Assembly (NCBI RefSeq): GCF_900112605.1
Contig: NZ_FOMJ01000012.1
Coordinates: 1-46,749, forward strand
DNA: 46,749 nucleotides
Origin: Thiohalospira halophila DSM 15071
Lineage (GTDB): Bacteria; Pseudomonadota; Gammaproteobacteria; Thiohalospirales; Thiohalospiraceae
Direction: 5' to 3'
The translations under genes were made by a program, and so were the position numbers. The notes below the pieces were generated by a model. The model worked only from the letters and a program-made list of their open reading frames with translations. It searched no databases and had not been told where the DNA came from. This document shows, piece by piece, positions 1 to 46,749 of this stretch. How positions within the stretch are numbered: the stretch's first letter is position 1; the number at the start of each line of letters is the position of its first letter.

Positions 1-672
1 GGCAAGATCGTGCTGCCGGAAGAGGTCATCCACTACTCCGAGTGGGTGCACGTCATGCGCAACCGGATTGCCTCGGAGCTGCAGACCAAGGACATCTCGC
101 ACATCCGGGCGACGGTCCATGCGGCGTGCCACTACTACAAGATGGTGCACGAGGATGCCATCTACGACCCGGAGGTCATGGGCGGCAACCGCACCGCGCC
201 GGGCTCCTCGCTGGTCCAGGCGATGGGTGCGCAGCTCATTGACTACTCCACGTGGTACGACTGCTGCGGTTTCGGATTCCGGCACATCATTTCCGAGCGC
301 GAGTTCACGCGCAGCTTCACCATGGACCGCAAGATCCGGGTGGCGCGCGAGGAGGCGCAGGCGGACGTGATGCTGGGGATTGATACGGGTTGTATCACGA
401 CCATGGACAAGAACCAGTGGATCGGCAAGGCGCACGAGCAGGCGTACAGCATGCCCATCATGGCGGATGTGCAGTTTGCGGCGCTGGCGTGTGGTGCGGA
501 CCCGTTCAAGATTGTGCAGCTGCAGTGGCACGCCTCGCCGTGCGAGGAGCTCGTCGAGAAGATGGGCATCAGCTGGACGGACGCCAAGAAGGACTTCGAG
601 GCGTATCTCAAAGAAGTTGAAGCGGGGAACATCGAATATCTATACAACCCCGAACTGGCGATTGGAGGCTAA
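1..672 (+). CDS. shdrB1: sHdrB1, CCG-domain subunit of the sulfur-oxidising heterodisulfide reductase-like complex (5' end outside window)
   Basis: The reading frame is open from base 1, so the N-terminus is missing. The visible 223 residues hold one CCG-type cysteine signature (Asp-Cys-Cys-Gly at nt 259-270) and an upstream His-Ala-Ala-Cys-His segment (Cys at nt 127-129). This is the HdrB pattern that binds a noncubane [4Fe-4S] cluster in methanogen heterodisulfide reductase. It lies directly ahead of an HdrA-like FAD protein, a conserved unknown, HdrC2 and HdrB2, which is the shdrC1-B1-A-H-C2-B2 order, so it is B1 rather than B2. The complex is cytoplasmic and is thought to oxidise protein-bound sulfane sulfur to sulfite. 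The stop is 5 bp before the shdrA ATG, implying translational coupling. shdrC1 presumably lies to the left. Confidence 0.9.
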   Translation, partial: GKIVLPEEVIHYSEWVHVMRNRIASELQTKDISHIRATVHAACHYYKMVHEDAIYDPEVMGGNRTAPGSSLVQAMGAQLIDYSTWYDCCGFGFRHIISEREFTRSFTMDRKIRVAREEAQADVMLGIDTGCITTMDKNQWIGKAHEQAYSMPIMADVQFAALACGADPFKIVQLQWHASPCEELVEKMGISWTDAKKDFEAYLKEVEAGNIEYLYNPELAIGG

Positions 673-677
673 GCGTG

Positions 678-1727
678 ATGCAAGACACGGTTTTGGTGGT
701 AGGTGGCGGCCCGGCGGGGCTGTCTGCGGCGTCCGGCGTGACCGCGGCGGGGAAGAAGGCCGTTCTGGTGGAGAAGGAGGACGTCCTTGGTGGCGCCCCC
801 ATCCTCTCCGGCTACGGCAAGCTGGTTCCCTCCGGCGAATGGGCGAGTGACGCGATTGGTCGCATGGTCAGCAATGTCGAGAACGACAACGGCGTGACCG
901 TGCACAAGGGCACGAAGGTGTCCAAGCTCGACGGCGAGGCCGGCAGCTTCACGGCCACCCTGTCCAACGGCGAGACCGTTGAGGCCGGCTCCGTGGTTCT
1001 CGGTACCGGCTTTACCCACTTCGATTCCATCAACAAGCCGGAGTGGGGCTTTGGCACCTATGAGGACGTGATTACCACGACCCAGGCCGAGCAGATGATT
1101 ACTGCCGGCAAGGTGTCCTGCCCCTCCGACGGCCGCGTGCCGGAGCGGGTCGCCATCCTGCTCTGCGTCGGTTCTCGTGATCGCCAGATCGGGCGGGAGT
1201 GGTGCTCCAAGATCTGCTGCACCGTCTCCACCAACCTGGCCATGGAGATCAAGGAGATCTCCCCGGAGACCGAGGTGTTCATCTACTACATGGACATCCG
1301 GACCTTCGGCCTCTACGAGGACAAGTTCTATTGGAAGTCCCAGGAGGAGTTCAAGACCAAGTTCGTGAAGGCGCGTATCGCCGAGGTGACGCGCTCCAAC
1401 GACGGTCGTCTCCTGGTGAAGGGCGAGGACACGCTGGTCAAGCGGCCCATCGTCATCCCCTTCGACATCGTGGTTCACGCCATCGGCATGGATCCCAACG
1501 AGGAGAACCCCGAGATCAGTCGCGTCTTTGGTGTCGGCCTCGAGCGGCACGGCTACCTCGACCGCTCCGAGCACTACACCAACACCAACGGCTCGACGCG
1601 GCCGGGGATCTATGTGGCCGGCGCGGCCCTCGGCCCGGAGACCATCGACGATTCGATCTCCCAGGGCCGTTCGGCTGCCCTGCGTGCGGTTTCGGACCTG
1701 AATGCTCTGGTTCAACAGGCAAGCTAA
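678..1727 (+). CDS. shdrA: sHdrA, FAD-binding subunit of the sHdr complex
   Basis: A single-FAD flavoprotein of about 349 residues. It has an N-terminal Rossmann fingerprint (VVGGGPAG near residues 7-14), a Cys-rich middle (CVGSRDRQIG, then WCSKICC) and a C-terminal FAD-closing stretch (GIYVAGAALGPETIDDSISQG). It is far shorter than methanogen HdrA because it lacks the extra ferredoxin and TrxR-like domains, as is usual for the sulfur-oxidiser form. A GGAGG at 664-668 fits either ATG 678 or the in-frame GTG 675; ATG is preferred. Its 3' end overlaps shdrH by 26 bp. By analogy it should pass electrons between the B/C subunits and an acceptor. Confidence 0.92.
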   Translation: MQDTVLVVGGGPAGLSAASGVTAAGKKAVLVEKEDVLGGAPILSGYGKLVPSGEWASDAIGRMVSNVENDNGVTVHKGTKVSKLDGEAGSFTATLSNGETVEAGSVVLGTGFTHFDSINKPEWGFGTYEDVITTTQAEQMITAGKVSCPSDGRVPERVAILLCVGSRDRQIGREWCSKICCTVSTNLAMEIKEISPETEVFIYYMDIRTFGLYEDKFYWKSQEEFKTKFVKARIAEVTRSNDGRLLVKGEDTLVKRPIVIPFDIVVHAIGMDPNEENPEISRVFGVGLERHGYLDRSEHYTNTNGSTRPGIYVAGAALGPETIDDSISQGRSAALRAVSDLNALVQQAS

Positions 1728-2544
1728 GGGCAACGCCTCCGGCAAGGAGGTCGTCGAGCCGACTACCTTAGAGGTGTCGTTCGACGAGAACATCCTTGCC
1801 CTGAAGGTGGGGCAGCTGATGGAGGCCGTGAATGATCACGGCGGCCTCGAGGCCTTCGTAGAGGCCATCGAGACCAAGCATCAGCTCTTCGCCCGGGGGC
1901 TGACCCCGGAGGCGCTGGATACCATGGACGTGGCGGCGGTCACCACGCTGCTGGAGACCGTCTTCCCGTCCCGCCGCCGGCTGCGGCCGGTGGTGGCGTC
2001 CATGGACCAGGAGGCCCTGGTGGGCGCGGTCCGCGAGCTGATCCACGGCCGCGGCCAACTCGGCGACCGGATGGCGGCCTTCGTCGAGGCCTTCCCGGTT
2101 GCCGAGGACAAGAAGGCCCGCCGGGCGGCGGCGGATTTCGGCGCCGAGCTCCTGCACTTCCGCGACCCGGAACGCTATCCCCTGATGACCCGCTGGGTCT
2201 GGGATGTGAACACGGTTAGCGGATCGGCGCGGGAGTTCATCGCCGGCAACGACACCATGACGGAGATCCCGCTGGGCTCGGACCCGGGGACCTACGAGGG
2301 GATTCGTTCCGGCATCGCCGAACTGCTCACCGGCCAGGGCTTCTATCGCGACCTGCCCTACCTGGTGGACCTGGTGCTGGCCTGGGCCTACGCGGATTAC
2401 ATGCGGGCCATGTCGAGCTCCATGGGGCTGATGAAGTCCGAGTTCGGCGGGGATGATGACCCCACCGAGCCGGCGCGCAAGCTCCTGGGCATCGATGCGG
2501 GGCCCCAGCGCCAGGAACCGGAACAAAACGAGACCGTGCACTAA
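1702..2544 (+). CDS. shdrH: sHdrH, conserved protein of unknown function in sHdr operons
   Basis: A 280-residue, mostly helical, acidic soluble protein with no cysteine signature, no signal peptide and no membrane segment. Its position between shdrA and shdrC2 is that of the conserved gene called 'hyp' in sHdr loci, and that position is the main basis for the name. The ATG at 1702 lies inside shdrA and no other Met occurs before about residue 39, so the overlapping start is likely and implies coupled translation. Its biochemical role is not known. A structural or assembly role in the complex is inference from strict co-occurrence in the family. Confidence 0.75.
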   Translation: MLWFNRQAKGNASGKEVVEPTTLEVSFDENILALKVGQLMEAVNDHGGLEAFVEAIETKHQLFARGLTPEALDTMDVAAVTTLLETVFPSRRRLRPVVASMDQEALVGAVRELIHGRGQLGDRMAAFVEAFPVAEDKKARRAAADFGAELLHFRDPERYPLMTRWVWDVNTVSGSAREFIAGNDTMTEIPLGSDPGTYEGIRSGIAELLTGQGFYRDLPYLVDLVLAWAYADYMRAMSSSMGLMKSEFGGDDDPTEPARKLLGIDAGPQRQEPEQNETVH

Positions 2545-2571
2545 GACTGCACTTCGATCGCGGAGACAGAC

Positions 2572-3288
2572 ATGGCGATTCACGAGAAGTCACTGATCGA
2601 TGACGATCGACTGCTGACCCACGACTCCCTGGTCGTGGACGGCGTCGATGTCTCGGGGCACTGGAACACCATGATTGCGCCCCGGACCCTGACGGACTAC
2701 GACGACCAGTTCGAGGAGACCATCCAGGCCTACGCCGGGGGCGAGAACGTCCATCGGTGCTGGCAGTGCGGCTCCTGCACCAACTCCTGCTCGGTGTATG
2801 CGCTGAACACCGATTTCAATCCGCGCTACTGGATCTACCTGACCCGGCTCGGCCTCAAGGACGAGATCATCAAGGACAAGGAGATCATCTGGCAGTGCGT
2901 CTCCTGTAACAAGTGCACCAACATCTGCCCCAAGGACGTCCGCCCCGAGGGCGTGATGAAGGCCCTGGCGCACTGGATGGAGCACGAGGGGATCACCGAG
3001 GAGAAGCCCTCCACAACCTTCGACCACGTCTTCTGGGAGCAGATCGAGGAGCGTGGCCGGATCGAGGACACCCACGTCCTCATGGAATTCTTCAAGAAGA
3101 CCAAGCAGTCCCTCTTCCAGGGCTGGGTCATCGAGTTCGGCAAGCGGCTGATGAAGCATCTGCCGGTGAAGATGGGCATCAACTCCGGCCTAAACATGGT
3201 CTTCCGGCCGAAGACCAAGTCCTGGGGCCGCACTGGTGACGTCCTCAAGCAGTACGTGCAGGAACAGAAGGAGGCCGCTCATGGCTAA
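2572..3288 (+). CDS. shdrC2: sHdrC2, 2x[4Fe-4S] ferredoxin-like subunit
   Basis: A 238-residue HdrC-type protein with two classical cubane motifs: Cys63-x2-Cys66-x2-Cys69-x3-Cys73, and Cys109-x2-Cys112-x2-Cys115-x3-Cys119 followed by Pro. These would carry electrons between the CCG protein sHdrB2 and the FAD protein sHdrA. A GGAGA lies just upstream (2561-2565). The stop overlaps the shdrB2 start by 8 bp, which suits an obligate partner pair. An acidic N-terminal extension of about 60 residues precedes the cluster domain. Confidence 0.92.
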   Translation: MAIHEKSLIDDDRLLTHDSLVVDGVDVSGHWNTMIAPRTLTDYDDQFEETIQAYAGGENVHRCWQCGSCTNSCSVYALNTDFNPRYWIYLTRLGLKDEIIKDKEIIWQCVSCNKCTNICPKDVRPEGVMKALAHWMEHEGITEEKPSTTFDHVFWEQIEERGRIEDTHVLMEFFKKTKQSLFQGWVIEFGKRLMKHLPVKMGINSGLNMVFRPKTKSWGRTGDVLKQYVQEQKEAAHG

Positions 3289-4192
3289 GGTTGCTTACTA
3301 TCCCGGCTGCGCCCTTGAGGGCACGGGCGGTCCCTACGATCGCTCCACCCGGGCGCTGGTCAAGAAGCTCGGCCTGGAGATGGAGGACGTCAGCGACTGG
3401 AACTGCTGCGGCGCCATGGAGGTGAAGAACGTTCACCCCATGCTGCAGACCTATCTCTCCTCGCGCGTCATGGCCATTGCGGCCGAGCAGCAGGGTTTCG
3501 ATACCGTCATGGCCCCCTGCAACGGCTGCTATCACAACCTCAAGAAGGCCGAGTACGAGACCGCCACCTCCGACGAGACCATGAATACGGTCCAGGATCT
3601 GGCGAAGAAGTCCGACGACCCGGTCTACAAGGGTGATGTCCGTACGGTCCACCTGCTCGAGTGGCTCATGGAGGAACTCGGCCCCGAGGGTATCAAGGGC
3701 CGGATGAACAAGAGCCTCAACGGTATCAAGATCGCCAACTACTACGGCTGCATGTACACCCGGCCGCGGCAGATCTTCCCGGAGAAGGACCAGGGCGAGG
3801 GCTCCGAGTCCAGCTACCAGCCGCACTTCATGGACGATCTCCTGGGTGCCGCCGGCGCGGAGAATGTCGAGTTTCCGCTGAAGACCGCCTGCTGTGGCGG
3901 GGCGCACACCCTCTCCGATGCGGACACCTCGACCCAGCTGGTGCTGAACCTGCTGCAGGCCGCCGAGGATGCCGGCGCCGAGGTCATCGCCACGGAATGT
4001 CCGACCTGCCATACCGGGCTGGAGATGCACCAGGTGCGGGCCGAGACCGAATTCGGGATCCAGACCGGCGTGAAGGTGCTGTACTTCACCCAGCTCCTGG
4101 GCCTCGCCCTCGGCCTGTCTCCCCGGAAGCTCGGTATCCACGAGAACGTCAGCGACTCCATGGGTCTGCTCAAGGAGCGCGGCGTCGCCTAA
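3281..4192 (+). CDS. shdrB2: sHdrB2, double CCG-domain catalytic-type subunit
   Basis: A 303-residue HdrB homologue with two CCG signatures (Cys42-Cys43-Gly44 and Cys204-Cys205-Gly206) plus the supporting YPGC motif at residues 7-10. In characterised HdrB these bind two noncubane [4Fe-4S] clusters that cleave disulfides. In sHdr they are proposed to act on sulfur bound to a carrier protein or lipoate. The start is the ATG at 3281, preceded by GGAGG (3270-3274) inside shdrC2. A perfect 9-bp hairpin follows the stop, before lbpA. Confidence 0.92.
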   Translation: MAKVAYYPGCALEGTGGPYDRSTRALVKKLGLEMEDVSDWNCCGAMEVKNVHPMLQTYLSSRVMAIAAEQQGFDTVMAPCNGCYHNLKKAEYETATSDETMNTVQDLAKKSDDPVYKGDVRTVHLLEWLMEELGPEGIKGRMNKSLNGIKIANYYGCMYTRPRQIFPEKDQGEGSESSYQPHFMDDLLGAAGAENVEFPLKTACCGGAHTLSDADTSTQLVLNLLQAAEDAGAEVIATECPTCHTGLEMHQVRAETEFGIQTGVKVLYFTQLLGLALGLSPRKLGIHENVSDSMGLLKERGVA

Positions 4193-4209
4193 GCGGAGGC
4201 CATCCGGGC

Positions 4210-4231
4210 GCCGGGGCCATTAGGCCCCGGC
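4210..4231 (+). other. Intercistronic GC hairpin between shdrB2 and lbpA1
   Basis: Perfect 9-bp arms at 4210-4218 and 4223-4231 with an ATTA loop and no downstream T-tract. It is therefore more likely a mRNA-stabilising or processing hairpin that separates the hdr and lbpA expression levels than a terminator. Function is inferred from structure only. Confidence 0.5.
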
Positions 4232-4262
4232 GAGGACCTGCAGTATCCGACAGGGGTAGGGG

Positions 4263-4709
4263 ATGGAGTGCAACGGTTGCGAGTTCCGCCCGGAACTCTA
4301 CTACGACGAGGGGTACCAGATCTGGGTTCGTCGAGAGGAGGACGGGACCCTGACGGTCGGTATGACCGACCTTTCGCAGACCATCGCCGGCAAGATCCTG
4401 ACCCTTCGTGTTCGTCGTCCCGGTACCCGGCGTCCGTCGGGTAAGCCGGTTGCGACCATCGAGTCGGGGAAGTGGGCCGGCCCGGTCCCCAACGTCTTCG
4501 ACTGCGAGATCCTCGAAGGGAACGAGGAGGCGCTGGAAGATCCGAGCCTGCTCAATATCGAGCCGTACGACGCCTGGATCGCCCGGGTCAATCCGGTCAA
4601 CGGTCCCGACTCGGCGCTCGCCGACCTCAAGGTGGGCGAAGAAGCCCGAGAGGGCTACTGCCAGCGTGCCCGCGAAGAGGATATCCACTGTGAGCGGAAT
4701 ATCCGCTAG
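4263..4709 (+). CDS. lbpA1: LbpA-type lipoate-binding protein (first copy, divergent)
   Basis: A 148-residue GcvH-like protein. The lipoylation site is Lys70 in the ATIESGKW context, where the ES-x-K signature is typical of LbpA and H proteins. Unlike glycine-cleavage H protein, it lies in an sHdr operon, where LbpA is the lipoate cofactor carrier required for sulfur oxidation. Compared with the second copy it has an N-terminal Cys-x2-Cys (residues 3 and 6), a basic segment near residues 49-60 and a longer polar C-terminal tail with two more Cys. It is followed 9 bp later by the dsrE-like gene, so the two are probably co-translated. The extra cysteines might bind sulfur, but that is inference. 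Confidence 0.88.
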   Translation: MECNGCEFRPELYYDEGYQIWVRREEDGTLTVGMTDLSQTIAGKILTLRVRRPGTRRPSGKPVATIESGKWAGPVPNVFDCEILEGNEEALEDPSLLNIEPYDAWIARVNPVNGPDSALADLKVGEEAREGYCQRAREEDIHCERNIR

Positions 4710-4718
4710 GGTCCCACG

Positions 4719-5117
4719 ATGAACGAAGACCTCTATCTCGATAACGACGAGCAATCGGTCATCATCGTCATGACCAGCGGGCCGAGCACCCCCCAGCGGT
4801 GTGCGACCCCCTTCTACCTCGGTTCGATCCTCTCATCCATGGACGCGGAGGTTCGTATCTTCTTCACCATGGAAGGTGTCCGGCTCTGCCAGCGCGGTGT
4901 GCCGGAGAGTCTCCAGGCCATGGAGGGCGGGAAGTACGTCATCGAGTTCATGCGGGACGCCCGGAGTGCCGGGGTTGAGCTCCATCTCTGCAGCCCGGCC
5001 CTTCCGGGATATGAAATCGACCCGGAGAGGGATATCATCGACGAGGTGGACGAGGTTTCCGGTGGCGGCGTGCTCGCCGACCTGATCCTCTCCAGTGACA
5101 AGGTGATCACGTTCTAG
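4719..5117 (+). CDS. DsrE-family putative sulfurtransferase
   Basis: A 132-residue DsrE/DsrF-like protein. The fold is suggested by an N-terminal strand (VIIVMTSGP), a helix, a second strand (VRIFFTMEGV), and Cys57 and Cys91 at the ends of strands. Cys91 (LHLCSP) is in the usual place of the persulfide-carrying Cys of DsrE proteins. Such proteins pass sulfane sulfur among TusA, rhodanese and the oxidising complex. It is sandwiched between two lbpA genes, so it may deliver sulfur to lipoate on LbpA or to sHdr. The subfamily (E1, E2, E3) cannot be fixed here, but the absence of membrane helices excludes DsrE2. Confidence 0.78.
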   Translation: MNEDLYLDNDEQSVIIVMTSGPSTPQRCATPFYLGSILSSMDAEVRIFFTMEGVRLCQRGVPESLQAMEGGKYVIEFMRDARSAGVELHLCSPALPGYEIDPERDIIDEVDEVSGGGVLADLILSSDKVITF

Positions 5118-5149
5118 AACACCGGACAATTTCAAAGCGTTAAACATTT

Positions 5150-5156
5150 AAGGAGG
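5150..5156 (+). promoter_or_regulatory. Unusually strong ribosome binding site of lbpA2
   Basis: AAGGAGG, six bases ahead of the ATG at 5163, sits in an AT-rich 45-bp leader in an otherwise GC-rich operon. This predicts high translation of the second LbpA, consistent with a carrier needed in molar excess. Confidence 0.6.
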
Positions 5157-5162
5157 AAAGCA

Positions 5163-5600
5163 ATGGGTGCCGTTCGCGGATGCGAGATTCCGGAGGACCT
5201 GCATTACAACATCGAGAACAACGTCTGGGTGCGTCGTGAGGACGACGGCACCGTGGCCGTTGGCATGACCTCGTACGCGGCCAACCTGGCCGGCGAGATC
5301 GTCTCCTACACCCCCAAGAAGGTCGGCAAGTCGGTGAAGCAGGACAAGTCCTGCGCCACCGTGGAGTCCGGCAAGTGGGTGGGTCCGGTGAAGACCCCCG
5401 TCGGCGGCGAGGTCACCGAGACCAACGAGGCGGTTGCCGGTAACCCGGGTCTGATCAACAAGGACCCCTATGGCGATGGCTGGCTGGTCAAGATCAAGCC
5501 GGACGACTGGGACGGCGAGAGCGGTGACCTGAAGACCGGTCAGGACGCCCTGGCGGGCTTCGAGTCCAAGATGGAAGCCGACGGCTTCGGCGGCTGCTAA
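5163..5600 (+). CDS. lbpA2: LbpA, lipoate-binding protein of the sHdr system (second copy)
   Basis: A 145-residue GcvH-fold protein with the lipoylated Lys71 in CATVESGKW and the hammerhead-type strands around it (VAVGMTSYAANLAGEI, then TPVGGEVTE). It aligns with the first copy from the shared Gly-Cys-Glu near residue 6 onward. It is the more canonical LbpA and has the stronger ribosome site. LbpA is known to be essential for sHdr-dependent sulfur oxidation and to be lipoylated by a dedicated pathway, whose genes follow here. It ends with Gly-Phe-Gly-Gly-Cys, an exposed C-terminal Cys. Confidence 0.93.
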   Translation: MGAVRGCEIPEDLHYNIENNVWVRREDDGTVAVGMTSYAANLAGEIVSYTPKKVGKSVKQDKSCATVESGKWVGPVKTPVGGEVTETNEAVAGNPGLINKDPYGDGWLVKIKPDDWDGESGDLKTGQDALAGFESKMEADGFGGC

Positions 5601-5618
5601 CTCCGCGTTGGCCCGCAG

Positions 5619-5667
5619 GCGGGAGCTGGCTCCGGCCAGCCCCGCCACGCCGACCGCAAGGGTCGGC
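5619..5667 (+). other. Two tandem intercistronic hairpins downstream of lbpA2
   Basis: Hairpin one: GCGGG (5619-5623) plus GCTGGC (5625-5630) pair with GCCAGC (5635-5640) plus CCCGC (5641-5645), with one bulged A. Hairpin two: GCCGACC (5649-5655) pairs with GGTCGGC (5661-5667). They lack T-tracts and may protect the lbpA2 3' end from nucleases. Confidence 0.55.
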
Positions 5668-5683
5668 CAACCGAATTCCTACG

Positions 5684-5717
5684 CGCGCGCCCGGGCAATT
5701 TTCGGGCGCGCGTTCTT
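5684..5717 (+). terminator. Hairpin, probably an attenuating terminator between lbpA2 and lipS1
   Basis: A 10-bp GC stem (5684-5693 with 5703-5712) followed by TTCTT, only 22 bp before the lipS1 ATG. It is likely a partial terminator that lowers lipoate-assembly gene expression relative to lbpA2. The short, impure T-tract makes complete termination doubtful. Confidence 0.5.
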
Positions 5718-5734
5718 CGACATAGGGTGGCCCC

Positions 5735-6907
5735 ATGAGCGAGTGGATCGATACCGTTCGGCGCATCGAGGCGCTGGAAGACCTTTCCGTCGATGACGGG
5801 CTCATCGACGAGATGGCCGCGCGCTGGCAGCGTCTGCCCGGGCGCGAGGCCCACGGCATCAATTTCTACACGCCGACCTTCAAGGCCTACCAGACCTCCG
5901 AGATCGCCGATTGCGGCAAGAGCTCGTGGCCGGCCGTCTCCATCACCGGCGGCGACTGCAAGCTCCAGTGCGACCACTGCAAGGCCAAGATCCTCGAGCC
6001 GATGATCCCGGCCCGCACCCCCGAGGACCTCTGGCGCACGGTCAACGAGCTGGTGGAGGACGGCGCTCAGGGAATGCTCCTCACCGGTGGTTCCGACCAC
6101 CAGAACGAGGTTCATTACGGCCCCTATTACGACACCATTCGCCGCATCAAGGACGAGTTCCCGGATTTCAGTATCGCCTGCCACACCGCGCTGGTGGACG
6201 AGGATGCCGCGAAGTGCATGGAGCAGTCCGGTATCGATGCGGCCATGATGGACGTCATCGGCGCCCAGGACACCATTACCCAGGTCTACCACCTGCGTCG
6301 CTCGGTGGACGACTTCGAGCAGACCCTCGAGACCCTGGTCAACAAGACCAACATGAAGGTGGTCCCCCATATCGTGGCCGGGCTCCACTACGGCCACCTG
6401 CTCGGCGAGTGGAACGCCCTGGAGATGCTCCAGCGCCATACGCCGGACGCCGTGGTGCTGGTCGTGGTCATGCCCTTCTACGCCCCGGACAGCCGCCCCT
6501 TCGTAACGCCGGATGCGGGTGCCGTGGGGAGCTTCTTCATGGACGCCCGGGAGGCGCTAGGCGAGACGCCCCTCCTGCTCGGCTGCGCCCGGCCGCCGGG
6601 GGAGACCAAGAGCCAGATCGACACCTACGCTGTCATGGCGGGCCTCAACGGCATCGCTCATCCGGCGGATGGCATGGTCGAGCTCGCCGCCCGGCTGGAG
6701 CGCCCGGTCCGCGTGACACCGGCCTGCTGTTCCATCGCTGTGGGTGACGAGGTCATGGCCCTGGAGAAGGATCCGGGGCTGGACATCGACGTTAACGCCG
6801 TCATCGAGCACGAGCGGCGTAGCCGCGAGCTGGCCCGCCAGGCCGGCAGCCTGGGCGGGATCCAGGTGGTCAACGCGGCCGGTGGTGGAGGAGGGTGCTG
6901 CGCATGA
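5735..6907 (+). CDS. lipS1: LipS1, radical SAM half of the two-component lipoyl synthase
   Basis: A 390-residue radical SAM protein with the Cys75-x3-Cys79-x2-Cys82 motif. It is not LipA-like: the LipA N-terminal auxiliary cluster motif is not evident. LipS1 and LipS2 are the known paired radical SAM proteins that together insert two sulfurs into an octanoyl chain. Placement directly after lbpA and before slplA, lipT and lipS2 matches the lbpA-associated assembly cluster. Further cysteines (a CC pair in TPACCSIA, Cys in LLGCARP) may bind an auxiliary cluster. The C-terminus is a Gly run ending Cys-Cys-Ala. The stop overlaps the slplA start (ATGA). Confidence 0.9.
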   Translation: MSEWIDTVRRIEALEDLSVDDGLIDEMAARWQRLPGREAHGINFYTPTFKAYQTSEIADCGKSSWPAVSITGGDCKLQCDHCKAKILEPMIPARTPEDLWRTVNELVEDGAQGMLLTGGSDHQNEVHYGPYYDTIRRIKDEFPDFSIACHTALVDEDAAKCMEQSGIDAAMMDVIGAQDTITQVYHLRRSVDDFEQTLETLVNKTNMKVVPHIVAGLHYGHLLGEWNALEMLQRHTPDAVVLVVVMPFYAPDSRPFVTPDAGAVGSFFMDAREALGETPLLLGCARPPGETKSQIDTYAVMAGLNGIAHPADGMVELAARLERPVRVTPACCSIAVGDEVMALEKDPGLDIDVNAVIEHERRSRELARQAGSLGGIQVVNAAGGGGGCCA

Positions 6908-8007
6908 GCACCGAGACCTGGCGCGTCATCGACACCGGCGTCCGCCGGGCGGCGGAGAACATGGCGCTGGATCGTGCCATCCTCGAGGCGCACCAGGAGG
7001 GTGAGGCGCCGCACACCCTGCGGTTTCTGCAGTTCGAGCCCTCGGCGCTCCTCGGCTTCCACCAGAGCGTGGGCCAGGAGCTGCGCGAGGACTACTGTCG
7101 CGACAACGGCATCGAGATCCAGCGGCGGATCACCGGGGGTGGGGCGCTCTACTTCGACCAGACCCAGATCGGCTGGGAGCTCTTCCTGAACAAGCAGCGC
7201 CTGGGCACCGCCGACATGGGCGTCATTGCCGAGAAGATCTGCACCGCCGCCGCCGACGGGATGCGGCGGCTGGGCGTGGACGCCCACTTCCGGCCACGCA
7301 ACGATATCGAGGTGGACGGCCGCAAGATCTCCGGGACCGGCGGCGCCTTCGATGGCGAGTCCATCATCTATCAGGGCACGCTCCTGGTGGACTTCGACGT
7401 CGAGCGGATGCTCCGCGTCCTCCAGATCCCGGCGGAGAAGCTCAGCGACAAGGCCATCGAGCACGCCCAGGACCGGGTCGCCAACCTCAAGACACTGCTG
7501 GGCGAGTCTCCCTCCATGGAGGCGGTGAAGTACCACCTCTCCAACGCCATTGGCGAGGCCTTCGACGTGGAGCTTCAGGAGACCGATATCCTGCTGCCCC
7601 GCGAGGACCAGCTCTATCGCGAGGCGCTGGCCGAGATCGACACCGACGACTGGGTCTACCAGACCGATCGCGCCACCGAGGATACCCCGACGGTGGAGGG
7701 GGTCTACCGCGGCGACGGCGGGCTCATGCGGGCGTCGGTCTGGGTGGACCGCCACCGGAACATGATCAAGCAGGTCTGGCTCACCGGGGACTTCTTCGTG
7801 AACCCCCGCCGCATGGTCCTGGACCTGGAAGGGGCGATGAAGGACACCCCGGTGGACCGCTTCGAACAGACGGTTTCGGAATTCTTTGACCGTTACCCGG
7901 TGGAGATGCTCCAGCTCCAGCGGGACGACTTCATCCGCGCCATTGGTCTTGCCCTCGAGCAGCTCGAGGACGAGGGCGGGGATACGGCCCGGGCTCAGGG
8001 GGAGTAA
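6904..8007 (+). CDS. slplA: sLplA, sHdr-associated lipoate/octanoate-protein ligase
   Basis: A 367-residue member of the biotin/lipoate ligase family. The lipoate-binding loop is RRITGGGAL (residues 74-82) and the catalytic Lys is Lys141 in GRKISGTGG. The C-terminal domain (about residues 265-355) resembles the accessory domain of LplA. It would activate octanoate or lipoate with ATP and transfer it to the LbpA Lys. The ATGA overlap with lipS1 and the TAATG junction with lipT show tight coupling in the assembly line. The known family role is specific lipoylation of LbpA rather than of the 2-oxoacid dehydrogenases. Confidence 0.92.
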   Translation: MSTETWRVIDTGVRRAAENMALDRAILEAHQEGEAPHTLRFLQFEPSALLGFHQSVGQELREDYCRDNGIEIQRRITGGGALYFDQTQIGWELFLNKQRLGTADMGVIAEKICTAAADGMRRLGVDAHFRPRNDIEVDGRKISGTGGAFDGESIIYQGTLLVDFDVERMLRVLQIPAEKLSDKAIEHAQDRVANLKTLLGESPSMEAVKYHLSNAIGEAFDVELQETDILLPREDQLYREALAEIDTDDWVYQTDRATEDTPTVEGVYRGDGGLMRASVWVDRHRNMIKQVWLTGDFFVNPRRMVLDLEGAMKDTPVDRFEQTVSEFFDRYPVEMLQLQRDDFIRAIGLALEQLEDEGGDTARAQGE

Positions 8008-9071
8008 TGCGGCAGGTGGACGTCCTGGTAATCGGTCTCGGTCCCGGGGGCGCCTCCGCGGCGGCCACGGCGGCCGAGGCCGGCCGGGAGGTCCTGGCCA
8101 TCGAGCGCAACCGGGTCATCGGCGAGCCGGTCCAGTGCGCCGAGTTCATCCCGCGGCCCATGGGCCGCTACGCCCAGGGTGAAGGCGTCCTGCAACAGAC
8201 CATCACCGGTATGAAGACCGCGCTGCCCTCCGGCGAGGTGGCAGAGTCGGAGTTCCCCGGCCTGATGATCGACCGGGCAGCCTTCGACCAGGCCATCGCC
8301 GAGCGCGCCCGGGCCGCCGGCGCCGAGCTGCGCTCGGCCACCCGCCTGGTCGACCTGGACCCGGCCAACCGGCGGGCCACCATCGCCGACGAGAGCGGCG
8401 AGACCGAGGTCGGCTTCGGCGTCCTGGTGGCCGCCGACGGCCCCCATTCCCCCAGCGCCAGATTTGCCGGCGTGCCGCCCCAGCGCACGGTGCAGACGCG
8501 CCAGTACACGGTGCCGCTGCTCTCGGAGTACCCGGACACCGATATCTGGCTCTCCGATGAATTCCCCGGGGGGTATGGCTGGCTCTTCCCGCGCGCCGGG
8601 GTCGCCAACATCGGGCTCGGGATCGATCGAGCCGTGGATCGCGATCTCAAGACGCCGCTGGAAGAGCTCCACGCCCATCTGGTGGAGCAGGGTCTGGTGG
8701 GCGAGGAGATCCTCGGCCGCACCGGTGGCGCCATCCCGGTGGGCGGGCTGCGCGAGCACCTGGTGCTCGACGGCCCGCTCCTCCTGGTGGGCGACGCCGC
8801 CGGCCTGACCCACCCCATTACCGGCGCCGGGATCGCGGCTGGGGTGGTCTCCGGCGAGCGGGCCGGCGAGGCCGCGGCCGCCTGGCTGGACGGGGACGAC
8901 GAGGCGCTGGAGGATTACGAGGAAGATGTTCGGGACCAGTTCGAGACCAGCGTTGCGCGAGGGGTTGCGCGTCGCCAGGAGCTGGACCGGATCTGGCGAA
9001 CTCCTGCGGCTTCGGAGGATGCCAACCTCCGTCGCGGCTGGATCGCCTTCGACGAGTATTTTGCCGCCTGA
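8007..9071 (+). CDS. lipT: LipT, FAD-dependent oxidoreductase of the LbpA lipoate pathway
   Basis: A 354-residue flavoprotein of the geranylgeranyl-reductase/FixC-like group. The FAD fingerprint is GLGPGGASA near residues 10-18, followed by an ERN acidic turn, the middle VLVAADGPHS motif and the C-terminal LLVGDAAGLTHPITGAG segment. Genes of this type sit between slplA and lipS2 in sHdr loci and are named lipT. A role supplying electrons to the LipS1/LipS2 radical SAM enzymes has been proposed in the family. The start codon overlaps the slplA stop (TAATG). Confidence 0.88.
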   Translation: MRQVDVLVIGLGPGGASAAATAAEAGREVLAIERNRVIGEPVQCAEFIPRPMGRYAQGEGVLQQTITGMKTALPSGEVAESEFPGLMIDRAAFDQAIAERARAAGAELRSATRLVDLDPANRRATIADESGETEVGFGVLVAADGPHSPSARFAGVPPQRTVQTRQYTVPLLSEYPDTDIWLSDEFPGGYGWLFPRAGVANIGLGIDRAVDRDLKTPLEELHAHLVEQGLVGEEILGRTGGAIPVGGLREHLVLDGPLLLVGDAAGLTHPITGAGIAAGVVSGERAGEAAAAWLDGDDEALEDYEEDVRDQFETSVARGVARRQELDRIWRTPAASEDANLRRGWIAFDEYFAA

Positions 9072-9140
9072 GGCGGCCGCCGGGACGTCCGCGCCCGGGA
9101 TACGACCACGAACGGGATAGACCACAAGGGGATCAGGAGC

Positions 9141-10298
9141 ATGAGCGTTCGAGCCGATGAAGCAGTTGCGCCGGTGAATTTCTACCGTCCCGACTACAAC
9201 GTGAAGACCCCGGACATGCAGTCGCCGGAGTATGTGCAGATGTCCCAGGCGGCGGCCATCAGCCTGGGCCTGGTGCCGGGCCAGATGCACCGCACGGCCT
9301 GCACCCACTGCCTCAACCTCCTGGTCACCTACCAGGAGGGCTGCCGGGCCAACTGTGCCTACTGCGGCCTGGCGCGCCATCGCGAGGAGAACCGCGACTA
9401 CGCCGATCGCAACTTCATCCGCGTCGACTGGCCCACCGCCCGGTACGACGAAATCATCGAGAAGGTGAAGAACGGCGAGGACAACGGCCAGTTCCAGCGG
9501 ATGTGCATCTCCCAGATCACCCACCCCAAGTCCGACGGTGACACTTTCGAGCTGCTGGACAAGTGGGTGGCCGAGGTACCGCACATCCCGGTCTCCATCC
9601 TCTCCAACCCGACCACCCTCGGGTACGACGACCTGGTGGCACTGCGTGACCGTGGCGCCGACATCTTTACCGTCGCCCTGGACGCCGTGACCCCGGAGAT
9701 CTTCGACCAGACCCGTGGCAAGGCGGTGGACAGCCCCCACACCTTCGCGGGCTACTGGCAGGCGCTGGAATGGGCCGCCGAGATCTTCGGCCCCGAGAAG
9801 TTCGGTGCCCACCTCATCTGCGGCATGGGCGAGACCGAGCGGGAGATCCTCGAGGTCTGCCAGCGCATCAAGGACATGGGCGGCCATAACCACATGTTCG
9901 CCTTCTTCCCCGAGCAGGGCTCCATGATGGAGGACTGGGAGCCGGTGGACCGCGGCCAGTGGCGCCGTGTCCAGCTCGGCCGCTTCATCATCGACTACGC
10001 CGGCGGCCACTTCGACCACATGGGCTTCAACGAAGAGGGCCAGATCGTCGACTACGGCATGCCCCAGGAGGAGGTCGAGGCGCTCATCAGCTCCGGCAAG
10101 CCCTTCCAGACCTCCGGCTGCCCCGGCAAGGACGACGAAGAGGTGTCCGCCTGCAATCGCCCCTACGGCGATTCCAGCCCCATGGACATCCTCTCCTTCC
10201 CCTTCGCCCTCAACAGCAAGGACGTGGGCTACGTCCGTCGCCAGATGGCCGGTGAGGACATTGGCACCCTCGATCCCGAGGTAGACCTGGACGACTGA
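9141..10298 (+). CDS. lipS2: LipS2, second radical SAM half of the lipoyl synthase
   Basis: A 385-residue BioB/ThiH-like radical SAM protein. The SAM-cluster Cys triad is Cys68-x3-Cys72-x2-Cys75, followed by Gly as in biotin synthase. Cys54-x2-Cys57 just upstream and the C-terminal Cys residues (TSGCPG, SACNRP) could hold an auxiliary sulfur-donor cluster. It pairs with LipS1 to insert sulfur at C6 and C8 of octanoyl-LbpA. A GGATCAGGAG lies before the ATG. It is the last gene of the operon and a strong terminator follows. Confidence 0.9.
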   Translation: MSVRADEAVAPVNFYRPDYNVKTPDMQSPEYVQMSQAAAISLGLVPGQMHRTACTHCLNLLVTYQEGCRANCAYCGLARHREENRDYADRNFIRVDWPTARYDEIIEKVKNGEDNGQFQRMCISQITHPKSDGDTFELLDKWVAEVPHIPVSILSNPTTLGYDDLVALRDRGADIFTVALDAVTPEIFDQTRGKAVDSPHTFAGYWQALEWAAEIFGPEKFGAHLICGMGETEREILEVCQRIKDMGGHNHMFAFFPEQGSMMEDWEPVDRGQWRRVQLGRFIIDYAGGHFDHMGFNEEGQIVDYGMPQEEVEALISSGKPFQTSGCPGKDDEEVSACNRPYGDSSPMDILSFPFALNSKDVGYVRRQMAGEDIGTLDPEVDLDD

Positions 10299-10344
10299 GT
10301 CCAGGCGCTGACGGGCCCCCGCAGAGGGCCCGGATGGACAGCCC

Positions 10345-10396
10345 GACGCCCCCGACCCCGACCGGTCTCTTGCCGCTCGGGGTCGGGGGCGTCTTT
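10345..10396 (+). terminator. Strong intrinsic terminator of the sHdr-lip operon
   Basis: Perfect 17-bp GC-rich arms (10345-10361 with 10377-10393), a 15-base loop and TTT. It marks the end of the sulfur-oxidation operon. Confidence 0.85.
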
Positions 10397-10543
10397 CGTA
10401 CGGCATTGGAAAATCGACCTCCCGACCGTCTTCTCGTAGGCGGCCTCCTACATGAGGATCAAGGATCCGGGAAAGCCTGCAGCCATTCCCTTTAATAATT
10501 GATCGGTAATGTTCTAAATTGCTGTTGTGCCGGGAAAATTTTC

Positions 10544-10572
10544 TTGACACCCAAAGCCACCTCCGCAATAGT
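10544..10572 (+). promoter_or_regulatory. Sigma-70-type promoter for the fadL-like gene
   Basis: TTGACA (10544-10549), exactly 17 bases, then AATAGT (10567-10572), in an AT-rich stretch with GC-rich surroundings. The -35 is perfect and the -10 is 4 of 6. It leaves a leader of about 75 bases. The rest of the 10299-10653 gap holds only the upstream terminator and nothing else recognisable. Confidence 0.6.
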
Positions 10573-10653
10573 CGGAATCGGCCCGAATATAACAACGTAC
10601 TAACTTGTTTAAGTCGTGAACGGGCCCCCACGAATGCGAGAGGAGCATGCAAG

Positions 10654-12048
10654 ATGGAAAAGAAAATGATGAAAGGGACCCTGAAGATCGGCAGCGTCGC
10701 CGCCGCCACGGCCGTCGCCCTGGCGCTACCGGCCACCGCCTCGGCCACCAACGGTTACCAGCTCATCGGCGTCGGCGCCTACCAGAAGGGGATGGCCGGT
10801 GCCGTCACTGCCGCTCCCAAGAGCGCCATGACCGCCATCAGTAACCCCGCCGGCATGGCCGCCATCGGCAGCCGCGCCGACTTCTCCATGGAAGCCTTCA
10901 TGCCGGAGCGCACGGCGGACTTCACGAAGAACAAGATGGGTACCAGCCCGGAAAATGGTGAGGCCATTAAGAGTGAGGCCGAGCTTTACGGTGTTCCCGC
11001 CATCGGTTGGACGGCTCCGACCTCCGAGGGTTCCGACCTCTACTTCGGTGGTGGTATGTATGGCACGTCGGGCCTGGGCGTCGACTACGGCCGTGGCAAT
11101 TTCGCCCCGGGCTCCGCAGCTGGGCATACAAATGTCGATTTTAGTGGGTACAGCGCCATCACTTTCTGGCAGATGGCGCCGTCCCTCGCTTGGCGCGCCA
11201 GCGACGACCTCAAGCTCGGTGCTTCCCTCAATATCGATTATCAGTCGGTTGGTTTCCAGCAGCGCATTACCGGCGATACAGGGACTGCGCCAGGTCCGCT
11301 AAATTCCAGCTTCCTGCTTGGCAGGACTGCCAATGCTTTTGGTTACGGGTTTACCCTCGGTGCTCTTTACGAGATCAACGACATGGTGACCGTAGGCGCA
11401 AATTACAAGAGTAAGCAATCGTTCGGCGATCTTGAATATCAGCTGCGTGATGGTGACATCTCCGCTTTCCCGGACGGCGCCGGTAACAGGGTTTACTCCA
11501 GAGACGGTACTTATAAACTCGGCCTGGACTTCCCGCAGCAGTTCGCGGTTGGTGTAAAGGTTCAACCGATGGAGGCCCTGACCGTTGCCGCCGACGTGAA
11601 GTGGATCAACTGGTCGGATACGATGGATGAACTTGCAGTGAAGGGGGACTTCAGGACGCGAGTCGGGGGCGATGCCGATGGGAATGCCGCCATGGATCCG
11701 GGTTGGGATGACCAGACCGTCTATGCCCTGGCCGTCGACTACGCGGTCAACTCCGATCTCGATGTGCGGGCCGGCTACAATTATGCTGAGGCACCCATTG
11801 GCGAGGAAGACGTCTTCTCGAACATCCTCCTTCCGGCGATGACTGAGTCGCACCTGACCCTCGGTGCGACCTATGAGTTTAATAATCGCTGGGAAGCGTC
11901 CTTCGCCTACATGAAGGCCGCCAACAACTCGGTGACCGGTAAGGGCGATATCCCGGAGTCTTACCAGGGTTCGTTCGGCGAGGATTCGCAAACCAAGATC
12001 GACCTCGAAGAGACCTCCTATAGCATCAACCTCGGCTATCGCTTCTAG
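10654..12048 (+). CDS. OmpP1/FadL/TodX-family outer-membrane channel
   Basis: A 464-residue protein with a Sec signal peptide (MEKKMMKGTLKIGSVAAATA, then cleavage after ATASA). Mature-start features of FadL proteins follow: an N-terminal hatch-like NGYQLIGVGAYQKGMAGA and an NPAGMAAIGSR motif. The remainder is alternating beta strands ending in a C-terminal aromatic Phe, the outer-membrane assembly signal. FadL proteins import hydrophobic compounds. In sulfur oxidisers, FadL-like proteins have been suggested to handle hydrophobic polysulfur, and its place next to the sHdr operon fits, but this is inference. The start at 10654 is chosen for AGGAG at 10641 and the signal peptide. Confidence 0.85.
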   Translation: MEKKMMKGTLKIGSVAAATAVALALPATASATNGYQLIGVGAYQKGMAGAVTAAPKSAMTAISNPAGMAAIGSRADFSMEAFMPERTADFTKNKMGTSPENGEAIKSEAELYGVPAIGWTAPTSEGSDLYFGGGMYGTSGLGVDYGRGNFAPGSAAGHTNVDFSGYSAITFWQMAPSLAWRASDDLKLGASLNIDYQSVGFQQRITGDTGTAPGPLNSSFLLGRTANAFGYGFTLGALYEINDMVTVGANYKSKQSFGDLEYQLRDGDISAFPDGAGNRVYSRDGTYKLGLDFPQQFAVGVKVQPMEALTVAADVKWINWSDTMDELAVKGDFRTRVGGDADGNAAMDPGWDDQTVYALAVDYAVNSDLDVRAGYNYAEAPIGEEDVFSNILLPAMTESHLTLGATYEFNNRWEASFAYMKAANNSVTGKGDIPESYQGSFGEDSQTKIDLEETSYSINLGYRF

Positions 12049-12059
12049 GTAACCGAGCG

Positions 12060-12087
12060 GCCCGGGGCACCCCCGCCCCGGGCATTT
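12060..12087 (+). terminator. Hairpin terminator after the fadL-like gene
   Basis: Perfect 9-bp GC arms (12060-12068, 12075-12083) followed by ATTTC. Located just after the stop at 12048. Confidence 0.6.
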
Positions 12088-12122
12088 CACCGTCGTCAAC
12101 GAATATTCCGGAGTAGATTCCC

Positions 12123-13034
12123 ATGCGCACGACCCTACGGCGCCTGGTGGCGCCCCTGCTCGTCGTCGGCCTTGGCAGCGTCAGTGCCACGGCCGCCGCC
12201 GAGGAGACCTATCTCAAGCCCTTCATCCTCGCCGATGGCGATGCCGGCCCGGTGGCCGAGGCCGCCGACAACGCCATCGCCGCGGTGGAGGAGGCCGGCT
12301 TCCGTGTCGCCGGCCGGTACAACCCCTATGGCGATACCCATGTCATCGCCGTGACCCATCCCGCGCTCCAGGAGGCGGCCGCAGCCACCGAGTACGGGGG
12401 TTATGCCGCCGCGCTGCGCATCGGCGTTGCCCCCACGGAGAACGGGACCCAGGTGAGCTATACCAACCCGGTCTACCTGGCCAACGCCTACCGCCTGGAG
12501 TCCGACCTCAGCGGCGCCGCCAGCAAGCTGGAAGAGGCCCTGGGCCGGGAGCAGACCTTCGGCTCCGAGCAGGAGCTTACCGCCGAGGACCTGCGCGAGT
12601 ACCACTACATGGCCTTCATGCCCTACTTCGATGATGCGTGGGAGCTGGGCGAGTTCGACAGCCACCAGCAGGCCGTGGATGCCGTGGCCGCCGGGTTGGC
12701 TGCCGGCGCCGGCGACACCAGCGAGGTCTATCGCATCGACCTGCCCGGCCGGGACCAGGTCCTCTTCGGCGTCGCCCTCGGCGAGGGTGCCGGAAAGGGC
12801 GGCGACGCCTACGTCATGGACAAGATCGACTTCGCCGAACTCAAGCACACGCCCCATCTGCCCTACGAGGTGCTGGTGAACGAGGGTGAGGTGATGGCGC
12901 TGCACGCCAAGTTCCGCATCGCCATGAACTTCCCCGACCTCTCCATGATGGGGGACAACAGCTTCATGGCCATCCGGCCCGCGCCGGGCGCCATCGAGGA
13001 GGCGCTGACCGCGGTGGTCGAGCACGGCGAGTAG
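12123..13034 (+). CDS. Periplasmic protein of unknown function, weakly DUF302-like
   Basis: A 303-residue protein with a clear signal peptide (basic N-terminus, hydrophobic LVAPLLVVGLGSVSATA, cleavage near AAA-EE). The mature part is acidic, with no Cys and no metal motif. The segment around residues 45-125 (a helix, then GFRVAGRYNPYGDTHVIAV and a later NP) has the helix-strand rhythm of DUF302 proteins, and the C-terminal half may be a second such unit. It starts 74 bp after the FadL-like gene, so both may serve the same envelope process. The specific function is not recognised. Confidence 0.65.
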   Translation: MRTTLRRLVAPLLVVGLGSVSATAAAEETYLKPFILADGDAGPVAEAADNAIAAVEEAGFRVAGRYNPYGDTHVIAVTHPALQEAAAATEYGGYAAALRIGVAPTENGTQVSYTNPVYLANAYRLESDLSGAASKLEEALGREQTFGSEQELTAEDLREYHYMAFMPYFDDAWELGEFDSHQQAVDAVAAGLAAGAGDTSEVYRIDLPGRDQVLFGVALGEGAGKGGDAYVMDKIDFAELKHTPHLPYEVLVNEGEVMALHAKFRIAMNFPDLSMMGDNSFMAIRPAPGAIEEALTAVVEHGE

Positions 13035-13065
13035 GCGCTCGCTCCGCCGGTGCCAGCCGGCGGTT

Positions 13066-13098
13066 CCGACCCGGGGCCGCTCCCGGGTCGGTCCTTCC
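13066..13098 (+). terminator. Intrinsic terminator-like hairpin
   Basis: Perfect 10-bp arms (13066-13075 and 13082-13091) with a 6-base loop and a TCCTTCCT tail. A smaller hairpin (CGCCGG/CCGGCG, 13045-13062) lies just before it. Confidence 0.6.
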
Positions 13099-13199
13099 TG
13101 CTCCGAGAGGGGGAATCCCGCCCCTTCCATTTCCGACCAATTTTCTCCAGAATTCGGGCCATCGTGAATCAGGCGGGCATCGCCCGTTCAGGAGGCCCC

Positions 13200-13625
13200 A
13201 TGAAGTCCGTGAAGCTCACCGACGTCGGCGACATCAAGAACGAGCTCAACAAGTACCGCAAGGGCAAGAAGTTCGATATCAACCAGTTCAACCAGGTGGC
13301 GCGGCTGGCCTGGCTGGGCAAGCTCACCATCCAGCCCCTGGACCCGCTGGACGAGGATACCAAGTCCTTCCTGGTCCACTGCGACTTCCCCGAGCCGCTG
13401 GCCGAGAAGGTCATGACCTTCGATACCGATGGCTCCGGCATGGACATCCTCGGCGCCATCCACATCGTCGATTCCGAGCAGGGCGAGGCGCTCATCCGGA
13501 TCATGGAAGAGGGCTTTCAGGAGCGCGTGGCCTTCTACCAGGCCCTCAACGAGCGCGACTTCTACTTCTCCAAGTTCTACAAGCCCAAGGACGGCGAGGA
13601 GCAGGCCAGCGGCGACCAGGGCTGA
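13200..13625 (+). CDS. Conserved-looking small cytoplasmic protein, function unknown
   Basis: A 141-residue acidic protein with no signal peptide and one Cys (HCDFPEP). A consensus ribosome site AGGAGG (13190-13195) supports the ATG at 13200. Lys-rich N-terminus (LNKYRKGKKFD), then a mixed alpha/beta region and a helix near the end (EALIRIMEEGFQERVAFYQALNE). No family is recognised. It is followed 21 bp later by a lipoate-ligase-like gene, so the two probably share a transcript and a process. Confidence 0.65.
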   Translation: MKSVKLTDVGDIKNELNKYRKGKKFDINQFNQVARLAWLGKLTIQPLDPLDEDTKSFLVHCDFPEPLAEKVMTFDTDGSGMDILGAIHIVDSEQGEALIRIMEEGFQERVAFYQALNERDFYFSKFYKPKDGEEQASGDQG

Positions 13626-13646
13626 CGCCGGCGCCGTTCGCTGCCC

Positions 13647-14633
13647 ATGAGCCGAGGGCGCTGGCTGGAACTGGGCGCGCTGGAGCCCGCGGCCCTGCAC
13701 GCCGCCTACGCCGGCCTCGCCCGGGCCCAGCCGGCAGGAGGGGCACCGTTCGTGGTCCGGGCCGATGCGGCCAGCGGCCACCTCTCCCTGGGTGCGACTC
13801 AGGCGGCCGGGGAGGCCGACCTTGCCGCCTGCCGTCGCCATGGCCGGGGCCCCTGGCGCCGGCCCCTGGGTGGGGGCGCCGTCTGGGTGGACGGCCATCA
13901 ACACCCGGTCTTCATCGGCCTCCCGGGCGGCGATAGCCACCGGGCTGAAGCGGAGCAGGCCATTCTCGAGGCCCTGGCGGCCACTCACCGCGCCTTCGGT
14001 CTGCCGGCCGAGGTGGTGGGACGGGATGTCTGGGTAGCCGGGCGAAAGGTCGTCGGCACCGGCAGTGCCACCCTCGGCAGAACCTGGATCCTCGGCGCCG
14101 CCCTGCTCTGGCGGCTGCCGGTTCGCCGCTTTGCGCGCGCCGTGGCTGCCCCCTCCGCCGGCTACCGCCGCTGGCTCGCCCGGGAGCTGGCCGCCGGGCT
14201 GAGTACCTGGGAGGACCACGCCCCGCGCCCGCCCGCGACCGAGGCCGATGCCGTGCTTGCGCGGGAGCTGGGGCGATGTCTCGGGGTGGCGTGGGTGGCC
14301 GACAACCCCACCTCGGCCGAACAGGACGACATCCGGGAGGAAGAGGAGGAGGTCCGCGCCGAGGCGGACGACCTCGACCCCGACGAACCCTCCCGCCTGC
14401 CCGGGGGCATCAAGGTGAACCATCGCACCTACCTGGTAGAGGCCGGAGGCGTGCGGTTGGTCCTGCGGGACGGCCTCATCGCCCGCGCTGCGTCCACCGC
14501 CGACGAGCAGCCGTTGCCGGCCTGGGAGGGGAAGGCCCCGAGCGCCTCCGTATTGCCCGGTGAGCGATCACTCACCCGGGCCGCCCAGGCCGCCGCCGAG
14601 CCGGTCTTCCGGCTGGCGGGGTGGGAGCGGTAA
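13647..14633 (+). CDS. Second lipoate-protein ligase A-like protein
   Basis: A 328-residue biotin/lipoate ligase-fold protein. The binding loop is RRPLGGGAV (71-79) and the likely catalytic Lys is Lys134 in GRKVVGTGS, so both hallmark motifs are intact. The C-terminal region differs from slplA and carries a very acidic linker (EEEEEVRAEADD, around residues 230-242). It may ligate lipoate to another acceptor, scavenge lipoate, or transfer octanoate like LipM. It lies 3.3 kb after lipS2 with the same orientation. Its acceptor cannot be told from sequence. Confidence 0.72.
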   Translation: MSRGRWLELGALEPAALHAAYAGLARAQPAGGAPFVVRADAASGHLSLGATQAAGEADLAACRRHGRGPWRRPLGGGAVWVDGHQHPVFIGLPGGDSHRAEAEQAILEALAATHRAFGLPAEVVGRDVWVAGRKVVGTGSATLGRTWILGAALLWRLPVRRFARAVAAPSAGYRRWLARELAAGLSTWEDHAPRPPATEADAVLARELGRCLGVAWVADNPTSAEQDDIREEEEEVRAEADDLDPDEPSRLPGGIKVNHRTYLVEAGGVRLVLRDGLIARAASTADEQPLPAWEGKAPSASVLPGERSLTRAAQAAAEPVFRLAGWER

Positions 14634-14650
14634 CCCGGGCAGGGAAGTTA

Positions 14651-14679
14651 CGTCGTTCCCGCGCAGGCGGGAACCTCGA
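14651..14679. repeat. REP-like palindromic unit
   Basis: A 29-base unit with GTTCCCGC/GCGGGAAC arms. It recurs in reverse orientation at 29940-29968 with one mismatch, indicating a dispersed intergenic repeat family. Confidence 0.65.
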
Positions 14680-14740
14680 TGGCCTCGCCACCGGAGCGTG
14701 AAGTCGCCCCGGGGTCTGTAACCGGATAGAGGAGAGCACC

Positions 14741-15127
14741 ATGCCCGAACCGACCATCGAGGAGCGCTTGCAGAAGCGCTACATCCTCATGACCACCGAC
14801 GACACCCTAGTGGAGGCGGCACGCGCCGTCACCCCGGAAGACTGGCAACCGGTCCCGGTGAGCGACCTGGAGCAGGTGGGGGAGTGGAATGACATCCTGC
14901 TGCACCGCTTCCTGATCCTCGACGCCGACGAGGCGGCCGCCTTCGACCCGGTGGAGACCGTTCGACTGCTACGGCGGGAGTATATGGTCAATGTCCCGGT
15001 CATCGCGCTGGGGGGCGATCGGGGTCTGCAGGACGAGCTGAAGATGGAGCGGGCGGACCGCTTCTTCGAGCGGGATCAGGTGGGGGAGGTGGTCTCCGCC
15101 TTCACCGGCCAGTACGACTGGGGATAG
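14741..15127 (+). CDS. Small protein with a degenerate receiver-like look, function unknown
   Basis: A 128-residue acidic protein preceded by GAGGAGA (14730-14736). The strand/helix pattern (YILMTTDD, then RFLILDADEA, then VPVIALGGD) resembles a CheY-type receiver fold, with Asp residues near the end of the first and third strands. No phospho-acceptor arrangement can be established and no output domain is present. Similarity to response regulators is only suggestive. Confidence 0.5.
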   Translation: MPEPTIEERLQKRYILMTTDDTLVEAARAVTPEDWQPVPVSDLEQVGEWNDILLHRFLILDADEAAAFDPVETVRLLRREYMVNVPVIALGGDRGLQDELKMERADRFFERDQVGEVVSAFTGQYDWG

Positions 15128-15168
15128 TGAAGGCGGCGGGAGCGCCGGGTCGGGTTACCCGAGCCCGA

Positions 15169-15489
15169 TCAGCCGATCCAGGCGTACTCCTCGACATCCA
15201 GGCGGATGTCGCGGGTCTCGGTGGCGCCGTTGGCCTCGACCACCAGCGAGCCGATGCGGGTGCCGGCCTCGTCGAAGCTCACCTGGCAGTCGAACTTGCC
15301 GGGGAGGGAGACGGTCTTCTCGCACTTGACCTCGCCGCCGACCTCGAACTGCGCCTTGGCGGTACCGGAGCCCTCGAGCCGGGCCTGGATGCGGAAGTTC
15401 TCGCCCACCGGCCGGCGATAGACCTGCGGGTCGCGGTTGGCGTTGTATTCCAGGTTGTTCACGCTGACGAGCTTGATGATGCTGGACAT
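15169..15489 (-). CDS. Small beta-rich protein, function unknown
   Basis: A 106-residue protein starting at the ATG at 15489, five bases after AGGAG; a GTG at 15495 is in frame but overlaps that site. It is rich in alternating strands (FRIQARLEGSGTAKAQFEVG, then KFDCQVSFDEAG, then IGSLVVEANG), as in an Ig-like beta-sandwich, with two Cys and no signal peptide. It is convergent with the preceding gene. Family not recognised. Confidence 0.55.
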   Translation of the reverse strand: MSSIIKLVSVNNLEYNANRDPQVYRRPVGENFRIQARLEGSGTAKAQFEVGGEVKCEKTVSLPGKFDCQVSFDEAGTRIGSLVVEANGATETRDIRLDVEEYAWIG

Positions 15490-15640
15490 GTCCACTCCTG
15501 CCTTGGAACGCGCTTGTGCGTCTCGTTGGTGGCTTTGCGGGGCCGGGCAGCCGGGAGGGGTCCCGGGGAGCCCTGCCCGACTCCCGGCCCCGGCGGACCG
15601 CTAGGGTCCATCCCGGCTATCCCCGACCTTTGCGGTAGAG

Positions 15641-15646
15641 TATAAT
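15641..15646 (+). promoter_or_regulatory. Consensus TATAAT -10 element upstream of the palindrome and small ORF
   Basis: A perfect TATAAT in a GC-rich intergenic region. No good -35 lies 16-18 bases upstream, so it is tentative. It would transcribe the palindrome at 15723-15832 and the CbbQ/CbbO-type genes. Confidence 0.35.
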
Positions 15647-15722
15647 CGCATTCCAATATACACCAATCCCGCGGCCGGCGGATACCCGCAGCGGGCGCCA
15701 CGAAGCGGTCTAACGAATCGCA

Positions 15723-15832
15723 GTGACGGGGTGGGGTGGCCCCTGGCGGGGCCTCGACAGCAGGGATGCTGTCGTGGAGCCTACATGGACGTATGTACGG
15801 CGTCCCCGCCAGGGGGCACCCCACCCCGTCAC
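15723..15832. repeat. Large near-perfect palindrome with two internal hairpins
   Basis: 29-base arms (15723-15751 and 15804-15832) pair with a single mismatch. The loop contains a perfect 8-bp hairpin (15755-15762 with 15767-15774) and a 5-bp one (15782-15786 with 15793-15797). The whole could fold as a branched RNA or a DNA cruciform. It occupies most of the gene-free interval 15496-15865, which otherwise shows a TATAAT at 15641 and a GC hairpin (15538-15547 with 15583-15592). Confidence 0.8.
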
Positions 15833-15865
15833 CCCGAACAAGGCCCCCAATCTCCAGGGAGCACC

Positions 15866-16267
15866 ATGGATTCCGAAACCTTTACCGAACGTCTGGAAGG
15901 CATCGACGAGACTATCGCCGAGCTGGAAGAGCGCATCAACGAGGATGCGGACCTGGATGTCGCCGAGGTCCTGCCCAGCGCCATGGACGTGGTGGAGGAG
16001 CTGCTGCGCTCCTATGCCGCCCGGGAGGGCAAGGAACTCCCGGAGGACGGCGAACTCCTGGACATCCAGAAGGCCTTCGTGAAGGGCGAGCCCTCCCTGA
16101 ACGCCGTCCGCGACAACGTCCGCGAACTCATCTATTACCATAACTGCCTCGAAATGGACCGCCGCGACGCCCTGCCCGAGAAAGCGGGCCGCATGGCGGT
16201 GCGCACCGCGCGCCACCTCTATCTCTACCTGCGCAGCCGGGCCGAGCAGGCCGGCTACCTGGTCTGA
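15866..16267 (+). CDS. Small acidic helical protein ahead of the AAA+/VWA pair
   Basis: A 133-residue, almost entirely helical, acidic protein. The N-terminal half resembles a coiled coil ([20 protein letters not shown]) and the C-terminal half is basic ([21 protein letters not shown]). The ATG at 15866 follows CAGGGAG. It is 28 bp upstream of the CbbQ-type ATPase gene and on the same strand, so it may be a third component or adaptor of that chaperone pair. The family is not recognised. Confidence 0.6.
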
Positions 16268-16295
16268 GCGGCGAGCCAGCCAAAGGAGATCCGGA

Positions 16296-17162
16296 ATGAA
16301 GCAGATCATCGACCGCCTCCGCGGCGTCGAGCGTGACGCCGTGCAGAAGCCGGGCGAGGAGGGCGACGCCCCCTTCTACGCCGTCCAGGGCGGGGAGGAG
16401 CGCGTCTTCCGCGCCGCCTGGGAAAAGCGCCTGCCGGTGATGCTCAAGGGCCCCACCGGCTGCGGCAAGACCCGTTTCCTGGAGTACATGGCCAACCAGC
16501 TCGGCCGCCCCCTGGTCACCGTCGCCTGCCACGAGGATCTCACCAGCTCCGACCTGGTGGGCCGCTTCCTGCTGGAGGGCGAGGAAACGGTCTGGCAGGA
16601 CGGCCCGCTGACCCGCGCGGTGAAGGAGGGCGCCATCTGCTACCTGGACGAGATCGTCGAGGCGCGCACCGACACCACGGTGGTCATCCACCCGCTCACC
16701 GACCACCGCCGCGAGCTGCCGCTGGACAAGAAGTCCCAGGTCATCACCGCGCACCCCGACTTCATGCTGGTAATCTCCTACAACCCGGGCTACCAGACCG
16801 TCCTCAAGGACCTGAAACCCTCCACCAAGCAGCGCTTCATCGGGCTGGAGTTCGACTACCCCAGCGAAGCCGTGGAATGCGAGATCGTGGAGAAGGAGGC
16901 CGGCGTGGACCGCACCATGGCCGAGCGGCTGGTGGCCGCCGGCCGGCGCGCCCGTACCCTCAAGGACCACGGCCTGGAAGAGGCCACCTCCACCCGGGCG
17001 CTCACTTACGCCGGCCAGCTCATCAGCGCCGGCCTGGAGCCGGTGGAGGCCTGCCGCGTGGCCATGGTCTCCCCGGTGACCGACGACCCCGAGCTGGCCG
17101 CCGCCCTGGAGGAGATCCTCAACGCCCACTTCGACGACGGCGCCACCGAGGGCCATGGCTGA
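16296..17162 (+). CDS. CbbQ/NorQ-family MoxR AAA+ ATPase
   Basis: A 288-residue AAA+ protein. Walker A is GPTGCGKT (residues 52-59), Walker B is ICYLDEI, and a sensor-like VISYNPGYQ and the CbbQ C-terminal helical part follow. CbbQ/NirQ/NorQ/GvpN proteins pair with a VWA protein to remodel a target enzyme: Rubisco for CbbQ/CbbO, nitric-oxide reductase for NorQ/NorD. AAGGAGA lies upstream and the stop overlaps the VWA gene by 8 bp. No cbbLS or norCB is in the window, so the client is not certain, though an autotrophic sulfur oxidiser makes Rubisco likely. Confidence 0.88.
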
Positions 17163-19692
17163 GATCCCTGATCCCCGGACCGAGGAGGACGCCCTCCTCC
17201 AGGTCCAGGAGATCCTCGCCCACCTGGAGGACATCTCCTTCGTCGCCCACCGCGACAGCAAGGAGGCCCTCCCGGCGGTGGAGCCGTACGGCCCCTTCGT
17301 CCAGTGTCGCTGGCTGGAGGCGGCGCGGGAGCTCTTCTTCCACGATCGCGACGCCGGCAAGGCCTTCATCCGCAACACCCCGACGGTGGTGGAGCAGGCC
17401 GGCTGCGTCGACGAGTGGGTGGAGCAGGCGCGGATCTTCACCCGCTGGCGCGGCGCCTGGAAGGCCCTGGAGGGCTTCATGGGGCAGGTGGGCGCGGTCT
17501 TCGCCGCCTGGGGCCGCGAGGGCGAGGCCAGCTGGTTCGACCTGGGCCACACCTGGCTGGAGCGCCACGTGGACAGCGGCGTGGCCTACTTCACCACCGA
17601 CTTCCGCACCCTGGCCGGGGAGGGCGGGCCCGCCGGTATCCACGCCCTGATGGCGCCGGCCGAGGCGCTCTTTGCCGAGCGCCGCATGGCCCTGGGGAGC
17701 TACCTGGAGGGGGCGCTCAAGGTCCGCGACCTCATCGGCGTTGACGGCGTCCACGAGTGGGCCCGGCGCGGCGCCGACGTCCTCCAGGCCGGGCGCCAGC
17801 GCGGCGAGTCCTGGTTCCGGCTGGACAGCGAGGAGTCCCGGGCCATGCTGCTGGAGGTGGTCCCCGGCGAGCGCATCCGCGACCACCTGCGCCTCTACCA
17901 GCTCCTGGCCCAGGGCTGGTTCGGCGAGGAGCTCCTCATCGAGGACAGCGGCTGGCGCCCCGGCGATCCCAATCCCGGCGCCGAGACCGACGGCGCCCGG
18001 CTCTACCTGCCGGCGGTCATGGCCGACCACGAGGCCGCCATCCTCGCCGTGGAGCACGTTACCGGCCACCTCGCCTTCGGCACCTACGACTACGACGCCA
18101 TCCAGGCGCTCTTCCAGCGCCGCGGCACCGAACACCCGCCGGTGGACGACCACCAGCGGATCACCTGGCGGCCCCTGTTCGCGGAGTTTGGCGATGACCT
18201 GGTCCGCTTCGGCGTCCTCTTCGACCTCTGCGAGGACCTCCGGGTGGATGCCCGCATCGATTCCATCATCCCCAACTACCGCCGCCGCCTGCTGCGCCGG
18301 GCGAAGCGTGCCGAGGCCCCGGCGGGGCCGGCCGGCCCCTGGTTCGAGTACGCCCGCGCCACCCTGGCCGCCAGCCTGGGCGAGGGGGAGCTGGACCCGC
18401 GGCTGGCGGCGCTCCTGGCGCCCGGGGCCAGCCTGGTGGACAGCTTTGACACCGCCCTGGCCCTCTACGGCGAGCTGGATGACGAACGGTTGCCGCCGCT
18501 GACCCTGCAGCAGCGCCCCCACGCCTACCTCCCCGGCCGCGCGCCCAACGCCGCCCGGCCGGTCTATCCCCGGGTCCCCGGCGCCGAGGAGGACGACTCC
18601 GACGGCGCCGAGGCCACCGAGGAGGCCAAGGAGAAGCAGGAGCAGCGCGAGGCGGAGACCCCCAAGGAGGGCTCTGGCGACCCGGACCTCGACATCGCCC
18701 CGGAGGAGACCTCCGGCACCGGCGGGCGCATCGGCGTCGGGATCCCGCAGCCGGCCCACGTGGTCGGCCGCGGCCTGGCGCGGGAGGCGGAGTTCGGCGG
18801 CCGCGCCTACCCCGAGTGGGACTACCGCGAGAACCGCTACAAGGTGGACTGGGCCCGGGTCCACGAGCGCGACCTGGAGCCCGGGGACGAGGCCGACATC
18901 GCCCCGCTCATGGCGCGCCACGACAACGTCCTCAAGCGCCTGCGCCGTGCCCTCCAACTCCAGCGGCCCCAGCGGCCGGCACCCTTGCGCCGCCAGTTCG
19001 ACGGTGACGAGCTGGACCTGGAGGCGACCCTGCAGTACGTCAGCGAGAAGCGCGCCGGCATGTCGCCCCGGCCCCACGTCTACCAGCGCCGGGCCCCGCA
19101 GCACCGGGATACCGCCGTCCTGCTCCTGGCCGATCTCTCCACCTCCATCATGGCCAACACCAGCGACGGCGAGGGGCGGGTGGTGGACCGGCTGCGCGCC
19201 GGCACCCTCATCTTCGCCGAGGCGCTGGCCGAGGTGGGGGACCCCTGCGCCATCGCCGGCTTCGCCTCCAAGAACCGGGATGCGGTGAGCTACTACCCCA
19301 TCAAGGGCTTCGAGGATCCCCTGAACGCCGGGGTCCGCGCCCGCCTGGCCGGCCTCTCCGGGCGCCTGGCCACGCGTATGGGGGCGGCCATCCGCCACGC
19401 CGTGCGCGCCTTCGACGGCGCCAGCGCTCGGCGGCGGCTGCTGCTCATCCTCTCCGACGGCCGCCCGGCGGACTACGACGACGGCGGCGACCCGCGCTAC
19501 CTCCACGAGGACACCCGCATGGCGGTGAAGGAGGCGGTGGATGCCGGCATCCACCCCTTCTGCATCACCCTCGACCCCGCCGGGGGCGAGTACCTGCCCA
19601 CCATCTTCGGCCCCGGCCACTACCTGATCATCGACTACGTCGATGACCTGCCGGCGCGGCTGCCGGAGATCTACCTGCGGCTGCGCAAGTGA
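17155..19692 (+). CDS. CbbO/NorD-type VWA-domain protein
   Basis: An 845-residue protein with a long helical N-terminal region, a charged low-complexity linker (around residues 478-520, Glu/Asp/Lys-rich) and a C-terminal von Willebrand A domain. The MIDAS motif is Asp660-Leu-Ser662-Thr-Ser664, and the later Asp sits in [13 protein letters not shown]. The MIDAS of CbbO tethers the CbbQ ring to its client, and here it is intact. The length fits CbbO better than short NorD proteins. It overlaps the AAA+ gene by 8 bp, which suits a fixed two-component activase. Confidence 0.87.
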
Positions 19693-19694
19693 CC

Positions 19695-20879
19695 ATGGCG
19701 GCAAGCGGCGAACCCATTCCGGCGGGGAAGGCCACGCTCATCGGGGCGGCGCGCTATCGCCGTTTCTCCTACGGCGACAACCACCCCCTGGGGATCCCGC
19801 GGGTCTCCCTGACCATCGACCTCATCCAGGCCTACGGCGCCCTGGACGAGGAGCGGGAGTACCTCATCGGTCGCAAGGCCTCGGACCGGGAGCTCACCGG
19901 CTTCCACACCCGGGATTACATCCTCGCCCTGCAGCGCTGCGAGGCCCTGGGCAAGGTGCCCCACCGCTTCCGCGAGCAGCACAACCTGGGCAACTTCGAG
20001 AACCCCTGGTTCCCCGGCTTCTTCTCCACCCCCGCGGTGGCCACCGGCTCCAGTATCCAGGGGGCGGAGGAGGTCCTGGCCGGGCGCATGGCCTTCAACC
20101 CCGCCGGCGGCATGCACCACGCCCGCCCCGACCAGGCGCGCGGCTTCTGCTACCTCAATGACCCGGTCATGGGGATCCAGCGGCTGCGCCGGGCGGGGAA
20201 GCGGGTGCTCTATATCGACATCGACGCCCATCACGGCGACGGCGTGGAGATGGCCTTTGCCGACGACCCCGAGGTGGTCACCTGCTCCCTGCACATGGAT
20301 ACCGGCTACGCCTATCCCTTCGCCGGCGGCCAGGCGACGGATACCGGCGTCCACGGCAACGCCGTGAACCTGCCGCTGCCGCGGGAGCTCAACGACACCG
20401 AATACCGCCACGCCTTCCACACCCTCTGGCCGCGGGTGGTGGAGGCCGCCGCGCCGGACGCGGTGGTCCTCCAGGCGGGGACCGACATCCTGCGTCCCGA
20501 TCCGCTGGGCAAGTTCACCGTCTCCACCCAGACCTTCCTGGAGGCGGTGACCGCCATCCGCGATGCCAGCCCGCGCCACCCGGACGGCACGCCGAAGCTG
20601 CTGGCCCTGGGTGGCGGCGGCTACCACCCGCTGGTGCTGGCGCGCTGCTGGGCGGGGGTCTGGGCCATCCTCAGCGGCCGCGAGCTGCCCGAGGCGCTGC
20701 CGGAATCCGGGCGCGAGCTGCTGGCCGAGGTGGACTGGGACATGGACGAGGACGAGGAGTGGTATCCGGGGCTCTTCGAGAGCCGCCTGGACCCGGACCT
20801 CTCCGGCCCCCTACGGCCCGAGGTCGAGGCCGCCGTGGAGGGCCTGCTGCGCGATCATCCGCTGCTGCGCGGGGCGTAG
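19695..20879 (+). CDS. Histone-deacetylase-family (AcuC-like) deacetylase
   Basis: A 394-residue class I HDAC-fold enzyme. Catalytic features visible are GGMHHARPDQARGFCYLND (tandem His), the zinc ligands in DIDAHHGDG, a second Asp in QAGTDILRPDPLG and the GGGGY near the C-terminus. Bacterial members deacetylate lysines on acetyl-CoA synthetase and other proteins, or small acetylamines. It begins two bases after the VWA stop; an in-frame GTG at 19689 would overlap it. Co-transcription with the CbbQ/CbbO-type genes is likely, and a regulatory deacetylase role in carbon metabolism is inference. Confidence 0.87.
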   Translation: MAASGEPIPAGKATLIGAARYRRFSYGDNHPLGIPRVSLTIDLIQAYGALDEEREYLIGRKASDRELTGFHTRDYILALQRCEALGKVPHRFREQHNLGNFENPWFPGFFSTPAVATGSSIQGAEEVLAGRMAFNPAGGMHHARPDQARGFCYLNDPVMGIQRLRRAGKRVLYIDIDAHHGDGVEMAFADDPEVVTCSLHMDTGYAYPFAGGQATDTGVHGNAVNLPLPRELNDTEYRHAFHTLWPRVVEAAAPDAVVLQAGTDILRPDPLGKFTVSTQTFLEAVTAIRDASPRHPDGTPKLLALGGGGYHPLVLARCWAGVWAILSGRELPEALPESGRELLAEVDWDMDEDEEWYPGLFESRLDPDLSGPLRPEVEAAVEGLLRDHPLLRGA

Positions 20880-20919
20880 CGGCCGCGGAACTGCCCGACA
20901 AGAACGAGGAGGAGCGAAC

Positions 20920-22077
20920 ATGACCGAGACCGCGCCCATTCCGGGACACGCCACCCCCCAGGGCACCCGCGACTACGCCGAGGCCCGGGCCGACGACGTG
21001 GCCGAGGGCCACTTCAGCGACCTGCTGAAGACGAAGATCCAGCTCTCCTCCCTGGGCGTGGGGACCTTCCCCGGTGCCGCCGATGCGGCCACCGACGCCG
21101 CCGTGGCGACCCTCGTCGCCCAGGCGCTCGGTGGTGGCATCAACGTCGTCGACACCGGCGCCCACTACCGCTACGGCCGCGCCCTGGCGGCGGTGGGCGC
21201 CGGGATCCGGCAGGCCAACCTGGCCGGGATCCCGCGCGAGGCCATGTTCCTGGTGAGCAAGGGCGGTTTCTTGACCTTCCGGGGTGGCCCGCCGGAGGAC
21301 CGCGACGCCTGGATCCAGGAGGAGATCGTCGGCCCCGGTCGCGGCCGGGCGGAGGACATTGCCGAACAGACCCCCCACTGCCTGAGCCCGGAGTACATCG
21401 AGTACCAGCTCGACCTCTCCCGCAACCTCATGGGGGTGGAGACCCTGGACGCCTTCATGGTGGACCAGCCCGAGGTCCACATCCCCGAGATCGGCAAGGA
21501 GCAGGTCAACCAGAAGCTTGAGAAGGTCTTCGAGGTCCTGGAGTGGGCGGTGGCCGAGGGGCGGCTGCGCTACTACGGGATCTCCACCTTCGAGGGCTTC
21601 CGGGTGGAGACCGACCACCAGCTCTTCCAGTCCCTGACCTCGCTGCAGGGGCTGGCGGAGAAGGCGTATCAGGCGGTGACCGGCGCCGATGATACCCGCC
21701 ACCACTTCCTCATCGCCCAGATGCCCTTCAACCAGGTCATGCTGGAGGGCTTCACCCGCTTCAACCAGGCCACCGGCCAGGGCAACGTCGCCTCGACCCT
21801 GCAGGCCGCCCACCAGCTCGGCGTCTACATGATGAGCAGCCACACCATGCTCAAGGGCCACCTGGGGCAGCAGTCGGTGGACGTGGTCACCCAGGCCCTG
21901 GCGGAGCTGCCCAACCCGGCCCAGCGCGCGCTCCAGTTCAACCGCTCCACCCCCGGCCTGGGCACCAGCCTGGTGGGCATGAGCAACCCGGAACACCTGG
22001 CCGACATGCTCGCCGTCGCCGCCCGCCCCCCCATGGAGCGCTCCGGCTTCCTGGGCCTCTTCCAGAAGGCCGAGTAG
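20920..22077 (+). CDS. Aldo/keto reductase-family oxidoreductase
   Basis: A 385-residue AKR-fold protein preceded by GAGGAG (20909-20914). Family markers are an early LGVGTFPG, a GINVVDTGAHYRYG segment in place of the usual catalytic Asp...Tyr (Asp, Tyr present), a Lys in LVSKGGF, and LDAFMVDQPEVH and RYYGISTFEG typical of the barrel strands. It is longer than the usual 280-330 residues because of inserts after the Lys segment and before the C-terminus. Substrate unknown. NADPH use is assumed from the family. Confidence 0.8.
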   Translation: MTETAPIPGHATPQGTRDYAEARADDVAEGHFSDLLKTKIQLSSLGVGTFPGAADAATDAAVATLVAQALGGGINVVDTGAHYRYGRALAAVGAGIRQANLAGIPREAMFLVSKGGFLTFRGGPPEDRDAWIQEEIVGPGRGRAEDIAEQTPHCLSPEYIEYQLDLSRNLMGVETLDAFMVDQPEVHIPEIGKEQVNQKLEKVFEVLEWAVAEGRLRYYGISTFEGFRVETDHQLFQSLTSLQGLAEKAYQAVTGADDTRHHFLIAQMPFNQVMLEGFTRFNQATGQGNVASTLQAAHQLGVYMMSSHTMLKGHLGQQSVDVVTQALAELPNPAQRALQFNRSTPGLGTSLVGMSNPEHLADMLAVAARPPMERSGFLGLFQKAE

Positions 22078-22080
22078 GCG

Positions 22081-23505
22081 CTACAGGTTCTCCGAGGCGA
22101 AGTCGGCCAGGCGGGAGCGTTCGCCGCGCTCTAGGGTGACGTGGCCGGCGTGCTCCCAGTCCTTGAAGCGGTCCACCACGTAGGTGAGCCCCGAGGTGGT
22201 CTCGGTGAGGTAGGGGGTGTCGATCTGGGCGACGTTGCCCAGGCAGACCATCTTGGTCCCCGGCCCGGCGCGGGTGATGAGGGTCTTCATCTGCTTCGAG
22301 GTGAGGTTTTGCGCCTCGTCGATGATGACGAACTTGTTCAGGAAGGTCCGCCCGCGCATGAAGTTCAGGGAGTGGACCCGGATGCGGTTCATGAGGACGT
22401 CGTTGGTCGCCTGGCGTCCCCAGCTGCCGCCGTCGTTGCCCTCGGAGAGGACCTCCAGATTGTCCCGCAGCGCCCCCATCCAGGGGCCCATCTTCTCCTC
22501 CTCGGTCCCGGGGAGGAAGCCGATGTCCTCGCCCACCGGGATGGTCACCCGGGTCATGATGACCTCGGAGTAGCGGCTCTCGTCCAGGGTCTGGGTGAGG
22601 GCGGCGGCCAGCGTCAGCAGGGTCTTGCCGGTCCCCGCCTGGCCCACCAGGGAGACGAAGTCGATCTCCGGGTCCATGAGCAGGTTCAGGGCGTGGTTCT
22701 GGCCGCGATTGCGCGCCCGGATCCCCCAGACCGGCGTATGGCCGTGGTCCTGGACCAGCTCGAACTCCACCGTCTCGCCCTCGACCCGGCGGACGACCCC
22801 CTCCGGGCCCTCCTCGCCGGGGGACCAGATGAACTGGTTGGGGTGGAGCTCCCGGGCCACGGGGTGGGTGACGCGGTAGAGGGTGCGCCCCTCCTCCTGC
22901 CAGGAGGCCAGCTCGCGGCCGGACTGCTGCGACCAGAAGTCGGCGGGCAGCTCCTTCTGACCGCTGTAGAGCAGGTCCACATCCTCCAGGACCTGGTCGT
23001 TGAAGTAGTCCTCGGCGCGCAGGCCGAGCACCGCCGCCTTGATGCGGAGGTTGATGTCCTTGGAGACGACGGTGATATCGGCGTCGGGGAGATCCTCGCA
23101 CAGCGCCAGGGTCACGCCGAGGATGTCGTTGTCCGGCTTGTTGCCGGGCAGCTTCTCCGGTAGCGGATTGGCGCGGACCTCGGTCTGAAAGTAGAGGTGG
23201 CCGTGGCCGCCGCCGGTGGCGTCGGGCTCGCCGTTGGCCCCGCGCGGGCGGATGGCGTCCAGGCTGATCCCCTCGGCCATGTCGCCGTCGGCGGCGCCCA
23301 TGAGTTCGTCCAGGAAGCGGCTGGCCTGGCGGGCGTTGCGCGAGACCTCGGAGTGGCCGCGCTTGTGGTTGTCCAGCTCCTCCAGCACCACCATGGGCAG
23401 GAAGATATCGTGCTCATCGAAGCGGAAGAGGCTGGTCGGGTCGTGCATCAGGACATTGGTGTCCAGCACGAACAGCCGCCGGCCCTCGGACTCGTGTCGG
23501 GTCAA
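22081..23505 (-). CDS. PIN-PhoH fusion ATPase (PhoH2/YlaK-like)
   Basis: A 474-residue protein. An N-terminal PIN ribonuclease domain (LFVLDTNVLMHDP near residues 11-23, and later acidic residues in SKDINLR) is followed by a PhoH-type P-loop ATPase with Walker A GQAGTGKT (288-295) and Walker B FVIIDEAQN. PhoH2 proteins are RNA helicase/ribonucleases. The start is the TTG at 23505, since AAGGTG lies five bases upstream and the conserved PIN strand begins ten residues in; there is no nearby ATG. It lies 50 bp downstream of bcp on the same strand. Confidence 0.87.
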   Translation of the reverse strand: MTRHESEGRRLFVLDTNVLMHDPTSLFRFDEHDIFLPMVVLEELDNHKRGHSEVSRNARQASRFLDELMGAADGDMAEGISLDAIRPRGANGEPDATGGGHGHLYFQTEVRANPLPEKLPGNKPDNDILGVTLALCEDLPDADITVVSKDINLRIKAAVLGLRAEDYFNDQVLEDVDLLYSGQKELPADFWSQQSGRELASWQEEGRTLYRVTHPVARELHPNQFIWSPGEEGPEGVVRRVEGETVEFELVQDHGHTPVWGIRARNRGQNHALNLLMDPEIDFVSLVGQAGTGKTLLTLAAALTQTLDESRYSEVIMTRVTIPVGEDIGFLPGTEEEKMGPWMGALRDNLEVLSEGNDGGSWGRQATNDVLMNRIRVHSLNFMRGRTFLNKFVIIDEAQNLTSKQMKTLITRAGPGTKMVCLGNVAQIDTPYLTETTSGLTYVVDRFKDWEHAGHVTLERGERSRLADFASENL

Positions 23506-23555
23506 GATCGCACCTTCACTGGCCGGCCCCGGAGGGGCGTGATGGATAGGAGGTC

Positions 23556-24026
23556 CTAGAGCGCCTTCAGCGCCTCGAGCACCGCGTCGGCGTGGCCGTC
23601 CACCTTCACCTTGCGCCACTCCTGGCGGATGGTGCCCTCGGGATCGATGAGGAAGGTGGAGCGCTCGATACCCATGACCTTCTTGCCGAACATGGTCTTC
23701 TGCTTGAGCACGCCGAAGGCGTTGCAAAGCTCCTCGTTACCGTCGGAGAGCAGGTCGAAGGGTATATCGTGCTTGGCGCGGAAGTTCTCGTGGGAGCGTA
23801 CGCCGTCCCGGGAGCAGCCCAGGATCACGGCGCCGGCATTGCGGAACTCGTCGTGCAGCCGGGTAAAGTCCTTGGACTCGCTGGTACAGCCCGGGGTGCT
23901 GTCCTTGGGGTAGAAGTAGAGCACCACCGTCTGCCCGCGGAAATCGGCCAGGGAGAGCTCCTGGTCGCCGGTGGCGGGCAGGCGGATGTCGGGGGCGGTA
24001 TCGCCGACGGTGAGGGGGTCGCTCAT
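23556..24026 (-). CDS. bcp: Thioredoxin-dependent thiol peroxidase, Bcp/PrxQ family
   Basis: A 156-residue peroxiredoxin. The peroxidatic Cys is Cys47 in STPGCTSES with the FYPKD lead-in, and the distal Arg lies in GIERSTFLID. The usual PrxQ resolving Cys five residues after Cys47 is absent (Ser-Lys-Asp instead). Cys71 (ILGCSRD) or Cys101 might replace it, or the enzyme is 1-Cys type. It reduces hydroperoxides in the cytoplasm. It is 13 bp after gcvR, an arrangement also found in Escherichia coli. Confidence 0.92.
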   Translation of the reverse strand: MSDPLTVGDTAPDIRLPATGDQELSLADFRGQTVVLYFYPKDSTPGCTSESKDFTRLHDEFRNAGAVILGCSRDGVRSHENFRAKHDIPFDLLSDGNEELCNAFGVLKQKTMFGKKVMGIERSTFLIDPEGTIRQEWRKVKVDGHADAVLEALKAL

Positions 24027-24039
24027 CTTGCTGGGTCTC

Positions 24040-24570
24040 CTAGATCTTCACCGGTTCGATGACGGCATCGAGGTTGAGGGAGTCGCACATGTCGAAGAAC
24101 TCTTCGCGCAGGCCGGCGATGCGGATGTCCGAGGGGATGTTGATGGTCATCCGGGCGACGAACATCGGCGTACCGGTGTGGGCGGCGGCGTAGCGCTCGG
24201 TGGTCAGGTCGTAGATATTGATCCCGCGCCGGGAGAAGAAGGTCGCCAGGTCGTAGACGATGCCCGGCTGGTCGATGGAGATGACCTCCACGGTGTAGGA
24301 GACCATCTGGCCTTCCTTTTCCCGCAGATTGGTCCGCTTGGTATTGACGAGAAGCTCCAGCTTCTCGGCGATGCCGGGCGCGGCATCCTCCAGCTTGGCA
24401 ATGGAGTTCCAGGGGCCAGAGACCAGCAGCAGTACGGCGAACTCCCCGCCGAGGACGGTCATGCGGCTGTCGTTGATGTTGCAGCCGGTATCCATGACCG
24501 CCCGGGCGAGGTCGTCGACGATCCCGGGATGGTCCGCGCCTACGGCGGAGATGACCAGGTAGTTTTCCAT
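24040..24570 (-). CDS. gcvR: GcvR-like double ACT-domain regulator
   Basis: A 176-residue protein made of two ACT domains. The first is near residues 4-80 ([20 protein letters not shown]) and the second near 92-172 ([25 protein letters not shown]), each with the Asp/Gln-x-Pro-Gly-Ile ligand-binding turn. GcvR antagonises GcvA to repress glycine cleavage. The gcvR-bcp pairing supports the name. No gcvA or gcv operon is in the window, so the regulated target here is not shown. It diverges from dapA. Confidence 0.85.
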
Positions 24571-24667
24571 CGCTTGCGCTCACGCCGTTGCCTGAAGGGA
24601 GATTCGAGTGTAGCGCCTTTCAGGCGCGGCGGAAAACGGCCCCGGCGGACCCATCCGGGGCCCTTCC

Positions 24668-24696
24668 TTGTCACCCGAAGGGCGGCTCGCTACCAT
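24668..24696 (+). promoter_or_regulatory. Sigma-70-type promoter of the dapA operon
   Basis: TTGTCA (24668-24673), a 17-base spacer and TACCAT (24691-24696), about 30 bases before the dapA ATG. It lies in the divergent gap to gcvR, which also has a GCGCCT-TTC-AGGCGC hairpin (24615-24629). Confidence 0.55.
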
Positions 24697-24728
24697 GCCG
24701 GGATTCGGCGCCAAGCGGGAGAGATCGG

Positions 24729-25604
24729 ATGTTCCACGGCAGCATGGTCGCGCTGGTCACGCCCATGGCGGACGACGGGTCGGTGGACTACGCCGCCCTG
24801 GAGCGGCTGGTCGCGTTCCACCTGGACAACGGCACCGATGCCATTGTCGCCGTGGGCACCACCGGCGAGTCGGCCACCCTGGACTTCGACGAGCACTGCC
24901 AGGTGGTCCGCCGAGTGGTGGAGCTGGTGCGCGGCCGGATCCCCGTGATCGCCGGCACCGGCGCCAACTCCACCCAGGAGGCCATCGAGCTCACCCGCTG
25001 CGGCATGGAGGCCGGCGCCGACGCCTGCCTGCTGGTGACCCCCTACTACAACAAGCCGCCGCAGGAAGGGCTCTACCAGCACTTCCGCGCCATCGCCGAA
25101 GCGGTTCCGGTCCCCCAGATCCTGTACAACGTCCCCGGCCGCACCGGCGTGGACATGACCACCGACACGGTGGAGCGGCTGGCCCCCTTCGGCAATATCA
25201 TCGGCCTCAAGGACGCCCATGGCAGCCAGGAGCGGGTGCAGGAGCTGGTGGAACGGGTCGGCGACCGGCTGGAACTCTATTCCGGCGAGGACGGTGCCGC
25301 CTGCGAGGCGATGATCGCCGGCTACCACGGCGACATCTCGGTGACCGCCAACGTCGCCCCGGCGCTGATGCACGAGATGTGCGAGGCGGCCCGCAACGGC
25401 GAGGCCGAGCGTGCCCGGGATCTGGATGGCCGGCTGCGGCCGCTGCACCAGGCACTCTTCTGCCAGACCAGTCCCATCCCGGTGAAGTGGGCCCTCTACG
25501 AGATGGGCCTCATGGGTGAGGCCATTCGCCTGCCCCTGGTGCCCCTGGCCCACGAGTACCACGACACGGTCCGCGCGGCCCTGCGCGAAACCGGCGTTCT
25601 CTGA
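24729..25604 (+). CDS. dapA: 4-hydroxy-tetrahydrodipicolinate synthase
   Basis: A 291-residue TIM-barrel aldolase. Family residues are all present: Thr44-Thr45 in VGTTGES, Tyr133 in LYNVPGRTG, Arg138 and the Schiff-base Lys161 in GLKDAHG. It condenses pyruvate and aspartate semialdehyde in lysine and diaminopimelate synthesis. Full length for the family. bamC starts two bases after the stop, the classic gammaproteobacterial dapA-bamC arrangement. Confidence 0.96.
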
Positions 25605-25606
25605 AC

Positions 25607-26179
25607 ATGTTCCGGATCCTTCCCCTGCTGATGCTGGTCGTGGCGACCCTGGTCACCGCCTGCGGCGGCGACCGCCGCCTGACCGAACACACGAAGGCCG
25701 AGCCCGCGCCGCCGCTGGATCTCCCTGCCGGTCTGGAGCGTCCCGAGGCGGAGTCGGAGTATGAGCTGCTCCAGGTCGCCCGGGCCGAGAAGCTGGATGC
25801 CGAGGCCGTGCGCCAGCTCCAGCTCCCGCCCGAGCCCCGGGGCGAGCCCGCCGACGACACCGCCGACCGTGCTGATGGCCCCCGCCTCACCGCCGAGGAG
25901 CCGCCGCGCCTGCGCATCGACGATGATCGCGCCGCTGTCTGGTCGCGGCTCACCGCTGCCCTGGCCGCTGGCGGCTTCACCGTGATCCAGCGGGATCGGG
26001 TGGAGCGGGTCATCCGCATTCGCGAGGTCGAGGGCGGAGCCGAGGACGGCGAGGGCGAGCGCCGGCTGGTTCTGGAGGGCAGCGAGCCGGTCTTCCTGCG
26101 GGTGACCGACGCCGACGGCAACCCTCTGACCACCGACGAGACCCGCCGCATCCTCGGCATCCTGGGGGATCGCCTCTGA
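25607..26179 (+). CDS. bamC: BamC-like outer-membrane assembly lipoprotein (short form)
   Basis: A 190-residue lipoprotein with a lipobox Leu-Val-Thr-Ala-Cys19, preceded by a hydrophobic leader. A disordered Pro/Glu-rich segment leads to one helix-grip-like domain (AVWSRLTAALAAGGFTVIQRD, then a strand RVIRIREV). Escherichia coli BamC is about 344 residues with two such domains, so this copy keeps just one. Position immediately after dapA supports the name. It acts as a periplasm-facing accessory of the BAM complex. Confidence 0.8.
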   Translation: MFRILPLLMLVVATLVTACGGDRRLTEHTKAEPAPPLDLPAGLERPEAESEYELLQVARAEKLDAEAVRQLQLPPEPRGEPADDTADRADGPRLTAEEPPRLRIDDDRAAVWSRLTAALAAGGFTVIQRDRVERVIRIREVEGGAEDGEGERRLVLEGSEPVFLRVTDADGNPLTTDETRRILGILGDRL

Positions 26180-26180
26180 G

Positions 26181-26939
26181 ATGCGTGTCGCCTCCCTGGG
26201 TAGCGGCAGCAGCGGCAACGCCACCCTGGTGGAGGCGGGGCGGACCCGGGTCCTGGTGGACTGCGGCTTCTCCGTGCGCGAGGTGGAGCGCCGCCTGGGC
26301 CGGCTGGGGCTGGAGGCCAGCGACCTCGATGCCATTCTGGTCACCCACGAGCACGGCGATCACATTCGCGGCGTGGGCCCCCTGGCCCGGCGCCACAACC
26401 TCACCGTCCGCATGACCCCCGGCACCGCCCGCGACCACGGCCAGGGAGAGCTGCCGCACCTGGAGACCTTCTCCTGCCACGCGCCGCTGACCATCGGCGA
26501 CCTGCGCGTGGAGCCCTATCCCGTCCCCCACGACGCCCGCGAGCCGGCGCAGTTCGTCTTCACCGACGGCGACCACCGCCTGGGGCTGCTCACCGACGCC
26601 GGCCACGGGACCCCGCACATCCGCTCCATGCTGGGCGGGGTCCACGCCCTGCTGCTGGAGTGCAATCACGACCCGGAGATGCTGCGCCAGGGGAGCTATC
26701 CGCCCCCGCTCAAGGCGCGGGTGGGGGGCGAGCAGGGCCACCTCGCCAACGAGCAGGCGGCGGCGATCCTCGCCGACCTCGACCGTTCCCGGCTGAATAC
26801 CGTGGCGGCCATGCACCTCTCCGACAGGAACAACCGTCCGGAACTCGCCCGGGCGGCCCTGGGGCGGGTGACCGGCGACGAGGAGGCCATCCACATCGCC
26901 GATCAGGAGAGCGGGCTGGACTGGCTCACCGTGGCCTGA
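26181..26939 (+). CDS. YycJ/WalJ-type metallo-beta-lactamase-fold hydrolase
   Basis: A 252-residue MBL-fold protein. An N-terminal [13 protein letters not shown] is typical of the YycJ group. The metal motif is His56-Glu-His58-Gly-Asp60-His61, with further ligands in PVPHDA, TDAGH and the C-terminal AMHLSDRNN. Family members are 5' exonuclease-like or phosphodiesterases. The gene starts one base after the bamC stop, so it belongs to the dapA operon. Confidence 0.85.
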
Positions 26940-26986
26940 CGCCCGCATACTCATACCATCAGCGGAGACCCCGAGCGGGGAAGACC

Positions 26987-27712
26987 ATGGAAAAGCGCGA
27001 AGAACTCTATGCCGGCAAGGCCAAGACGGTCTACGCCACCGAGGACCCCGACCGCCTGGTGCTGCAGTTCCGGGACGATGCCAGCGCCTTCGACGGCACC
27101 AAGCGCGAGGCGCTGGCGCGCAAGGGAGAGGTGAACAATCGCTTCAATGCCCACCTCATGCGCCACCTGGCTGCCGCCGGTGTTCCCAACCACTTCGAGA
27201 GCCTCAACGGCGCCGACGAGTCCGTGGTCAAGCGCCTGGAGATGCTCCCCGTGGAGTGCGTGGTGCGCAACCGGGCCGCCGGCAGCCTCTGCCGCCGGCT
27301 GGGCATCGCCCCCGGCCGCGAGCTGGACCCGCCGATCTTCGAGTTCTTCCTCAAGGACGACGAGCTGGGCGACCCCATGATCAACGAGTCCCACATCGTC
27401 ACCTTCGGCTGGGCCGAGGCCGACGAGATCGAGCCCATGAAGGCGATCTCGCGCCAGGTGAACGACGTGCTCACCGGGCTGTTCGCCGACGCCAGCATCA
27501 CCCTGGTGGACTACAAGCTGGAGTTCGGCCGCTTCCACGGCGAGCTGCTGCTGGGGGACGAGTTCTCCCCCGACGGCTGCCGCCTGTGGGATGCCAGGAG
27601 CGGCGAGAGTCTGGACAAGGACCGCTTCAGGCAGGATCTTGGGGGCGTCATCGAGGCCTACGAGGAGGTGGCCCGGCGCCTGGCCATCCCCCTCGGCGAG
27701 GAGGCGCGCTAG
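26987..27712 (+). CDS. purC: Phosphoribosylaminoimidazole-succinocarboxamide synthase
   Basis: A 241-residue SAICAR synthetase of normal length. Visible signatures are [12 protein letters not shown] at the N-terminus, [17 protein letters not shown], the ligand-binding [13 protein letters not shown] and the substrate motif [10 protein letters not shown]. It acts in de novo purine synthesis, joining aspartate to CAIR with ATP. It lies 47 bp after the MBL gene, probably in the same transcription unit. Confidence 0.95.
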
Positions 27713-27723
27713 CGCGGGAGCCC

Positions 27724-27750
27724 TAAAGTTCCATCATCAGCCGCCGATTC
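27724..27750 (+). promoter_or_regulatory. Sigma-28 (FliA)-type promoter of the chemoreceptor gene
   Basis: TAAA (27724-27727), exactly 15 bases, then GCCGATTC (27743-27750), an almost consensus flagellar sigma-28 promoter, 61 bases before the receptor ATG. It predicts co-regulation with flagella and chemotaxis genes. Confidence 0.75.
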
Positions 27751-27811
27751 CCAATATAACGAAAAGACCGTCGTCGCGGCTGGAAGAAAAATACCACAAG
27801 GGGGAGAAGGT

Positions 27812-29848
27812 ATGCGCGATCTGCTATCGAGGATGCGGGTTCGCCACAAGCTCTGGGGAGGGTTCGGCATCGTCCTGCTGATCCTCTTCGCCGTGGGCTC
27901 GGTGAGCCTGGTGAACTTCTGGCGCACCGAGAGCCAGGTTACCCAGGTGGTGGACCGGGCCCAGCCGGTGGTCATCGCCTCCCTGGGCCTCAAGGACCAT
28001 CTGGACAAGGCCAACAGCGCCCTGGGGTTCTACCTCCTCTCCGGTGAGCAGCGCTTCCGCGACGACTTCGACAAGGCGGTGGAGACCGTCCAGCGGGACC
28101 TCGCGGAGCTCAAGGGCATGGATGCGGTTAACGGGGACGAGGAGCTCTCCCAGCGCATCGCGACCATCGAGTCGGCCTTCCAGGAGTACCTGAGCTATCG
28201 CGAGCAGCTGCTGGCCCTGCCCGACGACAACGCGGCCAACTTCCCCGGCGTTGCCTACGCCGCGCAGAACATCAACCCCCTCTCCCAGCAGATGCTCCAG
28301 AACCTCTCCGAGGCCATCCAGTCGGAGGAGAGCCAGCCCGTGACCGAGCGTCGGCGCCGGTTCCTCATGGAGCTGGAGACGCTGCGCTACCAGTGGGCCA
28401 ACGTCATGAACGGCGTGCGCGCCTTCCTCGCCTTCCGCGGCGACAGCGCCCGCCAGGAGATCCAGCTCTACATGGACGGGACCGGGAGCAAGCTCGAGGA
28501 CCTGGAGGCCTACTCCGACCTCTACACCTTCGAGCAGGAGATCGCCCTGGACGAGTTCCGCCGCCTGCGCGAGGAATTCGCCAATAACCTCCAGGAGATG
28601 CTGGCCATCCAGGGCGGGGATGCCTGGCGGACGGACGTCCGGATCCTGCGCGAGGAGCTCAGCCCGATCCTCGAGCGCATCGACGAGCAGACCCAGGCAC
28701 TGGTGGACAACCAGCAGCGGCGGATCGAGTCTATCAGCGGCGAGCTGCGCTCCGAGGTGGCGGCCGTGGGCGGCTTCGTCCTCATCATGGTCCTCATCGG
28801 GCTCATCGCCGGTGTCGGGGTGGCCTGGTTCTCCGGCCGCGCCATTAGCCGGCCGCTGCAGAAGACCGCCAAGGCCATGAACGACGTCGCCCAGGGCGAG
28901 GGGGACCTCTCCGCCCGGCTGGAGGTCCACTCCCGGGACGAGGTGGGCGAGCTGGCCCAGGCGTTCAACGCCTTCACGGGCCGGATCCAGGAGCTGGTGC
29001 AGCGCGTGGCCGGCGCCGTGGACCGCCTGGCCGCCACCGCGCAGCAGACCTCCGAGGTGGCCCAGCGCACCGACCAGGGCGTGCAGCAGCAGAAGAGCCA
29101 GACCGACCAGGTGGCTACCGCCATGAACGAGATGGCCACCACCGTCCAGGAGGTCTCGCGCAACGCCACCCAGGCCGCCGAGGCGGCCACCGAGGCCGAT
29201 GGCGAGGCCGGTAACGGCCGCCAGGTGGTGGGCGACTCCATGGAGGCCATCCGCAAGCTGGCCGACGAGGTGAACAGTTCCGCCGAGGTCATGCAGCGGC
29301 TGGAGCAGGACAGCGAATCCATCGGGAGCGTGCTGGACGTCATCCGCGACATCGCCGAGCAGACCAACCTCCTGGCGCTCAATGCCGCCATCGAGGCGGC
29401 GCGGGCCGGGGAGGCCGGTCGCGGCTTCGCCGTGGTGGCCGACGAGGTGCGCACCCTGGCCACCCGGACCCACGACTCCACCCAGGAGATCCGGGAGACG
29501 GTGGAGAAGCTGCAGAACGCCGCGCGGGAGGCCGCCGGCTCCATGCAGGAGACCCGCGAGGGGGCCAACAACACCGTGGCCAAGGCCGGCGAGGCCGAGG
29601 CCAGCCTGGGCCGGATCACCCAGTCGGTTTCGAAGATCAACGGCATGAACGACCAGATCGCCTCCTCCGCCGAGGAGCAGACCGCCGTGGCCGAGGACAT
29701 CAACCGCAACGTCACCGAGATCGCCAGCATCGCCGACCGCTCCTCCGAGGATGCCAGCCAGCTCACCGCCTCCGCCGAGGAGCTGGGCCGACTGGTGGAT
29801 GAACTCAAGGAACTGGTGGGCCACTTCCGCACCGGCGGTCGCGGCTGA
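27812..29848 (+). CDS. Methyl-accepting chemotaxis protein with a large helical periplasmic sensor
   Basis: A 678-residue receptor. TM1 is near residues 16-34 ([18 protein letters not shown]). A periplasmic, helix-rich domain of about 285 residues resembles the helical bimodular (HBM) class. TM2 is near 324-346 ([19 protein letters not shown]), a HAMP follows ([20 protein letters not shown]), and a cytoplasmic signalling domain holds the conserved hairpin tip ([19 protein letters not shown]). Glu/Gln methylation sites are present. The ligand is not deducible. GGGGGAGAAGG precedes the start. Confidence 0.92.
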
Positions 29849-29854
29849 ACCCCC

Positions 29855-29968
29855 CGTCGTTCCGGATGGCGCGCCAGCGCCAGTCCGGAACCTCGAGAAC
29901 AGGTCCGCGGAGATGGTTCGGGCTCCGGTGGCCCGGTTTTCGAGGTTCCCGCCTTCGCGGGAACGACG
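29855..29968. repeat. Composite of two REP-like units in opposite orientation
   Basis: Unit one (29855-29895) starts CGTCGTTCC and ends GGAACCTCGA around a longer hairpin. Unit two (29940-29968) is its reverse and matches 14651-14679 at 28 of 29 bases. The pair resembles a BIME. It fills much of the 213-bp gap between the chemoreceptor gene and parE. Confidence 0.65.
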
Positions 29969-30061
29969 GTGTTTCCAGTCCCTGCGTTCCGGGGCGCCCT
30001 TGCCGTCGCGGACCGTTCTCGCTAGCCTGCAGCCTTCTTCGCGCCCACGGGGATCGCAACC

Positions 30062-31960
30062 ATGGCCAGCCACGGCGACTACACCGCCGATTCCATCGAG
30101 GTGCTCAAGGGCCTCGACCCGGTGCGCAAGCGCCCGGGTATGTATACCCAGACCGAGCGCCCCGACCACCTCGCCCAGGAGGTCATCGACAACTCCGTGG
30201 ACGAGGCGGTGGCCGGCCATGCCGATCGCATCCGCGTGGAGGTCCTGAACGACGGCGGCATGGCCGTCACCGACAACGGCCGCGGCATGCCGGTGGATCT
30301 CCACCCGGAGGAGGGTGTCCCGGCGGTGGAGGTCATCCTCACCCGGCTCCACGCCGGCGGGAAGTTCTCCCACAAGTCCTACACCTTCTCCGGCGGCCTC
30401 CACGGCGTCGGCGTCTCCGTGGTCAACGCCCTCTCCACCCGGCTGGAGGTGGAGGTCGTGCGCGGCAGCAAGCGCTGGTTCCAGGCCTTCGCCGGCGGCG
30501 CACCGGAGGGCCCCCTGGAGGATCGCGGCAAGGCCCCGGCCAAGCAGCACGGCACCACCCTGCGCTTCTGGCCCGACCCGCAGTACTTCGACCACCCCCG
30601 CTTCGGCCCCGCCCGCCTCAAGCACCTGCTGCGGGCCAAGGCGGTCCTCTGCCCCGGCCTCACCGTGGAGCTGGTGGACCACACCACCGGCGAGGAGATC
30701 ACCTGGTTCTACGAGCAGGGGCTGGTGGACTACCTCGCCACCACCCTGGGCGAGGCGGAGTACACCCCGGCGCCGCCCTTCCACGACGGCCTGGCCGGCG
30801 AGCACGAGACCGTGGACTGGGCGGTGACCTGGGTCCCCGAGGGCGGCGAGCCGGTGGGGGAGAGCTACGTGAATCTCATCCCCACGCCCCAGGGCGGCAC
30901 CCACGTCAACGGCCTGCGTGCCGGCCTCACCGAGGCCCTGCGCGAGTTCTGCGAGTTCCGCAACCTGCTGCCGCGCGGGGTGAAGCTCACCCCCGATGAC
31001 GTCTGGGAGCGCTGCGCCTACATCCTCTCGGTGAAGATGCGCGAGCCCCAGTTCTCCGGCCAGACCAAGGAGCGCCTCTCCGCCCGGGAGACCGCCGCCT
31101 TCGTCTCCGGCGTGGTCAAGGACGCCTTCTCGCTCTGGCTCAACCAGCACCCGGAGAGCGGCGAGGCTATCGCCGGCCTGGCCATCAGCCGGGCCCAGGC
31201 GCGCCTCAAGGCGAGCAAGAAGGTCGCCCGCAAGAAGGTCACCCAGGGGCCGGCGCTGCCGGGCAAGCTGGCCGACTGCACCGGCCAGGACCCGGCCCGG
31301 GGGGAGCTCTTCCTGGTGGAGGGAGACTCCGCCGGCGGCTCCGCCAAGCAGGCGCGGGACCGCGAGTTCCAGGCCATCATGCCCCTGCGCGGCAAGATCC
31401 TGAATACCTGGGAGGTGGACCCGGCCCAGGTGCTGGGCTCCCAGGAGGTCCACGACATCGCCGTGGCCCTGGGCGTCGACCCCGGTTCCGGCGACCTCAC
31501 CGGCCTGCGCTACGACAAGGTCTGCGTCCTCGCCGATGCCGACTCCGACGGCGCCCACATCGCCACGCTGCTCTGTGCCCTGTTCGTGCGCCACTTCCGG
31601 CCGCTGGTGGAGGCGGGCCACGTCTACATGGCCATGCCGCCGCTCTACCGCGTGGACGTGGGCAAGGAGGTCTTCTACGCCCTGGACGAGGACGAGAAGG
31701 AGGGCCTGCTGGACCGCATCGGCGCCGAGAAGCGCAAGGGGAAGGTGGCCGTGACCCGCTTCAAGGGCCTGGGCGAGATGAACCCCCAGCAGCTGCGGGA
31801 GACCACCCTGGCGCCGGAGACCCGCCGCCTGGTCCAGCTCACCGTGGAGCCCGGCGACGAGACCGAATCCATCATGGACATGCTCCTGGGCAAGAAGCGC
31901 GCCGCCGACCGCCGCGAATGGCTGGAAGGCAAGGGCGACCGCGCCGAGGTCCTGGAATGA
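30062..31960 (+). CDS. parE: DNA topoisomerase IV subunit B
   Basis: A 632-residue type IIA topoisomerase ATPase subunit. The GHKL ATPase has the VIDNSVDEAVAGHAD Asn box, NGRGMPVDLH and the GGLHGVGVSVVNALS lid. The Toprim part has EGDSAGGSAKQARD and the DADSDGAHI metal triad. Length and the C-terminal end without a long insert match ParE rather than GyrB, and parC follows two genes later. It decatenates chromosomes with ParC. Confidence 0.95.
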   Translation: MASHGDYTADSIEVLKGLDPVRKRPGMYTQTERPDHLAQEVIDNSVDEAVAGHADRIRVEVLNDGGMAVTDNGRGMPVDLHPEEGVPAVEVILTRLHAGGKFSHKSYTFSGGLHGVGVSVVNALSTRLEVEVVRGSKRWFQAFAGGAPEGPLEDRGKAPAKQHGTTLRFWPDPQYFDHPRFGPARLKHLLRAKAVLCPGLTVELVDHTTGEEITWFYEQGLVDYLATTLGEAEYTPAPPFHDGLAGEHETVDWAVTWVPEGGEPVGESYVNLIPTPQGGTHVNGLRAGLTEALREFCEFRNLLPRGVKLTPDDVWERCAYILSVKMREPQFSGQTKERLSARETAAFVSGVVKDAFSLWLNQHPESGEAIAGLAISRAQARLKASKKVARKKVTQGPALPGKLADCTGQDPARGELFLVEGDSAGGSAKQARDREFQAIMPLRGKILNTWEVDPAQVLGSQEVHDIAVALGVDPGSGDLTGLRYDKVCVLADADSDGAHIATLLCALFVRHFRPLVEAGHVYMAMPPLYRVDVGKEVFYALDEDEKEGLLDRIGAEKRKGKVAVTRFKGLGEMNPQQLRETTLAPETRRLVQLTVEPGDETESIMDMLLGKKRAADRREWLEGKGDRAEVLE

Positions 31961-31986
31961 CCCCGACCCCCTGCGCCGGAGGGCCC

Positions 31987-32598
31987 ATGGACCGTCGTGA
32001 ACACTGGCAGAACGTCTACACCCAGCGCTCGCCCCTGGAGGTGAGCTGGTACCAGCGCGAGCCAACCACCTCCCTGAACCTCATCGAGGCCGCCGGGGCG
32101 ACGGCCGAGGCCGGCATCATCGACGTGGGCGGCGGCGCCTCCACCCTGGTGGACCACCTCCTGGGCCGCGGCTATACCGACCTCACCGTGCTGGACCTGG
32201 CCGGCAGCGCCCTGGCCACCGCGGCGGAGCGGCTGGGCGAGCACGGCGAGGTGGTGGACTGGCTGGAGGCCGACGTCACCGCCTGGCAGCCGGCGCGCAC
32301 CTTCGACCTCTGGCACGACCGGGCCGTCTTCCACTTCCTGGTGGACCCCACCGACCGTGCCCGCTACCGCGCCGCCGCCGAGGCGGCCCTGCCCACCGGG
32401 GCGCACCTCATCATCGCCACCTTCGCCCCCGAGGGGCCGGAGAAGTGCAGCGGCCTGCCGGTGGCCCGCTACGATGCCCCCTCCCTGGCCACCGAGCTGG
32501 GCGAGGGCTTCCACCGGCTGGAATCGCGCCACGAGATCCACCAGACGCCGGGCGGGGCCGAGCAGGCCTTCGGCTTCCACCTCTTCCAGCGGGTCTGA
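31987..32598 (+). CDS. Class I SAM-dependent methyltransferase
   Basis: A 203-residue Rossmann methyltransferase. Motif I is IIDVGGGASTLVDHLL, the acidic SAM-ribose loop is TVLDLAGSAL, and a WLEADVT segment and WHDRAVFHF, a motif IV-like segment, follow. The ATG at 31987 is chosen for GGAGGG just upstream; an ATG at 31957 overlapping the parE stop is in frame. It resembles the thiopurine/tellurite-resistance-type small methyltransferases. Substrate unknown. Confidence 0.8.
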   Translation: MDRREHWQNVYTQRSPLEVSWYQREPTTSLNLIEAAGATAEAGIIDVGGGASTLVDHLLGRGYTDLTVLDLAGSALATAAERLGEHGEVVDWLEADVTAWQPARTFDLWHDRAVFHFLVDPTDRARYRAAAEAALPTGAHLIIATFAPEGPEKCSGLPVARYDAPSLATELGEGFHRLESRHEIHQTPGGAEQAFGFHLFQRV

Positions 32599-32599
32599 G

Positions 32600-32857
32600 G
32601 TGGAGTGCCGACCCGGCTGCGGCGCCTGCTGCGTCGCCATCTCCATCGCCGCCCCCATCCCCGGCCTGCCCGACGGCAAGCCGGCGGGGACCCCGTGCCC
32701 CCACCTCACCGACGACCGCCTCTGCGCGCTGTTCGGTGACCCCCGCCGCCCGGCCATCTGCGGCGAATTCAGCGCCACCCCGGAACTCTGCGGCGAGTAC
32801 CGCGGCGAGGCCCTGGTCCGCATCGCCGACCTCGAGGCGGCCACCCGGCCCGACTGA
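32600..32857 (+). CDS. YkgJ-family Cys-cluster protein
   Basis: An 85-residue protein starting with GTG at 32600, one base after the methyltransferase stop. It carries the YkgJ metal-binding pattern: C-x3-C-x2-CC at residues 3-11 (ECRPGCGACC), then CPHL, LCALFGDP...ICGEF and a final Cys. These Cys are proposed to bind zinc or an iron-sulfur cluster. Coupling to the upstream methyltransferase suggests a shared transcript. Cellular role unknown. Confidence 0.8.
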   Translation: MECRPGCGACCVAISIAAPIPGLPDGKPAGTPCPHLTDDRLCALFGDPRRPAICGEFSATPELCGEYRGEALVRIADLEAATRPD

Positions 32858-32868
32858 ACCCACCGGTA

Positions 32869-32896
32869 TGGGCAAACGCCCACCAGTGGGTAGAAT
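32869..32896 (+). promoter_or_regulatory. Possible parC promoter/operator region
   Basis: A perfect hairpin TGGGC-AAAC-GCCCA (32869-32882), then TAGAAT (32891-32896) as a possible -10. No clear -35 is seen, so the promoter is tentative. Confidence 0.3.
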
Positions 32897-32929
32897 GCGG
32901 CGAGCGCCATCATCCAGCCCGGAGACCCC

Positions 32930-35179
32930 ATGTCCCGTGACACCGAGATCAGCTACGAGGGCGTCGAGCATCGCCCCCTGAGCGACTTCACCGAGAAGGC
33001 GTACCTGGACTACTCCATGTACGTCATCCTCGACCGCGCCCTGCCGCACATCGCCGACGGCCTCAAGCCGGTGCAGCGACGGATCATCTACGCCATGTCC
33101 GAGCTGGGGCTCTCCGCCGCCTCCAAGCCCAAGAAGTCGGCGCGCACGGTGGGCGACGTCCTGGGCAAGTACCACCCCCACGGCGACACCGCCTGCTACG
33201 AGGCCATGGTCCTCATGGCGCAGCCCTTCTCCTACCGCTACCCGCTGGTGGACGGGCAGGGCAACTGGGGCTCCGCTGACGACCCGCGCTCCTTCGCCGC
33301 CATGCGCTACACCGAGGCGCGCCTGGCCGCCTTCTCCGACCTGCTCCTGCGCGAGGCCGATCAGGGCACCGTGGACTGGACCGCCAACTTCGACGGCAGC
33401 CTGCGCGAGCCGGAGCTGCTGCCGGCGCGCGTCCCCCACGTCCTGCTCAACGGCACCACCGGCATCGCCGTGGGCATGGCCACCGACATCCCGCCGCACA
33501 ACCTGCGCGAAGTGGCCAGCGCCTGCATCCACCTGCTGGACGACCCGGAGGCCGACGCCGCCGCGCTCACCCAGCATGTGCGCGGGCCGGACTACCCCAC
33601 CGAGGCGGAGGTCATCACCCCCGCCGCGGAGCTGCACAAGATCTACACCACCGGCCACGGCAGCATCCGCGCCCGCGCCGCCTGGCGGGTGGAGGAGGGC
33701 AACATCGTCATCGACGCCCTCCCGCACCAGGCCTCCGGCGCCCGCGTCCTGGAGCAGATCGCCGGCCAGATGCAGGCGAAGAAGCTGCCCATGGTCACCG
33801 ACCTGCGCGACGAGTCCGACCACGAATCGCCGGTGCGCTTCGTCATCGAGCCCAAGAGCAACCGCGTCGACCGCGAACGGCTCATGGACCACCTCTTCGC
33901 CACCACCGACCTGGAGAAGCAGTACCGGGTCAATCTCAACGTCATCGGCCTGGACGGTCGGCCGCGGGTGAAGGACCTGCGGGAGATGCTCACCGAGTGG
34001 CTGCAGTACCGGCGCAACGTCGTCCAGCGCCGCCTGGAGCACCGCCTGGAGAAGGTGCGCGACCGCCTCCACGTCCTGGAGGGGCTGCTCACCGCCTTCC
34101 TGAACATCGACGAGGTCATCGCCATCATCCGCGAGGAGGATGAGCCCAAGCCCGTCCTCATGGAGCGCTTCGGCCTCGCCGAGCGCCAGGCCGAGGCCAT
34201 CCTGGAGCTGCGCCTGCGCCACCTGGCCAAGCTCGAAGAGATGAAGCTGCGCGGCGAGAAGGACGAGCTGGAGAACGAGCGCGCCGAGCTGGAGGCCACC
34301 CTGGCCTCCGCCGACAAGCTCACCGCCCTCATCCGCTCCGAGCTGGAGCAGGACGCCGAGCGCTTCGGCGACGACCGCCGCAGCCCCCTGGTGGAGCGCG
34401 GCGCCGCCCGCGCCCTGGAGGCCAGCGAGGTAGTGGCCGCCGAGCCCATCACCGTCATCCTCTCCGAGAAGGGCTGGATCCGGCAGGCCAAGGGCCACGA
34501 CGTCGACCCCGAGGGCCTCTCCTTCCGCGCCGGGGACGGCTTCCGCGCCGCCGCCGCCGGCCGCAGCAACGAGCCGGCCATCTTCCTGGACTCCACCGGC
34601 CGGACCTACGCCATCCCCGCCCACGAGCTACCCTCCGCCCGCGGTCACGGCGAGCCCCTGGCCAGCCGCGTGAACCCGCCGGACGGCGCCACCTTCACTG
34701 GCGTCCTCATGGGCCCGGCGGAGAGCGAGTGGCTACTCGCCACCGACGCCGGCTTCGGCTTCCGCATGCCCCTGGGCGAGATGCGCTCGCGCAACCGCAG
34801 CGGCAAGGCCGTGCTCACCGTCCCCAAGGGGGCCGAGGTCATGCTCCCCGCCCGCCTGGGGGACCCGGAGACCGACCGCATTGCCCTGGCCACCAGCGCC
34901 GGCCGCCTGCTCATCGTCCCGGCCGGCGAGATCCCGCAGATGACCCGCGGCAAGGGCCAGAAGCTCGTCGGCATCCCGCCCAAGGAGTACCAGGCCGGCA
35001 GCGAACGGCTGGTCGCCACCGCCACCATCCCCCAGGGCGGCGGCCTCACCGTCTACGCCGGCCAGCGCCACCTCACCCTCACCGGCAACGACCTCGCCGC
35101 CTACACCGCCGAACGCGGCAAGCGCGGCCAGACCCTGCCCAAGGGATTCCAGAAGGTGAAGGGGATTGCGGCGGGGTAG
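32930..35179 (+). CDS. parC: DNA topoisomerase IV subunit A
   Basis: A 749-residue ParC. The catalytic Tyr is Tyr127 in [10 protein letters not shown], and the quinolone region is [11 protein letters not shown] with Thr87 where Escherichia coli has Ser80. A coiled-coil and C-terminal beta-pinwheel follow. The final 13 codons and stop overlap the left copy of a 39-bp direct repeat that recurs 10.9 kb downstream, so the terminal residues were probably supplied by the inserted island. The reading frame stays intact (ending GIAAG; the displaced copy ends GIAGG). Confidence 0.96.
35131..35169. repeat. Left 39-bp direct repeat (putative att site in parC)
   Basis: Identical over 39 bases to 46049-46087 and in the same orientation. 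It covers the parC codons for [13 protein letters not shown]. Insertion at the 3' end of a conserved gene that is restored by the element is typical of site-specific integration. Confidence 0.85.
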
Positions 35180-35246
35180 CCTGGTGGTCCTCCATTGGGC
35201 CGGACGCGGGCTACCTTAAGGTGGGAACAGTTACTAAGAAGGACCT

Positions 35247-37971
<2,725 letters not shown>

Positions 37972-37979
<8 letters not shown>

Positions 37980-39264
37980 GTGGGCCGAACTCCCACTTGA
38001 AGAGCTGGCGGAGATCTCGAGTGGGGGTACCCCATCTCGCACCAATATCTCCTTTTGGGGTGGCGATATACCTTGGGTTACGCCCTCAGACATAACAGCA
38101 TCAGAAACCAACTATATCTTCGATACCTACGAGACCATAACCGAAGAGGGGCTTGCTTCATCGTCCGCGAAACTTCTTCCGGCGGGCGCACTTCTCCTGA
38201 CATCAAGAGCAACAATAGGGGAAATCAGGATCGCGGCGAGACCTTTGGCGACGAACCAAGGCTTCAAGAATGTGGTTCCTAAGTCGGGCACTGATGGGGT
38301 GTTTTTGTTTTACCAACTGTCCTGGCTAAAGGGGCATTTTGAACGGTATGCAGCTGGTAGCACTTTCCTGGAGATCAATCGCAAGGATACCGGCCGAATA
38401 ATCGTCCCTTTGCCCAAGGAAGAGCGTGAACAGCAGAAAATCGCCCGCATCGTGCAAACCATTGACCGGGCCATCGAAAAGACCGAGGCGCTGATCGACA
38501 AGTATCAGCAGATCAAGGCCGGGCTGATGCACGACCTCTTTACCCGCGGCATCGGCCCCGACGGCCAACTCCGCCCGCCCCGCGAACAGGCCCCGGAGCT
38601 GTATCAGGAAACGCCGATTGGGTGGCTTCCGAAGGAGTGGTCGATTGTTAGGCTGAATGAAATAGTTAATCCCGCGCGCCCAATTGTCTACGGAATACTT
38701 ATGCCGGGATACGGCCATGAGGGCGGCGTGCCTGTAGTCAAGGTGAAAGACATAAATGACCGAATGGTTAATTTGGAAAGCTTGCTCCTAACATCGCCAG
38801 AGATTGATCAGGAGTACCAGAGATCAAGGCTGAAATCTGGAGATATTCTAATCACGATCAGGGGGAGCGTCGGGAGAATTTGTATAGTTCCTAATGATCT
38901 GGATGGGGCAAACATCACTCAAGACACGGCACGAATAGATGTTTCGGCTGGCTCTAATAGGTTTTACAGCTACTACTTGGAAAGTGAATCCGCTCGTCGC
39001 CACTATGATGTTAATACGCTGGGTGTGGCCGTTCAGGGAATCAATCTTGGCGAAATTCGGAAGCTACCAGCAGTGAAACCCGATGAAGATGAACAACAAA
39101 AAATTGCAGATCTTCTGGAATGCGCGGTCTCAAGGATTGAGGCCGAAAAGAAAAATCTAGAAAAACTGCAAAAACAAAAATCCGGCCTGATGCACGACCT
39201 CCTAACCGGCAAGCTCCCGGTCCAGGCCGAGCCGGAGGACGAAGCCGAGGCCGCGCATGTCTGA
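37972..39264 (+). CDS. hsdS: Type I restriction-modification specificity subunit HsdS
   Basis: A 430-residue protein with two target-recognition domains (about residues 1-145 and 205-365). Each is followed by a long-helix spacer ending in a near-identical motif, [13 protein letters not shown] at about 181-193 and [13 protein letters not shown] near 405. These duplicated spacers are the HsdS hallmark. Recognition domains are AT-rich relative to hsdM, as expected for exchangeable modules. The stop overlaps the start of the hsdR remnant by 8 bp, as it would with a functional hsdR. Confidence 0.93.
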
Positions 39265-39634
39265 GTTCACGGAAGTCGAGCAGCCTTTTCTTGAGCAGCT
39301 TCAGGGGCTGGGCTGGGACATCATTGACCAGGGCCCGGAGATTCCGGCCGACCCGGCCCGGAGCCGCCGCGCGACTTTCCGCCAATGGCTGCTGCCGGAG
39401 GTGTTCAACCAAGCGGTGGCGGCGATCAATCCCGGCGGGGGCTGCGGCACCTAGCTGACGGACAAGCAGTTGCTGGACCTGCAGGAACAGGTGCTGCGCC
39501 AGCCCAATCGCACCCTACTGGAGGCCAACGAGGCGGTGCAGAAGCTGCTTCTGTAGGCCCAGGTGGACGTGAACGAGGAGACCGGCGAGCAGGACCCGGT
39601 GGTGCGGCTGGTCGACTTCGATGCGACGGGTAAT
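39257..39634 (+). pseudogene. Remnant of an hsdR 5' end with two in-frame stops
   Basis: The frame is collinear, without indels, with the first 125 or so codons of the intact hsdR at 42015. Codon 66 (Trp in the intact gene) is TAG at 39452-39454 and codon 100 (Lys) is TAG at 39554-39556. Similarity ends near 39634. Divergence is considerable (about 15 changes in the first 60 bases), so it is not a recent copy. It is likely the remains of the hsdR that originally followed this hsdM-hsdS. Confidence 0.85.
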
Positions 39635-39691
39635 ACGTATCTGAGGTTGCCCACGTCTTAATACACGGAAGTAAAGGAGGAGGGGTTAACC

Positions 39692-40264
39692 ATGCCATCC
39701 ATAAAAGATCAAAAGCTACTTTACCACCTGACGAGCCTGGCCAATGTTGGGGCGATTCTGGATAGCGGCCTTCAGCCACGAGCAGCTTTGGACAACTTCC
39801 GCGATGTCGCTGATGCAGAAATTTTGGCCGGGCGTGGCGAGCATGATCTGGATGGCTATGTTCCTTTCCACTGGTTTTCGCGTAACCCCTTCGACGGGCG
39901 TGTGCAAAATGATCAGCCGCACGAGGATTTCGTCTTGGTAACGGTGCACCGCACTCTCGCCGAAGAGAGAAACTGGAAGATTATACCTAGCCACCCTTTA
40001 GGCAGGCAGGGGTTTGAAATATACGATTATCAAGAAGGCTTTGAGATTATTGACTGGGATCTGATGGATTTAAGAGATTACCACGACCCTGACTGCAAGA
40101 GTGTCTGTGTGGCTGAGTGTTTATCACCTGAACCTGTCAGTGTTTCTGATTTTTTCAAGATCTTTGTTTCAACGGAGCAGGTAAGAGACCTAGTATTAAG
40201 TGAAGCTTCAGCGCGTGGGCAATCGCTTGAGGTGGTAGCAAATCCGAATATGTTTCGCCAATGA
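39692..40264 (+). CDS. DarT-like (DUF4433) ADP-ribosyltransferase, first of a tandem pair
   Basis: A 190-residue protein preceded by AAAGGAGG. It matches the DarT layout: YHLTSLANVGAILDSG at 11-26 (NAD-site His12), an Arg48 region, YVPFHWFSRNPFDGR at 56-70 aligning with VPFYF-SPMLY of DarT, and VAECLSPE (Glu142) at the place of the catalytic Glu. It is shorter and much diverged from the next gene. DarT enzymes ADP-ribosylate thymidine in single-stranded DNA. Whether this paralogue modifies DNA, another base or something else is unknown. The ATGA overlap with the next gene shows translational coupling. Confidence 0.72.
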   Translation: MPSIKDQKLLYHLTSLANVGAILDSGLQPRAALDNFRDVADAEILAGRGEHDLDGYVPFHWFSRNPFDGRVQNDQPHEDFVLVTVHRTLAEERNWKIIPSHPLGRQGFEIYDYQEGFEIIDWDLMDLRDYHDPDCKSVCVAECLSPEPVSVSDFFKIFVSTEQVRDLVLSEASARGQSLEVVANPNMFRQ

Positions 40265-40905
40265 GATATAAGAATCTGAATCCCAGCAAGGCTCTGATAT
40301 GGCGGATTACCCACCGTCAGAACCTGCCGTGGATTTTGGCCAACGGGTTGCATGCGGGTAACGGTGGTGCGCGTTCACCCAACTGGGTGACTATTGGCAA
40401 TCAGGAGCTGATCGATCGCCGTGCCCATCGAGAGGTGCCCCTGCCACCGGGAGGTGTGCTGAACGACTATGTGCCTTTCTACTTTACGCCCTTTTCGCCC
40501 ATGTTGTACAACATTTACACCGGCCGGGGCGGTGTTGCGACTGTGGCAAACGAAGATATTGTGATCCTGGTCTCCAGCTTGCACAAGGTGGAAGAAATGG
40601 GTTTGCCCTATGTCTTTACCGACCGCCACGCATACACCGTGACCGCGAACTACTACAATGACCTCCAACACCTGAACGCCATCGACTGGCCAATCCTGCA
40701 ACAGCGGAACTTTCAACGTGATCCAAACGACCCGGAAAAGGTTGAACGCTACCAAGCCGAGGCACTGATCCATGCGCATGTGCCCATTCAGGCCTTGCGG
40801 GGGGCGGTATGCTACACCGCAGAGGTACAGAGTGAATTACTAGAACACGCGGCCGGACTGGGTGTCGAACTGGACGTACACCACATGCCGCAGTGGTATT
40901 TTTGA
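40261..40905 (+). CDS. darT: DarT-family DNA thymidine ADP-ribosyltransferase toxin
   Basis: A 214-residue DUF4433 protein closely following the described DarT pattern. [16 protein letters not shown] lies at 14-29, Arg54 in [10 protein letters not shown] is the likely catalytic Arg, [18 protein letters not shown] lies at 66-83, and Glu167 in QAEALI is the catalytic Glu. The toxin modifies thymidine in single-stranded DNA and blocks replication. DarTG systems act in phage defence. It sits between a second DarT-like gene and the antitoxin gene darG, which starts 10 bp after the stop with GAGGAG overlapping the end. Confidence 0.9.
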
Positions 40906-40915
40906 GGAGAATGCC

Positions 40916-41992
40916 ATGATCACCTACACAACGGGTAACCTCCTTGATGCCGACGTAGAGGCACTGGTGAACACCGTGAACACGGTTGGGGTGATGGGCA
41001 AGGGCATTGCGCTGATGTTCAAGGAACGCTTTCCCGCTAACACAGCCGCCTATGTCCAGGCTTGCAAGGCGGGAGAGGTGCAGACCGGTAGGGTGTTTGT
41101 GACCGAGACAGGCGAACTGATGGGGCCGCGCTGGATTGTCAACTTCCCCACTAAGCGGCACTGGCGTTCCAAATCCCGAATGGAATGGATCATTGAGGGC
41201 CTTGCCGATCTGCGTCGGTTCGTTGAGCAGCATCACGTGCGTTCCATTGCCATCCCACCTCTGGGGGCCGGGAATGGCGGCCTGGACTGGGCATCGGTCA
41301 AACCGCATATAGAACAGGCCTTGGGCGATCTAGAGGGGGTGCGTGTAGTGGTGTATGAGCCCACCACGCAGTATCAGAATGTCGCAAAAGCCAAGGGCGT
41401 GGAAAAGCTTACACCCGCCCGCGCCCTGATTGCCGAACTGGTGCGCCGCTATTGGGTACTGGGCATGGAGTGCAGCCTACTGGAAATACAGAAGCTAGCC
41501 TGGTTTCTGGAGCGGGCGATTGAGGCCGAAGGGCTTGAGCCTCTGGACTTGCGATTTGTCGCCAACAACTACGGGCCCTATGCCGACCGGTTGCGCCATC
41601 TATTGGATTCGCTGGATGGTGGCTATCTGAAATGCGACAAACGTATCAGTGACTGCGAGCCGCTGGATACTATTTGGTTTAACGATTCCAAACGCGACAA
41701 GGTGGAGCTGTACCTCAAAACCGAGGCAAATGCCTATTTGCCCGCTTTGGAGAAAGCCACCAAGCTGATTGATGGCTTCGAGTCCCCTTATGGCTTGGAA
41801 CTGTTATCTACTGTGGATTGGTTGCTGGCCCAGGAACAAGTGGCGCCCGAACCCCAAGCCTTACTGGAAGGTGTCCGTCACTGGCCAGCGGGAGAGCGTT
41901 GGGCCCGCCGTAAGCTCGAATTATTTGACATGGGAAAACTGGAACTGGCTCTGGATCGCCTGCGGCAGGTTCCTTTGCAGGCGGCAAGCTGA
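40916..41992 (+). CDS. darG: DarG macrodomain antitoxin (DNA ADP-ribosylglycohydrolase)
   Basis: A 358-residue antitoxin. The N-terminal macrodomain (about 1-155) has [26 protein letters not shown] (Lys29) and the [12 protein letters not shown] loop, matching DarG enzymes that remove ADP-ribose from thymidine. The C-terminal domain (about 170-350) has [12 protein letters not shown] and a [14 protein letters not shown] segment resembling Panacea/SocA-type domains, and in DarG it binds DarT directly. The start is the ATG at 40916, after GAGGAG. One DarG serves two DarT-like proteins here. Confidence 0.9.
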
Positions 41993-42014
41993 TGAATGTA
42001 TTGGAAGACCATCA

Positions 42015-45000
42015 ATGAGTGAGTACACGGAGGTTGAGCAGCCATTTATGCGCCAGTTGCAGGGATTGGGCTGGCACGTTATCGACCAGGGGCAGGAGAT
42101 ACCGTCCGACCCGGCCCGGAGCCGCCGCGCGTCTTTCCGCCAGTGGCTCCTGCCAGAAATGTTCACCCAGGCAGTGGCCGCGATTAATCCCGGTGCGGGT
42201 AGCGGAACCTGGCTTACGGACAAGCAGTTGTTGGACCTGCAGGAGCAGGTGCTGCGCCAGCCCAACCGCACCCTGCTAGAGGCCAACGAGGCGGTGCAGA
42301 AGCTGCTGCTCAAGGCCCAAGTGGACGTGAATGAGGAGACCGGCGAGGAAGAGCCGGTGGTTAAGCTGATCGATTTCGACACGCCGGAGAATAACCATTT
42401 CCTGGCTATTAACCAGTTCCGCATCGACACCCCCGGCTGCGTGAAGCAGTTTATTATCCCGGACATCGTGCTGTTCGTGAACGGCATCCCCCTGGCGGTG
42501 GTGGAGTGCAAGAAGGGCGGGCCCACCTGTGCCAACCCTATGGAAGAGGCCTTCCACCAGTTGCAGCGCTACATGAACCGCCGCGAGGATACGGCCAGGC
42601 AGGGATTTAAGGAGGGCGAGCCGCGGCTGTTCCACAGCAATATGCTGCTGATCCGCAGCAGCGGCGCGGAGGCGGATTACGGCACCATCACCTCTGGTGA
42701 GGAGCATTTCTACCCTTGGAAGACCCTCTGGCCCCGGGACGACAGCGAGGCCGAGGGCCTGAGCCCGCACCGGCGGCTGATCGCCGGCATGTTGAACAAG
42801 CCGAACCTGCTCAAACTCCTGCGGACTTGTTCGGTGTTCATGGACACCGACGCGGGGCCACGCATCAAAGTGGTGGGGCGCTACCAGCAGTTCCGTTCCG
42901 CCGGACGCATCCTCGAACGCCTGCGCCATGGTCATACGGCCGAGGAGAAAAGTGGCGTTATCTGGCACACCCAGGGCTCGGGCAAGAGCCTGACCATGGT
43001 GTTCGTCGCGCGCATGCTGCGCGCCTCGAATGATCTGAACGACTACAAGATCGTTCTGGTCAATGACCGGGTGGACCTGGAGGACCAACTGGCCAAGACT
43101 GCCACCCTGATTGGGGGGCGGGTGAACGTGGTCGACAGCCGTGAGTCGCTGCGCCGGGACCTGGCCACGGACCAGTCCGACATCAACATGGTGATGGCGC
43201 ACAAGTTTCAGGTGGCGGATGAGAGTCTGCCGACCGCTGTGGCCGAGGCGCTGGGTACCTATCAGGCCATGCCGGGCAAGGACACCTTCGGGGTGGTCAA
43301 TCCCTCGTCGCGCATCGTGCTGATGATCGACGAGGCCCACCGCACCCAGAGCTCGGATCTCGGTGAGAACATCTTCGAGGCCTTCCCCAACGCTGCGCGC
43401 ATCGCCTTCACCGGCACGCCGTTGATCACCGAGCGCCACGGCGAGAAGCGCACCGTGAAGCGCTTCGGTGAGTATATCGACCAGTACAAGTTGATGGATG
43501 CAGTGGAGGATGGCACCACGCTGCAGATCCTCTACGAGGGACGTACTGCCGATGCGGCGCTGAATGAAAAGGCGGATTTCGAGAACAAGTTCGAGGATCT
43601 GTTCCGTGAGCGCAGCGAGGAAGAACTGCTGGCGATCAAGAAGAAGTATGGCGCCACGGGCGACATCCTGGAGGCCGAGCAGCGCATCGAGGCCATTGCG
43701 AAGGACATGGTCCAGCACTACCTGGAGCATATCTTTCCCAACGGCTTCAAGGCGCAGGTGGTGTGCCAATCCAAGCTGGCGGCGGTGCGTTACCAGCAGG
43801 CCATCCACCGGGCGCTGGCCGATACAGTGGCGGCCATGCGCGCCGAGCCGGAACCGGACGAGGAGGAGATCCGCCGCATCGAGCTTCTGAAAGCGGCGGT
43901 GGTGATTTCCGGTGACGGCACCAATGAGGCCGCCTGGGTGACCGAAGCCCGCAAGCAGGCCCGGGCCTGGAACGCGGTGGGGAACTTCTGCAAGCCCTTC
44001 GCCTTTGACGATCCCGACCAGCCCTACAGCGGTATTGCCTTTCTGGTGGTCTGCGACATGCTGATGACCGGCTTCGATGCGCCCATCGAACAGGTGATGT
44101 ATCTGGACAAGAAGATCCGCGAGCACACGCTTTTGCAGGCCATCGCCCGCACCAACCGGGTGAAGAAGGGCAAGCAGCGCGGTTATGTGGTGGACTATAT
44201 CGGCCTGACCCACAAGCTCACGGAGGCGCTGACCCTGTACGCGGCCACCGACGAGCAGCAGGAGCTGGCTGAGGGGTTAAAGAACATCACGTCCGAGGTG
44301 CCGGTGCTGCAGGAGCGCTATCAGCGCTTGCTGCAGTTATTTTCCGAGCACAAGGTCCGGCAGATTCAGGATTTCGCGGAAGGCAAGCTGTCCGATGTTG
44401 AGGCTGATGCGGCGGTGGTCCACGAGGCGGTCAGGCTGCTCAAGGACGAGAAGATCCGGGCGGATTTCGATGTCTACCTGAAGAAGTTCCTGGCTAGCCT
44501 GGACATCATCCTGCCGCATGCCGCTGGGCAATCGTATCGGGTACCGGCCAGACGCCTGGGTTACATCCAGCGGGTGGCAAAAGAGCGCTACAAGGACGAC
44601 ACCCTGAACCTGGGCGATGCCGGTGAGAAGGTACGGGGTCTGATCAACGAGCACCTGATCAGCCTCGGTATCAATCCCAAGGTGCCGCCGGTGGAGCTTT
44701 TATCCGATGATTTTATGGAAAAGCTCAATGAGCATGCGGACGGCGATGCAGAGGCCAAGGCCAGCGAGATGGAGCACGCCATCCGCAAGCACTGCACGGT
44801 GCATCACGACGAAGACCCGGCTTTTTACAAGAGCTTGTCCGAAAAGGTCGAGCACCTCATCGACCAGTACCAGGGTCAGTGGGAAAAGCTGGCCGAGGAA
44901 TTAGAAAGTCTGCGCGAGGAAGCGGCGGAAGGCAGGCAGCACGGGGAAGAAGGGATGGGCCGGGAGGCCACCACCTTCTACGAGCACATCGCCAATGAGG

Positions 45001-45275
45001 CCTTCGAGGGCGGCGAGGTGCCGGCAGAAGCCAAGCCGAAGATGAAGACCTTGATGGCGACGATAATCGACACCTTGCAGCAAAGCATCGGGAGCATCGA
45101 CTTCTGGCAAAACAGCGACAAGCAGAAGCGGACTCGCAGCGAGATCAAGACGGCCCTGACCCTCACGGAGATCCCTGAACTGAAAAGGAACCGGGAGCGA
45201 ATCGCGGTGGAGATCGTGAAACTGGCAAAAAACCGGCATGAGGCCTTGCTTAAGGACCGGGAAACTGAGAAGTAG
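42015..45275 (+). CDS. hsdR: Type I restriction enzyme HsdR
   Basis: A 1086-residue translocase/nuclease. The N-terminal PD-(D/E)xK nuclease has Asp150 and Glu164-Cys-Lys166 (DIVLFVNGIPLAVVECK). The SF2 motor has Walker A GSGKS at 321-325, DEAH at 439-442, then AFTGTPL and the C-terminal QAIARTNR motif VI. A helical C-terminal region binds HsdM. The ATG at 42015 is chosen by alignment with the remnant at 39257; the open frame extends further upstream only inside darG. It lies 22 bp after darG. Confidence 0.94.
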   Translation: MSEYTEVEQPFMRQLQGLGWHVIDQGQEIPSDPARSRRASFRQWLLPEMFTQAVAAINPGAGSGTWLTDKQLLDLQEQVLRQPNRTLLEANEAVQKLLLKAQVDVNEETGEEEPVVKLIDFDTPENNHFLAINQFRIDTPGCVKQFIIPDIVLFVNGIPLAVVECKKGGPTCANPMEEAFHQLQRYMNRREDTARQGFKEGEPRLFHSNMLLIRSSGAEADYGTITSGEEHFYPWKTLWPRDDSEAEGLSPHRRLIAGMLNKPNLLKLLRTCSVFMDTDAGPRIKVVGRYQQFRSAGRILERLRHGHTAEEKSGVIWHTQGSGKSLTMVFVARMLRASNDLNDYKIVLVNDRVDLEDQLAKTATLIGGRVNVVDSRESLRRDLATDQSDINMVMAHKFQVADESLPTAVAEALGTYQAMPGKDTFGVVNPSSRIVLMIDEAHRTQSSDLGENIFEAFPNAARIAFTGTPLITERHGEKRTVKRFGEYIDQYKLMDAVEDGTTLQILYEGRTADAALNEKADFENKFEDLFRERSEEELLAIKKKYGATGDILEAEQRIEAIAKDMVQHYLEHIFPNGFKAQVVCQSKLAAVRYQQAIHRALADTVAAMRAEPEPDEEEIRRIELLKAAVVISGDGTNEAAWVTEARKQARAWNAVGNFCKPFAFDDPDQPYSGIAFLVVCDMLMTGFDAPIEQVMYLDKKIREHTLLQAIARTNRVKKGKQRGYVVDYIGLTHKLTEALTLYAATDEQQELAEGLKNITSEVPVLQERYQRLLQLFSEHKVRQIQDFAEGKLSDVEADAAVVHEAVRLLKDEKIRADFDVYLKKFLASLDIILPHAAGQSYRVPARRLGYIQRVAKERYKDDTLNLGDAGEKVRGLINEHLISLGINPKVPPVELLSDDFMEKLNEHADGDAEAKASEMEHAIRKHCTVHHDEDPAFYKSLSEKVEHLIDQYQGQWEKLAEELESLREEAAEGRQHGEEGMGREATTFYEHIANEAFEGGEVPAEAKPKMKTLMATIIDTLQQSIGSIDFWQNSDKQKRTRSEIKTALTLTEIPELKRNRERIAVEIVKLAKNRHEALLKDRETEK

Positions 45276-45279
45276 CCCA

Positions 45280-45987
45280 ATGACACCTCGTCGCGTGAGA
45301 GGCATTGAGTATCAATTGCTCCCTGGAGAACAACGCAAGACCACGGACATCGTGATCGAACGCGATGGCAAAGTGGTGGTGCGACCGCCAGCGGGATTTA
45401 CCCCGGAGCAGGTGGATGCGGTAGTAGATAACAAACGCATGTGGATCTACCGCAACTTGGCCGAATGGAAGGATCTGAATGCCACGGCGGTGACCCGAGA
45501 GTGGGTCAATGGCGAAACCTTCCTCTATCTCGGCGGTGCTTATCGGTTGGCGTTGGTATCCGGGCAGGATAGGCCGTTAAAGCTGAAGGATGGGCGCTTC
45601 TGCCTCAGTCGGGAAGTGATCGAGCGGGGTGGTACTGAAGCAGCCAGGGAGGCGTTCAAGCAGTTCTATGTCGATAAGGGGCAGCAACGCTTTGCCGACC
45701 GAGTGGCCCACCTCGCCCCCAAGGTAGGCGTGGAGGTCTCCAGTATCCGGGTCAAGGACATGGGGTATCGTTGGGCCAGTTGCGGGCGCAGTGGCGTGGT
45801 GAATTTCCACTGGAAGTGCATGATGGCCCCACCGAAAGTCATTGACTACATTGCCGCGCACGAACTTTGCCACTTCCACCATCGCAATCACACTGACGCC
45901 TTTTGGAACGAGGTGGACAAAGTGATGCCGGATTGGCGCGACAGGAAGGCTTGGTTGCGCAAGCAAGGTGCCAGTTTGGACCTCTGA
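45280..45987 (+). CDS. YgjP-like (DUF45) metallopeptidase
   Basis: A 235-residue protein with the zinc motif HELCH (194-198) followed by a third His in HHRNHTDAFW, typical of YgjP/WLM-type peptidases. The N-terminal half is beta-rich (IVIERDGKVVVRPP). It starts four bases after the hsdR stop. YgjP-like genes are frequent partners of type I restriction operons, but their job there is not known. Confidence 0.88.
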   Translation: MTPRRVRGIEYQLLPGEQRKTTDIVIERDGKVVVRPPAGFTPEQVDAVVDNKRMWIYRNLAEWKDLNATAVTREWVNGETFLYLGGAYRLALVSGQDRPLKLKDGRFCLSREVIERGGTEAAREAFKQFYVDKGQQRFADRVAHLAPKVGVEVSSIRVKDMGYRWASCGRSGVVNFHWKCMMAPPKVIDYIAAHELCHFHHRNHTDAFWNEVDKVMPDWRDRKAWLRKQGASLDL

Positions 45988-46048
45988 GGCTTTGGGAGGG
46001 TGCTTCGGCCCTGCCTGATGACGCGATGGGCTCGCGCAACCCCGGTTG

Positions 46049-46087
46049 GACCCTGCCCAAGGGATTCCAGAAGGTGAAGGGGATTGC
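46049..46087. repeat. Right 39-bp direct repeat (displaced parC end)
   Basis: Identical to 35131-35169. The same reading frame continues to a TGA at 46095-46097 and would encode [15 protein letters not shown], the original ParC terminus. This supports insertion into parC with reconstruction of its 3' end. Confidence 0.85.
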
Positions 46088-46159
46088 AGGGGGTTGATGG
46101 GAAGTTTTTGGATTGATTGATCTGAGCTTTCTCGCACAGCTTGGAGATGAAGGAAAAAC

Positions 46160-46462
46160 ATGGCCGAGGCCGAACAACCCGCACTGCCTTCGCAAGAGGA
46201 ACGCGCCCAACTGGCCTACATGGTCCTGACCCTGATGCGGCGCTGGGGTCTGGAGGATAGCCAGAAGCTCACCCTGTTGGGGCTATCGCCCCGCGACAAA
46301 AAGGCGCTCCAGGCCCACAAGAAGGGGCGGCCCCTGGAGCCCGACCCCGAAACCCTGGGCCGGACCAGCGGCATGCTCGTGATCCACCAGCGCCTCGTCG
46401 ACCGCTACCCCGACGACGAGGAACAGCGCACTGAAGTGGACCCCGATTTTCGGACCAGGTGA
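46160..46462 (+). pseudogene. Xre/MbcA/ParS-type antitoxin gene truncated by an IS element
   Basis: The frame encodes 100 residues. The first 92 or so have the Xre/MbcA antitoxin look: an N-terminal HTH (LMRRWGLEDSQKLTLLGLS) and the LVIHQRLVDRYPDDEEQRT helix. The conserved C-terminal toxin-neutralising segment expected after it is missing. From 46437 the sequence looks like an IS end, so the final residues (VDPDFRTR) are probably IS-encoded. A RES-domain toxin partner may lie beyond the IS. Confidence 0.65.
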
Positions 46463-46749
46463 GAAGTAAAGATTGGCAGGCTATCCTCGGCTCAAGCAGA
46501 GGAGCCTTCCCATGTCCCGAGGACGAGGCAAACGACTCAGTGCCGACCTCAAGGCCCGCGTGGCCCTGGAGGCCGCCAAGGGCCACAAGACGGCCAGCGA
46601 GATCGCCCAGGAGTACCAGGTTCACCCGACCCAGATCAGCCAGTGGAAGCGGCAGTTGCTCGACGGCCTGCCGGACCTGTTCGAGGCCGGGCAGAGCCGC
46701 AAGGAGCCGACCACCGAGGAGGTGACGGCACCGCTGTATGAGGAGATCG
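46437..46749 (+). mobile_element. Left end of an IS3-family insertion sequence (runs off the window)
   Basis: A TG-starting candidate terminal repeat (TGGACCCCGATTTTCGGACC) lies 75 bases before the transposase orfA start, the usual spacing for IS3 elements. The right end and target duplication are outside the window. Confidence 0.6.
46512..46749 (+). CDS. IS3-family transposase OrfA, N-terminal part
   Basis: 79 residues are visible before the window ends. The basic N-terminus and HTH (RLSADLKARVALEAAKGHKT, then ASEIAQEYQVHPTQISQWKR) are the IS3/IS911 OrfA DNA-binding domain. GAGGAGC lies upstream of the ATG. OrfA joins OrfB by frameshifting in complete elements, which cannot be checked here. 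Confidence 0.88.
   Translation, partial: MSRGRGKRLSADLKARVALEAAKGHKTASEIAQEYQVHPTQISQWKRQLLDGLPDLFEAGQSRKEPTTEEVTAPLYEEI

Follow-up and report, generated by a model that had tools for sequence, protein, structure and literature searches.

The window, i.e., the whole 46,749-nucleotide stretch of DNA that was analysed, comes from Thiohalospira halophila DSM 15071, and the genes and parts of the element described in it all lie on the + strand. A 110-bp palindromic element (15723..15832), oriented by its two CANGGANG sites, lies upstream of a small ORF, 33 bp from its ATG (15866), and this ORF is followed by a CbbQ-type gene. This ORF (15866..16267) encodes 133 amino acids, has no match in Pfam or NCBIfam, and has homologous DNA in the same place in genomes G030 and G037. 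The orthologous places in G030 and G037 are without the element, at a divergence too high to show the junction. Downstream of the element there is a Shine-Dalgarno-like CAGGGAG with a GGA core (15855..15861), read from the sequence, and a simple scan near the element called neither a promoter nor a terminator. The gene that follows encodes a CbbQ/NirQ/NorQ-type AAA ATPase (16296..17162; PF07728, PF08406), and after it comes an 845-aa ORF. The sequence-only reading had spoken of CbbQ/CbbO-type genes; the CbbQ part is borne out by PF08406, but the CbbO part is not, since the 845-aa ORF has no match in Pfam or NCBIfam. Two other inverted repeats occur in the window: an imperfect palindrome at 15538-15592 (27-nt arms, 78%), about 130 bp upstream of the element, and a 17-bp perfect inverted repeat at 10345-10393, whose 15-nt loop is not the core described below.

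The element consists of a 5' arm (15723..15751) and a 3' arm (15804..15832), each of 29 nt, which pair with one mismatch in a copy-specific outer stem, and of a conserved 52-nt core (15752..15803) between them, which folds into two hairpins. Hairpin 1 (15755..15774) has the stem CGACAGC/GCTGTCG and the hexaloop AGGGAT at 15762-15767, which carries site 1 (CAGGGATG, 15761..15768). Hairpin 2 (15779..15801), in the form supported by covariation, has the stems GCC/GGC and TAC/GTA, the hexaloop ATGGAC at 15785-15790 and a 5-nt bulge at 15794-15798, and its site 2 (CATGGACG, 15784..15791) lies 23 nt from site 1; both sites equal the CANGGANG motif. The branched palindrome is thus as first described, down to the single mismatch and the two inner hairpins. 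It is the longest inverted repeat in the window (38 pairs in an inverted-repeat search), and its predicted folding energy is −58.3 kcal/mol as DNA (z −11.96) and −95.6 as RNA (z −10.22), with none of 200 shuffles equally stable in either case. In the minimum-energy fold of the window copy, hairpin 2 is paired otherwise, 6.4 kcal/mol better than in the covarying form.

When the region is compared by blastn with its own genome, about 27 dispersed places are found, most of them matching the inner 50–60 nt only, and when these places are folded the same core appears in each, enclosed by a long stem of differing sequence. A covariance model (R1) was applied to 12 genomes, this one and 11 other Gammaproteobacteria, and gave 44 copies here and 132 in Stenotrophomonas maltophilia SJTL3; three genomes, among them Methylotuvimicrobium buryatense 5G, have at least 150 each, and the remaining seven between 13 and 90. 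The palindrome therefore belongs to a real, widespread repeat family, and with some 44 copies in its own genome the possibility that it is single-copy falls away. Matches occur in 39 of 185 sampled Gammaproteobacteria (E 1e-4, stricter filters), and a pattern scan of genome contigs gave at least 119 stretches; among the matches listed the titles are gammaproteobacterial, including Stenotrophomonas, Marinobacter, Rheinheimera, Methylomonas, Idiomarina, Aquisalimonas and others. The earlier suggestion of a repeat family of halophilic gammaproteobacteria therefore holds for the class, but not for a confinement to halophiles. No element was found in plasmids or phages by blastn, with short queries of limited sensitivity, nor in viral contigs by exact pattern search. 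In Rfam nothing rises above the gathering threshold, the sub-threshold matches being nearly all to microRNA models, and no paper describing the family was found in the open-licence literature. Three own-genome copies with variant cores and lower model scores (L247:13879-13997, +; L248:15092-15210, −; L242:3332-3445, +) keep two CANGGANG sites and near-perfect arms. In Stenotrophomonas, the copies L054, L055, L083, L096, L118 and L126 have 200–500 bp of flank in common, so that the repeat unit there is larger, and in some of them a hairpin-like GACAGTT...AAACTGTC stands just upstream.

Each copy has a conserved core of 51–54 nt within a near-perfect stem of 22–37 bp, and the core and the stem behave very differently. 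To exemplify, consider the four loci L002, L003, L006 and L007: their 52-nt cores are identical (100%), while the similarity of their arms is 0.45–0.66 against a shuffled mean of 0.57. At the inner arm positions of 30 copies, Watson-Crick pairs nevertheless make up 690 of 750. Where copies agree fully in the core but not in their long, perfect stems, a copying mechanism that links the two arms is called for. In subfamily B (11 own-genome copies, with GTCG in place of GTAG) the arms are partly shared and therefore look inherited. The association of core and stem is seen also when the core sequence is ignored. A sequence-blind search of 446,749 bp of genome for palindromes (minimum arm length 22 bp, no more than two mismatches) gave 16, and all 16 have a loop of 51–54 nt that consists of the core or of a variant core; the covariance model has 18 matches in the same DNA. 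Since there is no core-less long palindrome in these 446,749 bp, the core does not occupy pre-existing palindromes, and insertion into such palindromes is ruled out.

The structure of the core is conserved by compensatory change. In an alignment of 80 distinct sequences, which was fitted to the model and hence leans towards it, 97.7% of the cells are paired and two-sided changes occur at 23 of 25 pairs; there are 608 two-sided cells against 161 in shuffles, with 0 of 500 shuffles as high. All seven pairs of hairpin 1 show two-sided changes, and so do two of the three pairs of inner stem 2, the latter from few independent events. Stem 2 occurs, with its loop kept, as TAC/GTA, GAC/GTC, CCC/GGG, CAC/GTG and TGC/GCA, and the outer stem of hairpin 2 as GCC/GGC, GCG/CGC, GCT/AGC and GCA/TGC. 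Both core stems thus covary, which disposes of the objection that the structure might not be conserved, and each loop sits on a short covarying stem, as is expected of a CsrA site. For a further set of extracted cores (A1), 76 of 127 were used: manual inspection removed 16 that were truncated or nested, 24 were nearly identical to others, and 11 of the remaining 87 were also left out. In some copies from Stenotrophomonas (L330, L331), methylotrophs (L045, L098) and Rheinheimera (L079, L088, L113), other hairpins are nested inside hairpin 1 or 2, and it looks as if the loops of the element were insertion targets.

CsrA/RsmA is a global regulator in many Gammaproteobacteria, usually with few dedicated decoy RNAs. 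In published work, its site is described by the SELEX consensus RUACARGGAUGU, by hexaloops and, for RsmE, by ANGGAN, and one dimer bridges sites 10–63 nt apart, best above 18 (PMC7652899); CANGGANG is likewise given as a CsrA/RsmA site (PMC4353343). Both core hairpin loops match the published site, with CANGGANG, extended to (A/U)CANGGANG(U/A), and GGA in an ANGGAN hexaloop closed by C-G, 23–24 nt apart on one strand. Two same-strand CANGGANG sites occur in 15 of the 16 sequence-blind palindromes, the sixteenth having one site and a variant, and of the 18 close CANGGANG doubles that the 446,749 bp contain, 17 belong to the element. In an independent set of 60 model matches from 18 genomes absent from model building, 44 have at least two exact CANGGANG sites, GGA is present in loop 1 of 58 and, in register, in loop 2 of 59, while the N positions vary, and the C-G closing pairs are present in 58 (loop 1) and 59 (loop 2). 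As the model itself leans to GGA, this set is independent in sequence only; the sequence-blind palindromes are free of the lean, and the A1 set is not counted for site 2, which was fixed by its search pattern. In the predicted folds the GGA loop of site 1 is accessible and site 2 is often occluded; the predicted probability of the site-2 hexaloop has a median of 0.19 in 60 copies, and it is 0 in the window copy, where site 2 is predicted to be occluded.

This genome has two CsrA matches, of which the one that was read is intact and keeps Arg44, the residue whose change is reported to alter RNA binding (PMC7652899). Among genomes of high quality, CsrA is found in 30 of 30 carriers of the element and in 116 of 132 non-carriers (one-sided p 0.03). 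With CsrA present almost everywhere, this association is weak, and three element-bearing MAGs (67–88% complete) have no CsrA match.

The mismatches in the outer stem show which strand matters. Under symmetric mutation, G-T and A-C mismatches should be equally frequent on the strand that carries GGA, but there are 123 G-T against 21 A-C overall: 23:5 in this genome (p 9e-4), 56:8 in 61 elements of other species, a set without duplicates in which the arms have at least 17 of 22 pairs (p 6e-10), and 44:8 in the independent set (p 4e-7; 52 of 60 used). In hairpin 1, the departures are 43 G-A against 3 C-T, from few independent events. Wobble pairs are thus tolerated on the GGA strand. From this follows that the GGA strand is either selected for pairing or made by fold-back copying, i.e., that it is the strand that is folded, as RNA or single-stranded DNA, or copied. 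The near absence of G-U cells had pointed to pairing at the DNA level, a reading that the same comparison overturns. Of the alternatives first offered for the palindrome, a structured RNA has the covariation and the one-strand mismatch bias in its favour; nothing speaks specifically for a cruciform.

The bias is present whatever the direction of the neighbouring genes, the G-T to A-C counts being 18:1 for sense, 20:3 for antisense, 17:2 for divergent and 9:2 for convergent surroundings. A cause intrinsic to the element accounts for this better than control of single genes would, and leader function alone does not explain it. The 25 own-genome copies (27 loci minus L010, L014 and L029, which have a motif mismatch, plus one further copy) are intergenic according to a home-made gene caller, with one predicted overlap (L013), which is probably a start-site error. 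Fifteen of them lie between codirectional genes, nine in sense and six in antisense orientation, eight between divergent and two between convergent genes. An ordinary terminator or the RNA leader of a single operon would account for the window copy, whose stable fold stands 33 nt before an ORF, but this is highly improbable, with about 44 copies, no terminator call and only two of 25 copies between convergent genes; a terminator is in fact rejected by the gene context. No gene family recurs beside the elements in the 119 loci listed, so that a regulator of a particular neighbour gene is likewise rejected.

At two sites in Stenotrophomonas (61 genomes searched, 30 loci read by eye, 28 with both flanks for the second site), genomes whose flanks are similar have different elements, down to the arms. 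Both arms change together, L213 being a mismatched recombinant, and several elements have been lost through deletion at short internal repeats (both by eye). Only deletions and replacements are seen, with no clean empty site and no target duplication at these sites, which therefore show fast turnover, not insertion. In type I alleles (L207-L218), the left flank TTCCGCGCG complements the right flank CGCGCGGAA, as seen by eye, the same right flank is common to other allele types (L219-L228), and the arrangement resembles a template switch. No transposase adjoins the element. The term mobile, used in the sequence-only reading, accordingly has only the dispersal of the copies and their turnover at fixed places to support it, with no clean insertion, target duplication or transposase found.

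How, then, are these properties to be combined? On what we take to be the best reading, the element would be a dispersed, non-autonomous repeat whose + strand is an RNA with two candidate CsrA/RsmA-type hairpins, a reading that we hold to be about evenly poised between right and wrong; its CsrA part is based on motif, loop, spacing, covariation and strand. We infer that copies would be transcribed and bind CsrA and that they may affect genes, and the way in which they spread is inferred as well. The long stem of free sequence would then clamp the two hairpins next to each other, where a single CsrA dimer could bridge them. The window copy would form part of the leader of the small-ORF/cbbQ operon, 33 nt before the start codon, from where it could bring CsrA near the GGA-containing Shine-Dalgarno sequence, while the copies throughout the genome would serve as CsrA docking sites or decoys. 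If this is true, dozens of dispersed two-site elements would change the number of CsrA sites in the cell, and insertion could bring many genes under CsrA control. Most likely the family encodes a putative two-site CsrA-binding RNA, and its copies are moved or renewed by some process. A stronger version, that a mobile family seeds two-site docking hairpins, with the stem rewritten at each site by fold-back copying, and so forms a self-spreading decoy array of tens to more than 100 copies per genome, we consider doubtful.

The same fold-back copying is central to a purely DNA-level explanation, which is possible, if on the unlikely side: the + strand of a mobile element would fold as single-stranded DNA, its GGA loops would be recognition sites of an enzyme, the arms would be made by fold-back synthesis at or after insertion, and the likeness to CsrA sites would be coincidental. 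This would account for the unrelated perfect arms around identical cores (L002, L003, L006, L007), for the absence of core-less long palindromes, for the exchange of whole elements, arms included, at the two Stenotrophomonas sites and for a bias that is independent of gene direction, and the one-strand G-T and purine-purine mismatches could be errors of self-templated copying. It leaves unexplained, however, that the two loops and the pairs closing them should fit CsrA sites with the N positions free, and it is at odds with the lack of a clean empty site or target duplication, with losses by deletion at short repeats, with the absence of a recurrent neighbour gene and with the partly shared, seemingly inherited arms of subfamily B. 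An improbable variant of mobility is that the element is a GTAG-tagged REP moved by a RAYT (Y1 HuH transposase). GTAG does stand beside hairpin 1 on the other strand of the window copy, and Y1_Tnp is commoner in carriers (26 of 30 of high quality against 85 of 132 non-carriers, one-sided p 0.012), a co-occurrence at least as strong as that of CsrA, so that it may have had a past role. A clear element, however, lies within 1.5 kb of only 1 of 29 Y1_Tnp loci, where about 2.3 are expected by chance; Y1_Tnp is not detected in 8 of 39 carriers, nor in 3 of 12 in another set; and the strand bias favours the strand without GTAG. The sole Y1_Tnp gene of this genome (L031, G000:C4:141433-141765) has a Bac_DnaA_C tail and no element within 1.5 kb, and the class with DnaA-type tails (2.1) is reported to be without REPs (PMC6006769). 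PMC3733652 describes REPs as repeats dispersed in Gammaproteobacteria and reports, for P. putida and P. fluorescens, degenerate GTAG-1 units that are attached to unrelated stem-loops; it also gives an unpaired terminal GTAG as conserved in more than 90% of members in most families. In the independent set GTAG is present in only 31 of 60 matches, where it covaries with its stem partner, and there is no flanking RAYT, so that in neither respect does the element conform to the GTAG REPs; the RAYT hypothesis has no local support.

Among known systems, MITEs such as ERIC are also short non-coding palindromic repeats. The ends of MITEs are conserved in sequence, whereas in the element it is the outer arms that vary, being unrelated between identical cores, and no target duplication is seen; by its ends the element is thus unlike a MITE. 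GTAG REPs, REPINs and BIMEs with RAYT are alike in being dispersed intergenic gammaproteobacterial palindromes with short conserved hairpins, but the element has no conserved GTAG and no adjacent RAYT, its core is set in long free stems, and its bias is to the opposite strand. Compared by description, the degenerate GTAG-1 units fused to stem-loops and the TIRs of TIRYT genes (Di Nocera 2013, PMC3733652) are possibly related, as double inverted repeats that P. putida and P. fluorescens carry in their hundreds; these flank tyrosine transposase genes, which the element does not. The Csr/Rsm decoy sRNAs (CsrB/C, RsmX/Y/Z) and the leaders of CsrA targets (PMC7652899, PMC4353343) share with the element the GGA in hairpin loops, the ANGGAN hexaloops and the presence of more than one site per RNA, spaced such that a dimer can bridge them. 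From these decoys the element differs in having two putative sites only, a copy-specific stem of 22–37 bp, and tens of copies dispersed over the genome.
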